From Massilia sp. PAMC28688 (GTDB lineage Bacteria; Pseudomonadota; Gammaproteobacteria; Burkholderiales; Burkholderiaceae_D), in the NCBI RefSeq assembly GCF_019443445.1, contig NZ_CP080378.1, positions 1,550,001 through 1,614,000 of the forward strand: DNA of 64,000 nt, in the 5' to 3' direction. Of this stretch, positions 1-64,000 are shown one piece after another; the stretch's first letter is position 1; every line of letters starts with the position of its first letter. Below the pieces are notes generated by a model, which had not been told where the DNA came from, ran no database searches, and saw nothing but the letters and a program-made list of their open reading frames with translations. Both the position numbers and the translations under genes were made by a program.

Positions 1-286
1 TCAGGCTGTCCTGGTCGAACTGGCTGAGAAAGACGATCTTTGCTTGAGGGAATTTCTTGAGGATATCCTGGGCCGCATCGAGGCCGGTGAGCTCTGTACC
101 AAACCGTATGTCGATGACCATGACATCAGGCTGCAGTTGCGCGTACATGGCAGTGGCTTCATCGGGCGTCTTGGCCTGGCCCACCACGTCCATTCCCACA
201 CCGGCGAGCGACATGGCAAAGCCGGTCATGACGATTGGGTGGTCGTCGGCCAGCATGACGCGAATTGATTTTTGCTCAGTCTGCAC
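1..286 (-). CDS. Response regulator, receiver domain (3' part beyond window)
   Basis: The first 95 codons of a receiver domain, probably of a NarL/FixJ-type DNA-binding response regulator. The early acidic pair LADDHP, the phospho-acceptor in VMVIDI (about residue 59) and an IVFLS strand before the cut are visible. The output domain would lie left of the window, so its type is inferred only. The chosen start is GTG at 286, because a GGAG ribosome binding site lies 8 bases upstream and the nearer ATG is followed at once by a stop. It is divergent from the TonB-like pair. Confidence 0.85.
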   Translation of the reverse strand, partial: MQTEQKSIRVMLADDHPIVMTGFAMSLAGVGMDVVGQAKTPDEATAMYAQLQPDVMVIDIRFGTELTGLDAAQDILKKFPQAKIVFLSQFDQDSL

Positions 287-597
287 TTTTACATCTCCAG
301 TGGGTACGGCAACCCGCGCTTACATCTTCTTACCATTGAATGGCATCAATGTGTGGGAGCTAACGGAATAGGCGAAGCGACAATGAGATTATTTCACACA
401 TCGAAGCGCGACGCGAGCAATCTGGCTCCCCGGGCACGGCCGGCCGCATGCCGGATACGGAGGCTGTTTGGCATCCACAGCTACCGCCTCACTTCCTTCA
501 ATTTGCCATGATGGCGCATATTTTACTTCTATTAGGTAGAAGGAGGCCCGCGCACGCCGGCCCGATCCCTCACCGGCACAAGAATAAGGAGAACACC
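287..597. other. Intergenic region, divergent
   Basis: A stretch of 311 bases between the response regulator start and the first TonB-like gene. It should hold promoters for both directions. The plus-strand frame of the TonB-like gene stays open up to base 448, but that extension has no ribosome binding site and reads as low-complexity. I see no RNA gene or convincing operator here. Confidence 0.5.
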
Positions 598-1263
598 ATG
601 CACTTTTCACACACAGGGGATGGAACCGGCAGCAAGTTCACCAAGGTTGCGATTGTATCTGCGCTGCACGTGGCCCTGGGCGCGGCACTGATCCACAACA
701 TGGATTCCAAGGTATTCACGATGCCAAAGGCAATGGAAGAAATTGTCCTCTTCACGCCGGAGGCCCCAAAACCGCCGCCACCGCCGCCTGAGCCGCCAAA
801 GCCCAAGCCGCGTACCGCCCCGGCCCCCAAGGTGTTCACCCCGCCCGTGGAGGTGGATGTCCCAATGGAACAAATAGTTGAAGCGCCCATCCAGACCACG
901 TCCGAGCCTTCGCCCGAAGTCACGGAACCCGGTCCGGTCACGCCGGACGCGCCGCCGGCACAGGCATCGAACAATCGCGGCGAAATGTTTTCGGCCGCGC
1001 TGGCCAACGCCGATGCCTGCGATAAACCCGACTATCCAGCGCGGGCCGCGCGCGAAGGCGTCACTGGCACTGTCGAGCTGGCATTGCTGATCGGCCCTGA
1101 CGGCCGCGTGACCGATTCCAGGGTGCAGCGCTCCAGCGGCTCGCGTGACCTGGACCGGGCGGCGCAGTCGGCCCTGTCCCTGTGCCAGTTCAAGCCGGCC
1201 ATGCAAGCCGGTGTGCCCCAGGCCGCATGGGGACAAATTGCCTACGTCTGGACACTCGACTGA
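598..1263 (+). CDS. TonB-like energy transducer, copy 1
   Basis: A 221-residue protein of TonB layout. It has a short cytoplasmic N-terminus, one membrane anchor (about residues 17-33), a proline-rich periplasmic spacer (runs of PPPPPPEPP, about residues 55-70) and a C-terminal TonB_C domain (about 135-221) with YPARAAREGVTGTV and a closing YVWTLD. TonB proteins pass proton-motive energy to outer-membrane receptors. No exbB, exbD or receptor gene is adjacent. Start ATG at 598 follows AAGGAGA at a good distance; the frame is open further upstream but without a site. A paralogue lies directly downstream. Confidence 0.85.
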   Translation: MHFSHTGDGTGSKFTKVAIVSALHVALGAALIHNMDSKVFTMPKAMEEIVLFTPEAPKPPPPPPEPPKPKPRTAPAPKVFTPPVEVDVPMEQIVEAPIQTTSEPSPEVTEPGPVTPDAPPAQASNNRGEMFSAALANADACDKPDYPARAAREGVTGTVELALLIGPDGRVTDSRVQRSSGSRDLDRAAQSALSLCQFKPAMQAGVPQAAWGQIAYVWTLD

Positions 1264-1279
1264 ATTTTTCGCTCGCACA

Positions 1280-1314
1280 CGCCCCGCTCGGATTGCACCG
1301 GGCGGGGCGTTTTT
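1280..1314 (+). terminator. Intrinsic terminator after TonB-like copy 1
   Basis: An 8-base GC stem (CGCCCCGC / GCGGGGCG) is followed by five to six T residues, 17 bases after the stop codon. It separates the two tandem TonB-like genes into independent transcripts. Confidence 0.8.
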
Positions 1315-1433
1315 ACGTTGGCAAAAACAACACGCAAAGAAAATGCTAGTTAACAGCTTTTCTTTTGCTAGGACATGGCATATATTAACTCCAACAATAA
1401 GACTTTCAGCAGTCACATAACGAGGAGACTCTC

Positions 1434-2108
1434 ATGCATGCCCCAGCCCGTCTCACCAGCAGTGGTAGCAAATTCAGCAAAATTGCCATCGTCGCCGCCC
1501 TGCATGTTGGGCTGGTCGCCGGCGTCATGAACTCGAAAGTGCTCGTTGGCGCCATGCCGCAAGCGAAGCCATTCGCTTACGTGCCACCCGTGGCGCCCGT
1601 TGCGGCACCGACACCGCTCGATCCGCCACCGGTTGAGAAAGCAGCCCCGCCGCCCGTCGTCACGGTGCCGACCCCGATTTTCGAGGTGGCCGAGGCAGCG
1701 GGCCCGACCATCACCGTGACGCCCGCGGAAAAGGCCGCCGAGCCGGTGTTGCCTGCGCAGGCTGGTACGGGCACGCCTGGCGGCACGAGCGGGGGCACCT
1801 CGGCCCGGGCCACGCCCGACCCGGCGCGTGTCTACAATGCAGCGCTGGCCAACGCCGATGCCTGTGCACTGCCCAGCTACCCTGCGCGCGCGCTGCGCGA
1901 AGGTAACACCGGCACAGTCACCCTGGCGCTGCTCATAGGCCCCAACGGCAAGGTTGGCGCCTCGCGCATACAGCGTTCCAGCGGCCATCCTGAGCTCGAC
2001 CGCGCTGCCGTCGCCGCGCTCAGCCTGTGCACCTTCACTCCCGCCACCACCAACGGCGTGGCGGAGTCGGCCTGGGGGCAGATCGCCTACGTCTGGACGC
2101 TCGACTGA
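1434..2108 (+). CDS. TonB-like energy transducer, copy 2
   Basis: A 224-residue paralogue of the gene just upstream. The N-terminal block SGSKFSKIAIVAALHVGLV matches GSKFTKVAIVSALHVALG in copy 1, and the C-terminal TonB_C domain ends with the same WGQIAYVWTLD. The periplasmic linker differs: less polyproline, more Pro/Ala/Val and a Gly/Thr stretch. Start ATG 1434 has GAGGAG six bases upstream. Tandem duplication with a diverged linker suggests partners with different reach, which is inference. No ExbB/ExbD partner is adjacent. Confidence 0.85.
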   Translation: MHAPARLTSSGSKFSKIAIVAALHVGLVAGVMNSKVLVGAMPQAKPFAYVPPVAPVAAPTPLDPPPVEKAAPPPVVTVPTPIFEVAEAAGPTITVTPAEKAAEPVLPAQAGTGTPGGTSGGTSARATPDPARVYNAALANADACALPSYPARALREGNTGTVTLALLIGPNGKVGASRIQRSSGHPELDRAAVAALSLCTFTPATTNGVAESAWGQIAYVWTLD

Positions 2109-2160
2109 CAGATTTCAGCAGCCCCGCACGGCCATCGCCGCGCGGGGTCAATGAAAACCA

Positions 2161-2925
2161 ATGACCCTCACTACGTCGCAGCGCATCCACACGCGCGCTG
2201 GCGCCATCATCCTCCTGCTTGGGTGCGGCGCCGCCCTCGGCTGGGCGCTGGCTGGTCTCACGGCAGGTGCCATGCCGGGCACCGAGCCCGTGCGCCTTGC
2301 GCTGCCATATATTGGCCAGCTCTCCTATGGCCGCGAACTGGTGTGGCCGGTGACCCGCGTGGTGGCACTGATGCTGATACTCGCCTGCTGCCTGGCTTAC
2401 CGCCATACGGGCATGGCACCGCGCACACTGCTGGCGGGCGTCCTATGTTTTGCCGTCATGGCCGGCGCGCTTGCGGCGACAGGAGCGGCGCTGTGGCATC
2501 TGCCGGGCGCTCCGGCGCGCATCTCTTGCATCATGGCCGTGACCTTGCTCGTCATGCCAGTGCAGCGCGCTGTGATCGCAAGGCTCGGCGCACCGGCCAC
2601 CGTACTGGGCGCCATGCTGGTGCTGCTGGCGATGCTGCTGGTTCTTAGCACCGCGAGTCCCGGGGACAGCTACCTGCTGGCCTGGCCACTGCCCGCCGCC
2701 CTGGCGGCATTTGGCACCGGCTACTGCCTTCGGCACGCGGCGCCAAGTCGCCTGGCGGTGGCTGTCGTTGGGTTCCTGCCTGCCGCGCTGCTGATCGGGC
2801 CCCGGCTGCTGGTGTCGCCCCTGCATTCGGCCACACACGGCGCGGCCTTCATGCTCGCACTCGCCGCCATGCTCGGCTGTGCGACCGTGCTGGTGGCCAG
2901 CACGGACCGCAGACAAGTGCCTTAA
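2161..2925 (+). CDS. Multi-pass membrane protein, unknown function
   Basis: A 254-residue, very hydrophobic protein with roughly six to eight membrane segments (for example about 14-35, 60-78, 90-110, 118-135, 143-163, 170-190, 198-215, 225-245). I do not recognise a family with confidence. The stretch SYLLAWPLPAALAAF loosely recalls the membrane tail of some membrane-bound M28 peptidases, and a soluble M28 peptidase lies 1.4 kb downstream, but this is only an impression. Start ATG 2161 is preceded by a weak GGGG site 12 bases upstream. Confidence 0.6.
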   Translation: MTLTTSQRIHTRAGAIILLLGCGAALGWALAGLTAGAMPGTEPVRLALPYIGQLSYGRELVWPVTRVVALMLILACCLAYRHTGMAPRTLLAGVLCFAVMAGALAATGAALWHLPGAPARISCIMAVTLLVMPVQRAVIARLGAPATVLGAMLVLLAMLLVLSTASPGDSYLLAWPLPAALAAFGTGYCLRHAAPSRLAVAVVGFLPAALLIGPRLLVSPLHSATHGAAFMLALAAMLGCATVLVASTDRRQVP

Positions 2926-3030
2926 ATTTCGCGCGCGTCAGCCCCCGTTTCGTCATCGGCCCGTAACGAACGATGGTTACGCTTTCCAGATGCAGGTTTT
3001 ACAACCTTTCAATTCTGATCTGGAGATTAT

Positions 3031-4200
3031 GTGAAAATGGCCGTACACGACACCACCCGGGTAACCAGGACCATGATTGCCACCGCACTGACCGCCGCCC
3101 TGCTTGCTGCATGCGGCGGCGACCTGCCCGAGATCCCGCGCCCCGCTGCCGCCTGGCCACCAGCCCAGGCGGTGGCAGCCCACCGCGGCGCCTCCGCCCT
3201 GCGGCCCGAACACACCCTGGCGGCGTACCAGCAAGCCATCGTGGACGGCGCCGACATTGTGGAGCCGGACCTGGTGGTGACCAAGGATGGCGTGCTGGTG
3301 GCGCGCCACGAGAACGACATCACTGGCACCACCAACGTGGCCACCGCAGCGCAGTTCGCCGCCCGCAAGACCACCAAGATGATTGACGGGATCCCGGTCA
3401 CCGGCTGGTTCACGGAAGACTTCACCTTGGCAGAGCTCAAGACCTTGCGTGCAACCGAACGCATCCCGGCCAACCGCCCGGCCAACGTTGCGTATGACGG
3501 CCAGTTCGAGGTGCCCACGCTGCAGGAGGTGATTGACCTGGTCAAGAAGGAGAGCGCGGCGCGCAACAAGACCATCGGCATTTATCCCGAGACCAAGCAT
3601 CCGACTTATTTCAAGTCCATCGGACTGCCGATGGAAAAGCGCCTGGTCGACCAGCTCACCGCCAGCGGCTACAAGGGCAAGGATGCGCCGGTGTTCATCC
3701 AGTCGTTCGAGGTGGCCAATCTCAAGGAGATTCGGGCCATGACGGACATGCGCATCGTGCAGCTGATCGACAATCCACGCAACGGCCCGGCCCCCAACGG
3801 CGCGCCGCGCAACGCGCCGTACGACTTTGTCGCGGCCGGGAGCAAGCGTACCTATGCGGACCTGGTCACGCCCGCGGGCCTGAAGGAAATCGCCACCTAC
3901 GCTGACGTGGTGGCGCCCTACAAGGAAGTCATCATCCCGCGCACGGCAGCGAACGAGCTGGGAACGCACACCAGCTTTGTGGCCGACGCCAAGGCGGCCG
4001 GGCTGAAGGTGCATACCTGGACCCTGCGTCCGGAAAATCCTTTCCTGCCGGTGAGCATGCGCAAGCCCGATGTAGCCTCCCCGGCCCAGCGCGGCGATTC
4101 GGTCGCGGAGATCACGGCGTACCTCAATGCCGGCATCGATGGATTCTTTACGGACGATCCTGCGGTCGGACGTGCGGCGGTCAGCGCTTTCAGCAAATAA
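3031..4200 (+). CDS. Glycerophosphodiester phosphodiesterase, lipoprotein
   Basis: A 389-residue GDPD-family protein that should hydrolyse glycerophosphodiesters to glycerol-3-phosphate and an alcohol outside the cytoplasm. The N-terminus is a lipoprotein signal with lipobox LLAAC (about residues 25-29). The catalytic TIM-barrel motifs are AHRGAS (about 50-55), EHTLAAY, the metal-site stretch EPDLVV and VLVARHE, and near the end DGFFTDDP. Length fits the periplasmic GlpQ group. GTG 3031 lies five bases after GGAG; ATG 3037 is an equal alternative. It stands alone, followed by the M28 peptidase. Confidence 0.85.
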   Translation: MKMAVHDTTRVTRTMIATALTAALLAACGGDLPEIPRPAAAWPPAQAVAAHRGASALRPEHTLAAYQQAIVDGADIVEPDLVVTKDGVLVARHENDITGTTNVATAAQFAARKTTKMIDGIPVTGWFTEDFTLAELKTLRATERIPANRPANVAYDGQFEVPTLQEVIDLVKKESAARNKTIGIYPETKHPTYFKSIGLPMEKRLVDQLTASGYKGKDAPVFIQSFEVANLKEIRAMTDMRIVQLIDNPRNGPAPNGAPRNAPYDFVAAGSKRTYADLVTPAGLKEIATYADVVAPYKEVIIPRTAANELGTHTSFVADAKAAGLKVHTWTLRPENPFLPVSMRKPDVASPAQRGDSVAEITAYLNAGIDGFFTDDPAVGRAAVSAFSK

Positions 4201-4365
4201 TCGACAGCATTGCGGCCAGGCGATCCTGCCTGGCCGCGTTACGACCGTACCCGTTCGCGAGGGCTTTGAAGGCTGGTGGTGGAATGGCATACAATAACCG
4301 GCACGCCTGCTGCCGCTATCTGCGCCAGCCACGTATTTATCCACCCTTTACCGCACCAGGAACCC

Positions 4366-6000
4366 ATGCAAAAGATGCTTTCCTCACTCGCGACCACGGC
4401 GCTGGCTACCAGCCTCGCCCTGGCTTTTCCCGCTCACGCAGCGCCAGCGGCCAAGAACACGGTAGCCACCGTTAAGGAAGCCCCGATACGGGGCCACCTG
4501 GCCTTCCTGTCGAACGACTTGCTGGAAGGCCGCGGCACCGGCCAGCGCGGCGGCGACCTAACTGTTGCCTACCTCGAATCCCAGGCCATCGCGGCCGGTC
4601 TCAAGCCTGCCAATGGCGACAGCTTCCGCCAGTCGGTCAAGATCGCCGGCGTGAAAGCGACACCGGAGTCGAGCACCGTGGCACTGGAAGCAGGCGGCAA
4701 GCCGCTCAATCTCGCCTATGGCAGGGACTGGGTCTGGGGTCCGGGCGACGCCAAGGCGGCGCGCACCATGAATGCGGACCTGGTCTTCGTCGGCTACGGC
4801 ATCAACGCACCGGAAGAAGGCTGGAACGATTACAAGGACACTGACGTCAAGGGCAAGGTCGTGGTCATGATGGTCAATGACCCGATGCCGACCGCCGCCG
4901 AGCCAAACCGCTTTGCCGGCAAGGGTCTCACCTACTACGGCCGCTGGACCTACAAGTTTGAAGAAGCCGCGCGCCAGGGCGCGGCCGGCGTCCTGCTGAT
5001 CCATACCGACCCATCGGCCTCGTATGGCTGGAGCGTGGTGCAGAACAGCTGGACCAGCGAACAGTTTCAGCTGGCCGAAGGAAAGCTGGGCGCCGGCATG
5101 CAGGGCTGGATGACCGATGCCACCGCGCGCAATCTGTTCAAGGCCGCCGGCCATGATCTGGACGCGCTGCGCGCCGCGGCCGAAACCAAGGACTTCAAGC
5201 CGGTCGCGCTGGGCGCCAAGGTCAAGGGCGAAATGAAGGCGACGGTGCGGACACTGGAGCAGTTCAACGTGGCGGGCATCGTGCCGGGCACCGATCCCAA
5301 GCTCAAGGACGAAGCGGTCATCTACACGGGCCACTGGGACCACCTGGGCAAGCAGGGCGACGGGCCGGACAACATCTTTAACGGCGCCGTGGACAACGCC
5401 TCGGGCCTGGCCGGCCTGCTGGCCATGGCGGAAGCTGCAGTCAAGGCGCCGACCAAGCGCACCCAGATGTTCCTGTTCGTGGCAGCCGAAGAACAGGGCT
5501 TGCTGGGCAGCTCGGCGTATGCCGGCAGCCCGCTGTGGCCCCTGAACAAGACCGCGGCCAACCTCAATCTGGACAGCCTCAACTTTGTGGGCCCGACACG
5601 CGACATTAACACCCAGGGCAGCGAGCGCAGCACCCTTGGCGCCATGGCGGCGGCCACTGCCAAGGCAATGGGCATGAGCGTCAGCCCAGTCGAGCCTGAC
5701 CTGGCGGGCATCTTCTTCCGCAGCGACCACTTCGCCTTTGCCAAGGCTGGCGTGCCGGCGTTCTCGATCAAGGGCGGCAAGGATTACAAGGGCGACCAGG
5801 AAGCGGCCAAAGCCAAGGCTGCCACCTACAAGGCCAAGTACCACCAGGTGGGCGACGAGTATGATCCAAGCTGGGATCTGGCGGGCATGGTGCAGCAGGC
5901 CCAGTTCACGCTCAACCTGGGCCGCATGGTGGGCAATGCTCCCGCCATGCCGACCTGGAAACCGGGCGACGCATTTGGCAAGGCGCGCGCCGCCAAGTAA
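4366..6000 (+). CDS. Secreted M28-family zinc aminopeptidase
   Basis: A 544-residue exported peptidase. It has a signal peptide ending near AHA (about residue 26), a protease-associated (PA) insert region around 135-260, then the M28 di-zinc domain. Metal-site motifs in order: HWDHLG (about 326-331), NGAVDNASG (bridging Asp, about 343-351), AEEQGLLGS (catalytic and binding Glu, about 379-387), NLDSLNF and RSDHFAF (last His). All key residues are present. Start ATG 4366 precedes the signal peptide; the frame is open to 4276 but that part lacks a site. A strong terminator follows directly. Confidence 0.9.
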   Translation: MQKMLSSLATTALATSLALAFPAHAAPAAKNTVATVKEAPIRGHLAFLSNDLLEGRGTGQRGGDLTVAYLESQAIAAGLKPANGDSFRQSVKIAGVKATPESSTVALEAGGKPLNLAYGRDWVWGPGDAKAARTMNADLVFVGYGINAPEEGWNDYKDTDVKGKVVVMMVNDPMPTAAEPNRFAGKGLTYYGRWTYKFEEAARQGAAGVLLIHTDPSASYGWSVVQNSWTSEQFQLAEGKLGAGMQGWMTDATARNLFKAAGHDLDALRAAAETKDFKPVALGAKVKGEMKATVRTLEQFNVAGIVPGTDPKLKDEAVIYTGHWDHLGKQGDGPDNIFNGAVDNASGLAGLLAMAEAAVKAPTKRTQMFLFVAAEEQGLLGSSAYAGSPLWPLNKTAANLNLDSLNFVGPTRDINTQGSERSTLGAMAAATAKAMGMSVSPVEPDLAGIFFRSDHFAFAKAGVPAFSIKGGKDYKGDQEAAKAKAATYKAKYHQVGDEYDPSWDLAGMVQQAQFTLNLGRMVGNAPAMPTWKPGDAFGKARAAK

Positions 6001-6018
6001 GCAGCGACAGAAAAAAAA

Positions 6019-6053
6019 GGCCGCCCGGTTTTATCAGCCGGGCGGCCTTTTTT
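6019..6053. terminator. Bidirectional intrinsic terminator
   Basis: A perfect 10-base stem (GGCCGCCCGG / CCGGGCGGCC) with a 9-base loop, an A-run on the left and a T-run on the right. It sits between the convergent M28 peptidase and TerB-like genes and can serve both strands. Confidence 0.9.
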
Positions 6054-6074
6054 GTTGGTCCAGGGGCGACGCGA

Positions 6075-6527
6075 TTACAGTTCGAACTCCGACGGCTCCA
6101 CGCCCAGTTCACGGGCGATCTTGCGCGCCACGACCTTTTCGTTTTCATCGAAGTTGCCGTCAGATGCCGCAACTGCAATGATCATGCGCACCAGCAAGCG
6201 CGACGCGTCCTTGTTGTTCTTCATCTTGCCCAATGCCTGGTAGGCCTTGGCTTCGCCGATGTCCTTGTCGAATTCGAGCTGGGTGACGGCATCCTGGAAC
6301 GACTTGATGACGTCGCTCGTCGTGAAGACTGACAGGGCATCGTTGCTTTCGATGAATTTGATCATCTTTTGCTTTTCTTCGGAGCTGACGCTGCCGTCAG
6401 CCATGGAAATCAGCGCGGCGCCCGACATGGCGGCGTTGAGGAAATCCTTGTTCTTGAACTTGAGGGCTTCGGTCTTGAGTTCGCCTGCCTTGGTCTTCAA
6501 GTTTGAAAGGAAATTGGAAAAACTCAT
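6075..6527 (-). CDS. TerB-like (tellurite resistance / DjlA-N fold) protein
   Basis: A 150-residue cytoplasmic helical protein. It shows the TerB-type pattern of an acidic loop, MADGSVSSEEK (about residues 42-52), and a second acidic repeat near the C-terminus, ASDGNFDENEK (about 120-130). TerB-fold proteins bind divalent metal and occur in stress and membrane-associated complexes, but no other ter genes are nearby, so tellurite resistance should not be assumed. The start at 6527 is chosen because GGAGAG lies just upstream; the frame is open 37 codons further without support. Confidence 0.8.
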   Translation of the reverse strand: MSFSNFLSNLKTKAGELKTEALKFKNKDFLNAAMSGAALISMADGSVSSEEKQKMIKFIESNDALSVFTTSDVIKSFQDAVTQLEFDKDIGEAKAYQALGKMKNNKDASRLLVRMIIAVAASDGNFDENEKVVARKIARELGVEPSEFEL

Positions 6528-6597
6528 GTGCACTCTCCGGTGGCGTTGATCAATCAAAGCGTTATCATACTCCGCCTTGATTTTTTTGCTACATTGA

Positions 6598-7128
6598 TTA
6601 CTTGATGACGGCGCAGGCCATGCGTGCCCCGCCACCACCCAGTGGGGCAGGATGGTCGGAATGATTGTCGCCGCCGGCGTGGATCATCAGTGCCTTGCCC
6701 TTGATGTCGGCCAGCTTCAGGCGCGGCGCCAGCACCGGCATGGTGGCCGCGCCCTTGGTGTCCACCACCAGCGCGGGCAGGTCACCCTTGTGGCCGCTGC
6801 CCCATGGCAGGCCGTGCTTGCCGGTTTTCTCGGGATCATAGTGGCCGCCTGCGGCCAGCGCGGGAACCATCTTGCCATCCTTTTTCTCGGGCGCGCAGCT
6901 GCCTTTTTCGTGCACGTGGAAGCCGTGAACGCCAGGGGCCAGGCCGGTGAGCGCTGGGGTGAAGACGACGCCGTACGGTGTCTCTTCGACGGTGACGGTG
7001 CCAATGGCAGCGCCAACGCCGCTTTCGGACACGACATTCATCGTGACAGGCTCAACAGCCGCCTTGGACGTGGCCAGCGCTGCGCTGCTGCACAACAGGG
7101 CGGCGGACATCAGGATCAATTGTTTCAT
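6598..7128 (-). CDS. sodC: Cu/Zn superoxide dismutase family protein
   Basis: A 176-residue periplasmic enzyme converting superoxide to peroxide and oxygen. It has a signal peptide ending near ALA (about residue 19). Metal ligands are visible in HGFHVHEKG (about 68-76), [20 protein letters not shown] (zinc Asp) and [11 protein letters not shown] near the end. The disulfide cysteines are in GSCAP and MACAV. Length is that of a complete SodC. Start 7128 precedes the signal peptide and follows GAGG on the minus strand. It lies 70 bases upstream of the TerB-like gene and may be cotranscribed with it. Confidence 0.92.
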
Positions 7129-7311
7129 CTGGCATACCTCTTCGTGAGTGGCAAAGGAAGGATGGTAACGCATGTGAGGAAATGATGGCGCTTGGACAAG
7201 ATACCTGATTTGGCATCCTTCCCCTTCCATTGCATGAAGGTAATCGACGCCGGGATTACGCCAGGTTTGCTAGCATTTGCATTTCCGCGAGTCTATTGCG
7301 ATAGGAGAATT

Positions 7312-7869
7312 ATGCTCAAGCACACCGCCATCCTGTGTACGGCCTTGCTGGCCGCCTGTTCCGAGCGCACCGTCGTGCAGAGCCCTGCTGAGCCGATGAC
7401 TGCCGAGCAAGCTGTGGATGCTGCGCCTGCACCAGACTCTGTCCAGGGCCCGCTGACGCTGGGGGCCGAATCGATCGGCCCGGTCAAATTCGGCAGCAAG
7501 CTGAGCGAGGTTGAAAAGGCGCTGAAGGAAAAAGCCGGCGGCGCGCAGACCGAGGAATGTTCATACGTCAAATTCGCGTCCCTGCCTGAGGTGCTGTTCA
7601 TGGTCGAAAAGGGCATCGTCACCCGTGCCGACCTGCGCGGCGACGTTCCCAACACCACGGGCTTCAAGGTGGGCGACGACCCCGCCGCGCTGAGATCGAA
7701 ATACCCGGGCGCCGTGGTCACCGGTCACAATTACGTTCCGGCCGGGCATAACATCAAGGTCCAGGGACAAGGCAGGGCCGCGCTGCTGTTTGAAGATGAC
7801 GGCGAGCGAATTACCAGCGTGCGGGCGGGAATCGAGCCGGCGGTGTCTTACAGCGAGGGGTGCTCCTGA
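7312..7869 (+). CDS. Small lipoprotein, unknown function
   Basis: A 185-residue probable lipoprotein: a short signal with lipobox LLAAC (about residues 12-16), then a low-complexity linker and a folded part. SIGPVKFGSKLSEVEKAL recalls the repeated helical element of bacterial lectin-like or lysozyme-inhibitor-like secreted proteins, but I cannot assign a family. Two cysteines (EECSY and the last residues EGCS) could pair in the periplasm. ATG 7312 has AGGAGA seven bases upstream. It is divergent from sodC. Confidence 0.75.
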   Translation: MLKHTAILCTALLAACSERTVVQSPAEPMTAEQAVDAAPAPDSVQGPLTLGAESIGPVKFGSKLSEVEKALKEKAGGAQTEECSYVKFASLPEVLFMVEKGIVTRADLRGDVPNTTGFKVGDDPAALRSKYPGAVVTGHNYVPAGHNIKVQGQGRAALLFEDDGERITSVRAGIEPAVSYSEGCS

Positions 7870-7949
7870 CGCTGCGCTGGTGGCGCCGGCAGCGGAAAAA
7901 TCTTCAGACGCGGCTGCAGAAGTTCCGCCAAGGATCCTGGACCTGGCAG

Positions 7950-8291
7950 TTACACCAGTGAGAGGATAGCGTACATCACGATTGTGAAAGCGGGGATCAT
8001 CGCGGCCCAGTATTCCACCGCGAGCATATTGAAGGTATGGCTCCCCCAATGAACCACTTTGTCCTTGCCGAAGCGCTTGATGGTTCGCGGTGATTTTTGT
8101 CTGTTGAGGACAGCGCCAGCGATATAGACAAGGGGCGTCGACATTGCGGCGGCCGTCAGGAAAATGAATGCCACCCGACTCAGCCCGATTTCATAAGGGA
8201 CCAGCAGTTCTGCTGGCACCTGGCTTGCAGCAGCCACTGCGGCCAGCCAGATTGCGGGAACGAGCCAGCCCATGCGCGTAAAGAGGAACAT
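7950..8291 (-). CDS. Small membrane protein, unknown function
   Basis: A 113-residue protein with three probable membrane helices (about 7-25, 41-62, 92-112) joined by a basic cytoplasmic loop (RQKSPRTIKRFGKDK). No family is recognised. It begins 14 bases after the stop of the next membrane protein on the same strand, so the two are probably an operon. Start 8291 has AAGGTC eight bases upstream. Confidence 0.65.
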   Translation of the reverse strand: MFLFTRMGWLVPAIWLAAVAAASQVPAELLVPYEIGLSRVAFIFLTAAAMSTPLVYIAGAVLNRQKSPRTIKRFGKDKVVHWGSHTFNMLAVEYWAAMIPAFTIVMYAILSLV

Positions 8292-8305
8292 GTCAGACCT
8301 TGTGG

Positions 8306-8782
8306 TTACTGGAGTCCAAGATAGCGGCGCGCCTTGGCCGAGAACGCAAAGGCGTAGAGCCAGTAGCATTCCAGGCCGATGACAAGCATGCGGCCAATCA
8401 GCTGGCCGAAGCGGTACGCCTCAGTGCCGCGCTCAAAGCCATTGCCTGCGATCAACTCGGACAGCGCACCGAGGATGAACACGCCAATGGCCGCGCCGCC
8501 GAGCCAGCGCACGACCGGCTTGCGGCGGTACGCGGTTATCAGGATCGCCGCCGCCCACGCAAACAACAGCAGGAAAATCGCAGCAGCAATGTACTTCCCC
8601 ATGCCGCCAGGAGCCGAAGACCCATCGGGAGTGTATAGCGGCAACATCAACCCGAACACCAGTAGTAGCAAGGCCGAGGGAATCAGGAAGATCTGCATGA
8701 TCAGAAACGAGATGGGCTTTTTTGCCTCGTCTGCCTTCTCGCCAAGGGCGGCATTGGGTGCGGAATAAGGATTAATGGTCAT
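8306..8782 (-). CDS. Membrane protein with NPYSAP N-terminal motif
   Basis: A 158-residue protein beginning with NPYSAPNAAL, a short cytosolic motif typical of a broad group of small bacterial membrane proteins, followed by about four membrane segments (26-48, 62-82, 95-112, 128-150). Function unknown. The same N-terminal motif occurs in the gene at 12960-13514. It is the first gene of a probable two-gene operon with the protein at 7950-8291. Confidence 0.7.
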   Translation of the reverse strand: MTINPYSAPNAALGEKADEAKKPISFLIMQIFLIPSALLLLVFGLMLPLYTPDGSSAPGGMGKYIAAAIFLLLFAWAAAILITAYRRKPVVRWLGGAAIGVFILGALSELIAGNGFERGTEAYRFGQLIGRMLVIGLECYWLYAFAFSAKARRYLGLQ

Positions 8783-8905
8783 GGATTACGATCGGCAGTG
8801 GAATGGGCAAGCCGGCGCATTAAAGCCAATTCATGACATCCGGCGCGCCCGACTCTACCGGACTTTTAACTATTTATCAATGTCACGTCTGGTCCGCGAC
8901 GCCGA

Positions 8906-11119
8906 TTATTGCAGGCGAATCGCGCTGTCAAATACCCAGGTGCGGCGAATTTCAATGACATCGTACTGCCGCGCCAGCGATGGCGCGAACGCTGCGTACG
9001 GCGCCTGGCTTGCGATCACCTTGCGGATCGCATCATCAATGGCTGGCACACCGCTCGATGTGACAAAGGTGACCTTTTCAACCGAACCGTCCGCGCGCAC
9101 AGCCACCGTGACCACCGGTTGCGTATGGCGCTGCTTGACCAGATCCCGCACCATGTCGAACGTCATGTTCATTTCAATCTTGCGGCTCATGGCTTCCGCA
9201 TACAACGCGATATCGGTATTGGGGTCACTGCGCCCGAACAGCCAGCCGCGCCGCAGACTGCTGGTGGTAGGCAGCGCATCGCGCTGTGCAGCTTCCTTGT
9301 CGAGTTGCTTGCCGATCGCACGCAGCCGCTCTTCCCGCTCGGCTTCCTGCCTGGCACGTTCCTGACTGGCAGTATCTTGCTTGGGAGCTTCTTGTCGCGC
9401 GCCTTCTTGCTTGATGGCGTCCTGACGTGCGGCGTCCTGCTGGGCTGCTTCCTGTCGCGCTGCTTCCTGTCGCGCTGCTTCCTGCCGAGTCACTTCCTGC
9501 CGCGCTGCCTCCTGCCGAGCCGCTTCCTGCCGGGCTGATTCCTGTCGCACTGCCTCCTGCCGAGCCGCCTCCTGCCGAGCCGCCTCCTGCCGAGCCGCCT
9601 CCTGCCGAGCTGCCTCCTGCCGAGCTGCCTCCTGCCGAGCCACTTCCTGCCGGGCTGCTTCCTGTCGCGCTGCTTCCTGTCGCGCTGTTTCCTGCTGCGC
9701 GGCTTTTTGCGCCTCCTGGCGCGCATTCTCTTGCCGCAGGGCGTCTTGCCGGACCGCTTCCTGCTTCAGCGCTTCCTGACGAGCTGCTTCTTGCGCCGCC
9801 GCTTGCCTTAGGGCTTCCTGCCTCTCGGCTTCATGACGTAAGGCGGCTTGCTTTGCAGCGGCCTGTTTCAAGGCATCTTGCCGCACCGCCTCTTGGGTCA
9901 GAGCCAGCTGACGATCCGCTTCCTGCCTCAGCGCGTCCTGACGTGCATGTTCTTGCCGTGTGGCTTGCTGACGCAAGAACTCTTGCCTCTCAGCTTCCTG
10001 CCGCTGGGCTTCTTGTTGGACCGCAGCCTGACGGGCGCTTTCCTGCTTGATGGTTTCGGCGCGTTCGGCTTCCTGACGTGCCCTTTCTTGCTCCAATGCG
10101 GCCTGGCGGGCCGCATCCGCTCGACGCTGCGAGGCACGGACGGCCTCCGCCTCGGCCTGGCGTGCCTGCTCCTGTTGCATGGCAAGCTGGCGCGCCGCTT
10201 CTGCTCGCGCCGTTTGTTCACGCAGGGCGTCCCGCTGCGCCGCCTCTTCCTGGAGCGCCTGCTCCTGCCGCATTACTTCCTGACGGAGATTTTCCTGCTG
10301 ACGCAGTTGCTCACGCTCGGCCTCAAGGCGCGCTGACGCAACGCGGGCGGCCTGTTCCTCACGCGCGGCGGCTTCTCGTTGCTGCTCGGCGCGAGCGGCT
10401 TCCTGTGCAGCAGCCAGCATTTGCCCTTGCTGCAAGCGCAAGGCGCTCTCGCGCTCCTGATCAAGCATGATCTTTTCAAGTGCACGGGCGTTGGCATCCT
10501 GCACGATCCGCGCTGGTGCGGGAACGGGTGCACTGGCCACGACACTTTGGCTTTGCGCGACCAAAGCCGGTTTTGGGCGGGCGCGCTTTATGTTTTTGTC
10601 CGTACGCTTGTCACGCCGCACCTTTTTGCCCGCAGAGGCGCGCGTCTTTCGAGGTTTGGCAGCAGCGGGCGCAGATGCACGAACTGCGGCCGGTGTCACC
10701 GATGCCAAAGGCGGTATAAGAACTGCGCCCGGCCTGTTTGTGCCGGAAGAGGCTGGCGGCATCGTCAGCGGCTTGATATCGGCGGTGCTGGCCATTTTCT
10801 CGCTCAAACGTGCCTGCACCGAACGTGGCGAGGCCCCGGACAGGGCCGATGAGCTGTCGGCTTTTTGTTCCACCACATTGCGCGTCGCGCCGGGCACAGC
10901 TAATTTGACCGCCGGTGCCGGGGCCAGAATGATCTGCAGATCATCTGCCGCCAGACGTCTTTGCTTCCATGGCAGGTTAAGGCCAGGAAGGCCGAACTGA
11001 TCGCCAGCGAACTGAATGCTCATTACCAGGGCGTGCGCCAGGAGCGAGAGGCTCAACGCAATGAGCAGTCTCGAGGGTGGGCGTTCAGTAACGGGAACAG
11101 TCGTCAAGTTCGATGCCAT
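8906..11119 (-). CDS. TolA/TonB-like protein with long RQEAA-repeat helix
   Basis: About 737 residues. It has one membrane anchor near the N-terminus (about 15-35), an Ala/Pro/Lys-rich segment, and then a very long Gln/Arg/Glu/Ala helical region (about 205-610). The last third of this is nearly perfect RQEAA pentapeptides, coded by a 15-base repeat around 9480-9660. A C-terminal TonB_C-type domain follows (about 630-737; PVVTVAVRADGSV, WVFDSAIRLQ). The layout is that of TolA: inner-membrane anchor, periplasm-spanning helix, interaction domain. The start is uncertain (11119, 11146 or 11182; none has a strong site). No tolQ, tolR, tolB or pal gene is adjacent, so this is probably not the main TolA. 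Confidence 0.75.
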   Translation of the reverse strand: MASNLTTVPVTERPPSRLLIALSLSLLAHALVMSIQFAGDQFGLPGLNLPWKQRRLAADDLQIILAPAPAVKLAVPGATRNVVEQKADSSSALSGASPRSVQARLSEKMASTADIKPLTMPPASSGTNRPGAVLIPPLASVTPAAVRASAPAAAKPRKTRASAGKKVRRDKRTDKNIKRARPKPALVAQSQSVVASAPVPAPARIVQDANARALEKIMLDQERESALRLQQGQMLAAAQEAARAEQQREAAAREEQAARVASARLEAEREQLRQQENLRQEVMRQEQALQEEAAQRDALREQTARAEAARQLAMQQEQARQAEAEAVRASQRRADAARQAALEQERARQEAERAETIKQESARQAAVQQEAQRQEAERQEFLRQQATRQEHARQDALRQEADRQLALTQEAVRQDALKQAAAKQAALRHEAERQEALRQAAAQEAARQEALKQEAVRQDALRQENARQEAQKAAQQETARQEAARQEAARQEVARQEAARQEAARQEAARQEAARQEAARQEAVRQESARQEAARQEAARQEVTRQEAARQEAARQEAAQQDAARQDAIKQEGARQEAPKQDTASQERARQEAEREERLRAIGKQLDKEAAQRDALPTTSSLRRGWLFGRSDPNTDIALYAEAMSRKIEMNMTFDMVRDLVKQRHTQPVVTVAVRADGSVEKVTFVTSSGVPAIDDAIRKVIASQAPYAAFAPSLARQYDVIEIRRTWVFDSAIRLQ
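9480..9665 (-). repeat. 15-bp tandem repeat coding RQEAA
   Basis: About twelve consecutive 15-base units (top-strand consensus CCTGCCGAGCCGCCT with variants) lie inside the TolA/TonB-like gene. Unit length is a multiple of three, so copy-number changes keep the frame. Confidence 0.85.
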
Positions 11120-11299
11120 GGGCCTGCACACAATCTGGAATAGCATGCCCGCATGAATTGCCGAACCGCCATCAAACCGCATAGTGTACTGCCGTTTACG
11201 GCTGAGGTAGACCCTATTGAACGCGCGCTCAGCGGCAACAACCGCTTAAGGTCGTCACGGGAAGGCGGCGGCGCCTAGTAGCGTGCCGCGCCCGCTGCA

Positions 11300-11590
11300 T
11301 CATTGATCTGCCGTGCACAGGACGTGCCGTCCCTCCGCAGCGGCGGTTTGGTAGAGGCGCGTGACGTGCTGCAGCCACTCTCTGGTGTACTCGAAGTCCT
11401 CGTCCGTCAGGTCAAAGCCGTAATCGTCGACATCGATAGCATCGTATCGCTTGCGGAATTTTTCGCGCGTCATCGCGGCAGGTGACTGGACGGCCTGCGC
11501 CAGCGTCTTGAGGATTATGATGTAGTCTTCTTCATCATAAATAATGCGCCGGCAATCACCACTGGTCAAGGCGATGTTCACCGCCTTCAT
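11300..11590 (-). CDS. Small acidic protein, unknown function
   Basis: A 96-residue cytoplasmic protein rich in Asp, Glu and Tyr (for example IIYDEEDYIIIL and DAIDVDDYGFDLTDEDFEY). No family is recognised. The start at 11590 is the first Met before the compositionally normal part; the ribosome binding site is weak and the frame is open to 11740. It lies between the larger hypothetical protein at 11646 and the TolA-like gene, all on the minus strand. Confidence 0.5.
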   Translation of the reverse strand: MKAVNIALTSGDCRRIIYDEEDYIIILKTLAQAVQSPAAMTREKFRKRYDAIDVDDYGFDLTDEDFEYTREWLQHVTRLYQTAAAEGRHVLCTADQ

Positions 11591-11645
11591 GGCCAAGCTG
11601 CCCCGCCTGCAAGCGCGCGGCGCGTCGCGCTCCAGGCCGGTGCAG

Positions 11646-12254
11646 TCAGCGCTTAGCGGTCCCAGCAGGCTGCTTGGCGTGCGCCAGTTGATGCCAGTCG
11701 CGCTTGGTCGCCATACCAAGCTCACTGACAAACATGCCAAGCGTCATGAAGATCGCGGCTGGCGGCTCCGATGAACTCTTGTCGAAATCGATGTGGCCGC
11801 AACCAAAGCACACTTTCATGGTCCCGATCCGCTTGCGTGCCTTGTACATCTCAATGGTGTGATGGAATTCGGGCATGCACGCTGCCCACGCCTCCCTGGC
11901 CGCCGGGTTCATTGCGCGCATGAAGGACACCAGACGGTTCTGTTGCAGCGAATTAAGCTGGCGCGACGTATACGTTTTCTCGGGCACTGTTGGGATTGTC
12001 CCGTCGCCGGTGTAAAAATCCATCGGGTCGGAGTGCTCACGAACGACTACCCGGTCCGCGGTTTCGATGGTGCGGACAAGCTGCCTTTGAAACCCTGCCC
12101 CACCATTCGATACCGGGAGAAATACGCTTGCACTGGCAAGGCTTGCGACAGACATAGCCAGCACCACGCAGATGTTCATGATTCCGCGGCCAAGGAAGCC
12201 AGCGCGCTCCGACTGACCGAGGACACGCCCAACGCCACCTGACGCAATCACCAT
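11646..12254 (-). CDS. Exported protein, unknown function
   Basis: A 202-residue protein with a hydrophobic signal or anchor at about residues 27-42 and no recognised domain. A lone CFGCG motif near residue 150 could bind a metal or be redox active. Start ATG 12254 is preferred because a perfect AGGAGG lies four bases upstream; the Met at 12179 would give a classical signal peptide but has no site. It shares its strand with the small acidic gene 55 bases downstream. Confidence 0.6.
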   Translation of the reverse strand: MVIASGGVGRVLGQSERAGFLGRGIMNICVVLAMSVASLASASVFLPVSNGGAGFQRQLVRTIETADRVVVREHSDPMDFYTGDGTIPTVPEKTYTSRQLNSLQQNRLVSFMRAMNPAAREAWAACMPEFHHTIEMYKARKRIGTMKVCFGCGHIDFDKSSSEPPAAIFMTLGMFVSELGMATKRDWHQLAHAKQPAGTAKR

Positions 12255-12515
12255 AACACCTCCTGAAGTTGCCATACTCAAACAGAGCTCGATGAGACCA
12301 CACTAGCTCGCCCTGCAAGACCTGCAGGAGTCCAGGTGTACCCGGCGCAATCCTGACGGCGCAATTACCTTGTTACTTGACCCCGCTTATGCTCCACGCA
12401 TAGCGGCCTTGTACTAAGTTCAGACCCGCGCTTCAGACATCCAGATACTGGCGCTGTACCAGCAATTTTGCTGAGGGGTTTGTCGGCCGTGCTGCCGAAA
12501 CTGAAGGAGAACATC

Positions 12516-12842
12516 ATGCCAACCGTGACGCTGTATATCAGTCCTTACGAGAATCATCCCGGAGAGTACCTGGTCGTTGTCGACGGCGTGGGCTTTTACC
12601 AGTCCGCGAATAAGAACGTGGGAGCGCGGCTGCGCGGCGACGACCCATGGTTTGACGACCACATCCTCGGAATGGGTGGCACCGGTCTCGAGCGTGTGAG
12701 CCAGCAAGGCACATTTACCTTGTCGGCAATTGCAACGAGTAGCCAGCTCAATGAGGACTGGGGCACCGATGAAATTTATGCGCTCGTTGAGGTGGAAGGC
12801 TTGGGCACCTTCCGAACGAATACCATCAAGGCCAGGTTCTAG
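12516..12842 (+). CDS. Small protein, unknown function
   Basis: A 108-residue protein without signal peptide or membrane segment. Alternating polar and hydrophobic residues suggest a beta-rich fold. No family recognised. The start is well supported: AAGGAGA six bases before ATG 12516. It stands alone, divergent from the gene at 11646. Confidence 0.65.
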   Translation: MPTVTLYISPYENHPGEYLVVVDGVGFYQSANKNVGARLRGDDPWFDDHILGMGGTGLERVSQQGTFTLSAIATSSQLNEDWGTDEIYALVEVEGLGTFRTNTIKARF

Positions 12843-12959
12843 GAGACGCGTGGCAACGTCAGGTCTTCGCCCGACGCCCTCAAACTCCGTGCGCAGACAT
12901 TGAACGCGCCCGCGTGGCGCGTTCCGGCCCCGATGCCAGCTGACAGCCTGACCTTGCGC

Positions 12960-13514
12960 TCAATATGTGCTGCCAGATTCCATCGAAAAAGCGACGACGC
13001 CCACAAACAGGATCAACGCTACCGTAGCGAGGACCGCAAACAGCAAGGGCTTGCCCCAACCGCGTTTGATGTAATCTCCCGATTCCTTGACCAGTTGAAC
13101 TTGCTGGCGGCCACTGCTCATGTACCAGGCGGCCAACAAGGCAATGCCGACGATATTGCCCATGCGGTCGCCCAGACTGCCCGGGGCTGCCATGGCGGAA
13201 AACGCAGTCACCACCAGCAGCACCACCCCTGCCATGATTGCCCAGTTCTTCGATTCCCTGGCCTTCTCCGGCCTGCCTAGCGCCTCCCAGTTTTTCATGT
13301 GGAGAATGGCGCCGAATACAGGCGTGAACAACAGGCTCCAGCAAGCAGCAGCGTTGGGATTCCAGAGCGGAACACCGGCAAAGGCATCAGTCTTGCTGGA
13401 GAGATCGGACTGGGGAGCACTGTATGGATTCGGATTGGAAGTTTCGGCAAAGGGAAGATCGTCACTATGACCGGAAAGGGGCAGGAAGAAAAGTACTTGG
13501 CGGCTGTTGCGCAC
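12960..13514 (-). CDS. Membrane protein with NPYSAP motif
   Basis: Up to 184 residues. After a poorly supported N-terminal extension comes NPNPYSAPQSDL (about residues 28-39) and then about four membrane segments (about 50-70, 93-112, 120-135, 155-175). It shares the NPYSAP lead with the protein at 8306-8782. The annotated start is GTG 13514 without a clear ribosome binding site, so the true start is uncertain. Function unknown. Confidence 0.6.
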   Translation of the reverse strand: MRNSRQVLFFLPLSGHSDDLPFAETSNPNPYSAPQSDLSSKTDAFAGVPLWNPNAAACWSLLFTPVFGAILHMKNWEALGRPEKARESKNWAIMAGVVLLVVTAFSAMAAPGSLGDRMGNIVGIALLAAWYMSSGRQQVQLVKESGDYIKRGWGKPLLFAVLATVALILFVGVVAFSMESGSTY

Positions 13515-13651
13515 GGCTGTTTACATAAACACACATCGCATCTTGTCTCGCCACTTGCCGGCAGCACGACTCGGCCATTAGGCTGAGGCACGTTTGCTCG
13601 CCCCGACCAATGTTTCGCGCGCGGCGCGCCCTCCTGGCTTGGTTCGCGCAG

Positions 13652-14035
13652 CTACAACAAGTTCCCTGCCCGGTGAACTGGCCATTGTCGTGGCAACAGC
13701 CCCTGTTGGCGTCCAGGCGCTTGATCGCCGGAAGCATCCCAGCACGCCGCCCATCGTTCCAGCTCAAAAATAACCGAGCCGAGTGCATCGCCCGCCTCCG
13801 TCAGCGCGTATTCCCACACCTTGCCGCTGACACTGCGACGGACGATGCCCGCAGACTCCAGGTGCCTCAGCCGCTGGGCCAGCAGGCTGGTGGACATGGC
13901 CGGCACCCCCCGGTGCAGCGCGTTGAAGCGCTTGCCGCCGCACAGCAGCTCTCGCACCAGCAACAAAGTCCAGCGCTCGCACAGCAGCTGCGCGGCGCGC
14001 GCCAGGGGGCAAGGCTCAATGCAGCTGAGATCCAC
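13652..14035 (-). CDS. HxlR-family transcriptional regulator
   Basis: A 127-residue winged-helix regulator. The family signature is plain: CPLARAAQLLCERWTLLLVREL (in part), FNALHRGVP, LLAQRLRHLESAGIV and the wing YALTEAGDALG. HxlR proteins bind promoter DNA as dimers, usually next to the gene they control and often in response to redox or electrophile stress through the N-terminal Cys. The start is GTG 14035 with GGGAGA upstream. It is divergent from the methyltransferase at 14134, which is its likely target. Confidence 0.88.
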   Translation of the reverse strand: MDLSCIEPCPLARAAQLLCERWTLLLVRELLCGGKRFNALHRGVPAMSTSLLAQRLRHLESAGIVRRSVSGKVWEYALTEAGDALGSVIFELERWAACWDASGDQAPGRQQGLLPRQWPVHRAGNLL

Positions 14036-14133
14036 GACTGTCTCCCTCGGTGCGAAACGCTTCTGATTCTGGACTGGACGCGCCGAAGCGTCAAGCGCAC
14101 GCTGGACATCTTAATCCTGCAGATGGAGTTACC

Positions 14134-14961
14134 ATGAGCCAGTTATCACCAGAAATGGATGCACTGAAAGCCCGACTGAAAGCCACATGGATGTCGGGCG
14201 ACTATGCCCACTTTGCCCAGTATCTGCTGCCTGGCGCGCTGGAGTTTCTCGACCGCCTCAAACTCTTGCCGGGAACCCGCATGCTCGACGTGGGCTGCGG
14301 CGCCGGCCAGATCGCCATCCCGGCAGCACAGGCCGGTGTGGATGTCACGGGTGTGGACATTGCCAGCAATCTCATCGAGCATGCACGGCGGCGCGCCGCC
14401 ACCGACAATGTGCGTGCGCGATTTGAAGAGGGCGACGCCGAAATGCTACCGTTTCCGGACGCGTCGTTCGATGTAGTGGTCAGCCTGATCGGCGCCATGT
14501 TTGCACCGCGTCCGGAACTGGTGGCGCGCGAGCTGATCCGCGTATGCCGCCCTGGTGGACGCATTCACATGGCGAACTGGACGCCCGAGGGCCACGTCGG
14601 GCAGATGTTCAAGATTATCGGCAAGCATGTGCCGGCGCCACCGTTGATGGTTTCGCCGATCAAGTGGGGCGACGAGGCCACCGTGCGTGACCGACTCAGC
14701 AGCGGCACCTTACACGTGGAGACCGTTAAGCGGACCTATCCGATGCACTACCCTTTCCCTCCCGAGGAAGTGACGGATTTCTTCTTTGAATTCTACGGCC
14801 CGACGGTGCGCGCCAAGGCCGCACTGGACGAAGCTGCCTTTGCCGCGCTGCGGGATGAGCTGGCGGGACTGTGGCGCGAGAACAATCGCGCCACCGATGG
14901 CGGCACGCACGTCAATGCGGAGTATCTGGAGGTGAGTGCGACGCGGGCCGAGACTGTGTAG
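14134..14961 (+). CDS. Class I SAM-dependent methyltransferase
   Basis: A 275-residue enzyme. The SAM-binding motif I is MLDVGCGAGQIAI (about residues 50-62), motif II ends in the acidic GVDIAS, and the later motifs GDAEMLPFPDASFD and RVCRPGGRI are typical of the Methyltransf_11/25 group. The substrate cannot be told. ATG 14134 has GGAG upstream. It is transcribed divergently from the HxlR regulator, with 98 bases between the starts. Confidence 0.88.
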   Translation: MSQLSPEMDALKARLKATWMSGDYAHFAQYLLPGALEFLDRLKLLPGTRMLDVGCGAGQIAIPAAQAGVDVTGVDIASNLIEHARRRAATDNVRARFEEGDAEMLPFPDASFDVVVSLIGAMFAPRPELVARELIRVCRPGGRIHMANWTPEGHVGQMFKIIGKHVPAPPLMVSPIKWGDEATVRDRLSSGTLHVETVKRTYPMHYPFPPEEVTDFFFEFYGPTVRAKAALDEAAFAALRDELAGLWRENNRATDGGTHVNAEYLEVSATRAETV

Positions 14962-14970
14962 CGCGTTGCA

Positions 14971-15735
14971 TCACGTGCGATTCACAGAGATGCCTCCGTC
15001 GGCCAGCAGGCACGTGCCCGTCGTGAAGCTCGATGCGTCGGACGCCAGGTATAGCGCTGATCGTGCAATTTCCTCAGGTTGTGCCAGACGTTTGAGGGCG
15101 TGCAGCCCTTCAACGAATGCCAGGGTTTCCGGGGTATTGCTGAAGGCGCGGCCAAGCGGCGTGTCGGTTCCGCCAGGTAGCAAAGCGTTGGCGCGAATGG
15201 CGTTTGCCCCGTACTCCACAGCGATGACTTGCATGAGGCCGATCAATCCGGCCTTGGCGGCCGCGTAGGCGCCCATCCCTGGAAAGGCCGCGGTATTGCC
15301 GACGAAAGTCGACGTGAAAATGATGGAACCGCCGCCCCTTTTCACCATGGCAGGAATTTGATATTTGGCGCCATAGAATGCACTGGTCAAATTGGTGTCA
15401 ATGGCGTCGGCCCAGTCCCTTGCATCCATGTCGGCGACCGATGTGCTCTTTCCAGTAGATCCGGCGTTGTTGAATGCGACATCGAGTCCGCCGAAGCGGC
15501 TCATGGCCAGGTCCACCAGCGCGCTGGCCAGCGACTCTTCCCGGATGTCACCCGCCAGGGCAATTGCCTCGCCCCCGGTTCGCTCAATCTCGGCCACCAG
15601 ATAGTCCAATTCCCTGTCACGGCGCGCGGTGACAACCACCTTGGCGCCTTCCCTGGCAAACAGCTTTGCCGTTTCAAAGCCAATTCCTGAACTTGCACCT
15701 GTGACGATCGCCACTTTTCCTGATAGCTGCTTCAT
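14971..15735 (-). CDS. SDR-family oxidoreductase
   Basis: A 254-residue classical short-chain dehydrogenase/reductase. It shows the nucleotide-binding TGASSGIG (about residues 13-20), NNAG (about 90), the catalytic Ser in FTSTF and the YAAAKAG pair (Tyr and Lys, about 157-161). Length and motifs are complete. The substrate is unknown; the C-terminal LLADGGISVNRT is typical. A GGGAG site precedes ATG 15735. It converges with the methyltransferase gene, 9 bases between stops. Confidence 0.88.
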   Translation of the reverse strand: MKQLSGKVAIVTGASSGIGFETAKLFAREGAKVVVTARRDRELDYLVAEIERTGGEAIALAGDIREESLASALVDLAMSRFGGLDVAFNNAGSTGKSTSVADMDARDWADAIDTNLTSAFYGAKYQIPAMVKRGGGSIIFTSTFVGNTAAFPGMGAYAAAKAGLIGLMQVIAVEYGANAIRANALLPGGTDTPLGRAFSNTPETLAFVEGLHALKRLAQPEEIARSALYLASDASSFTTGTCLLADGGISVNRT

Positions 15736-15914
15736 TGTCTGCTCCCTGGGCTGATGGAACTGTCAGCATAGGGGGCGTGGGAGCAGGCCTCTATCCGCTT
15801 CTTGTTATCACATTAAATAGTCTAAGGAGATAAGCAGCTGGCGCCGGCCGCTGGCAGATGCGCAAGCTTTGCAGCCGCCCCGGCGACAAACGAAGATGGT
15901 AAAGTGCGGCCTTC

Positions 15915-16781
15915 ATGTCAAATTCCTCCATGCCACTTCGACCAAAGCCGCGCCGGCACCTTGCCCACAGGATCATCGACCGCGTCGTCAGCACCATGCT
16001 CATGAAGGGCAAAGTGGCCGCGTGGAGCTATCGCCTGGGCTGGCACGGCGAGCTCGGCGTTGTTGAATACGGTGTGACCCTGAGCGAGGAAAAAACCTTG
16101 CCAGCGCCGCTTCGCATCGGGTTCGTTTCGGACCTGCACGCGGGACCATCAACCCATGGTGGGCTGTTTGCGCAACTGCGCGATCAGTTGCAAGCGCTGC
16201 GTCCGGATGTGCTGCTGCTTGGCGGTGATTATGTGGCCTTTAATGCCCGACATGTCGAGTTGTTGCGCGATCTGTTGACCGGATACGCGCCAGTGCTCGG
16301 AACTTATGCCGTGATCGGCAATCACGACATTCGGGGCGGCCGGGAATCAATAGAGAGCGCTCTGCGGGGCATGGGTGTGGAAGTCCTGGTCAACCGCAAC
16401 ATCGCCTTGCCCGCGCCTTTCGACATGATCAGCATTTGCGGCATTGACGACCCATGGACAGGTGACGCGGACGCGGGCCCGACGTTTGCTCAATCCGGCC
16501 CGGTCAAACTGTTTCTGACGCATTCCCCCGACGGATTGCTGCACCTTGGCGAAGCAAGCTTTGACCTTGCCTTCGCTGGTCATACGCACGGCGGGCAGGT
16601 CGCTCGTCGCGATGGCGCGCCGGTCGTGCAGCCAACCGGACCGTTATCGCGGCAATATTGCTATGGCGAGTTTGCCGTGCCAGGCAACGGCACGATGTTC
16701 GTCAGCCGCGGGTTTGGATGCACCTTGATTCCATTGCGTATCAATGCCGATCCGGAACTGGTGATCTGCACGCTGGTGTAG
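15915..16781 (+). CDS. Metallophosphoesterase
   Basis: A 288-residue calcineurin-like phosphoesterase. The five metal motifs are visible in order: SDLHAG (about 74-79), GGDYV (about 107-111), GNHDIR (about 138-143), THSPD (about 200) and GHTHGG (about 220-225). A basic, partly hydrophobic N-terminal segment (about 15-45) resembles the membrane-associated YaeI-like group, which acts on phospholipid intermediates; that is inference. Its 3' end (about 16628-16781) is repeated in degraded form at 18188. Confidence 0.88.
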   Translation: MSNSSMPLRPKPRRHLAHRIIDRVVSTMLMKGKVAAWSYRLGWHGELGVVEYGVTLSEEKTLPAPLRIGFVSDLHAGPSTHGGLFAQLRDQLQALRPDVLLLGGDYVAFNARHVELLRDLLTGYAPVLGTYAVIGNHDIRGGRESIESALRGMGVEVLVNRNIALPAPFDMISICGIDDPWTGDADAGPTFAQSGPVKLFLTHSPDGLLHLGEASFDLAFAGHTHGGQVARRDGAPVVQPTGPLSRQYCYGEFAVPGNGTMFVSRGFGCTLIPLRINADPELVICTLV

Positions 16782-16878
16782 TTGCTGAAGCGGGTAGGTC
16801 CCTTTATTCGCTGAAGCTGCGGGGAGATGCAGGCTGCGACAATGTCGGGGCCTGACCGTTGGATGCACTGCGTGCGGG

Positions 16879-17173
16879 CTATTCGGAATGCTCGCGGACG
16901 TAGGCTTTCAACACCTCATCCATCCTGGTCTGCCAGCCCTCCCCTGTGCTCTTGAAGAAGGCAATGACCTCGGGGCTGTATCGAACCGAGGTCAATATTT
17001 TGGTGGACTCTGAGCGCGGCCGGCCCTTCGCGGCTGCAAGAGGTACCAGATTAGCGAGCTGTTGAGGCGTCATGGGTTGCGCCTCTGGATCGGCCTTTGG
17101 CGCCTGCGAGAATGACCTGATCCTCCTCGATGGTCGGCATCCCTATGCTGGCTGGATTAAAGACTTTCGACAT
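16879..17173 (-). pseudogene. BrnA-type antitoxin, frameshifted
   Basis: Two overlapping minus-strand frames together give one BrnA-family antitoxin. The first (from ATG 17173, with GAGGTG upstream) codes MSKVFNPASIGMPTIEEDQ; the second codes KGRPRSESTK and then the ribbon-helix-helix part SPEVIAFFKSTGEGWQTRMD. Removing one G or A from the run AAAGG near 17080-17090 restores a single frame reading ADPEAQPMTPQQL, as expected for the family. BrnA represses its operon and neutralises the ribonuclease BrnT. No brnT gene is visible beside it. It is either a true loss-of-function mutation or a sequencing error in a short homopolymer. Confidence 0.7.
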
Positions 17174-17310
17174 AGCTTTCACCTCACTCCTACGTGATCG
17201 CCGAAAACTGACGCCCCTGCGGTCCCGATGATCCCGGCCTCTACTTGTCGCTGCGCAACAAACATGCGATCGCAGCATGCAAAATAGTGCAACACATTTA
17301 TGGAGACGCC

Positions 17311-17603
17311 ATGTCCAACGCACAATCCATCGACGACCGATATTTTTTCATCCTGCCGCAAGGCTACGAAGGAGGCGGTTACTATCGTATGGTACCCCGT
17401 CTGAGGGGAAAGGTTAGTTCGCGCATCCGCGCATGATTTCACTAATTCAACAGGTCGCTTTCCGATGGTGCGCTGTGGATTCCCGCAAGTTCGGCGTAGG
17501 TAATATATCCCTTGCCAACGGCCGAGAATTCGAGCCCCACAGTACTCATCGCAGTGGGTTGGAAGTCGATATCCGCTTGATACGCTTAGTAGCCATCAAC
17601 TGA
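17311..17603 (+). pseudogene. Murein endopeptidase-like fragment, frameshifted and truncated
   Basis: Remnant of a penicillin-insensitive murein endopeptidase (MepA/M74-like or related M15 fold). The first frame (ATG 17311, GGAGA upstream) reads FFILPQGYEGGGYYR. A loss of one base near 17415 moves the rest into another frame, which carries FGVGNISLANGREF, PHSTHRSGLEVDIR with the His and Asp metal ligands. It then stops early at 17603; intact homologues continue for well over 100 residues. The motif match is from memory of the family, the frame break is seen directly. Confidence 0.65.
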
Positions 17604-17612
17604 AAGCTCGAA

Positions 17613-17993
17613 ATGTCCAAAGTATTCAGGAAAATTGCCGCCATATTCGCGGCCCTCGCTGCTGCAACGCTAGCTTCGGTCGGACAAGCGGATGCAGGTT
17701 ATCGCGCAGTTGCCGGCGTTTTCCAGATTTATGGCGGTGAGCTAGGTGATCCGGTGGCGGCTAGCAAAAAAGACGCGAAGATTGCCTTCTCGATCAAGGG
17801 GCAAGCTGCAATTGAAATGTTCAATGCCATGGGGCCGGACGCAAAAGATTCATGTACCCAGGGCAGTGGGACTCGCGTGCGGAAAAAGGACAACGAAAAT
17901 CTCGTCTGTCTGCGTTTTGCAGAGGGCCTATACAGCTGCCGCTTTGGCTTCGACCTGAAGTCCGGCCGAAGCATCGGCGGAAGCCTGTGCTGA
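17613..17993 (+). CDS. Small secreted protein, unknown function
   Basis: A 126-residue protein with a signal peptide (about 1-27, cleavage near ADA) and three cysteines in the mature part, the last being the C-terminal residue. The ending FGFDLKSGRSIGGSLC is a conserved tail I associate with an uncharacterised family of small exported proteins. Its last third plus 150 bases of downstream sequence is repeated at about 19351-19590. The ribosome binding site before ATG 17613 is weak. Confidence 0.6.
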   Translation: MSKVFRKIAAIFAALAAATLASVGQADAGYRAVAGVFQIYGGELGDPVAASKKDAKIAFSIKGQAAIEMFNAMGPDAKDSCTQGSGTRVRKKDNENLVCLRFAEGLYSCRFGFDLKSGRSIGGSLC

Positions 17994-18150
17994 GCGCAGC
18001 GGCCTCGTTTCGTCCCGCCCATCCACCATTTATCCGGAATCGAGCTTGCATTAGGCGAGCTGACGACGGATGTTGCCCGGCCGATTTTCGCGCCGACTCG
18101 CCATTAATGCTCAGTCCGTCTCCGTTTGGCGGCACTGCCCCCCTACCCGC
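17905..18150 (+). repeat. Segmental duplication A, copy 1
   Basis: About 245 bases covering the 3' end of the small secreted protein and its downstream flank. It matches 19351-19592 in the same direction, with many substitutions and small gaps. Shared landmarks are AAGCATCGGCGG, GAGCTTGCATTA and AATGCTCAGTCCGT. Confidence 0.75.
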
Positions 18151-18187
18151 CGCCGCCCCCCTGTCCGCCGCGATGGGGCGCCTAGTG

Positions 18188-18395
18188 CAGCCGACGGGGA
18201 CCGTTGTCGCGGCAATATTGCTATGGCGAGTTTGCCGTGCCCGGCAATGGCACCTTGATCATCAGCCGAGGATTTGGCTGTACATTGATTCCCCTGCGCA
18301 TCAATGCTAATCCGGAAATGGTTATCTGTACCATGCTGGAACTGGAATGTGACTTAGCGAAAAATGAATTTGACACGGCAAATAGTGCGCGGTAA
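18188..18395 (+). pseudogene. Metallophosphoesterase 3' fragment
   Basis: About 155 bases match the 3' end of the metallophosphoesterase gene (16628-16781). They code QYCYGEFAVPGNGT, FGCTLIPLRINA and VICT in one frame, followed by an unrelated tail of about 15 residues. The catalytic motifs are all missing. This looks like the end of a second, lost phosphoesterase copy or a partial duplication. Confidence 0.75.
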
Positions 18396-18472
18396 TCTCG
18401 AAGCCGATATGTCCTGAACAAAACGGGGCAAATGGAGAGCATGCCCCCGGGCTTTTCGAGGAGTACATTGCA

Positions 18473-19243
18473 GTGCGCTGGTCTGGCTTTCGATGGAGTT
18501 CCGGGTGGCTTTCTGGAGTACATGCTACCTGTACGGGGGCGCTCCTGCTCTGCTGCAGCATGGCGACAGCAGCGTCGCCCATGTTGGTCGGCGTGCGGGG
18601 CGGATTCCCTTTAGCCTCCGTTGAGGCCTCGGGTGACAAATCGGGCTTGTATGTCGAAGTGCTCGAAGCGATCGCAGCCCACGCAGACACAAGTTTCGAT
18701 GTGCAGTTGCTACCGTTTCCACGCCTGCGGCAGTATTTGAAAGAAGGCCGGCTTACAGCGGTCCTGGCGGTGCCAAACAACGCCATGCTCGCCGACTCGG
18801 TCGCCGTTGGCGACGTCATGGAATTTGATGTCGTTGCCGTTGGCCGCCGTGGTACGCGCGTGCGCACGCTTGAAGAACTAAGAGGGAAAAAGATTTGTCT
18901 CACGAGGGGCAGCTCCCTGGTGCCGGAACTGTATGCGGACAAGCGCTTCTTGCTGAAGGAAGTGTCGAATCATGACTCCTGTCCCAAAATGCTCGACGCC
19001 GGACGGGTCGATTTTATTATCAGCCTGCCGATCGGGCTGGCGCACCTGCTCCCGAGGATGGGCAAAACGCCAGCCGATTTTGGCGAGCCTTACCTGATCA
19101 AACGCGTGCCAGTGCAATTGCTGGTTTCGCGCTGGCATGCTAACCAGACAACTGTTCAGACGCTGCGAATGGCACTTGAGCGGGCCAAGGGCGCGGGGTC
19201 AATTGCATCGATTCAAAGCAGGTACGAAAAAGCGGCACAGTGA
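18473..19243 (+). CDS. Periplasmic solute-binding protein, family 3-like
   Basis: About 256 residues including a hydrophobic export signal (about 20-36). The mature part follows the amino-acid-binding (SBP_bac_3) pattern: SGLYVEVLEAIA, LLPFPRLRQYLKEGRL, TLEELRGKKICLTRGSS and a C-terminal segment on the spacing of a subunit with two lobes. No ABC permease or ATPase is next to it, so it may be a stand-alone sensor or orphan. GTG 18473 has GAGGAG nine bases upstream. It lies between the two copies of duplication A. Confidence 0.7.
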   Translation: MRWSGFRWSSGWLSGVHATCTGALLLCCSMATAASPMLVGVRGGFPLASVEASGDKSGLYVEVLEAIAAHADTSFDVQLLPFPRLRQYLKEGRLTAVLAVPNNAMLADSVAVGDVMEFDVVAVGRRGTRVRTLEELRGKKICLTRGSSLVPELYADKRFLLKEVSNHDSCPKMLDAGRVDFIISLPIGLAHLLPRMGKTPADFGEPYLIKRVPVQLLVSRWHANQTTVQTLRMALERAKGAGSIASIQSRYEKAAQ

Positions 19244-19350
19244 CCGGAGATGGTCCGTCAGTGCTAACCGACCGGTTACTTCTCAGATTGTAGGGACGCC
19301 GGATCTTCCCCCCGTCAACTTCGCATTGCCTCGCCCGTGTCGGGATGTCT

Positions 19351-19592
19351 TGTCTGTCTGCGTTGCAGACGGCGAATACAGCTGCCGATTCGGTTTTGAC
19401 CTGAAGTCTGGCCGAAGCATCGGCGGGAGCCTGTGCTGAACGCGGCCGCCTCGTTGCGTCTCGCTCACCCACCATCGCTCCGGATCGAGCTTGCATTACG
19501 CGTGCTGATGACGGGTTTATTGTCCCCCGCCAATTTTCACGCAGATTCACTTTTAATGCTCAGTCCGTGTCCGCTTGGCGGCACTGACCCCG
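19351..19592 (+). repeat. Segmental duplication A, copy 2 (with protein 3' fragment)
   Basis: Degraded second copy of 17905-18150. The frame ending at 19439 still reads YSCRFGFDLKSGRSIGGSLC but has no start or signal peptide, so it is a gene fragment. The downstream part runs into the short-repeat patch. Confidence 0.75.
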
Positions 19593-19741
19593 TCGATTTC
19601 CCCACTTTTAATGCTCAGTCCGTGTCCGCTTGGCGGCACTGACCCCGTCGATTTCCCCGTGTCCGCTTGGCGGCACTGACCCCGTCGATTTCCCCTGACC
19701 CCGTCGATTTCCCTTGGCGGCACTGACCCCGTCGATTTCCC
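19585..19741 (+). repeat. Irregular repeat, unit TGACCCCGTCGATTTCCC
   Basis: Five exact copies of the 18-base unit begin at 19585, 19640, 19677, 19696 and 19724. The spacers (55, 37, 19 and 28 bases start to start) are truncated pieces of one longer unit containing CCGCTTGGCGGCAC. The pattern suggests repeated unequal deletion within an original long repeat. Confidence 0.85.
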
Positions 19742-19760
19742 CCGTTGCACCTGTTGAACT

Positions 19761-20026
19761 CGTGTCGCAATGTCGGCACCGACCCCGTTGGTGCTCGTGT
19801 CGCAATGTCGGCACCGACCCCGTTGGTGCTCCCTTGAGTTCGTGTTGAGATGTCAGCACCGCCCCCGTGCGCTTGCGCCCGCAGAGCGCGAGGCTATAGA
19901 CCGCGTAGTCCGCCAATACTACTCCCATTGTTGTATCGTGTTAACGCAAGCGGCGGTAATCGTGGAACGAGCGCTCTGCTGACTGAGTAGCTGCTGTGCT
20001 CATGTCGAGATGTCGACACCGGCGCC
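19761..20026 (+). repeat. Degenerate repeat, unit CGTGTCGCAATGTCGGCACC
   Basis: Two exact copies 35 bases apart (19761 and 19796) and two diverged copies (19841 and 20001). The unit also contains GACCCCGTTG, echoing the neighbouring GACCCCGTCG repeat. Confidence 0.75.
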
Positions 20027-20163
20027 TTGCACCAAGGCGAGCGGGTGTAATCACGTGTGTGGAAAGGATACGGCTTTGCCAAGCTCGCGATTCTATATCA
20101 CCAAGAATGACAATTATTCTGATTAGCGTTTGCAAAGCATTCAATTTCCGGCATCATCAATAG

Positions 20164-20187
20164 ATGAGCAAGAAGACAACAGCTAAG
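20164..20187 (+). pseudogene. Interrupted nuclease-like gene, part 1 of 3 (start)
   Basis: The first eight codons (MSKKTTAK) of a gene broken by an IS5-family element. An in-frame TAG directly before ATG 20164 fixes this as the earliest start. The last five bases, CTAAG, are repeated right after the element at 21402-21406, the expected target duplication. Joining 20164-20187 to 21407-22244 and 24899-25908 gives 1872 bases, exactly 624 codons with one stop at the end. Confidence 0.85.
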
Positions 20188-21401
20188 GGAAGCACTGATT
20201 TAATCGACGAGTTGACTCCGCGCGCCGTTCTGAACTGGCACAATAACGCATCCCACTTTCAGCCTGAAATCATGAAACAAACGACCTTTTCGGATGTCGA
20301 ATTTGCCGGCAAAAAGAAGTCGACGCGGCGTGAGCGCTTTCTGGCGGAGATCGACGCGGCGACGCCGTGGCCGGCTCTGGTGGCGGGATTGCTGCCGTAC
20401 TACCCAAAGGGAGACGGGCGTGGACGTCCGCCAATTGGCCTGGAACGCATGCTGCGCATGTACATTGCGCAGCAATGTCTGGGGCTGTCCGACGAGGGCA
20501 TCGAGGACGCGATTTACGACATCAGCTCGGTACGTAACTTTGTTGGCGTCGACCTCACTCACGAATCGGCGCCAGACGCGACAACGCTACTCAAGTTTCG
20601 CAGACTGCTCGAAGACAACGCACTGACCGCCCGTGTGTTCGATGAAATCAAGGCGCACCTCGCCAGCAAGGGTTTGTCGATGCGTGAAGGGACCATCGTC
20701 GATGCCACGCTGATCGCGGCACCGCCTTCGACGAAGAACAAGGATGGCGAGCGTGATCCGGAAATGCACCAGTCGAAAAAGGGCAACGACTGGCACTTCG
20801 GCATGAAGGCACACGTTGGCGTGGACATGGCTACTGGCTTGGTTCACACGGTCGTCGGCACAGCCGGCAACGTGTCCGACGTGACGCAGGCGCATGCGCT
20901 GCTGCATGGCGGCGAAAAGGTTGTCCTGGGCGACGCCGGCTATCAGGGCGTAGCGAAGCGCCCTGAGAATGCTGACAAAGCAATCAGCTGGCACACAGCA
21001 ATGCGGCCGGGCCTGCGCAAGGCGCTCAAGAAAAACAAGCTGGGTCGCGCGAAAGAAACGCTGGAGCACACGAAGGCCAGTGTGCGCGCCAAGGTTGAGC
21101 ATTGCTTCCATGTCGTGAAGTGCCTGTTCAAACATCGCAAGACTCGCTACCGTGGACTTGCCAAGAACAATGCGCAGCTGCTCACGTTGTTCGCACTGGC
21201 GAATCTGGTGCTGGCCCGCAGGTACCTGGGCAGCGCGCATACCCAAGTTGCGTCCACTGCATGAAAAATAGGGGGCAATCGCTGCTGAAATCTCGATTTG
21301 CAGCCCTTGCCGGTCCCGAAGATGGGTCAAGACAGAAGAATCTCGCCGAACAGGCGCCAACACGAAAATCGACCTCAAAACCTGATTAGTTCAGCACTTC
21401 C
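20188..21401 (+). mobile_element. IS5-family insertion sequence, complete
   Basis: An element of about 1.2 kb. The ends are imperfect inverted repeats: GGAAGCACTGATTTAATC on the left and, read inward from the right end, GGAAGTGCTGAACTAATC. CTAAG flanks both sides (CTAA or CTAAG duplication; the start is ambiguous by one G). It contains one transposase gene with no visible damage. It splits the nuclease-like gene after codon 8. Confidence 0.92.
20272..21264 (+). CDS. IS5-family transposase
   Basis: A 330-residue DDE transposase. The N-terminal part has the DUF772-type dimerisation domain (LERMLRMYIAQQCLGLSDE), followed by the catalytic domain: first Asp in IVDATLIAAP, second Asp in VLGDAGYQGV, and Glu in VRAKVEHCFHVVK. 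All three catalytic residues are present. The frame is open upstream to 20164, but those codons come from the interrupted host gene and the left end of the element. ATG 20272 (MKQTTFSDVEF) matches the usual family start. Confidence 0.9.
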   Translation: MKQTTFSDVEFAGKKKSTRRERFLAEIDAATPWPALVAGLLPYYPKGDGRGRPPIGLERMLRMYIAQQCLGLSDEGIEDAIYDISSVRNFVGVDLTHESAPDATTLLKFRRLLEDNALTARVFDEIKAHLASKGLSMREGTIVDATLIAAPPSTKNKDGERDPEMHQSKKGNDWHFGMKAHVGVDMATGLVHTVVGTAGNVSDVTQAHALLHGGEKVVLGDAGYQGVAKRPENADKAISWHTAMRPGLRKALKKNKLGRAKETLEHTKASVRAKVEHCFHVVKCLFKHRKTRYRGLAKNNAQLLTLFALANLVLARRYLGSAHTQVASTA

Positions 21402-21406
21402 CTAAG

Positions 21407-22244
21407 CTTCGGACCGCAAACCAGAAGGTAGACCAGACCGATATTTTGCGGCATCTACTTGATGTGGATACTCCTGAATCCAAAAACCTTCAGCTCATCG
21501 ATGAAATCAGAGTGAACCGGTTTTACGCCGACGAGGCTGTCGCAAACGCCTTGGCGGCCCACAGCTATTCGCCCTTCAACCGCCTTGCCAGAGAGGCGCA
21601 GGCAATCCAAACCATCGAAAACAAACTCTTGAAGGAAATAGGAACGATATCAGCGCGCTTTTCCTCGCGTTCAGATGAGCTGGTGCATGTGCTTTATGCG
21701 CTGGAAGCCGCGCAAAGACAGCGTTTCGATCTGCCAGTATGGAAGCCACTATCGATAAGAATCGAGGACCGCAATCCTGACGGCAAGCTGTACGAAAGTG
21801 AATTCGACGCAATATCTGCACTGGACTACTTTCTGGTATACATAGGCGTCGTCATGAAGTCGATGATTGGACAGGGGCTGCCGGAAAATGCCCCTGAAGC
21901 TAGCGCGGAGAAGGTAGGCGTAGCAGCTGGCCATATGGCGCTTGCATCAGATTGGCAGATCTTTCACGAGATGCGGACATTCTGGACGCACGGATGCACC
22001 AGGGTAAGCGAAAACGGCCAGGAGTTCGACAGCTCGGACAGCGAACTGGTGGCCGCTTTCCGCATTTCGCTATCGCGCCTAAGGGCGTTTCGAGTTATTC
22101 GAGCCACCGATCGGTTAAACGAAAAGCTAATAACTGATGGGACTCGTGTGCTCCCGATAGAAGGTATTCGTTCAAAGCGCGAACTGATCTCGGCATATTT
22201 GACCACACTTCAGTTTTATTCTACCGACCTCACGCAGAGGGTCC
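21407..22244 (+). pseudogene. Interrupted nuclease-like gene, part 2 of 3
   Basis: About 279 codons of the N-terminal and central region, without start codon of its own. It is largely helical (for example FNRLAREAQAIQTIENKLLKE in part) and has no domain I recognise. It ends within codon 288 of the joined gene at the IS21-family element. The last six bases, GGGTCC (22239-22244), are repeated at 24893-24898 beyond the element. The apparent ending VPRWPG of this piece is coded by the element's terminal repeat. Confidence 0.85.
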
Positions 22245-22295
22245 CCCGTTGGCCAGGTTAAATTCCCCCACCTTTGGCCAGGTCAAACTCCCCCA
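22245..22295 (+). repeat. IS21-family terminal repeat, left
   Basis: Terminal tip CCCGTTGGCC, then two TGGCCAGGTyAAA-type units ending in ATTCCCCCACC and ACTCCCCCAGG. It pairs, inverted, with 24838-24892. Confidence 0.85.
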
Positions 22296-22341
22296 GGCAG
22301 GACAGTCCGGATTGTAGTCCATGTTCCTGCCGGCAGCTTTG

Positions 22342-23124
22342 TCAGTCCTGCTTAACGTCGGCAGACGTCAAGCGCGTCAGCCGTGACGCTGCCTCCTTCA
22401 GCCGGTAGCTTTTCCCCTCGAACTCAAGGATGTGCGCCCGATGCATGAGCCGGTCAAGGATGGTGGTGGCCATGGTGTTGTCGCCGAGGTACTTGCCCCA
22501 GTCCTGCACGACCCGGTTGGAGGTGACCACGATGCTGCGCTTGAGCTTGTAGCGCTGGTGCACCAGCGTCTGTAGCAGCTCGCCGGCCTTGTCGCTGATG
22601 CGGCGCGCGAGGAACAGATCGTCCAGCACCAGCAGGTCGGCGTCTACCAGGGTGCGTAACTGCTGCCGCTGCTCGTCCTCGCTCCCGAGCGCATAGGCCG
22701 CGAACGCGCCATCGGCCTCCAGGTAGCGCACGTTGTGCCCTTGCAGCGTTCCCTGGTAGGCCACGGCCTTGGCGATGTGGCTCTTGCCCGTGCCCGGTCG
22801 GCCGATGATTAGCGCGTTCTGCCCCTCGGCGACGAACTTGAGGGTGTGCAGATCGAAGCACGCAGCCCTTGGCACCTTGGGGTTGAAGCGCCAGTCGAAG
22901 TCAGCCAGCGACATGCGCTCATCGAGCCCGCTCTGCTTGTAACGCCGCTCCATCAGGTGCGAGCGGCGCCGGTCAAGTTCGTCCTGCAAGATCAGCGCGA
23001 AGGTGTCGAGGAAGGGCTCCTGGGTAGCCTGTGCCTGCAGGATGCGGGTGTCAAGCGTGGCGCGGATGCCGGACAGGCGCAGCTCGCGCAGGGCGCGTTC
23101 GATTTCGTTCATGCTCATGCTCAT
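22342..23124 (-). CDS. istB: IS21-family helper ATPase IstB
   Basis: A 260-residue AAA+ ATPase that helps IstA choose and capture target DNA. It shows the Walker A motif GRPGTGKSH (about residues 109-117), the Walker B motif LLVLDDL (about 165-171) and the SNR sensor in VVTSNRVV. The N-terminal helical domain begins EIERALRELRLSGIRATL. Start ATG 23124 overlaps the istA stop by four bases, so translation is probably coupled. Confidence 0.93.
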   Translation of the reverse strand: MSMSMNEIERALRELRLSGIRATLDTRILQAQATQEPFLDTFALILQDELDRRRSHLMERRYKQSGLDERMSLADFDWRFNPKVPRAACFDLHTLKFVAEGQNALIIGRPGTGKSHIAKAVAYQGTLQGHNVRYLEADGAFAAYALGSEDEQRQQLRTLVDADLLVLDDLFLARRISDKAGELLQTLVHQRYKLKRSIVVTSNRVVQDWGKYLGDNTMATTILDRLMHRAHILEFEGKSYRLKEAASRLTRLTSADVKQD

Positions 23125-24734
23125 GGTGTCTCCTTGGTCGTATCAATGGCGGCGCTGGCGGTGGCCGCGCGCGCAAACAGGTCGGCGTAGTCCTCACCTT
23201 CGCCGATCAGTGGATGGTGCTGTTCCAGATCCAGCTCGGCCTGCAGTGGCGCGTCAATCTCGGCCAGCGCCTTCGCCAGCAGGCGTTCGGTGAGGTTCTT
23301 GATCGACTTGTAGTTGCGTACGTTCTCCTGCAGGGCCTGAGCGCACGCCTGATCGATCAGGCGGCGCGGGAAGCGCTTGGCCAAGCCCACCACGCCGCGC
23401 AGCTTGCGCTGGCCCACCCTGCCTTCATGCTCGAACCATTGCTGGCACAGCGCCAACGTGGCGTCGCCGATGTCGCCGGCCTGCGCCAGGATGCGGCGCG
23501 TCTCGCGCGAGGGGTTGAAGGGCCGCTCGTCGTCGGGCAGCAGCACGCTGCCAGGGCGCTGAGCGCGCGGGTGCGTGCGCAGCAGGCCCAGCGTGAGGCG
23601 GTCGCGGATCTCGACGTGGCGCTCGAACAGGCGCACCAGCACCCGGCTGCCGATCTTCGCCGGGCGTGCCGCGTAGCTGCCATGGTCGATGCGGATGCAG
23701 GTGTCGTCGGCGACGGTGCGCTCGCACTCGGTGTAGTAGCCGAAGCCCTGCAGCGGCAGCGCACCGAGGTGGGCGCGCTCCTCCTGGAACATGGCCTCGA
23801 CCTGTCGCCTGGCACTGCCATGGATGCGCGGCGCGGCCCACTTGGTTTCCCACTGTTCCAGGAACGTGTTCTGCTCGTCGATGGTCTCGAAGCGCCGGCC
23901 CTTGAGCGCGGTGCTCTGGGTATGCTGGATCGCGTTCTCGACCGTCCCCTTGCGGTTGGGATCGCGCACCCTGGCAGGGTCGGCGACGACGCCGTAGTAG
24001 GCCAGCACGTCCCTGTAGACGGGGTTCAGTTCCGGTTCGTACAGATCGGGCTTGATGACGCCTTCCTTGAGGTTGTCGAGTACGACGTAAGCGGTGGTCC
24101 CACCGAAGTACCGAAAGGCCTGCTCGTGCAGCTGAGCCCAGGTCTCCTTCGACGAGTTCCAGACCACGCGGCGGAAGCTGCGCCGCGAGTAGCGCAAGGT
24201 CATGACGAACAGGCGCGGCCGGCGGTAACGGTCACTGCCGGGGATGCGCGTCAGCGCGCCCTCACCGTAGTCGACCTGGGCCTCCTCGCCGGGCCCGAAC
24301 TCAAGCCGGTCGAACTGCTCCGGCTCGCGCTGCACCAGCCGGCCGGCGAAGCGCTTGACGCTGTTGTAGCGGCCCGTAAAACCGAACTGGTCGACCAAGT
24401 CCTGGTAGATCGACGTGTAGTTGCGGCGCAGGCGTAGCTGGGCCTCGATGAAGACGCGGTGTGGTTCGCACAGCGATTGCGGTCCGCTGTCGATTGCCGG
24501 TGGCCGGGGTGGGGGAATTTCAACGCCAGAGCCGGTGGCCGGGGTGGAGGAATTCGGTGCGGCTGCGCCGGTGGCCAGGGTGGGGGAATTTGGCTCTGGT
24601 CCCGTGCGGTCCAATGCCAGGCGGCGGATTGTTTTACGGTCTACCCCGGTGAGCCGCGCTATCTCGCGCTGACTAGTGCCGGTGGCCAACAGCGTGGCCA
24701 CTGTGGTTCGTTTGTTTGGTTTCAAGACGTTCAC
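23121..24734 (-). CDS. istA: IS21-family transposase IstA
   Basis: A 537-residue DDE transposase. It has an N-terminal helix-turn-helix (TSQREIARLTGVDRKTIRR, about 20-38), a second DNA-binding region and a catalytic core with Asp in AQVDYGEGAL (about 170), Asp in VVLDNLKEGV (about 235) and Glu in RKGTVENAIQ (about 285). Residues 48-80 form an unusual Thr/Ala/Pro/Gly linker. It is coded by three 24-base repeats that resemble the element's own terminal sites (see findings). Confidence 0.93.
   Translation of the reverse strand: MNVLKPNKRTTVATLLATGTSQREIARLTGVDRKTIRRLALDRTGPEPNSPTLATGAAAPNSSTPATGSGVEIPPPRPPAIDSGPQSLCEPHRVFIEAQLRLRRNYTSIYQDLVDQFGFTGRYNSVKRFAGRLVQREPEQFDRLEFGPGEEAQVDYGEGALTRIPGSDRYRRPRLFVMTLRYSRRSFRRVVWNSSKETWAQLHEQAFRYFGGTTAYVVLDNLKEGVIKPDLYEPELNPVYRDVLAYYGVVADPARVRDPNRKGTVENAIQHTQSTALKGRRFETIDEQNTFLEQWETKWAAPRIHGSARRQVEAMFQEERAHLGALPLQGFGYYTECERTVADDTCIRIDHGSYAARPAKIGSRVLVRLFERHVEIRDRLTLGLLRTHPRAQRPGSVLLPDDERPFNPSRETRRILAQAGDIGDATLALCQQWFEHEGRVGQRKLRGVVGLAKRFPRRLIDQACAQALQENVRNYKSIKNLTERLLAKALAEIDAPLQAELDLEQHHPLIGEGEDYADLFARAATASAAIDTTKETP
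24497..24591 (+). repeat. Three terminal-site-like repeats inside istA
   Basis: Units at 24497-24520, 24532-24555 and 24568-24591 share CCGGTGGCC, then GGGTGGGGGAATT with one variant base in the second. They are 35-36 bases apart, not a multiple of three, and the unit GGTGGGGGAATTT also occurs, inverted, in the left terminal repeat of the element. Confidence 0.85.
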
Positions 24735-24837
24735 CCTCCATGCCCCCTTCGATGGTCGAAGGGGTAAGGTTACGTCCTGCCAACGGGAATGCCCTCCGGC
24801 GACCAGGTGCCGGCTTTAAGGCGGCGCTAAACGGTCA

Positions 24838-24892
24838 GGAGGTGGGGGATTTTGACCCGGCCAGGGGTGGGGGATTTTGCCCGGCCAACGGG
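24838..24892 (-). repeat. IS21-family terminal repeat, right
   Basis: Two GGTGGGGGATTTTG units (near 24841 and 24866) with CCCGGCC between them, ending in the tip GGCCAACGGG. It is the inverted partner of 22245-22295. Confidence 0.85.
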
Positions 24893-24898
24893 GGGTCC

Positions 24899-25908
24899 AC
24901 GGTGCGTCCCTGGCTGAATGGCTTAGAGCCTACTCGATTGTCCTGGAATTGGCCGCGGAAACGATCGCCTCGCGGAAAGAGATAAGCGCGCCAGAAGACA
25001 TGCTTCTCCGCGGCGCAGCCGCTTATTTTGTAGATGAATTCGTGCGCCGCGGGGGACTCGATCCCAAAACTGCTCGAAGTATCCTGAGCCACCTCACTTT
25101 CAAAAAGACCTCAAAGGACTTGCTGGACGCGCCCTTTGTTTCAATTGGCGGCGAGCTCATCCTGATGCCTTCTGTAGCGTTCCTTATCGAACCTGCGTTC
25201 TCGATCGAATCGCTACTTAAGTCTATTCAAAAACATGATATTAATCATGAGCTAGCGTTCATCGGCGATGGATTCGAGAAAATCATTAAGAAGGATCTGT
25301 CAGGTGCCAAGCTTATTGCCCGCAAGGTTAAGCACCGATCCTATGAGTGCGATGTCGCTTTCGTGCTGGACTCAGTGCTTTTTCTTTGCGAGTGCAAAGG
25401 GCGATTGGTGCCCAGTGAATTCTGGAGCTACGCAAAATTGGAACATTACTTGACCCATGATGCGGTGGAGCAGCACACTCGCACCTGTGACTACTTCGCT
25501 GAACATTTACAATATGTACGAGGGAGCCTCAAGCTGCCACCGGACTGGCATCCTAAAGAAATTCGACGGATTATAGTAACGTCTGCCAAACTCGGACGTG
25601 CCATCACCAAAAATGGCATCATCATTGTGGATGAAAACACCTTCCACGCGTTTTTCTCCCGCATGCACCTGACGACGCGCGATCAAGACGGCGCCATTGT
25701 CGATAAGTCGATCGACTCGCGCCTTGTAGGCGAGCTAACAGCTGAAAATTTTATCGACTTCATTTCGGTTCCACGGTCCATCGTGCTCCACGAAGGTTTT
25801 CTTGCGCATCGCGAAGTCACTTTGCACTCGTTAGCGGACCGCGTGGTTATTCGCGATGTGGAATGCTATGGCGAAGTTAAACTCAGTACAACTGCCTCGG
25901 AAACGTGA
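24899..25908 (+). pseudogene. Interrupted nuclease-like gene, part 3 of 3 (PD-(D/E)XK-like)
   Basis: The last 336 residues of the broken gene, resuming with VHGASLAEWL in the frame left by part 2. A restriction-endonuclease-like core is suggested by FEKIIKK (Glu), YECDVAFVLD (Asp, about residue 450 of the joined protein) and LFLCECKG (Glu-x-Lys), the order and spacing of a PD-(D/E)XK active site. The substrate and partner are unknown. As it stands this piece has no start of its own beyond bases supplied by the element's tip, so an active protein is unlikely. Confidence 0.75.
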
Positions 25909-25941
25909 GTCCCGGTGCATCCGTCTCACTTTCAATTACTG

Positions 25942-27797
25942 ATCGGCATAGGGGGCAGCCCTGAAGGGCTGCTCCCCTGCCACACCACCCGGCATGCGGG
26001 TCCGCACCGGGCGGTTCGAATAGTTGAGGTCAGGACAGGCGGGGTACGCCAAGCCGGTCGAAGTAGGCAATCGTAAGGACCGTCTTCAACAACCGGTCCG
26101 CATTGCGCCACCAGCAACGGCTATTTGCCGCCACCGTCCGCGCCACTTGGGACGCGGCTCCAAGCTGGATCAGCTCCCGATACATGGTCTTGCCGCGTTT
26201 CCAGTGCTTGAGCTGGATCGCTCGCAGCCTGTGACGCAGCCATTCATCGAGTTCTCGCCAGATCTTGGGCGTCTCCGCCAACTTGAAGTATCCCTTCCAG
26301 CCAAGCATGTAGGTACGCAGCTTCTCGACGATCTGGCCCATACTGCGGCCCGCTGAGCGTCCAGTCAATTCACGGATGCGCTGCTTGAACGTTGCCAGCG
26401 GCTTTTCAGCGACCTTCAGTTTGACCACTTTCCCACGTGCCACCCACAGGCTGTAACCGAGGAACTTGCGACCGAAAGCACTGCCGACCGCGCTCTTGCT
26501 TTCGTTGACCACGAGGTGCAACTTGTCATAGAGGCGGCGCAGCAGCGCCATCACCCGCTCGCCAGCACGTTTACTGCAAACATAGACGTTCGCATCATCG
26601 GCGTAGCGTGCGAAGCAGTGACCGCGTCGTTCCAGTTCTTTATCCACTTCATCGAGCAGAACGTTGGCAAGCAGTGGAGACAGGGGGCCGCCTTGTGGCG
26701 TGCCCTCATGCCGCGCCTGCACCACGCCATGGTCCATGATGCCGCTGTTCAGATAGGCACGAACCAGACGGATCACTCCGGTGTCGTCGATGCGTTTCCT
26801 TAGGCGGTCGATCAGGATGTCATGGTTGACCCGGTCAAAGAACTTCGACAGGTCCACATCCACCACGGTCCTGCGTCCCGATTGGACATATGCTTTGGCG
26901 GCAAGTACCGCATCCTGCGCACGCCGGCCCGGACGGAAGCCGTAGCTGTGCTCGCTAAATGTGGGATCAAGAATCGGTTGTAGCACTTGGAGCAGTGCCT
27001 GCTGGATCAGCCGATCCGTCACCGTCGGGATGCCAAGCTCACGCTCGCCACCGTCGGGTTTGGGGATCGTCACCCTGCGTACCGGGCTAGGCCGGTACGT
27101 CCCTGCCAGCAATTGTTCACGTATCTCCGGCCAAGCCACGGCCAGATAGCGAGAGGTTTCGTCGATATCCCGACCATCCACCCCGGCCGCGCCCTTGTTG
27201 GCGCGCACACGTTTGAACGCCTGCAGCAGGTTTTCTCTTCTCAACGCTGCGCGCAGCAGCATTGATCCTGCGTCTCCTGACACATGTCGCGGGCAACAAG
27301 CTTCGTCGCTGGAAGTTGCGGCCAGAGCTTCACCCTGACGTACGGCCTCCCGCCCCGCCTTCGCGGACATCTGACGCATTGCCTGTCGCATCGACATGTC
27401 GGATAACACTCCTACTCGTTCGGTCCTTCGTTAGCGGGGTCGAGCCTTCCCGGCGCTACCACCAACTACTATGACCTCTGCTGAGACCCTGCTACGGCAA
27501 TGCCGCCGTCCTTTCAGACGTGAGGCAGGGCGTCCCCAGGTAAGGGCCGCACTCCTTCACCACACAGCCGCCGCATCTACGCCGCCTCGCCTTGACCACA
27601 AGAGCTTCGCGGTTTGTGGCCCGCTCGCCCTGCTCGGCAGCGCCTTCTATGCGATTCTTGTCCATCGGCTCATGATTTACGATTCACGCTTCCTCCCCAC
27701 GGTCGATTACTCTTCCGCAGTTGCGCTTCACTTCGCTCGCTGTGGTCAGCTCGCGGCGGGACTTTCACCCACAGGAGTGCGCCCATGCTGGGCGCAC
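25942..27797 (-). mobile_element. Group II intron, class C type
   Basis: The intron RNA begins GTGCGCCC at 27797 and ends CTATGCCGAT at about 25942. Domain V is visible near 25975-26015: GAACCGCCCGGTGCGG with its complementary GCATGCCGGGTGGT. Domain VI precedes the 3' end. The region 27398-27797 is the folded 5' RNA. The 5' exon is an intrinsic terminator hairpin, the typical insertion site of class C introns. The encoded reverse transcriptase lacks a visible endonuclease domain, also as in that class. Boundaries are good to a few bases. Confidence 0.85.
26030..27397 (-). CDS. ltrA: Group II intron reverse transcriptase/maturase
   Basis: A 455-residue intron-encoded protein. RT motifs appear in order: RANKGAAGVDG, RRVTIPKPDGGERELGIP, YGFRPGRRAQDAV, VVDVDLSKFFDRVNHD, GTPQGGPLSPLLANVLLDE and the catalytic FARYADDANVY (about residue 210). 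The maturase domain X follows (LRTYMLGWKGYFKL). No C-terminal HNH endonuclease is present. ATG 27397 with AGGAG upstream is preferred over GTG 27409. Confidence 0.92.
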   Translation of the reverse strand: MSMRQAMRQMSAKAGREAVRQGEALAATSSDEACCPRHVSGDAGSMLLRAALRRENLLQAFKRVRANKGAAGVDGRDIDETSRYLAVAWPEIREQLLAGTYRPSPVRRVTIPKPDGGERELGIPTVTDRLIQQALLQVLQPILDPTFSEHSYGFRPGRRAQDAVLAAKAYVQSGRRTVVDVDLSKFFDRVNHDILIDRLRKRIDDTGVIRLVRAYLNSGIMDHGVVQARHEGTPQGGPLSPLLANVLLDEVDKELERRGHCFARYADDANVYVCSKRAGERVMALLRRLYDKLHLVVNESKSAVGSAFGRKFLGYSLWVARGKVVKLKVAEKPLATFKQRIRELTGRSAGRSMGQIVEKLRTYMLGWKGYFKLAETPKIWRELDEWLRHRLRAIQLKHWKRGKTMYRELIQLGAASQVARTVAANSRCWWRNADRLLKTVLTIAYFDRLGVPRLS

Positions 27798-27800
27798 CAC

Positions 27801-27838
27801 AAAAAAACGGCACCGGGATCTCTCCTCGGTGCCGTTTT
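27801..27838 (-). terminator. rpoC terminator and intron insertion site
   Basis: An 8-base stem CGGCACCG / CGGTGCCG with a T-run on the minus strand, 20 bases past the rpoC stop. The intron starts three bases beyond the T-run. Confidence 0.9.
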
Positions 27839-27857
27839 CATTTGCGCTGAAAGCTGA

Positions 27858-32090
<4,233 letters not shown>

Positions 32091-32213
32091 GTATCACTCC
32101 AGGTGATTAAATTGCTTAAAACCGGGGTGACCACTTGCGTGGTCATCACCCTAGTGCTGGTCTGATCAGTTGAGGACCGACCAGGAAACCTGGTCCGTCC
32201 CGCAACTTGTTAG

Positions 32214-36320
<4,107 letters not shown>

Positions 36321-36492
36321 GGACACTCCGTGAGTGACAGAAAGGATGAGAATTCAGGAATTGCCAGTGCGAGCCACCACACGCAAGGCCTCAAGTCTCG
36401 AACTTCCACGTCAAGGTGATAAGAAGAACTGCAAATACTGCCGCCTGCAACTTAAGGACGGCTTTAATTCGGTACTTATACGACAGGGACGA

Positions 36493-36546
36493 CAAAAGAG
36501 CCAAAGCCGCATCCCCGCCCTTTCGGGAGGGGACCGCAAGCTTTGA
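36493..36546 (-). promoter_or_regulatory. rplL-rpoB intergenic hairpin (attenuator or processing site)
   Basis: On the minus strand CAAAGC...GCGG TCCCC TCCCGAAAGGG pairs with GGGGATGCGGCTTTG, followed by CTCTTTT. A partial terminator at this place lowers rpoBC expression relative to the ribosomal genes in many bacteria; RNase III cleavage is the alternative. Which applies here cannot be seen. Confidence 0.65.
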
Positions 36547-36578
36547 CTCCGGCGCGAAACGTTGCGCCAACTACTGAA

Positions 36579-36956
36579 TTACTTGATTTCGGCTTTCGCG
36601 CCAGCTTCTTCCAGCTTCTTCTTGCCGGCTTCTGCGTCTGCTTTCGAAATTGCTTCTTTGACGGTCTTCGGTGCGCCATCGACCAGATCCTTGGCTTCTT
36701 TCAGGCCCAGACCGGTGATTTCGCGAACTGCCTTGATGACGCCAACCTTGTTCGCGCCGAAGTCGGCCAGAACCAGGTTGAATTCGGTCTGCTCTTCAGC
36801 AGCTGCTGCAGGACCTGCACCAGCGCCGCCGCCAGCAACTGCTACTGCAGCAGCCGATACGCCGAACTTTTCTTCGAATGCCTTGACCAGGTCGTTGAGG
36901 TCCATTACGGACATTTCGCCAACTGCTGCCAGGATGTCGTCTTTGCTAATTGCCAT
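36579..36956 (-). CDS. rplL: Ribosomal protein L7/L12
   Basis: 125 residues. The N-terminal dimerisation part ([19 protein letters not shown]), an Ala/Gly hinge (about 38-52) and the C-terminal factor-binding domain with the [15 protein letters not shown] stretch are intact. It forms the L10-bound stalk that recruits translational GTPases such as EF-Tu, coded in the same block. Confidence 0.98.
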
Positions 36957-37054
36957 TTGAAACTCCAGTTATTTACTTGAGGACTGGCCAGCTTGCTGGA
37001 CCGGCCCTGCAATATGTGTATAAGGTTGGTATTGACTAAAAAAGCGGCAGTGGC

Positions 37055-37591
37055 TTAAGCCGCTGCTGGGGCTTCTTCTGCTGGTGCTTCTGCAGGAGCG
37101 GCGCCTTCGCCTTTTTTGGCTGCCAGAGCAGCCAGACCACGTGCAAAGCTCGATACCGGCGTCAGCATCAGACCCATGATCTGGGCGATGAGGACTTCGC
37201 GGGAAGGAATGCTTGCCAACGCGGAAACAGCTTCTTTATCAAGCTGCTTGCCTGCGTAGTTACCTGCCTTGATGACCAGCATGTTGTTGGTTTTTGCAAA
37301 GTCATTGATGACTTTAGCAGCAGCAACAGCATCGTCCGAGATCGAGTAGATCAGCGGGCCGGTCATGGAATCGGCGAGGGCGGCAAACTGCGTACCTTCA
37401 ACAGACTTGCGCGCCAGCGTGTTCTTCAGAACACGCAGGTACACACCCTGGGTACGCGCTTTGGCACGAAGTTGCGTCAAGTGACCAACCTGGATGCCAC
37501 GATATTCGGCCACGACGATCGTTTGCGCAGTTGCTACTTTTGCGGAAACTTCGGCGACGACGGCCTTTTTGTCATTCAGATTGAGACCCAC
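37055..37591 (-). CDS. rplJ: Ribosomal protein L10
   Basis: 178 residues. The N-terminal rRNA-binding region ([35 protein letters not shown]) and the C-terminal helix that binds L7/L12 dimers are visible, plus an Ala/Glu/Pro-rich tail. The start is GTG 37591 directly behind AGGAGG; longer frames upstream run through the leader RNA and are not plausible. Confidence 0.97.
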
Positions 37592-37857
37592 GGTCAACCT
37601 CCTAAAATGATGCGCGGCAAATGCCTTGCATCGGTTCGAACAACGGCGTCCGACGTTTAGAAGTACAACTGAGCGGATGAATTCACGCAGCGGGACTAAC
37701 AAAACATGCTCGGGTTCACCATCTGCGTTGGGTGGCGTATTAACCTCCGGCCTGCCTGCTGCCTTTGGCCCAACGGTCTTTGATTGTCTGCCCGGCCTTG
37801 CAGCCGGACATCCCAAAGATTCGCCACGGCTTGTTCAGCCGTGGACTTGATTCTGTA
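37592..37857 (-). promoter_or_regulatory. Probable rplJ leader (L10 autoregulatory RNA)
   Basis: 266 bases between rplA and rplJ. On the minus strand there is an 8-base hairpin CCACGGCT / AGCCGTGG near 37824-37844 and a second GC-rich stem with GTCCGGCTGC / GGCCGGGCAGAC. In most bacteria this leader binds the L10-L12 complex to repress translation. Position and structure fit; the binding motif itself was not proven by eye. Confidence 0.6.
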
Positions 37858-38556
37858 TTACTGGGCTGCCAGCGAAGCCTGGTCAACACGGACGCCTGCG
37901 CCCATGGTCGACGAGATCGCTACTTTGCGCAGGTACACGCCCTTCGACGTTGCCGGCTTGGCCTTGTTGAGCGCTTCGATCAGCGCCAGCAGGTTGGCCT
38001 TGAGGGCGGCGTCGTCAAACGACTTGCGGCCGATGGTCGCGTGGATGATACCTGCCTTGTCGGTACGGTACTGCACCTGACCAGCCTTGGCATTCTTGAC
38101 GGCGGTAGCCACGTCAGGCGTCACGGTGCCGACCTTCGGGTTAGGCATCAGGCCACGTGGGCCCAGTACCTGGCCGAGGGTACCGACGATACGCATGGTG
38201 TCTGGCGAAGCGATAACGATATCGAAAGGCATGTCGCCGCCCTTGATACGCTCTGCCAGGTCTTCCATGCCGACGATGTCGGCGCCGGCGGCTTTGGCCT
38301 GCTCAGCCTTTTCACCGGTGGCGAAAACGGCAACGCGCACTTCCTTGCCGGTGCCCGAAGGCAGCACGACGGAACCGCGCACAACCTGGTCCGACTTCTT
38401 CGGATCCACGCCCAGCTGCACCGAGACGTCGATCGACTCGTTGAACTTGGCGGTTGCGAATTCTTTTACCAGAGCCACTGCATTGTCAAAGCCGTAGGCC
38501 TTGTTGCGGTCAACCTTGGCCTTGATTGCCTTGACGCGTTTGGAAAGCTTAGCCAT
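37858..38556 (-). CDS. rplA: Ribosomal protein L1
   Basis: 232 residues, complete. Typical stretches are [38 protein letters not shown] and [16 protein letters not shown]1 forms the mobile stalk near the E site and represses its own operon. Its ATG shares one base with the rplK stop (TAATG). Confidence 0.98.
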
Positions 38557-38987
38557 TACATCCCCTCTACCGTGATGCCAATCGAACGAGCGGAACCGGC
38601 GATGATGCGCACTGCAGCATCCATGTCGGCAGCGGTCAGATCCGGCTGTTTGATTTTTGCGATTTCTTCCGCCTGGGCGCGGGTCAGCTTGCCGACCTTG
38701 CTCGTGTGCGGGGTTGGCGAACCCTTGGTGATGCCGGCGAACTTCTTGATCAGGTAGGTCGCTGGAGGGGTCTTCATCACGAAGGTGAAGGACTTGTCCG
38801 CGAAAGCCGTGATCACGACCGGAATCGGCATGCCTGGCTCCTGGCCCTGGGTCTGGGCGTTGAACGCCTTGCAGAATTCCATGATGTTCAGGCCGCGCTG
38901 ACCCAGTGCTGGGCCGATCGGTGGGGATGGGTTTGCTTTACCAGCTGGCACTTGCAGCTTGATAAAACCAATGATTTTCTTTGCCAT
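38556..38987 (-). CDS. rplK: Ribosomal protein L11
   Basis: 143 residues, complete. [20 protein letters not shown] and the C-terminal RNA-binding part ([19 protein letters not shown], in pieces) are typical. It binds the 23S GTPase centre. It is the first gene of the rplKA pair and overlaps rplA by one base. Confidence 0.98.
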
Positions 38988-39100
38988 GATGGCTCCTGTC
39001 AGTATGAGTAGTAGCGCCCCGCCGGGTGAAACATGGCAGGGCTCCTCTTACCGGATATCGCTGAGACTGCGTGCGGCGCTCCGGATCGGCGCTGAAAACC

Positions 39101-39724
39101 TTACACCTTTTCGACCTGCCCGAATTCCAGCTCCACCGGGGTGGCGCGGCCGAAAATGGTGACCGAGACGCGGACCTTGGCTTTCTCGTAATTGACTTCT
39201 TCGACATTGCCGGAGAAATCGGTGAACGGGCCATCCTTGATACGCACTTGCTCGCCCACTTCGTACAGCACTTTCGGGCGGGGCTTCTCGACACCTTCCT
39301 GCATCTGCTGCATGATCTTGTCGATCTCGCGCGCAGGAATCGGGGTCGGCTTGTTGCTCTTGCCACCGATAAAGCCGGTGACCTTGCTCGTGTTCTTGAC
39401 CAGGTGCCAGGTCTCGTCCGTCATTTCCATTTCAACCAGGACATAGCCCGGGAAGAAACGACGCTCGGTCACCGAACGCTGGCCGTTTTTCGACTCAACC
39501 ACTTCTTCGACCGGGACCAGGATCTGGCCAAACTGGTCTTGCATGCCAGCGCGTTCGATGCGCTCGGTCAGGGCGCGCATGACGCTCTTTTCCATGCCGG
39601 AATAAGCGTGCACGACGTACCAGCGTTTGTTGCTGACCGGGACGCTCACTGCCGGTGCGGCAGCTGCATCAACCAGACCTTGCGCGGGATTGCCGGCCGC
39701 ACCTTCTTCAACGTTGTCACTCAT
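39101..39724 (-). CDS. nusG: Transcription elongation/antitermination factor NusG
   Basis: 207 residues. The NGN domain ([14 protein letters not shown], about 33-46; [12 protein letters not shown], about 88-99) and the C-terminal KOW domain ([18 protein letters not shown]) are complete. The N-terminal extension of about 30 Ala/Val/Asp residues is longer than in Escherichia coli but usual in betaproteobacteria. It couples RNA polymerase to Rho and the ribosome. Confidence 0.97.
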
Positions 39725-39725
39725 T

Positions 39726-40112
39726 CTATTTCCAATCCAGAATCAGGTTGTACAGGACAAACTGAATCGCCTGGTCCGTGAGCCACAAGAACAGCGCCAT
39801 GACGGCAACGAAGGCGAACACGATCATGGTGATCTGGCGCGCTTCCTTGCCGGTGGGCCAGACGACCTTTTTGGTCTCGCGTACGGCTTCCTTGGCGAAA
39901 TTGAGGAAATCGCGGCCCGACGAGGACGTCCACAAAATCAGCACGGCAATAGCCAAACCAGCCACCAGTGCACCTGCGCACATGTAAGCTGGTTTGTTCA
40001 AGCCCTTCAGGTAGAAAAACCCGACGACGCCTGCAATCGCGGCAACGATGGCCAGCGCGATCTTGATCTTGTCGTTCGACGTGCTGACAGTTTGCACGGA
40101 TTGATTAGACAT
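39726..40112 (-). CDS. secE: Preprotein translocase subunit SecE
   Basis: 128 residues, the three-helix form found in proteobacteria (about 15-33, 42-60 and 95-118). The conserved cytoplasmic block [20 protein letters not shown] precedes the last helix. It clamps SecY. There is one base between its stop and the nusG start, so the pair is cotranscribed. Confidence 0.96.
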
Positions 40113-40146
40113 ACGTTTTTACTTTCGGTGCCCTGCACCAGAACGG

Positions 40147-40222
40147 TGGCAGGGACGGAGGGCATCGAACCCCCAACCTTCGGTTTTGGAGACCGACGCT
40201 CTGCCAATTGAGCTACGTCCCT
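40147..40222 (-). tRNA. tRNA-Trp (CCA)
   Basis: A 76-base tRNA with encoded GCCA tail. The acceptor stem AGGGACG / CGTCCCT, T-arm GGTTCGATGCC and anticodon CCA in CTCCAAA are all plain. It lies between tuf and secE, its usual place. Confidence 0.96.
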
Positions 40223-40290
40223 ACGTAAAACTTCAGTGGAATCGACTATTCTAGCACCAGGCACGCGCCCGGGCAAGTAGTGATTTCAGA

Positions 40291-40314
40291 GGGGAGCGCC
40301 TTGCAGCGCTCCCC
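40291..40314 (-). terminator. Possible terminator or processing hairpin after tuf
   Basis: A perfect 9-base stem GGGGAGCGC / GCGCTCCCC with a 6-base loop, 11 bases past the tuf stop. The following minus-strand sequence has only a weak T-run, so it may be partial, allowing read-through to tRNA-Trp. Confidence 0.5.
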
Positions 40315-40325
40315 CGGTACTGCAA

Positions 40326-41528
<1,203 letters not shown>

Positions 41529-41626
41529 TTTAGACTCCTAACGATTTTTGATAATTCCCAGGCACGTCACGTGACGCTCCAGCCTGACTATGTTGAGATT
41601 ACTGCCGACCAGCTGATACTAAATTC

Positions 41627-41701
<75 letters not shown>

Positions 41702-41731
41702 TAATTTGATGCGATATGTCTGCGAAAAACC

Positions 41732-41805
41732 TGGAGCGGGTGAAGGGAATCGAACCCTCGTCGTAAGCTTGGAAGGCTTCTGCTCTACCATTGAGCTACA
41801 CCCGC
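41732..41805 (-). tRNA. tRNA-Gly (TCC)
   Basis: A 74-base tRNA with encoded CCA. Acceptor stem GCGGGTG / CACCCGC, anticodon TCC in CTTCCAAG and T-arm GTTCGATTC are visible. Confidence 0.95.
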
Positions 41806-41850
41806 GAGGACACTTCTTTTTTCACCTGCTGCAACTTTCCCGCAACAACT

Positions 41851-41935
<85 letters not shown>

Positions 41936-42369
41936 GCGAGGAACCGCAGAGTATGAAGCAAGCACAAATAACTGTCAACTTTATTTGCCCGGTGTTTTGA
42001 GCAGAAGCGTTGACGTCTTGCTTCGGGGCGTGATTGTAGCGGAAGGGAGAATGGAAGTGCAAGGGCCAAACGGCGGAAAAGCCAATCTTTTTGCATTCCC
42101 CTTATCGGCTCGCGAGGGCGTGCTACCTGGCTAGTGTTTCATGGGCCGGCGCGAAGGCGCGGCAGGGCGCCGGCGCCCCAGGACCTGTTCACTGCGCGGG
42201 AAGCGGCACCGCTTCGGCCGACCCGGTGTCGGCAATATTTACATCCGGCGCCCGCTGAATATGTCAGAAACTGCAACCTGTTGAAAAATATAAAGTTTTC
42301 ACACCGGCACAGTTATTGCTGAATTGCCAGCGCTGCAACCCCTAAAACAACTACACCAGGATCCTGAAA
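41936..42369. other. Intergenic region, divergent
   Basis: 434 bases between tRNA-Tyr and the PEP-CTERM gene. It holds the tRNA promoter at 41950-41978 and, near 42140-42180, a GC-rich region of palindromic GGCGCCGGCGCC-like sequence. I see no open frame with a ribosome binding site. Confidence 0.6.
41950..41978 (-). promoter_or_regulatory. Sigma-70 promoter of the tRNA-tuf unit
   Basis: On the minus strand a consensus TTGACA (-35) is followed after exactly 17 bases by CATACT (-10), close upstream of tRNA-Tyr. It fits a strong housekeeping promoter. Confidence 0.8.
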
Positions 42370-43083
42370 ATGTTCAATATCAAGAAAAGCATCATCGCCG
42401 CGTCGCTGGCGTTTGCCGGCCTGACCGCGGCCGGTTCGGCCGCTGCCGATGTGATCGGCCTGTACGGCAGCAACAACAACGATGCCATTATTTCCTTCCT
42501 GACCGCGAACGGGCACACCGCCTATAACCTGGGCGGCCTCGATGCTGGCAGTCTCGGTGGGGTCGATGCCGTCATGCTGCTGCGCACCGATGGCAACGCT
42601 TCGCTGGCCAACTTTGTCCAGAACGGCGGCATGCTGATTACCGAATGGAGTGGCGCGACCTTCGGCATGGGCCTGCTGGGCGGCACCGCATCGCAGGTGG
42701 GCTATGTTGGCACCGATACGCCAATCACCTTTACCGCTGCAGGTACCGGCGCCGGCCTGTCCACCGGCCTGGGTACCTCCTACGCGGGCGGCCCCGGTAC
42801 GGAGTTTTTCTACAACATTGGTTCGCTCGGCACCGCTACCCAGTTCGCCACCCGTCCTGGCGACCTGACTGCCATCGCCGGCGGCAAGGTCGGCGCCGGC
42901 TATGTCTACGTGAACGCCTATGACTGGGCCGACACTGCCATCACTGCCAGCACCCAGACCCTGCTGCTGAACGAACTGGCCAACCGCGGCGCCATTGAAG
43001 AAGTGCCCGAGCCGGCATCGATCGCCCTGTTCGGCCTGGCCCTGGCCGGCCTGACGGCGCGCCGCAAGAGCGCAAAGAAGTAA
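42370..43083 (+). CDS. PEP-CTERM sorting-domain protein
   Basis: A 237-residue exported protein. It has a signal peptide (about 1-26, SAAA|D) and at the C-terminus the PEP-CTERM signal: VPEPASIALFGLALAG (about 212-227) followed by a basic RRK tail. The signal directs cleavage by exosortase (XrtB/EpsH type) and surface display, usually with exopolysaccharide. The middle part is Gly/Ala/Thr-rich, with a pattern (FVQNGGMLITEW) like a glutamine-amidotransferase or ThuA-like fold; that is tentative. ATG 42370 has AGGATCCTG upstream. Confidence 0.88.
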   Translation: MFNIKKSIIAASLAFAGLTAAGSAAADVIGLYGSNNNDAIISFLTANGHTAYNLGGLDAGSLGGVDAVMLLRTDGNASLANFVQNGGMLITEWSGATFGMGLLGGTASQVGYVGTDTPITFTAAGTGAGLSTGLGTSYAGGPGTEFFYNIGSLGTATQFATRPGDLTAIAGGKVGAGYVYVNAYDWADTAITASTQTLLLNELANRGAIEEVPEPASIALFGLALAGLTARRKSAKK

Positions 43084-43106
43084 CTCACCGCCCGCCCTGC
43101 GGTAAC

Positions 43107-43143
43107 AAAAGCGGACTCACGCAAGGCGTCGGTCCGTTTTTTT
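43107..43143 (+). terminator. Intrinsic terminator after PEP-CTERM gene
   Basis: A short stem CGGAC / GTCCG with a 15-base loop followed by seven T residues. The stem is weak; the T-run is good. Confidence 0.55.
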
Positions 43144-43164
43144 CCGCCGGCCGGCGCTGCCGGC

Positions 43165-44694
43165 TCAGGGCGCCAGCGCGGCCAGGACCTGTCCCTTGAG
43201 CGCCTTGATCAGCGAAGTCTCGTCGGGCGGCACGCCCTCCGGCGCGGCGCTCTTGCGGTCGGCATAGAACAATCCCAGCTGCACTTTTCCCACCACCAGG
43301 GGCAGCACGATGAAGCTGCGCGCGTCCGGCAGCAAGGCCTTGTGCCAGGCCGGTACCAGGTCGCGGATCTTCTGGGTGGAAGCGTCCGAGATCATCAGGT
43401 CCGCATCATTTTCCATGGCCAGGTGAAACAGGTCGCGCGCCGAGGTGGCGGGAAAGGCAAAGCCTTGCATCAGCGGCTGGTGATTTTCGCCAAATGCCAG
43501 TCGCGCCCGGTACTGCCCGCTGCGCGCATCCTTTAGGCACACGGTGGCAAAGCGAAACCCCATGCTGGTGTAAAGCGTTTCGAGCACCGCGAAGATCAGT
43601 TCATTGACGCGGCTCTTGCCCGAGGCGCGCATCTGGGTGACATCCTGCACCCCGGCCAGCAACAGTTCGCGCGCATTGAGCGGCTTGCCGCTCGGGTGAC
43701 AGCCACCCTCCCCGTCATCGCCCCCCATGGTGGCCAGCAGCAGCACATTGGGCAGGCCCTCGTGTTCGGGCGCCGGGTCGAAGCGCGTCTGCGGCTGCAT
43801 GTTCATGCTCTGCAGCAGGCCCGCCATTTCATTCTTGACCGTTTCCAGCAGTTCGCCCATCTGCCCCGCATCGAGGTTGAGCGAAAGTCCATAGCGCTGC
43901 TGCATGGCGCGAAACTCGCTGCTGCGCAGCGGGTCGCCCGCGCGCGCCAGCAGGCGCGCGGCCTCGACCGCAAACGAGGCCACCTGGCGCATCCATTCAC
44001 CGCGGTTGGCCGGCACCTTGAGCGTGCCTGCCGGCAGGGGCGAGAGCGAACGCACGATCACTTCCGGCAGCTTCCATTCGCTCATCACCGCCTCCGACAG
44101 GGTGTCGTAGGTGCAACCGAGGATCATCTGCGAGGCCTGCGCCGCACTGTGCTGGCCGCTGGCGACCAGGGCATTGATTTCGCGGTAGCGCGCGTGTTCG
44201 TGCGAGGCCACCAGCAGCGGCCCCAGGTTCTTGAACAGCGACCCGATCGATGCTTCCTCGGCACCCTGGTAAAAGCTGTGGCGCGCCATTTCCCGCCCTA
44301 CCAGGCTGGCGCACAGGGCCGCCTCCAGTTCCACCCGCACGCTCTGCTCGTGTTCGCTGTTGCCCAGCGCGTCCACCAGCAGCATGGCCAGCGCCGTGGT
44401 CTTGACGTTGTCAAAGCCCAGCAGTGAGATGGCGCGCGAAATGGTGGTGACGTTGTTGCCGCTTGCCGTGCGGTAGTTGGCGGTATTGGACAGGCGCAGG
44501 ATGCGCTGGGTCAGCGCGGCGTCGCCCAGCACATAGTACGCCAGGTCATGCGTGCCCTGGTCGTCGGAACTGGCCATCTGCACCACTTGGGCGATCGAGG
44601 CGCCGAGCGCGAACATGGCGTCATCGCCGCACACCTTGCTGAGCAGGCCGGCGCGGACCTTGCGCGTTTCCTGGCTGGTGGAAGGGGCAACCAT
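43165..44694 (-). CDS. HDOD-domain protein
   Basis: 509 residues. The N-terminal HDOD domain (about 25-235) shows LAYYVLGDAALTQRILRLSN and the typical ISRAISLLGFDNVK block. The HD residues of true phosphohydrolases are not preserved, as usual in HDOD proteins. The C-terminal part (about 340-500) looks like a GAF-type sensory domain. HDOD proteins act in signalling, motility and biofilm control. It starts 10 bases after the stop of the receiver-TPR gene and is probably cotranscribed. Confidence 0.82.
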   Translation of the reverse strand: MVAPSTSQETRKVRAGLLSKVCGDDAMFALGASIAQVVQMASSDDQGTHDLAYYVLGDAALTQRILRLSNTANYRTASGNNVTTISRAISLLGFDNVKTTALAMLLVDALGNSEHEQSVRVELEAALCASLVGREMARHSFYQGAEEASIGSLFKNLGPLLVASHEHARYREINALVASGQHSAAQASQMILGCTYDTLSEAVMSEWKLPEVIVRSLSPLPAGTLKVPANRGEWMRQVASFAVEAARLLARAGDPLRSSEFRAMQQRYGLSLNLDAGQMGELLETVKNEMAGLLQSMNMQPQTRFDPAPEHEGLPNVLLLATMGGDDGEGGCHPSGKPLNARELLLAGVQDVTQMRASGKSRVNELIFAVLETLYTSMGFRFATVCLKDARSGQYRARLAFGENHQPLMQGFAFPATSARDLFHLAMENDADLMISDASTQKIRDLVPAWHKALLPDARSFIVLPLVVGKVQLGLFYADRKSAAPEGVPPDETSLIKALKGQVLAALAP

Positions 44695-44704
44695 CGGATG
44701 CGGG

Positions 44705-46336
44705 CTACGCCTTCTTGGCGCGCATACCCTTGTCGTATTTCTTCAGGATTTGCTGATGCAGGCTGGCCAGTGCAGGCAGCTTGGGATTGACCGGGTCAAG
44801 CCGGCGCACGGTATCGATCAGGTTGCGCGCGTACTGCCCCAGGCGCTCTTCCCAGCCCACGTTTTCCAGGCACTTGAGCACTGCCAGCGCGGCATTGAAC
44901 ACCACCTGCGGATTGTCGGGCAGCTTGTTGACCGCCTCGATCATGAGCGCCACCGCGCCCCGGTAGTCGCCTTCGCGGGCCTTGACGGCGCCGGCGGCCA
45001 CCAGCTCCACCACCGCCTGCCGGCTTTCCTGTGCAATCTCGTTGGCCAGCTCGCCCTTGCCGGCCTTTTCGAACACTGCGATCGCCTTGGCCATGGCGGC
45101 ATTGTTGGAGGCATTGCGCATGACGTCGCGCATGACGTCGGCCGCGCCCTCTTCCATATTGTTGTGCAGGCAGTTGCGTGCCAGCTCCAGCTTGGCATCG
45201 CTGGACAAACCCTGGCTTTCCTTGCAGGCCGCCAGGGCCGCGCCGAGCGACTCGGCCAGGCGCGTTTCATTGCCCGTGTATTCATGCACCATGGCCGAGG
45301 CAATGGCGCTGCACACACTGGTGTTGCGCTGCCCGCCCATCGATTTGTCGAGGTCGCGAATGACGGCCGCCGCCTGCACCGGGTCGCCCTTCTTGACCAG
45401 CGTCTGCACCAGCTTCATGTGGTCTTCCGGATCGCGAAATTCCGAATACTTGGCCTTGCTGACCACCTGCTTGAGCACTTTTTCGGCGGTGTCGGTGTCG
45501 CCCGTTTCCAGTGCCACTTCGCCCAGCCGGCGCAGGCGCCGCACCGCGTGCGGCGACACCGAGACCGCTTCGGCCAGCACAGCCTGGGTGCGCTCGAGCG
45601 AACCGATGGCGGCGTAGGTCTTGGCCAGCCAGTCATAGGCGTCGACAAACTTCTTGCTGTTTTCTACCAGCGACTCGAGGATATCCCTGGCCTCTTCGTA
45701 GCGCTCGCGCATGAACAGGGTCTTGGCCACGCCAAGGCGTGCCCAGCCGATCTGGCGCGCCTCGAACAGTTGCTGGTAGATCGGCTCGGCCTCGGCCGGC
45801 TCGCCCAGGAACATGTGCAGCTCGGCGCGCAGGCGCATGAAGTCGACCGCATAGCGCGGATTGGCCTGCATCCCGCTGATGCAGGCGGCAATGGCGTCGC
45901 GCTGGTTGCCGATATCCATGAGCTGGTAGACAGGCATGAAGGCATTGCGCTTGTCGAGCGCGCGCGCGATCCGTTCGAGCAGGCGGTCGGCCGTAAACGG
46001 CTTGAGGATGTAGTCGGTGGGGGTGAGCTCGGCCGCGCTGACCACCTTGCCGTAGTTGCCTTCGGCCGTGACCATGAAAAACATGGTCGACAAGGCAATG
46101 AGCTTGTGGTGACGCATGTCTTCAAGCAGCTGCTGGCCATCCTGACCGCCATCGAGGTCGTATTCGCACAGGATCAGGTCGAACGATTTGGCCGTCACCA
46201 GCTTGACGGCAGCATTCGAGCCGCCCGCATGGTCGATCTTCGTCAAGCCGCACAGGTTGAGCATGTTGTGAATGCTGGTGCGCATCCCCTGATGGGGTTC
46301 GATGATCAGTGCCGACAGTCCGTCAAGTTCATTCAT
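44705..46336 (-). CDS. Receiver-domain protein with TPR repeats
   Basis: 543 residues. An N-terminal receiver domain (about 5-130) precedes a long helical TPR-like region (about 140-530) without a DNA-binding or enzyme domain, so it should act by protein contact. The phospho-acceptor Asp is replaced by Glu in FDLILCEYDLDGGQDG; the conserved Lys is present in ILKPF. VieB-like receiver-TPR proteins show a similar layout. It is followed by the HDOD gene and preceded by the HD-GYP gene on the same strand. Confidence 0.82.
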   Translation of the reverse strand: MNELDGLSALIIEPHQGMRTSIHNMLNLCGLTKIDHAGGSNAAVKLVTAKSFDLILCEYDLDGGQDGQQLLEDMRHHKLIALSTMFFMVTAEGNYGKVVSAAELTPTDYILKPFTADRLLERIARALDKRNAFMPVYQLMDIGNQRDAIAACISGMQANPRYAVDFMRLRAELHMFLGEPAEAEPIYQQLFEARQIGWARLGVAKTLFMRERYEEARDILESLVENSKKFVDAYDWLAKTYAAIGSLERTQAVLAEAVSVSPHAVRRLRRLGEVALETGDTDTAEKVLKQVVSKAKYSEFRDPEDHMKLVQTLVKKGDPVQAAAVIRDLDKSMGGQRNTSVCSAIASAMVHEYTGNETRLAESLGAALAACKESQGLSSDAKLELARNCLHNNMEEGAADVMRDVMRNASNNAAMAKAIAVFEKAGKGELANEIAQESRQAVVELVAAGAVKAREGDYRGAVALMIEAVNKLPDNPQVVFNAALAVLKCLENVGWEERLGQYARNLIDTVRRLDPVNPKLPALASLHQQILKKYDKGMRAKKA

Positions 46337-46493
46337 TGCATATATCCAATCGCTGCGGCGGCGCCTGCGGCAGCACGCCCGTGTCAGCCCAGTATATTAC
46401 GTCAGGGGAACAAAAACGCTTGCGGCAGGTGAAAGCGGCACTGCCGTGCGCGCTTTCGATGCTGGAATGCGACACAGGCGCGGCGCGCCTTGC

Positions 46494-48074
46494 CTATTCG
46501 TTATCGGCTGGATCGGGCGGGTGGCGTTCGATCACGTCCAGCAGCGCATCGAGCACTTCCGGGTCGAACTGGGTCCCGCGCCTTTCGCGGATATAGTTCA
46601 CCACGTCCAGGTAGGGCCAGGGCTCCTTGTAGGGACGCCGGTGCAGCAGGGCATCAAACACATCGACTACCGCCACGATGCGGGCGCACAGGGGAATGGC
46701 CCGGCCCTTGAGGCCATTAGGATAGCCGGCGCCGTCGAAATGCTCGTGGTGGCCGCCCGCGATCTGGGCGCCGTAGGTCAGGTAGCTTACGCCATCGACC
46801 ATGCGCGCGGCGCGCTCGAGGATGGCGCGCCCAATCTGGGCATGGGTCTGCATCACGCGCCGCTCTTCGGGGGTATGCGCCGCCGGCTTGAGCAGTATCT
46901 GGTCGGGCGTGGACACCTTGCCCACATCGTGCAGGATGCTGGCCAGGCCAATCATTTCCAGCAGCTGGGGCGTCAGTTCCGGGTCGTCCGAGCCGCGCTC
47001 CTTCATGCGCTGGGCGATCTGCGAGGTCAGGTTCTGCACCCGCCGCACATGGCCGCCGGTGCCGTGGTCGCGGAACTCGGCCAGGTCGGCCAGGGCCACC
47101 ACGGTCGCCTCCTGGGCCCGGCGCAGCTGGCCAAACATGTACAGGTTGTCAAAGGCGGCGGCAATGCGCTCGCAGAACACTTCCAGCAGGTCGCGCTGGA
47201 TCGCTGCCAGGGGCCACGGCGGCGTGACCGAGATGCACAGCTCGCGCGCTTCCATGGTGTGGATGAACAGGACATTGGCCGGATGCTCGAACTGGCTCTG
47301 CTTTTCGGCAAAGGCCTTGGCAATGGCGGGCAGCAGCGGGTGGCTGGCGGGCATGACTTCATCGTCGGCCAGCGGGGCATAGCCGCCGGTGGCCGCCACC
47401 ACGGTGGGCGTGCCGCTGTCGGCCGCCATCACGCACAGCACGCCGTCGGCGCCCACGTCGAGGATGGCGCTCACCTGGTTGAGCACGCCGGACGCAAATT
47501 CGCGCAGCGAATGGATCTGGTACAAATTGGTGGCGCCGGCCAGGATCTTGCCCAGGCCAATGCGGCTGCGCTCGAGCATCATCAGGCTCTCGTAGGCGCG
47601 CAGGGCCGAAATGACCGTGGTAAACAGCTTCTGGGTGGTCAGTTCGGTCTTGGCCTTGTAGTCATTGATGTCGTATTCAATGATCACGCGCTGCTCCGGC
47701 GCCTGGCCCGGCTGGCCGGTGCGCAGGACCACGCGCACGATCTGGTTGCCCAGCTCTTCGCGGATGCGGCGCGCCAGCAGCAGGCCGGCGTCGTCCGTTT
47801 CCATCACCACGTCGAGCAACACCAGGGCAATGTCGGGCGTGTCGCGCAGGATCTGGAAGCCTTCCTGGCCACTGTAGGCGGAAAACAGTTCGAGCTCACG
47901 GCCCTTGAATGTCACATTGCGCAGCGCCAGCCGGGTCACGGCGTGCACGTCCACATCATCGTCGACGATGAGCACGCGCCACAGGCGCTGGTCGATCGCG
48001 GCCGGCACTTTGGCGGCCTCGTCATCCTCGTCGAGCAGCCAGTTGTCATCGGCTTCGGCGGTCTGGTCGGTCAT
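46494..48074 (-). CDS. Response regulator with DUF3369 and HD-GYP domains
   Basis: 526 residues. The receiver domain (about 33-155) has the DDD acid pocket, acceptor Asp in LVLLDVVME and Lys in YKAKTEL. The DUF3369 segment follows (about 160-325). The HD-GYP domain (about 335-515) is catalytically complete: ASILHDVGK, GHHEHFDGAGYP and the later DVFDALLHRRPYKE. It is predicted to degrade cyclic di-GMP. GAGG lies before ATG 48074. No cognate kinase is adjacent. Confidence 0.9.
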   Translation of the reverse strand: MTDQTAEADDNWLLDEDDEAAKVPAAIDQRLWRVLIVDDDVDVHAVTRLALRNVTFKGRELELFSAYSGQEGFQILRDTPDIALVLLDVVMETDDAGLLLARRIREELGNQIVRVVLRTGQPGQAPEQRVIIEYDINDYKAKTELTTQKLFTTVISALRAYESLMMLERSRIGLGKILAGATNLYQIHSLREFASGVLNQVSAILDVGADGVLCVMAADSGTPTVVAATGGYAPLADDEVMPASHPLLPAIAKAFAEKQSQFEHPANVLFIHTMEARELCISVTPPWPLAAIQRDLLEVFCERIAAAFDNLYMFGQLRRAQEATVVALADLAEFRDHGTGGHVRRVQNLTSQIAQRMKERGSDDPELTPQLLEMIGLASILHDVGKVSTPDQILLKPAAHTPEERRVMQTHAQIGRAILERAARMVDGVSYLTYGAQIAGGHHEHFDGAGYPNGLKGRAIPLCARIVAVVDVFDALLHRRPYKEPWPYLDVVNYIRERRGTQFDPEVLDALLDVIERHPPDPADNE

Positions 48075-48354
48075 ACAGGCTCCTCTGTGGGGGCATTCGT
48101 GCGCAAATAAAACCAGGGCATCTCATCCTGCCGACCTGGCGGCGCGTCACATCCGCGCCGCATATTTCACAATTTGATTATAAACAAAGTCACCACCAAG
48201 TCCAGCCTCGCCCATGTAAATTTTGAAAGATGGCAACAGATTCCGGTCCCCGCCCGCACTGGTGTTGCTCGTCAATGGGACAAGAGTCTGCTACGCTTGA
48301 AGCGCGGTGGCAGCTGCCGCCGTGCGTTCATGTTTTTTGAATAAGGATCGACCG

Positions 48355-48855
48355 ATGAGCCAAGCTCTTTCCAACGCCACCGCCAGCAAGGATGGCGCCG
48401 GCCGCGAGTTTCTCGCCTTTACGCTCGGCTCCGAAGAGTACGGGATCGACATCCTGAAGGTGCAGGAAATCCGCGGTTACGAAGCGGTCACGCGCATTGC
48501 CAATGCGCCGGAATTCATCAAGGGCGTGATCAATCTGCGCGGCATTATCATTCCCGTGATTGACATGCGCATCAAGTTCAACCTGGGCACCCCCGTGTAC
48601 GACCAGTTCACCGTGGTCATCATCCTCAATATTGGCGGGCGCATCATCGGCATGGTGGTCGACAGCGTGTCCGACGTGACCACCCTCACGCCCGAACAGG
48701 TCAGGCCGGCACCGGAAATGGGCGCCGCCTTTGACGCCAATTACATGATGGGACTGGGCACGGTGGACGAGCGCATGCTGATCTTGCTCGATATCGACAA
48801 GCTCATGTCGTCCAGCGAAATGGGGCTGATCGACAGGATCGGCAGCCAGGCCTGA
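48355..48855 (+). CDS. cheW: Chemotaxis coupling protein CheW
   Basis: A 166-residue single-domain CheW. EFLAFTLGSEEYGIDILKV, EIRGYEAVTRIANAP, GVINLRGIIIPVIDMR and MVVDSVSDV are the standard blocks. It links methyl-accepting receptors to CheA. No cheA or receptor gene is adjacent, so it stands as a monocistronic cheW. ATG 48355 has AAGGAT upstream. Confidence 0.93.
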   Translation: MSQALSNATASKDGAGREFLAFTLGSEEYGIDILKVQEIRGYEAVTRIANAPEFIKGVINLRGIIIPVIDMRIKFNLGTPVYDQFTVVIILNIGGRIIGMVVDSVSDVTTLTPEQVRPAPEMGAAFDANYMMGLGTVDERMLILLDIDKLMSSSEMGLIDRIGSQA

Positions 48856-48856
48856 T

Positions 48857-49804
48857 TCAGGCTGCCGGCCCGTTTCCGCCAAGCGCCGGACGGGGCCGCG
48901 CAATGCAGGCCTCGGCGCTGCCGCCCACCTGCAGGTTCTGGTAGCGCACCTCGTAGCGCCCGGCTGCCAGATTGTCGACCGTCATGCTCGCGCCCGGCTG
49001 CAGGAACAGGTGGCGCACCGCCGCCCCGCGTGCGCTGTCGATCACCTTGACCAGCACCGGCGACGGGTTGGCCGCGTTGTCAATCACCACCTGTACCCCC
49101 GAGCCCACATTGTCCAGCGGGAAGCCGTCCAGGTAGCCGGACGCTTCCGGCCAGTCGAGGCCGCCGGGTGCAGCCAGGCCGCGCAGCGCCTGATCGCAAT
49201 CTGGCGCGCGCGCCGGGATCACCACCTGCGACAGTGCCACCACCTTCACCTGGGGCGGGACCGCCTCTTCGCCCGGCGGCTGGTCCACGGCCCAGCCATC
49301 GGGCAGGGGATCAGTGCGCCGCGGCGACGCGGCCTGTGGCGCGGCCGCCGCCCCGCCCAGGGCGCTGGCCACGGCCGCCGGCACGGCCCGGGTATGGCTC
49401 ATCAACAGCAAGCCCGCCACCACGCCGGCGGCAAGCGCCGCCGTCATGCCCAGCCACCAGTGCGGATCGCGCAAGGCCCGGTACGGCGCAGGCTGCGGCA
49501 CGGCTTCCGGTTCCCACTCCGGCTCTGCGGCTTCGCGCCCGTCGTCGGCCTGGGTGCTTTCCAGCCAGGCAATTTCCCATTCCTCGGCCGCGATCCACTC
49601 ATCGTGTTCGCGCCTGCGCACCGGGTCGGACAGGCTGGCATAGGCGCTGTTGAGAATGGCCATGATGCGGGCGGCCTTGGCGTCGCCCGGGTTCTTGTCG
49701 GGATGGTATTTCTGGCTGAGCGCCTTGTAGGCTGCCCGCACGACCTCCTGCGGCGCGCCGCGCGACACTTTCAGGTTGTCGTAGTGGGTGTGGATCCGTG
49801 CCAT
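48857..49804 (-). CDS. J-domain membrane protein
   Basis: 315 residues. The N-terminal J domain (about 6-70) has the HPD motif in QKYHPDKNPGD and should stimulate a DnaK partner. An acidic linker, one membrane helix (about 120-140) and a periplasmic C-terminal part with three cysteines follow. No Gly/Phe or zinc-finger region, so it is not DnaJ itself. It converges with cheW, one base between the stops. Confidence 0.85.
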   Translation of the reverse strand: MARIHTHYDNLKVSRGAPQEVVRAAYKALSQKYHPDKNPGDAKAARIMAILNSAYASLSDPVRRREHDEWIAAEEWEIAWLESTQADDGREAAEPEWEPEAVPQPAPYRALRDPHWWLGMTAALAAGVVAGLLLMSHTRAVPAAVASALGGAAAAPQAASPRRTDPLPDGWAVDQPPGEEAVPPQVKVVALSQVVIPARAPDCDQALRGLAAPGGLDWPEASGYLDGFPLDNVGSGVQVVIDNAANPSPVLVKVIDSARGAAVRHLFLQPGASMTVDNLAAGRYEVRYQNLQVGGSAEACIARPRPALGGNGPAA

Positions 49805-49964
49805 GGGTCAAAGCGAAATGGTGATGCGTAGTTGCCGCTGAACATTCATCATAGCGCATCAGCAGGCTGCGGCCCATGCCATTGCAGCGCGGGTGCAGCG
49901 CGGGTGCAGCGACCCGCCACACGCCTGGCAGCCTGTCGGGGCCTGTCGTCCGATCCAACGTGGC

Positions 49965-50279
49965 TTAGTGGACTGATTCGAGGCGGCAAATGCATTGGGC
50001 GCGGTCGGCGCTGACCACGGCGCGCGCGGTGCCGCGCTCGCCCTTGACCAGGAAGTAGAAGGAGCGTTCCCCGGGCCTGGCCGTCTGGCCGCTCAGCCAG
50101 GAACTGGTGCCGGCCGACACCACCTTGCCCGTCCTGGCCGTGACGGCCGGCGCGCTCTGGACCAAGGCGCGCGCCTTGTCCAGGCAGCTGTCATCGCGCG
50201 TGAGGAACCAGGCGAGGGCGCCCACGGCCATGGCGATCACCACCGCGCCGATGGCAAAGTCGCTGATGCGTGCGTTCAT
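49965..50279 (-). CDS. Small membrane-anchored protein, unknown function
   Basis: A 104-residue protein with one N-terminal membrane helix (about 8-26) and a periplasmic part containing SCLDKARALVQSAP, two further Cys in QCICRL and a Gly-rich middle. The fold pattern faintly resembles Coa1-type cytochrome oxidase assembly proteins; this is a guess. Its ATG overlaps the stop of the MidA-like gene by four bases (ATGA), so the two are translationally coupled. Confidence 0.65.
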   Translation of the reverse strand: MNARISDFAIGAVVIAMAVGALAWFLTRDDSCLDKARALVQSAPAVTARTGKVVSAGTSSWLSGQTARPGERSFYFLVKGERGTARAVVSADRAQCICRLESVH

Positions 50280-51424
50280 AGCCGATGCGTCCGGTCGGCC
50301 TGCATGAGCGGCTGCGGCAGTGTCACGCCCTGGCCCACCACCAGCACCTTGAACAGTTCGCCCATTTCCGCCGGCGACACCAGCTTTTGCAGGGCATTGG
50401 CCTGCGGCAGGTAGCGCATGGGGTCGGCCGGATCCAGGCGCAGCAGCAGTTCGCCAATGCCGGCCGCCAGCAGGAAGGCAGCCTGGTTCATATAGGCCAG
50501 GACCTCGGCTCCCGCATCCTGGGCTGCCAGCGCCATGGCGGTGAAGTCGACATGGGCCGTGATGTCCTGCAGCCCGGGCAGGTAAAACGGCTCGGTGTGG
50601 GCATGGTGGCGGTAGTGGCACATCAAGGTGCCGGTGCTGCGCTGCGGGTGATAGTACTCGTGGGCGGGAAAGCCGTAGTCCACCAGGATGGCGGCGCCCT
50701 GCCCGGCCGCCAGCATGCGCCCGAGCGTGGCCATGAAACCGGCGCCGACCGCATGCACTTCGGTCAGGTAGCCCTCGGGCAAGGCGTCGGCGTCGCTCAG
50801 CTGGGACCCGATGCGCTGCGCCAGGTCCGCATCGGGCGCGTGCGGCACCAGGGCAAAGGCGCCATCGTCAATGGTCACCATCAGGCGGCGCCACTGGCCG
50901 TCATCCTTGCGCACCAGTTCCACCGGCATGGCATCGAGCACTTCGTTGGCCAGTACCACGCCGGAAAACGCCTCCGGCATGGCGTCGAGCCAGACCACGC
51001 ACGGAAAATCGCGCAGCGCTTCCTGCTGGCGCGCGCGCAGGGAGCCGGACAGTTCGAGGATGGCGTACTGCTCCAGCACCACCCCGGCCTCGGCCAGCGC
51101 CGTCAAGACATCGCGTGCCAGTTTGCCCGTGCCGGCGCCAAATTCGAGGATCCGGGGCGCACTTTGGGCGATAATAGCGGCTGCAACCTGCGCCAGCGCG
51201 GCGCCGAACAGGGACGACATCTCGGGCGCGGTCGTAAAATCGCCGTCCGCTCCCAGCTTGGCCGCGCCACCGCTGTAGTAACCGAGCCCCGGGGCGTACA
51301 GGGCCAGCTCCATGAAGCGCGAAAAGGCAATCGCGCCGCCTTCTTGCTCAATCTCGGCGGCGATGTGTCGTTGCAGGGCATGGGACGCGGCCAGCGCGTC
51401 GCTGTCGGGGGCAGGTAGGGACAT
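50276..51424 (-). CDS. MidA/NDUFAF7-like SAM-dependent methyltransferase
   Basis: 382 residues. It has the family pattern FSRFMELALYAPGLGYYSGG, GDFTTAPEMSSLFG, the SAM motif ILEFGAGTGKLARDVL (about 95-110) and VVLANEVLDAMPVELV. In mitochondria the homologue methylates an Arg of complex I subunit NDUFS2; the bacterial role is less certain. The frame is open far upstream but the family begins near ATG 51424. It is divergent from the FolM-like gene, 37 bases between starts. Confidence 0.88.
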   Translation of the reverse strand: MSLPAPDSDALAASHALQRHIAAEIEQEGGAIAFSRFMELALYAPGLGYYSGGAAKLGADGDFTTAPEMSSLFGAALAQVAAAIIAQSAPRILEFGAGTGKLARDVLTALAEAGVVLEQYAILELSGSLRARQQEALRDFPCVVWLDAMPEAFSGVVLANEVLDAMPVELVRKDDGQWRRLMVTIDDGAFALVPHAPDADLAQRIGSQLSDADALPEGYLTEVHAVGAGFMATLGRMLAAGQGAAILVDYGFPAHEYYHPQRSTGTLMCHYRHHAHTEPFYLPGLQDITAHVDFTAMALAAQDAGAEVLAYMNQAAFLLAAGIGELLLRLDPADPMRYLPQANALQKLVSPAEMGELFKVLVVGQGVTLPQPLMQADRTHRL

Positions 51425-51461
51425 TCCGGCATTGTAGCCACAACAGGACAACTGAACCAGT

Positions 51462-52262
51462 ATGCAGCCACACAGCACGCCGTCAGGCACCGATTCGAGC
51501 ACCAGCGCCCCCGGGGTGGCACTGGTGACGGGCGCCGGGCGCCGCCTCGGGCGCGCCATCGCGCTGGGCCTGGCCGCTGCCGGCTGGGACGTGGCGCTGC
51601 ACTGGCGCGCCTCGGAAGACGACGCGCGGGCCACTGCGGCCGCCATTGAAGCGCTGGGCCGGCGCGCCGCCCTCTTGCAGTGCGACCTGGCCGACGAAGC
51701 GGCCGTGCGCGCGCTGCTTGGGCGCGCCGCCGCCGCGCTCGGCCCCGTCACCTGCGTGGTCAACAATGCGTCGCAGTTCGACTACGACAGCGCGACCGAT
51801 TTTTCCCCGACCCTGCTGGCGGCCCACATGCAGGCCAATGTCAGCGCGCCCATCCTGCTGGCCCAGGCCCTGCACGCGGCCACGCCAGCCGGCAGCCAGG
51901 CGGTGGTGATCAACCTGCTCGACCAGAAGCTGTACAACCTCAATCCCGACTACCTGTCCTACACCCTGTCCAAGGCGGCCCTGCACACGGCCACCACCAT
52001 GCTGGCGCAGGCGCTGGCCCCGCGCGTGCGGGTGGTGGGCGTGGCGCCCGGCATCACGCTGGTGTCGGGCGAGCAGACCGAGGATGGTTTCGCCAAGGCG
52101 CATCAGGCCACGCCGCTGGGCCACTCCAGCCGCCCACAGGATATCGTGGACGCCGTGTGCTACCTGGCCGCAGCGCGCGCCGTCACCGGCACCACCTTGC
52201 TGGTCGACGGTGGCCAGCACCTGGTGCCGCTGCAGCGCGACGTCATGTTCCTCACCCAATAA
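51462..52262 (+). CDS. SDR-family pteridine reductase-like protein (FolM-like)
   Basis: 266 residues. It shows TGAGRRLGRAIA (about 23-34), where the RR in the nucleotide loop is typical of pteridine reductases and FolM, VVNNAS (about 104), and the catalytic YTLSKAAL (Tyr and Lys). It should reduce dihydromonapterin or dihydrofolate with NADPH. The position directly before folB supports a pterin role. Confidence 0.82.
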   Translation: MQPHSTPSGTDSSTSAPGVALVTGAGRRLGRAIALGLAAAGWDVALHWRASEDDARATAAAIEALGRRAALLQCDLADEAAVRALLGRAAAALGPVTCVVNNASQFDYDSATDFSPTLLAAHMQANVSAPILLAQALHAATPAGSQAVVINLLDQKLYNLNPDYLSYTLSKAALHTATTMLAQALAPRVRVVGVAPGITLVSGEQTEDGFAKAHQATPLGHSSRPQDIVDAVCYLAAARAVTGTTLLVDGGQHLVPLQRDVMFLTQ

Positions 52263-52308
52263 ACCAAGCAACGCCCTTTGCATCCGCACACCCACACGAA
52301 AGTCCACT

Positions 52309-52707
52309 ATGCTGTCCGCCCTGACCCATCCCACGCTCTCCGACTGCCGCCGCCTGTTTCTTCGCAACTACGAAGTGATGATCAACATCGGCGTGCACGA
52401 TTTTGAAAAGAAAGGCGAGCAGCGCGTGCTGATCAACGTCGACCTGTACATCCCGCTGGCCCTGTCCACGCCCAAGGATGACCACCTGGCCGAAGTGGTG
52501 GACTACGACTTCATGCGCGTGACGATCGCCAACCGCATGGCCCAAGGCCATGTCCACCTGCAGGAAACCCTGTGCGACGACGTGGTGCGCGCCATGCTGG
52601 CCCATCCGCAGGTGCGGGCGGTGCGGGTATCGACCATGAAGCCGGATGTGTATCCCGACTGCGAAGGCGTGGGCGTGGAAGTATTTCAGATCAAGGAAAA
52701 CGTATGA
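52309..52707 (+). CDS. folB: Dihydroneopterin aldolase
   Basis: 132 residues. [22 protein letters not shown], the catalytic Glu region and [10 protein letters not shown] followed by [11 protein letters not shown] are standard FolB blocks. It cleaves dihydroneopterin in folate synthesis. It starts 46 bases after the FolM-like gene and overlaps ttcA by four bases. Confidence 0.93.
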
Positions 52708-53615
52708 ACCAGGCAATCACGGCTGAAACGCTGGAAGCGACCTCCGACAAGGTCGCCTATGAAAACAACAAGCTGCACAAGCGCCTGTGCCGCCAGGTGG
52801 GTCAGGCCATTGGCGACTTCAACATGATTGAGGATGGCGACAAGGTAATGGTGTGCCTGTCCGGCGGCAAGGACAGCTACGCCCTGCTCGACATCCTGAT
52901 GACGCTGCGCGAGCGCGCACCCATCCAATTCGAGCTGATCGCCGTCAATCTGGACCAGAAGCAGCCCAATTTCCCGGCCGACATCCTGCCGGCCTACCTG
53001 AGCAAGCTCGGGGTACCGTTCCATATCGAAAACCAGGATACCTACAGCATCGTCAAGCGCCTGATCCCCGAGGGCAAGACCACCTGCTCGCTGTGCTCGC
53101 GCCTGCGGCGCGGCATCCTGTACCGCGTGGCCGATGAGTTGGGCTGCAACAAGATCGCCCTGGGCCACCACCGCGACGATATCCTGGAAACCTTTTTCCT
53201 CAATATGTTCTTTGGCGGCAAACTCAAGGGCATGCCGGCCAAGCTGGTGTCCGATGACGGCAAGCACATGGTGATCCGGCCCATGGCGTACGTGAAGGAA
53301 GCGGACTCGACCCGCTACGCCGAGGTCAAGCAATTTCCCATCATTCCGTGCGACCTGTGCGGCTCGCAGGAAAACCTGCAGCGCAAGCAGATCAAGGGCT
53401 TGATGCGCGAGTGGGAGAAAAAATACCCGGGCCGGGTGGAAAGCATCTTTTCGTCGCTGTCGACGGTGGTGCCGTCGCACCTGATGGATGGCAACTTGTT
53501 CGGTTTTAAAGATATCAAGACCGACGGCGTGGCCAATCCGCTGGGCGATATTGCCTTTGACGAAGAGCCATGCGGCACGCCTGCGGCGGGCGTCATCAGC
53601 CTGCAACGCGAGTAA
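52704..53615 (+). CDS. ttcA: tRNA cytidine(32) 2-sulfurtransferase
   Basis: 303 residues. The PP-loop [14 protein letters not shown] (about 49-62) and the two CxxC pairs that hold the [4Fe-4S] cluster, [10 protein letters not shown] (about 131) and IPCDLCGSQ (about 220), are complete. It thiolates C32 of certain tRNAs. ATG 52704 overlaps the folB TGA. Confidence 0.95.
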
Positions 53616-53671
53616 CAGCCGGTCTTGCTGACAAAGTGTCTGCAAAGACCGACATCGACAGGCAAAAAAAG

Positions 53672-53736
53672 AAGGCTCCAAAGTGTAATAAGATACAATG
53701 TTGCACACACATTAATTCTTATCGCTGCGGAGCCTT
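53672..53736 (+). promoter_or_regulatory. Inverted repeat in the vgrG leader
   Basis: AAGGCTCC (53672-53679) and GGAGCCTT (53729-53736) are perfect inverted repeats. The right arm contains the only GGAG near the vgrG start, six bases before ATG 53743. An AT-rich stretch between them (TAATAAGATACAAT) could supply a -10 box. Confidence 0.45.
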
Positions 53737-53742
53737 CCTGCC

Positions 53743-56568
53743 ATGCCGAACAACGCCCTCATGCGTTTGCACAGCCTACTCGGCGCGCTGACCCAGGACA
53801 CTCGCCTGCTGCAGCTTGCTACCCCGCTGGCCATGCTAGTGCCGGAATGCGTGCGCGGCGAAGAGGGCATCGACCAGGGCTTCCGCTTGACCGTCAGTGC
53901 GCTGTCGCCGGATGCCGGGATCGCCCTCAAATCCCTGATCGGCCAGCCGGCCCTGCTGCAGCTGCTGACCGCTCACAGCCGCGACGCGCTGCGTCCCTTC
54001 CACGGCTACATCACGGCTGCGGAAATGAGCGGGGCTAACGGCGGCCTGGCCCGTTACCTGCTCACCATCGAACCGTGGACCCGGTTTCTCGAGCACGGGC
54101 GCGACAGCCGCATCTTCCAGGATATGACGGTGTTCGACATCCTCGACACCGTGTTCGCCTCCTGGCAGGGCAAGGGCAAGCTGGCGCCGCAGTGGCGCTT
54201 CGACATTGCCCGGCGCGACATCTATCCGGTGCGCAGCCTGACTACGCAATATCAGGAAAGCGACATGGCCTTTGCCTCGCGCCTGATGAGCGAGGAAGGC
54301 CTGTTTCATTATTTCGAGCATGCCGGCGCCCCCGGATCGCCGGCGCTCGGTCAGCACACGATGGTCATTGCAGACCACAACGGCAGCTTCCAGCCCAATG
54401 TCCAGTCGAGCATTGACTTCACCCAGTCCAGCGCCGTCATGAAGCGCGATGGCCTGGACAGGTGGCGCACCGAGCTGCGCCAGCAGGCCGACAGTGTCGA
54501 AGTGCTGAGCTGGGACTACCGCCGCAACAGCGCCCGCAGCGCTGCGGCAACCGCCGGCCAGGCCGGCCTGCCGGCTGTGCGCGAAGCACTGGGGCCGTAC
54601 GCCTTCGAGACAGCAGACCAGGGCCAGCGGCTGGTCGACAACCTGGTGCAGTCGCTGGGCGCCAGGCGCAAAGTCCATGTGGGGGCCGGCACCGTGCGTA
54701 CGCTCGCCCCGGGCACCACTTTCGCCCTGCACGGCCATGCCGTGCATGACGCCGCGCCCGATGACGACGCCCGCACCTTCGTGGTCACGCGCGTGGTGCA
54801 CCTGATGCACAACAACCTCAGTGCGGAGCTCAGAAGCGAAGTGAGCGAGCGCCTGCCCGTGAGCAGCCTGGAACAAGCCATTGGCCGCGATGCCAGCCAC
54901 AGCCTGCATGCGGTGGGGACCGAGCAAGGCGAGCGTCCCTTGTACCGGGTGCGCATCGACGCCATCCATGCTGGCGTGCCGTATCGCGGCAGCGTGCTTG
55001 ATGACCATGGCGCGCTGCGCTTTCCGCGCCCGACCGTGCGAGGCCAGCAAACGGCCATCGTGGTGGGCGCACTCGGTAATTCCGTGCATACCGACCGCGA
55101 CCATCGCATCAAGGTGCAGTTCCACTGGCAGCGCGGGGTGCAAAGCCACAGCCGCCTGGTCCACGGTGCCCCGGATGGCCACACCGGTGCGCCGGGCGAC
55201 GACAGCGCCGGCACCTGGGTGCGGGTGGCCACGCCCATGGCGCCGGTGGCCGGTGCCAACTGGGGCAGCAGCGCCCTGCCGCGCGTGGGCCAGGAAGTGC
55301 TGGTCGATTACCTGGAAGGCGATATCGACCGCCCGGTCGTGATTGGCTGCCTGTACAACGGCCAAGGCCAGGATGACGCCGCTGGCAACCAGGTGGCTGG
55401 CGGCGCAGGTGCCAGCACCGGCAATGCCCCGGTGTGGTTCCCCGGCAGCGGCGGCGCGCATGCACATCCGGCGTCCCTGTCCGGCTTCAAGTCCCAGGCC
55501 ATGGCGGCGAGCCAGGGCGGCAGCGGCGCCTACAGCCAGCTGGTGTTTGACGACACGGCCGGCAAGGCGCGTGTAGTGCTGCAGCGCCACGCGGCGGCCC
55601 ATCGCGGCACCGACGAGCTTAATCTGGGCCAGCTGCGCCACCAGTGCGACAATGAACACCTGGCCCCGGCCGGCTTCGGCGCCGAGCTCAAGAGCGAACA
55701 CAGCGCCGCCGTGCGCGCCGGCAGCGGCTTGCTGCTGTCAAGCCACGGGCGTAGCGGCGACAGCGCGGCCCAGCTTGATTCGCGCGAAGCACTGTCGCAA
55801 ATCCAGGCCAGTACCACTTTGCTCTCCGACATGGCGAGCACCGCGCAAAAGCATAACGCGAAGCTCAAGGATGCAGAGCAGGCCGATGAAGCCGCACCCG
55901 ACAAGCTGCCTGCAATCGAGGCAATGGCCGCCAGCGGCGCCGTTGTTGCCGCCATCGGCAGCGGCGGCGGCAAGGGCGATGCGGGCGGTGCGGGCGAGGC
56001 CATTGCCTACAGCAAGCCACAGCTGCAGTTATCCAGCGCGGCCGGCATTGCCGCCTCCACGCCCGCTGCCGTGGTAATCAGCGCAGGCAATACCAGCGCC
56101 ATCGTGGCCGGACAAGACATCAATTGCGTTTCGCAAGCCAACAGCCATTTTCTGACCGGGAGCGGCATCAGCCTGTTCACTTATGGCAAAGCCAGCAGCG
56201 CGGACAAGCCCAACCAGGAGACCGGCATCCGCCTGCATGCGGCTAGTGGCAAGGTCAGCACGCAGAGCCAGTCGGGCGCGGCCAGCCTGACGGCCGACAA
56301 GGCCATCACGGTCGCAAGCGTGACAAAGAGCGTGACCGTGGGTGCCGGCAAGCATGTCATGCTGACCGCCCAGGGCGCCTTCATCAAGCTCGAAGGCGGC
56401 AACATCATGATCCACGGACCGGGCAAGATGGAGTTCAAGGCCAGCAAGAAGGAGCTGACGGGGCCCAAAAGCGCGAGCCAGAAGCTGACATTGCCGCCGC
56501 CCGGTAAGCTAGCGCAATGCCCGGCCAAGCTCGACGCAGCCGGCAGCGGCGGCGCCAGTGCAATTTAG
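53743..56568 (+). CDS. vgrG: Type VI secretion tip protein VgrG
   Basis: 941 residues. The gp27-like N-terminal part (about 1-370; ESDMAFASRLMSEEGLFHYFEH) is followed by the gp5-like OB-fold (about 435-545; KVQFHWQRG, WVRVATPMA, GQEVLVDYLEGDIDRPVVIG) and a long C-terminal region with DUF2345 (about 590-850). No enzymatic fusion domain is evident at the tail end, so it looks like a structural spike that carries the separate effector coded downstream. Confidence 0.92.
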   Translation: MPNNALMRLHSLLGALTQDTRLLQLATPLAMLVPECVRGEEGIDQGFRLTVSALSPDAGIALKSLIGQPALLQLLTAHSRDALRPFHGYITAAEMSGANGGLARYLLTIEPWTRFLEHGRDSRIFQDMTVFDILDTVFASWQGKGKLAPQWRFDIARRDIYPVRSLTTQYQESDMAFASRLMSEEGLFHYFEHAGAPGSPALGQHTMVIADHNGSFQPNVQSSIDFTQSSAVMKRDGLDRWRTELRQQADSVEVLSWDYRRNSARSAAATAGQAGLPAVREALGPYAFETADQGQRLVDNLVQSLGARRKVHVGAGTVRTLAPGTTFALHGHAVHDAAPDDDARTFVVTRVVHLMHNNLSAELRSEVSERLPVSSLEQAIGRDASHSLHAVGTEQGERPLYRVRIDAIHAGVPYRGSVLDDHGALRFPRPTVRGQQTAIVVGALGNSVHTDRDHRIKVQFHWQRGVQSHSRLVHGAPDGHTGAPGDDSAGTWVRVATPMAPVAGANWGSSALPRVGQEVLVDYLEGDIDRPVVIGCLYNGQGQDDAAGNQVAGGAGASTGNAPVWFPGSGGAHAHPASLSGFKSQAMAASQGGSGAYSQLVFDDTAGKARVVLQRHAAAHRGTDELNLGQLRHQCDNEHLAPAGFGAELKSEHSAAVRAGSGLLLSSHGRSGDSAAQLDSREALSQIQASTTLLSDMASTAQKHNAKLKDAEQADEAAPDKLPAIEAMAASGAVVAAIGSGGGKGDAGGAGEAIAYSKPQLQLSSAAGIAASTPAAVVISAGNTSAIVAGQDINCVSQANSHFLTGSGISLFTYGKASSADKPNQETGIRLHAASGKVSTQSQSGAASLTADKAITVASVTKSVTVGAGKHVMLTAQGAFIKLEGGNIMIHGPGKMEFKASKKELTGPKSASQKLTLPPPGKLAQCPAKLDAAGSGGASAI

Positions 56569-56580
56569 ACGACTGCGCTG

Positions 56581-57579
56581 ATGGATGCCACCATGCGCTC
56601 CGCCACGCTGGGCCAGTTGGGCCAGGCCCTGGACCAGCCGCTCTCGATCTACCTGCTGGTCGACCCCATGCTGGGTGAGCCCCTGCCCGGCTTGAACACC
56701 GCGGACAGCGGCGATGTGGATGCATTGCGCCAGGCAGCCTGGCAGCGCGAGGTGGCCACCATCCCCCTGCATCCCTCGGTCAGCCTGGACCCGTACCAGT
56801 ATCCTTACCTGGTTAATATGAACGGGCTGGATGACCCGACGCTGGAGTTGTCGCTGGAAATCGCGCACGAGGAGCGCAGCGACGGCCTGGACGCCGGTTT
56901 GGCCGGCGAAGGCGGGGCCGCCCTGCGCATCGGCGGCTGGCTGCAAACCAGCATGCACATGGATCAGCTGGCCACGCAGCTGTCGTCGCTGCTGCGGGTC
57001 AATACCGAAGCGCGCACCAGCGCTACCTATCTGCGCCTGGTGGACCGGCGCGTGCTGGCCCTGCTGCGCAGCGCTGCCGGCGACGACGCCGTGCGTGCGC
57101 AGTTCGGCCGGCTGCACAGCTGGACTTACCTCGATTCGCTCGGCACCCTGGCCAGCCTGTGCAGCGCGGGCGAGGCCGCTGCACCACTGCGCCTGTCGGC
57201 GGCCGAGTGGGAGCAAATGGCGCTGGGCGCCACACTGCACCGCACGCTACGCCAGTGGCTGGGGGAGATGCAGCGGCGCGCGCTGCCGGTAGCAGAAGAT
57301 GAGGCGGCCCTGTTCCGCCGCGCCGCCCACGCGCTGATCGGCGCCCGCGCACTGGCTGCCCAGTTGCCGCACCGCTTTCGCGAGCAGCATGACCTGACCA
57401 CATGGGCGGCACTGTCCATGCTGCACCCGGGTCTGTGGGACCACGACAATATCCGGCAACTGATGAGGCGGGCCGCGAGCGAGCAGGAAGAGTCGGACCG
57501 TCTTGTCTATCTGGTGGCAGATATCGAACAATTGATGGCCGCCAATGCGGAAGGCGCGCGCGCCCCTTCCATCGGTTAA
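56581..57579 (+). CDS. DUF4123-type T6SS effector adaptor
   Basis: 332 residues, no signal peptide. The start SIYLLVDPMLGEPLPGL is the DUF4123 lead, and the position between vgrG and a VasX-like effector is the usual one for Tap/TEC chaperones that load effectors onto VgrG. The rest is helical with an acidic tail. It begins 12 bases after the vgrG stop. Confidence 0.8.
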   Translation: MDATMRSATLGQLGQALDQPLSIYLLVDPMLGEPLPGLNTADSGDVDALRQAAWQREVATIPLHPSVSLDPYQYPYLVNMNGLDDPTLELSLEIAHEERSDGLDAGLAGEGGAALRIGGWLQTSMHMDQLATQLSSLLRVNTEARTSATYLRLVDRRVLALLRSAAGDDAVRAQFGRLHSWTYLDSLGTLASLCSAGEAAAPLRLSAAEWEQMALGATLHRTLRQWLGEMQRRALPVAEDEAALFRRAAHALIGARALAAQLPHRFREQHDLTTWAALSMLHPGLWDHDNIRQLMRRAASEQEESDRLVYLVADIEQLMAANAEGARAPSIG

Positions 57580-57591
57580 TTCAGGAATAGT

Positions 57592-60500
57592 ATGCAAGAG
57601 AAGAAACAACAAGGCTGCAACAAGTGCAACAAGGCCACGCTGGCGCTGCTGCTGTTGCGGCCCTCGCCGGTGGCCAAGTACAAGCCACTGGTACCAGGCG
57701 GCGCGGCCACCGTCGGCATCCCGACCGAGAAGATTGCCAGCATCGTGCCGGCTAAGCAGCCTACCCAGTCGCGCTTTGCCCTGCGCCTGCTGCGCGCTGG
57801 CTATGTGCATGTGTATATTCCCAAGCCACCAGCAGGCGTGCCCGAGTGGACGCGCTACCGCATCACGGAAGATGCCGATCTTGTCACCGAGCAGAACGCG
57901 CTGTTCAAGCAGCCAGAGGCGCGCGTGAAGTGTTTTGAGGACGGCCATAGCCGGATGGGCATGAAGCTGTTGCCCATTCCCCAGGCGCATCTGATTGACG
58001 GCGTGTGGATCGCCTTCAGCGCCAACTTGTGGGATGCCAAACTGCGCGCCAGCATCAAGAAAACCTTGCCGGCGATGGCCGCCGGCGCCGCGACACCAGC
58101 TGGCCTGCCCATGCAGTTCGTGGCCATCGGCGGCGGCTCGGCCTGTACTTTCGAACCGACCGCGGCGGCTTTGAGAGCCTATCTGCTGGAATCGACCATC
58201 AACACGCTCAAGATTGGTGCGGACAGGGAAAACGACTTCACCTTCACCTCCATCGCAGGCGAAGTGGAGCAGATGGCCAGCGTCATGGTCAAGGCCGCTG
58301 CATGCCACAAGGTCGCGTCCATCAAACCGCAGGCAGTGATTCTGGCCGACCCGGTCGGCGTGGCTGCTGAGCTCAACACGATTCGCCTGCGCCGCGCCAT
58401 GCTCATGCGCGCGGAAGCGGCCCTGCCGTACAACGTGCATGCCCACAACAGCATGAGCATCGTGGACGGCATGAAAAGGAATATGGTGGACGCGGCCTAT
58501 GGCGAAAGTCTCGGCAAGATCAGCCCGATCAAGAACAAGCGCGACGTCATGCGCGGCAAGTACCCAATAGGGACCAAGTTCTACGTCCTCAACGATGCCG
58601 AGCGCGCCCAGATGCTGGCGCGGCACAACGGTTCGTCCCAATATGCCCACATGAAGGCCCACCTGGCGCGCAATGTGTACGGCCGCCTCATCTACCCTGA
58701 CCAGAAGGCGCGCCAGCTAGCCTGGGCTGAGGAAAAATCACGCCAGACCTGGGAAAAGATGGCGCCTTATTATGATGAAGTGGCACGCGAGAAGTGGCTC
58801 AAGACATTTGAAGAGGACATGAAGGTCAAGCATTACGACCAGCTTGAAAAGATGGAAGAGGACTGGTGGGCCGCCGTCGAGGATGCTAAGACCAAAGCCT
58901 ATTTCGCCCTGCACTTTTGCGAAAATGATCCGAACAGCCCGCTTCAGTGCCATTCGCCCGGCCTCACTTATACCCGCGAAAGCAATCATATTCATGTTCC
59001 GGGCCCCATCACGACCGGCAAAGTGCTGGGCAGCTATGTGAAGCTGCTCGAAGGCAGCTTCTTGAACGAGAGTTCGGTTGCCTTGCGAGCGCTGGCAGCC
59101 AACCAGGACCGCTTTCTGCGCGCTTTCGAAGTGCTCACGGGCGACCCCAACAAGGAAGTCAAAGAAGACCCGAACAAGCAGGATGGCGCCGGCAACCTGG
59201 GCGGCATGCGCGACAAGACCTTCGACATCCTCAAGGAAGTGGGCGCCGTCAAGAAATATAGCTGGATGGGCCACGGCATGGCTTTTTATGGCCTGGGGAT
59301 GATGACCGCCATGTCCGCGGGCCTGGTAAGTGCCGCACTCAAGCATCCCATTGGACAGGCCCAGATTCGGAAAATGCAGTACTTGTGGGGAGTGCGCCAG
59401 AGCATGGAATATCTGGCTGATGCCAGGCTGAACGACTCCGCCAACGCACGCGCGCCCAAGGTGGCAGTGCTGATCAGGATGAGTATCACGGCCCAGCAGG
59501 CAATTGACATCCGCAATACGCGCTCGCCCGTCAACAACCAGAATCTGGGCGTTGGCGAAGCCGAACTCAACGCGAAGCTGGCCGCCGGTGAACGGGTGCC
59601 GCTGACCCTGCTGACCGACACTGAAGCACTGGCCGCAGAAGGCAACGATCCGCTCAAGCTGGCGCAGAAGGCGGACGTCGGCGAGGTCAAGATGGCCGGG
59701 GCGACGGCACACGCCTTGGGCAGTGCCGGCGCCGCTCGCATCCTGAACGCGGACGACTACGTGCGCATCGCCCAGCGCAACCAGACCTTAACCACTGAGT
59801 CCCTCACAAAACTACGCAAGGCCATGGCCAACCCGTGGGGCAAAGGCATTAACGCCATGTTCACCTCGCTGGACGGCCGTCTTGCAATCGGTGTCATCGC
59901 CGTTCAGACCCTGGGCGTGATGCACGGTTGGGAAGCCTACAAGAGAGAAACGGTGGCGGAAAAAAAATTGGCAGCGCGCACTGGCCTGCTGGACAGTGCA
60001 TTTGGCCTTTCCGGTGGGCTTTTTCAGCTGTTGGCGATTGGTTCAGAGGTCAGCACAGCGTCCAGAGCGATGATGGTTACGGGTGCCGCTGCTACTGCAG
60101 GCGGCGACGCTGTTGCCAAATCATTGACCTTGGTTGCTTTCAAGTCCCTTGCCAACCTGGCGGGTATCGCTGGCGGGGCAATCAGTTATTTTGCAAACAA
60201 GGACTCCGCTAAAAAAGCGAAGGACGACAAGGATGCAACCGTCACTTTTTTTTACTCAGCATCGGCAGCTGCTTTTACATTGACCTCGGTTACTACGGGC
60301 CTGGTCATGGCGGGTCAAATTGCCGCGACGAGCGCGGCACGCGCAGTAGTACCAGTCATTGTCACCACTGCCGCAAAGCGGCTCGGGGCCACAGGACTCG
60401 GGGTGGTACTTGGCGTGACCGTCACCGTGTCGGGCCTGGCGTTTTTCTTTCTTATCGCTGGAGTCTCGTTGCAAATTGGCGCTATCCTGCTCACTCCGAC

Positions 60501-60699
60501 CCAGCTGCAGCGCTGGATCAGCCGCTCATACTTCGGCAAGGACCGTAATTTCATTATCACTGGCGGGGACCGCCGCGAGGACAGCTTCAGTCATGGAGAC
60601 TGGAAAGCCGAGTTTGAAGCATTTTCCCAAGCAGTTGGGTTGAGCGCCCAGGAAGCCAATCAGATCAGCGCAACACTTGAATCAAAGGAAATGCCATGA
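57592..60699 (+). CDS. VasX-like T6SS pore-forming effector
   Basis: 1035 residues. The N-terminal CNKCNKATLALLLLRPSPVA resembles the CxxC lead of the VasX N-terminal region. A long soluble middle follows, with a charged segment (about 370-430). The C-terminal 300 residues hold several hydrophobic segments (about 560-585, 765-780, 800-830, 850-870, 880-900, 915-935, 940-965), the layout of colicin-like membrane-active toxins. VasX from Vibrio cholerae permeabilises inner membranes. Its stop overlaps the first immunity gene (ATGA). Confidence 0.82.
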   Translation: MQEKKQQGCNKCNKATLALLLLRPSPVAKYKPLVPGGAATVGIPTEKIASIVPAKQPTQSRFALRLLRAGYVHVYIPKPPAGVPEWTRYRITEDADLVTEQNALFKQPEARVKCFEDGHSRMGMKLLPIPQAHLIDGVWIAFSANLWDAKLRASIKKTLPAMAAGAATPAGLPMQFVAIGGGSACTFEPTAAALRAYLLESTINTLKIGADRENDFTFTSIAGEVEQMASVMVKAAACHKVASIKPQAVILADPVGVAAELNTIRLRRAMLMRAEAALPYNVHAHNSMSIVDGMKRNMVDAAYGESLGKISPIKNKRDVMRGKYPIGTKFYVLNDAERAQMLARHNGSSQYAHMKAHLARNVYGRLIYPDQKARQLAWAEEKSRQTWEKMAPYYDEVAREKWLKTFEEDMKVKHYDQLEKMEEDWWAAVEDAKTKAYFALHFCENDPNSPLQCHSPGLTYTRESNHIHVPGPITTGKVLGSYVKLLEGSFLNESSVALRALAANQDRFLRAFEVLTGDPNKEVKEDPNKQDGAGNLGGMRDKTFDILKEVGAVKKYSWMGHGMAFYGLGMMTAMSAGLVSAALKHPIGQAQIRKMQYLWGVRQSMEYLADARLNDSANARAPKVAVLIRMSITAQQAIDIRNTRSPVNNQNLGVGEAELNAKLAAGERVPLTLLTDTEALAAEGNDPLKLAQKADVGEVKMAGATAHALGSAGAARILNADDYVRIAQRNQTLTTESLTKLRKAMANPWGKGINAMFTSLDGRLAIGVIAVQTLGVMHGWEAYKRETVAEKKLAARTGLLDSAFGLSGGLFQLLAIGSEVSTASRAMMVTGAAATAGGDAVAKSLTLVAFKSLANLAGIAGGAISYFANKDSAKKAKDDKDATVTFFYSASAAAFTLTSVTTGLVMAGQIAATSAARAVVPVIVTTAAKRLGATGLGVVLGVTVTVSGLAFFFLIAGVSLQIGAILLTPTQLQRWISRSYFGKDRNFIITGGDRREDSFSHGDWKAEFEAFSQAVGLSAQEANQISATLESKEMP

Positions 60700-61685
60700 A
60701 GTTGTCTGACCCAGTAGCGCCAGTTAACGGCAAGGGTAATTTTGTCCCCCCAATAGAAGGGATTGGTAGTGGCCGCCTGATCAGCCGTTTCAAACGGAAC
60801 CAGCCAGCGAGCGAGCAAACACGGGCTTTTGGACTTATCAAAAATACATATCAAGACGCGATCGAGTACAAAACGGTTCCGGCCCAGGTGCGCGGCTTAA
60901 TTTTCCTTTTTGGTTTAGCAGGCGCGCTGGTACCGATTTTCGGCGTTCCAACGATGTATGCAGAGCTCGTCGAGCATGATAATCCGAGCAAATTCGATTA
61001 CGCTTTCATGGCCATTCTTGCCGCGATTGCGTTGTTCACCGGCCTGGTACTTGTGTACACTGCTCGTCTGGAGTTTTTTCGCCCTATTGACGAGCCGGTA
61101 ATCTTCGACCGGAAGAACAGAAAGATTTACCGCGTTTTTCGGGCGGTCCAGCCCGGCGTCAAAGGACTGTTTCAGCGTTGGCCATTGCAAACTGCTGAAC
61201 ATCGCTGGGATACAATAACGGGCGAATACCGTGTGACAATCACGCCCACGGGCTCGACGGTCTCAGCATCCCATGCGCTGCATTTCGTGGCGGTGGAGCG
61301 GCAGGGCGAGTCAACTTTGCTGCAGGATTTCCAAGTCGCAAATCCCCTGCTACTTGGCGAGTTCACCATTGGGCCTTTTTGGGAACACATCCGGCGCTTC
61401 ATGGAAGAGAGTGGGCCCCATGTTCCTTCAACCGAAGCGGTAAATGTGGAACCTGTGCCTTCATCCCTGTGGCAGAGCCTGGGTGCGGTCGGGCCATTCG
61501 GGCCAAACTATTTCAAATGGTGGCGAACCAATACAACCGCTACGGTTTTCATGCACCTTTTTATCTGGTTGGTGCTGCCATTCTCGCTAGTCTGGGCGGT
61601 ATTGAACTGGCTCAGTTATGCCACAGCTACTTCAGTCCATTGGCCAGCTAGCGTCATCGAAGCGATCGGGCCTGCGAATGAATGA
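60696..61685 (+). CDS. Probable immunity membrane protein, copy 1
   Basis: 329 residues with two membrane helices close together (about 65-88 and 101-122), a cytoplasmic or periplasmic folded domain (about 125-270) and one or two C-terminal helices (about 285-308). The layout and the four-base overlap with the effector stop suggest it neutralises the VasX-like toxin in the membrane, as TsiV2 does for VasX. It resembles DUF6708-type proteins from memory. No sequence similarity to a characterised immunity protein could be checked. Confidence 0.72.
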   Translation: MKLSDPVAPVNGKGNFVPPIEGIGSGRLISRFKRNQPASEQTRAFGLIKNTYQDAIEYKTVPAQVRGLIFLFGLAGALVPIFGVPTMYAELVEHDNPSKFDYAFMAILAAIALFTGLVLVYTARLEFFRPIDEPVIFDRKNRKIYRVFRAVQPGVKGLFQRWPLQTAEHRWDTITGEYRVTITPTGSTVSASHALHFVAVERQGESTLLQDFQVANPLLLGEFTIGPFWEHIRRFMEESGPHVPSTEAVNVEPVPSSLWQSLGAVGPFGPNYFKWWRTNTTATVFMHLFIWLVLPFSLVWAVLNWLSYATATSVHWPASVIEAIGPANE

Positions 61686-61797
61686 ATCGATCACCTGCAC
61701 GGCCGTTTGCACGGAGCCAAGTGGATAACACTGATATATCGAACGCGCGTAGAAGACACCTGCCCCTGTTCTATTATCCTCAACAGTCAGGTCAGGC

Positions 61798-62790
61798 ATG
61801 AATCGCCCTTCCCGCTCTTCTCGGGCCAAAGCGTCCAACCGCGTCCTCAGAGAGCCCCTTGTCAAAGGGCTGGGCAGTGGCCGCCTTGTCATCAGCTTTC
61901 TACGCGGACAGCGTGCCAGCGATTACGCCCTGGCGTTCGGTCTGATCAAGCGGACTTACCAGCAGGCCATCGAGTACCGGACCGTGCCGGCCCAGGTACG
62001 CGGACTCACTTTCCTGCTCGGCCTCGCAGGCGGCGCGCTGCCCATTGGCGGTGCGCTGATGACGTTCGCCGACATTGCCGAACGCGGACAGTTCGGCAAA
62101 TTTGACTTCGCAATGATTGCATTTCTGACGGTGCTGACGACATGCGGGGCCCTCTTGCTCGTCTACGCGGCCCGGCTTGAGTTTTTCCGGCCAACCGACG
62201 AACCCGTCATCTTTGACCGCAAGAGCCGCAAGATCTACCGCCTGTATCGCGCTGTTGAACCGGGACTCAAGGGCCTGTTCAAACCATGGCCTCTGCGCAC
62301 CGCAGAGCACGACTGGGATGACGTGACGGGAGAATACCGCGTCATCATCACGCCCACCGGCGCCACTATATCGGCATCCCATGCGCTGCACTTTGTCGCG
62401 GCAAGGCGGCAGGGCGGGGCAACGCTGGTCGAGGATTTTCAGGTGGCCAACCCATTGCTGCTGGGCGAGTTGACGGTGGCGTTATTTTGGGAACACATTC
62501 GCCGTTTCATGGAAGAAGATGGCCCCCATGTGCCGCCGTCCGAGAGCGTCCACGTGGAAGCGGTGCCCTCTTCCCTGTGGCAAAGCATCGGCGCCGTCGG
62601 GCCATTCGGTCCCAATTACCTGCGCTGGTGGCGCACCAGTCCGGTGGTGACCGGCTTTATGCACCTGTTCATCTGGCTGGTGCTGCCCTTCACGATGGTC
62701 TGGGCCATTCTCAACTGGCTGAGCTACGCCACTTCCGTCCCGGTGCAATGGCCGGCCGAAGTCGTTGAAAGCATTGGTCCGGCAAATTGA
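61798..62790 (+). CDS. Probable immunity membrane protein, copy 2
   Basis: A 330-residue paralogue of copy 1, alike over the full length (QAIEYRTVPAQVRGL, LEFFRPTDEPVIFDRK, LWQSIGAVGPFGPNY). It lies 112 bases downstream of copy 1. It may protect against a variant toxin of neighbouring strains; that is inference. Confidence 0.72.
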   Translation: MNRPSRSSRAKASNRVLREPLVKGLGSGRLVISFLRGQRASDYALAFGLIKRTYQQAIEYRTVPAQVRGLTFLLGLAGGALPIGGALMTFADIAERGQFGKFDFAMIAFLTVLTTCGALLLVYAARLEFFRPTDEPVIFDRKSRKIYRLYRAVEPGLKGLFKPWPLRTAEHDWDDVTGEYRVIITPTGATISASHALHFVAARRQGGATLVEDFQVANPLLLGELTVALFWEHIRRFMEEDGPHVPPSESVHVEAVPSSLWQSIGAVGPFGPNYLRWWRTSPVVTGFMHLFIWLVLPFTMVWAILNWLSYATSVPVQWPAEVVESIGPAN

Positions 62791-63577
62791 CGAGCAAGCG
62801 GCCATCAAGTAGAAAGCCGCCGGCTTCGGCGAAGGACAGGCAACCCGAGCCCGAGCCTCGGAGCGGACGCTTGATTAAATCTTTCAAACGCGGCGAGCCT
62901 GCCAGTCCAGGAGCCACAGCTTTTGGCCTCGTCAAACGAACCTATCGCGATGCAATCGAATACAGAACGATCCCTGCGCAAGTGCGCGGCCTGGTTTTCC
63001 TGTCCGGCTTGGCCGGAGCGTTTCTGCCTATCATCGGGTGCCGAGGATGGTGGCGAATATCGTCGCGCACAGTGAGCTGGACAAGTTTGACTTTGTGATA
63101 CTGGCATTTCTGGCCGGCGTGACGGTATGCACCATCCCATGCGCTGCATTTCGTGGCGGTGGCGAGGCAGCGCGAGTCAACTCTGCTACAGGATTTCCAA
63201 GTCGCAAATCCCTGCTACTTGGCGAGTTCACCAATGGATCTTTTTCGGAAGACATTCGGCGCTCCATGGAAGTGAATGAACCTCACGTTCCGCCAACTGA
63301 AGCCATAAATGTAAAACCCGTGCCTTCATCCCTTGGCAGAGTCTGGGGGCGGTCGGCCCTTTCGGCAGAGCATGGGTGCAATTGGCCCTTTGGCCCCAAC
63401 TACCTGACATGGTGGCGGACCAATACGGCGGCTACTGTGATACTGCACTGTTCAGCTAAATATATCTGCCGTTTTCGTTGGTATGCGCTAGCTTCAACTG
63501 GCTCAGCTATGCCACCGCCTTCCCGGTGCAGTGGCCCGCGCAAATCGTCGAAGCCATCGGGCTGCTGCCCGGCTTGA
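62787..63577 (+). pseudogene. Probable immunity protein, copy 3, decayed
   Basis: A third copy, broken. The first frame (62787-63098) reads GRLIKSFKRGEPAS and YRDAIEYRTIPAQVRGL and then loses frame near 63040. The next frame reads LDKFDFVILAFLAGVTVC. About 60 codons before the SHALHF block are missing, and two further shifts follow. The stretch 63127-63240 is nearly identical in DNA to copy 1 (61266-61376), while the first part is equally distant from both copies. Confidence 0.8.
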
Positions 63578-63630
63578 GGGTGCGGGCGTGCACGCTCCCT
63601 GACCGATCTTTGACGAAACTGCGCTCGAAA

Positions 63631-63656
63631 AAAAACCCGCCGAGGCGGGTTTTTTC
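63631..63656. terminator. Bidirectional intrinsic terminator
   Basis: AAACCCGCC / GGCGGGTTT stem with a short loop, an A-run on the left and a T-run on the right. It serves the end of the T6SS cassette and the minus-strand outer-membrane gene. Confidence 0.88.
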
Positions 63657-63670
63657 TTGTGCGGCAAATA

Positions 63671-64000
63671 TTAGAACTTGAACGACACGCCAGCGCTGAC
63701 GTTGGTCATGTCGCTGTCTGGACGCTGCACTTCCAGGCGTGCCGACATGGTTGGGGTGATTGCATAGCTCAGACCCACGCCATACAGAACGCCCGAATCG
63801 TCGCCTTTTGCGGTGATGCCATTGCCCGACACTTCAGCGTTGATGCGGTTATAGCCCAGGCGGCCATACAGACTGAACTCATTGGTCAGCGGCAGGCCGG
63901 CGATTGCCGACAGGCCGATCTGGTCAGCGTTGACGCTTGCGCCGAAAACCTTAACATCGAACAGGCGACGGTAGTTCGCTTCAATAGCGAACGTCTGGTT
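63671..64000 (-). CDS. Outer-membrane beta-barrel protein (5' part beyond window)
   Basis: The last 109 residues of a barrel. Alternating strands such as FSLYGRLGYNRINAEV, SGVLYGVGLSYAIT and MSARLEVQRPDSDMTNVS end in VSFKF with the C-terminal Phe needed for Bam-dependent insertion. It fits the OmpA-like or porin-family eight-strand barrels. The start is outside the window. Confidence 0.85.
   Translation of the reverse strand, partial: NQTFAIEANYRRLFDVKVFGASVNADQIGLSAIAGLPLTNEFSLYGRLGYNRINAEVSGNGITAKGDDSGVLYGVGLSYAITPTMSARLEVQRPDSDMTNVSAGVSFKF

Follow-up and report, generated by a model that had tools for sequence, protein, structure and literature searches.

A predicted PD-(D/E)XK nuclease gene broken by two insertion sequences in Massilia, with a possible role in defence

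Several described nucleases come close to the locus reported here. NERD and Mrr proteins carry the family pattern E - D - ExK - Q, and Upx is said to have been described by Gao et al. 2020. One paper classes NERD as a PDDEXK member (PMC9009780), another places it in other defence systems (PMC10952713), and three more list Upx among defence systems (PMC10855318, PMC12629846, PMC12824646). The literature searched held no publication on the Upx structure 9wuf, and none on the nuclease family described below in the titles and abstract openings among the matches listed.

We analysed a window of 64,000 nucleotides (positions 1550001-1614000 of the single-contig 5.46-Mb genome of Massilia sp. PAMC28688) that carries a broken gene for a predicted nuclease of this general kind. 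Intact members of its family join the nuclease core to parts of their own: a predicted helical N-terminal region of ~280 residues comes first, followed by a conserved linker (EWxRxY ... SxDxxDxP), the core, whose E, D, ExK and Q residues would bind metal, and a beta-rich tail.

The broken gene and its two insertions

An earlier note on this DNA had claimed that one gene, split by two insertion sequences, keeps a single 624-codon frame. The three pieces (Table 1) measure 24, 838 and 1010 nt, are all in phase and together give 624 codons including the stop. Read in that phase, each piece has 0 internal stops; the other two frames hold 18 and 9 stops in the middle piece and 13 and 19 in the last. 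The pieces were searched separately throughout, never as a joined sequence. The search of related genomes for intact homologues produced P0008, a protein of 608 residues from M. aquatica (genome G159, contig NZ_VVIW01000039.1), which belongs to the same genus as the window's genome. The middle piece aligns to P0008 residues 20-275 with 124/257 identical positions (48%), and the last piece to residues 279-603 with 162/326 (50%). Exactly three P0008 residues separate the two alignments, as the breakpoint predicts, and these correspond to the codon formed at the second break plus the two residues with which the middle piece ends. A profile built from six relatives (661 positions) matches the two pieces at the adjacent stretches 74-318 and 319-629. 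In both halves divergence from the relative is lowest at the second codon position and highest at the third (2<1<3), the mark of constrained coding sequence in this phase. Intact genes thus run through the piece boundaries instead of ending at them, and the three in-phase pieces are one gene broken by two insertions, beyond what a chance alignment of frames would give.

Table 1. Features of the broken gene and its insertions (window coordinates).
Feature	Position	Strand	Description
Gene piece 1	20164..20187	+	Opening 8 codons, from the ATG start; N-terminus like that of homologue P0011
CTAAG direct repeat, left copy	20183..20187	+	5 bp
IS5-type insertion sequence	20188..21401	+	1214 bp, imperfect inverted ends, DDE transposase (DDE_Tnp_1)
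CTAAG direct repeat, right copy	21402..21406	+	
Gene middle piece	21407..22244	+	Helical N-terminal region; 279 open codons + 1 nt
GGGTCC direct repeat, left copy	22239..22244	+	6 bp
IS21-type insertion sequence	22245..24892	-	2648 bp, inverted ends; IstB_IS21 and rve domains
istB of IS21-type element	22342-23124		
istA of IS21-type element	23121-24734		
GGGTCC direct repeat, right copy	24893..24898	+	
Gene last piece	24899..25908	+	2 nt finishing the junction codon; 335 residues; stop
PD-(D/E)XK core	25264..25485	+	GDGFEK ... YECDVAFVLDSVLFLCECKG ... EQHTRT, pattern E...D...ExK...Q; counted from piece residues 122-195

Both elements have the features of their families: a DDE transposase, inverted ends and a short target duplication for IS5, and istA with istB, inverted ends and a target duplication for IS21. 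An alternative reading of the CTAAG repeat makes it 4 bp long and assigns the G to the element. Elsewhere in the genome the IS5-type element has one full copy at 100% identity and four partial relatives at 73%, and the IS21-type element has three further full copies at 99-100% identity. Because such near-identical copies exist, both insertions look recent, and recent insertion accounts for pieces that are free of stops. We conclude that the locus looks like a recent pseudogene and that, as a gene of this Massilia strain, it is ordinary. Two insertions in one 1.9-kb gene may mean that selection had relaxed or that a costly nuclease was selected against, and the data fit either.

Two side observations concern IS21-type elements. 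Short GTCGATTTCCCC-type repeats at window positions 19560-19760 resemble the ends of further elements of this type, perhaps remnants. In M. aquatica the intact homologue occupies L008:10001-11827, and 6 bp past it begins an istB (L008:11834-12499) that belongs to an IS21-type element and is truncated; in both genomes, then, the gene is touched or adjoined by IS21 elements.

Nuclease domain and N-terminal region

Besides the conserved EWxRxY module, the last piece carries the nuclease domain, for which the earlier note had proposed a PD-(D/E)XK pattern. The catalytic residues E403, D428, E441, K443 and Q468 (P0008 numbering) are kept in 29/29 aligned rows that cover them, so that the acidic and ExK residues of PD-(D/E)XK enzymes are present, as is the core fold, and structural and profile matches point to nucleases. 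The C-terminal part is almost certainly a PD-(D/E)XK nuclease domain, with predicted activity; a nuclease fold was found there, and as a prediction it is well supported.

The note had also recognised no family in the N-terminal part, and our searches agree: no curated family was assigned to the pieces or to six intact homologues. Neither the two pieces nor the six homologues reached a curated cut-off in Pfam, and the two pieces, the only queries used there, reached none in NCBIfam. PADLOC gave 0 rows at E <= 1 for both window pieces; among the six homologues its best row (E 9.5e-5) was to CARF nucleases over the core, with no strong match to any model. PHROG rows were weak or absent, Foldseek returned nothing at E <= 0.001 in PDB or BFVD, and a 14-sequence profile gave chance-like rows only against PDB. 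Modelled alone, the N-terminal piece had no convincing fold match. The structural matches of a homologue include Hjc, EndoMS and XisH folds. Of 28 relatives, 27 are 574-724 residues long, the exception being P0021 with 361.

We also considered a HEPN RNase in the N-terminal region. The HEPN motif has the form R-x4-H, and the gene piece in the window has such a stretch (RTFWTH), but in many rows of the alignment the histidine is Q, Y, R, F or another residue; we rejected this candidate because the histidine is not kept.

Distribution, neighbours and genomic site

The family is rare and patchy. A protein search of 7996 scored candidates gave 14 clusters, P0008 included, and an alignment search recovered the same 14; a more distant alignment search found six, one of them the protein of locus L013 itself. 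Among genomes sampled at family level, relatives occur in 2/195, the window's genome included; at class level in 1/369, the window's own; at phylum level in 4/398, its own again included; and around genome G741 in 2/295, both already found. At order level 7/399 genomes matched, with full-length matches only in the window's genome and G377; the other five are short matches at the nuclease motif and were excluded from the family count. Scanning 84,980 species genomes for a pattern yielded six loci, and five plasmid records (Priestia, Exiguobacterium, Erwinia, Klebsiella and Agrobacterium) carry relatives. The family occurs in alpha-, beta- and gammaproteobacteria and Bacillota. No relative was found in 50,697 phage records with three homologues as queries, 0/43 pattern matches in viral contigs were confirmed, and a DNA search of E. 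coli genomes with the Klebsiella copy gave no match. A distribution this rare and patchy is as expected for a mobile accessory gene.

Genomic context was available for 15 loci: M. aquatica (L008), four Achromobacter (L009-L012), L013, L025-L028 and the plasmid records (L003-L007), with gene calls from a simple longest-ORF script or from existing annotation. For five of the loci (L013 and L025-L028, 50 ORFs) the PADLOC scan went ORF by ORF; the M. aquatica, Achromobacter and plasmid loci were checked through annotations, sequence reading or single proteins. Known defence systems lie near the gene at 3/15 loci overall, which are 3/5 of those scanned ORF by ORF. At L013, a Hyphomicrobiales MAG, the relative is flanked on one side by type III methyltransferase and restriction genes (E 2e-206 and 1e-196) and on the other by GajB/GajA (9e-198 and 8e-199). 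At L027, JetB, JetC and JetD lie 3.4 kb from the relative; JetA was not seen, and the fetched stretch begins there. At L028, on a stretch that includes an integrase arm, the relative has a PDC-S11 candidate with an HNH protein on one side; PD-Lambda-5 A and B (6e-255 and 7e-121) are on the other. The same scan found no known defence system at L025 and L026. As a control we used 125 of the 141 ORFs in nine regions from four of the five genomes; one region (L040) held a Gabija pair, making at least 1/9 regions positive, and rows for PD-T4-4_A, PDC-M47A and mad3 also appeared among the control ORFs. The comparison of 3/5 loci with at least 1/9 controls is suggestive only, the numbers being too small for a test. 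As a separate observation, the type III restriction gene at L013 is itself split into two ORFs (4614-6185 and 6281-7645).

At the remaining loci, HipA genes lie near the Erwinia copy and near three Achromobacter copies, recognised by sequence at L009, L011 and L012 and with HipA_C confirmed for L012. A Schlafen-type helicase whose PDC-S41/Nhi/AbiO rows are weak is also present at L012, and the Agrobacterium copy is set among toxin-antitoxin genes; the partial checks of the M. aquatica, Achromobacter and plasmid loci showed nothing else defence-like. The Klebsiella copy lies on a 53-kb circular record filed as a plasmid that reads as a lambdoid prophage, with capsid, portal, tail, integrase and excisionase genes. 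There the relative (L038:29247-31274, 675 residues) is an accessory gene of the prophage. Accompanied by a small DUF1737 gene, it has DinI on one side and replication genes on the other, and its strand is the reverse of that of the surrounding genes.

The gene's GC content (0.52 and 0.51) is well below the 0.61 of the window as a whole, and the gene lies in a variable stretch behind rpoC (~7003-27798, ~20.8 kb). Downstream of rpoC, similarity to the window ends at ~27798 in 7/9 sister stretches; in the other two, G011 and G075, genes matching window 5000-7003 are found within ~0.5 kb, versus 20.8 kb in the window, and in G192 a match to 5002-6535 is about 8.4 kb away. The M. aquatica rpoC stretch (L032) is without the homologue, which sits on another contig. 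Low GC, a variable stretch and a different placement in M. aquatica together point to acquired DNA. Pfam checks of window neighbours identified a short-chain dehydrogenase, a phosphoesterase, a BrnA antitoxin and a TonB-like protein, and gave no match for one further protein; among those checked, apart from the lone BrnA antitoxin (16879-17073, - strand), none is a known defence gene.

Other features of this stretch include a group II intron on the - strand (26030-27800), with a reverse transcriptase/maturase (RVT_1, GIIM) and Rfam D1-D4 matches, which appears to start right past the T-run of the rpoC terminator, the point at which the 7/9 sister stretches cease to resemble the window; group IIC introns insert after terminator T-runs. 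There are also diverged direct duplications at 82-83% identity (17900-18142 / 19348-19591 and 16605-16771 / 18166-18331), whose duplicated parts belong to neighbouring genes, one being the end of a metallophosphoesterase.

Proposed role and comparison with known systems

The earlier note had suggested an undescribed nuclease, possibly a silenced defence gene. The nuclease domain, the lack of a curated family and the insertions bear out much of this suggestion, and the defence part we infer from the neighbours of some relatives. Taken whole, the reading we favour, which we hold to be probable, is that of a single-protein defence nuclease, horizontally acquired and silenced by insertion. The gene would have been acquired by horizontal transfer into the variable stretch behind rpoC. 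Its helical part may act as a sensor of infection or keep the protein assembled; the nuclease would then cut invader or host nucleic acid, with defence against phage or other invading DNA as the net effect, until the IS5-type and IS21-type insertions knocked the gene out. Activity, target, trigger and defence role are all what we infer here. A more specific version is possible, if tentative: the gene could represent an undescribed one-gene defence family, with a helical sensor region of unknown fold and a PD-(D/E)XK nuclease, like a cut-down Upx, that is carried on prophages, plasmids and islands and is costly enough to be lost by repeated IS insertion, as here twice in one gene. If intact relatives do protect against phage, this would be a rare, widely scattered one-gene defence family missed by the libraries searched, with intact members ready for testing; and if defence is the true function, the two recent insertions would show cleanly how a bacterium can lose a nuclease-type defence gene to insertion sequences.

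The nuclease could instead serve repair, recombination or the upkeep of plasmids, prophages or islands, its defence-related neighbours merely reflecting shared mobile islands. Copies on plasmids and a prophage, structural matches to Hjc, EndoMS and XisH folds, the patchy distribution and the fact that most of the 15 loci (5 fully scanned) are without a recognised defence system would all suit such a role. Yet the loci read show no recurring replication, repair or mobility partner gene, and in 3/5 scanned loci defence systems adjoin the gene or lie within 3.4 kb of it; we regard a non-defence role of this kind as rather unlikely. Doubtful too, though compatible with a defence function, is that the locus is a small standalone version of Upx sharing its C-terminal half beyond the nuclease core. 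The structural match to Upx (9wuf) spans 359 residues, the nuclease included; the Upx chain, however, is about twice as long (1212 residues), no sequence-profile match to it was seen for the family, and PADLOC gave no row named Upx at E <= 1 for the pieces and six homologues, the presence of an Upx model in its library being unconfirmed. It is highly improbable that the pieces still work, with a short nuclease made from the C-terminal ORF 24877-25908 (TTG start) and its expression perhaps driven by the IS21 end: the 343-codon open frame of this ORF does extend back into that end and neither piece has gained a stop, but 27/28 relatives are full-sized (574-724 residues), the two promoter-like sites do not exceed what shuffled sequence gives and are on the other strand, and recent insertion explains the missing decay.

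Compared with the other known systems, the silenced nuclease we propose shares a core and differs in what surrounds it. Hjc and AF1548 nucleases are short chains (119 and 184 residues), and their match is limited to the core. The CARF nucleases Can2, Card1, Cdn1 and VC1899 have the core in common, and Can2 is the best PDB profile match (E 0.004). Alignments in the set labelled VIA, however, start for these proteins at model residue 240 or later and so leave the predicted helical N-terminal region uncovered, where no CARF match was seen. For NERD, sub-cut-off matches fall at the nuclease core of P0003, P0005, P0006 and P0007, P0007 having in addition a weak Mrr_cat row, and UniRef calls P0008 'NERD domain-containing'. 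The best NERD match among the six homologues (PF08378) scores 17.8 bits against a gathering score of 22.1, and the window pieces have no NERD row at E <= 1 in Pfam. What joins the family to NERD/Mrr-type PD-(D/E)XK nucleases (PF08378, PF04471) is the order E - D - ExK - Q, common to both; what sets it apart is the EWxRxY module together with the helical N-terminal region, neither of which the NERD matches cover.
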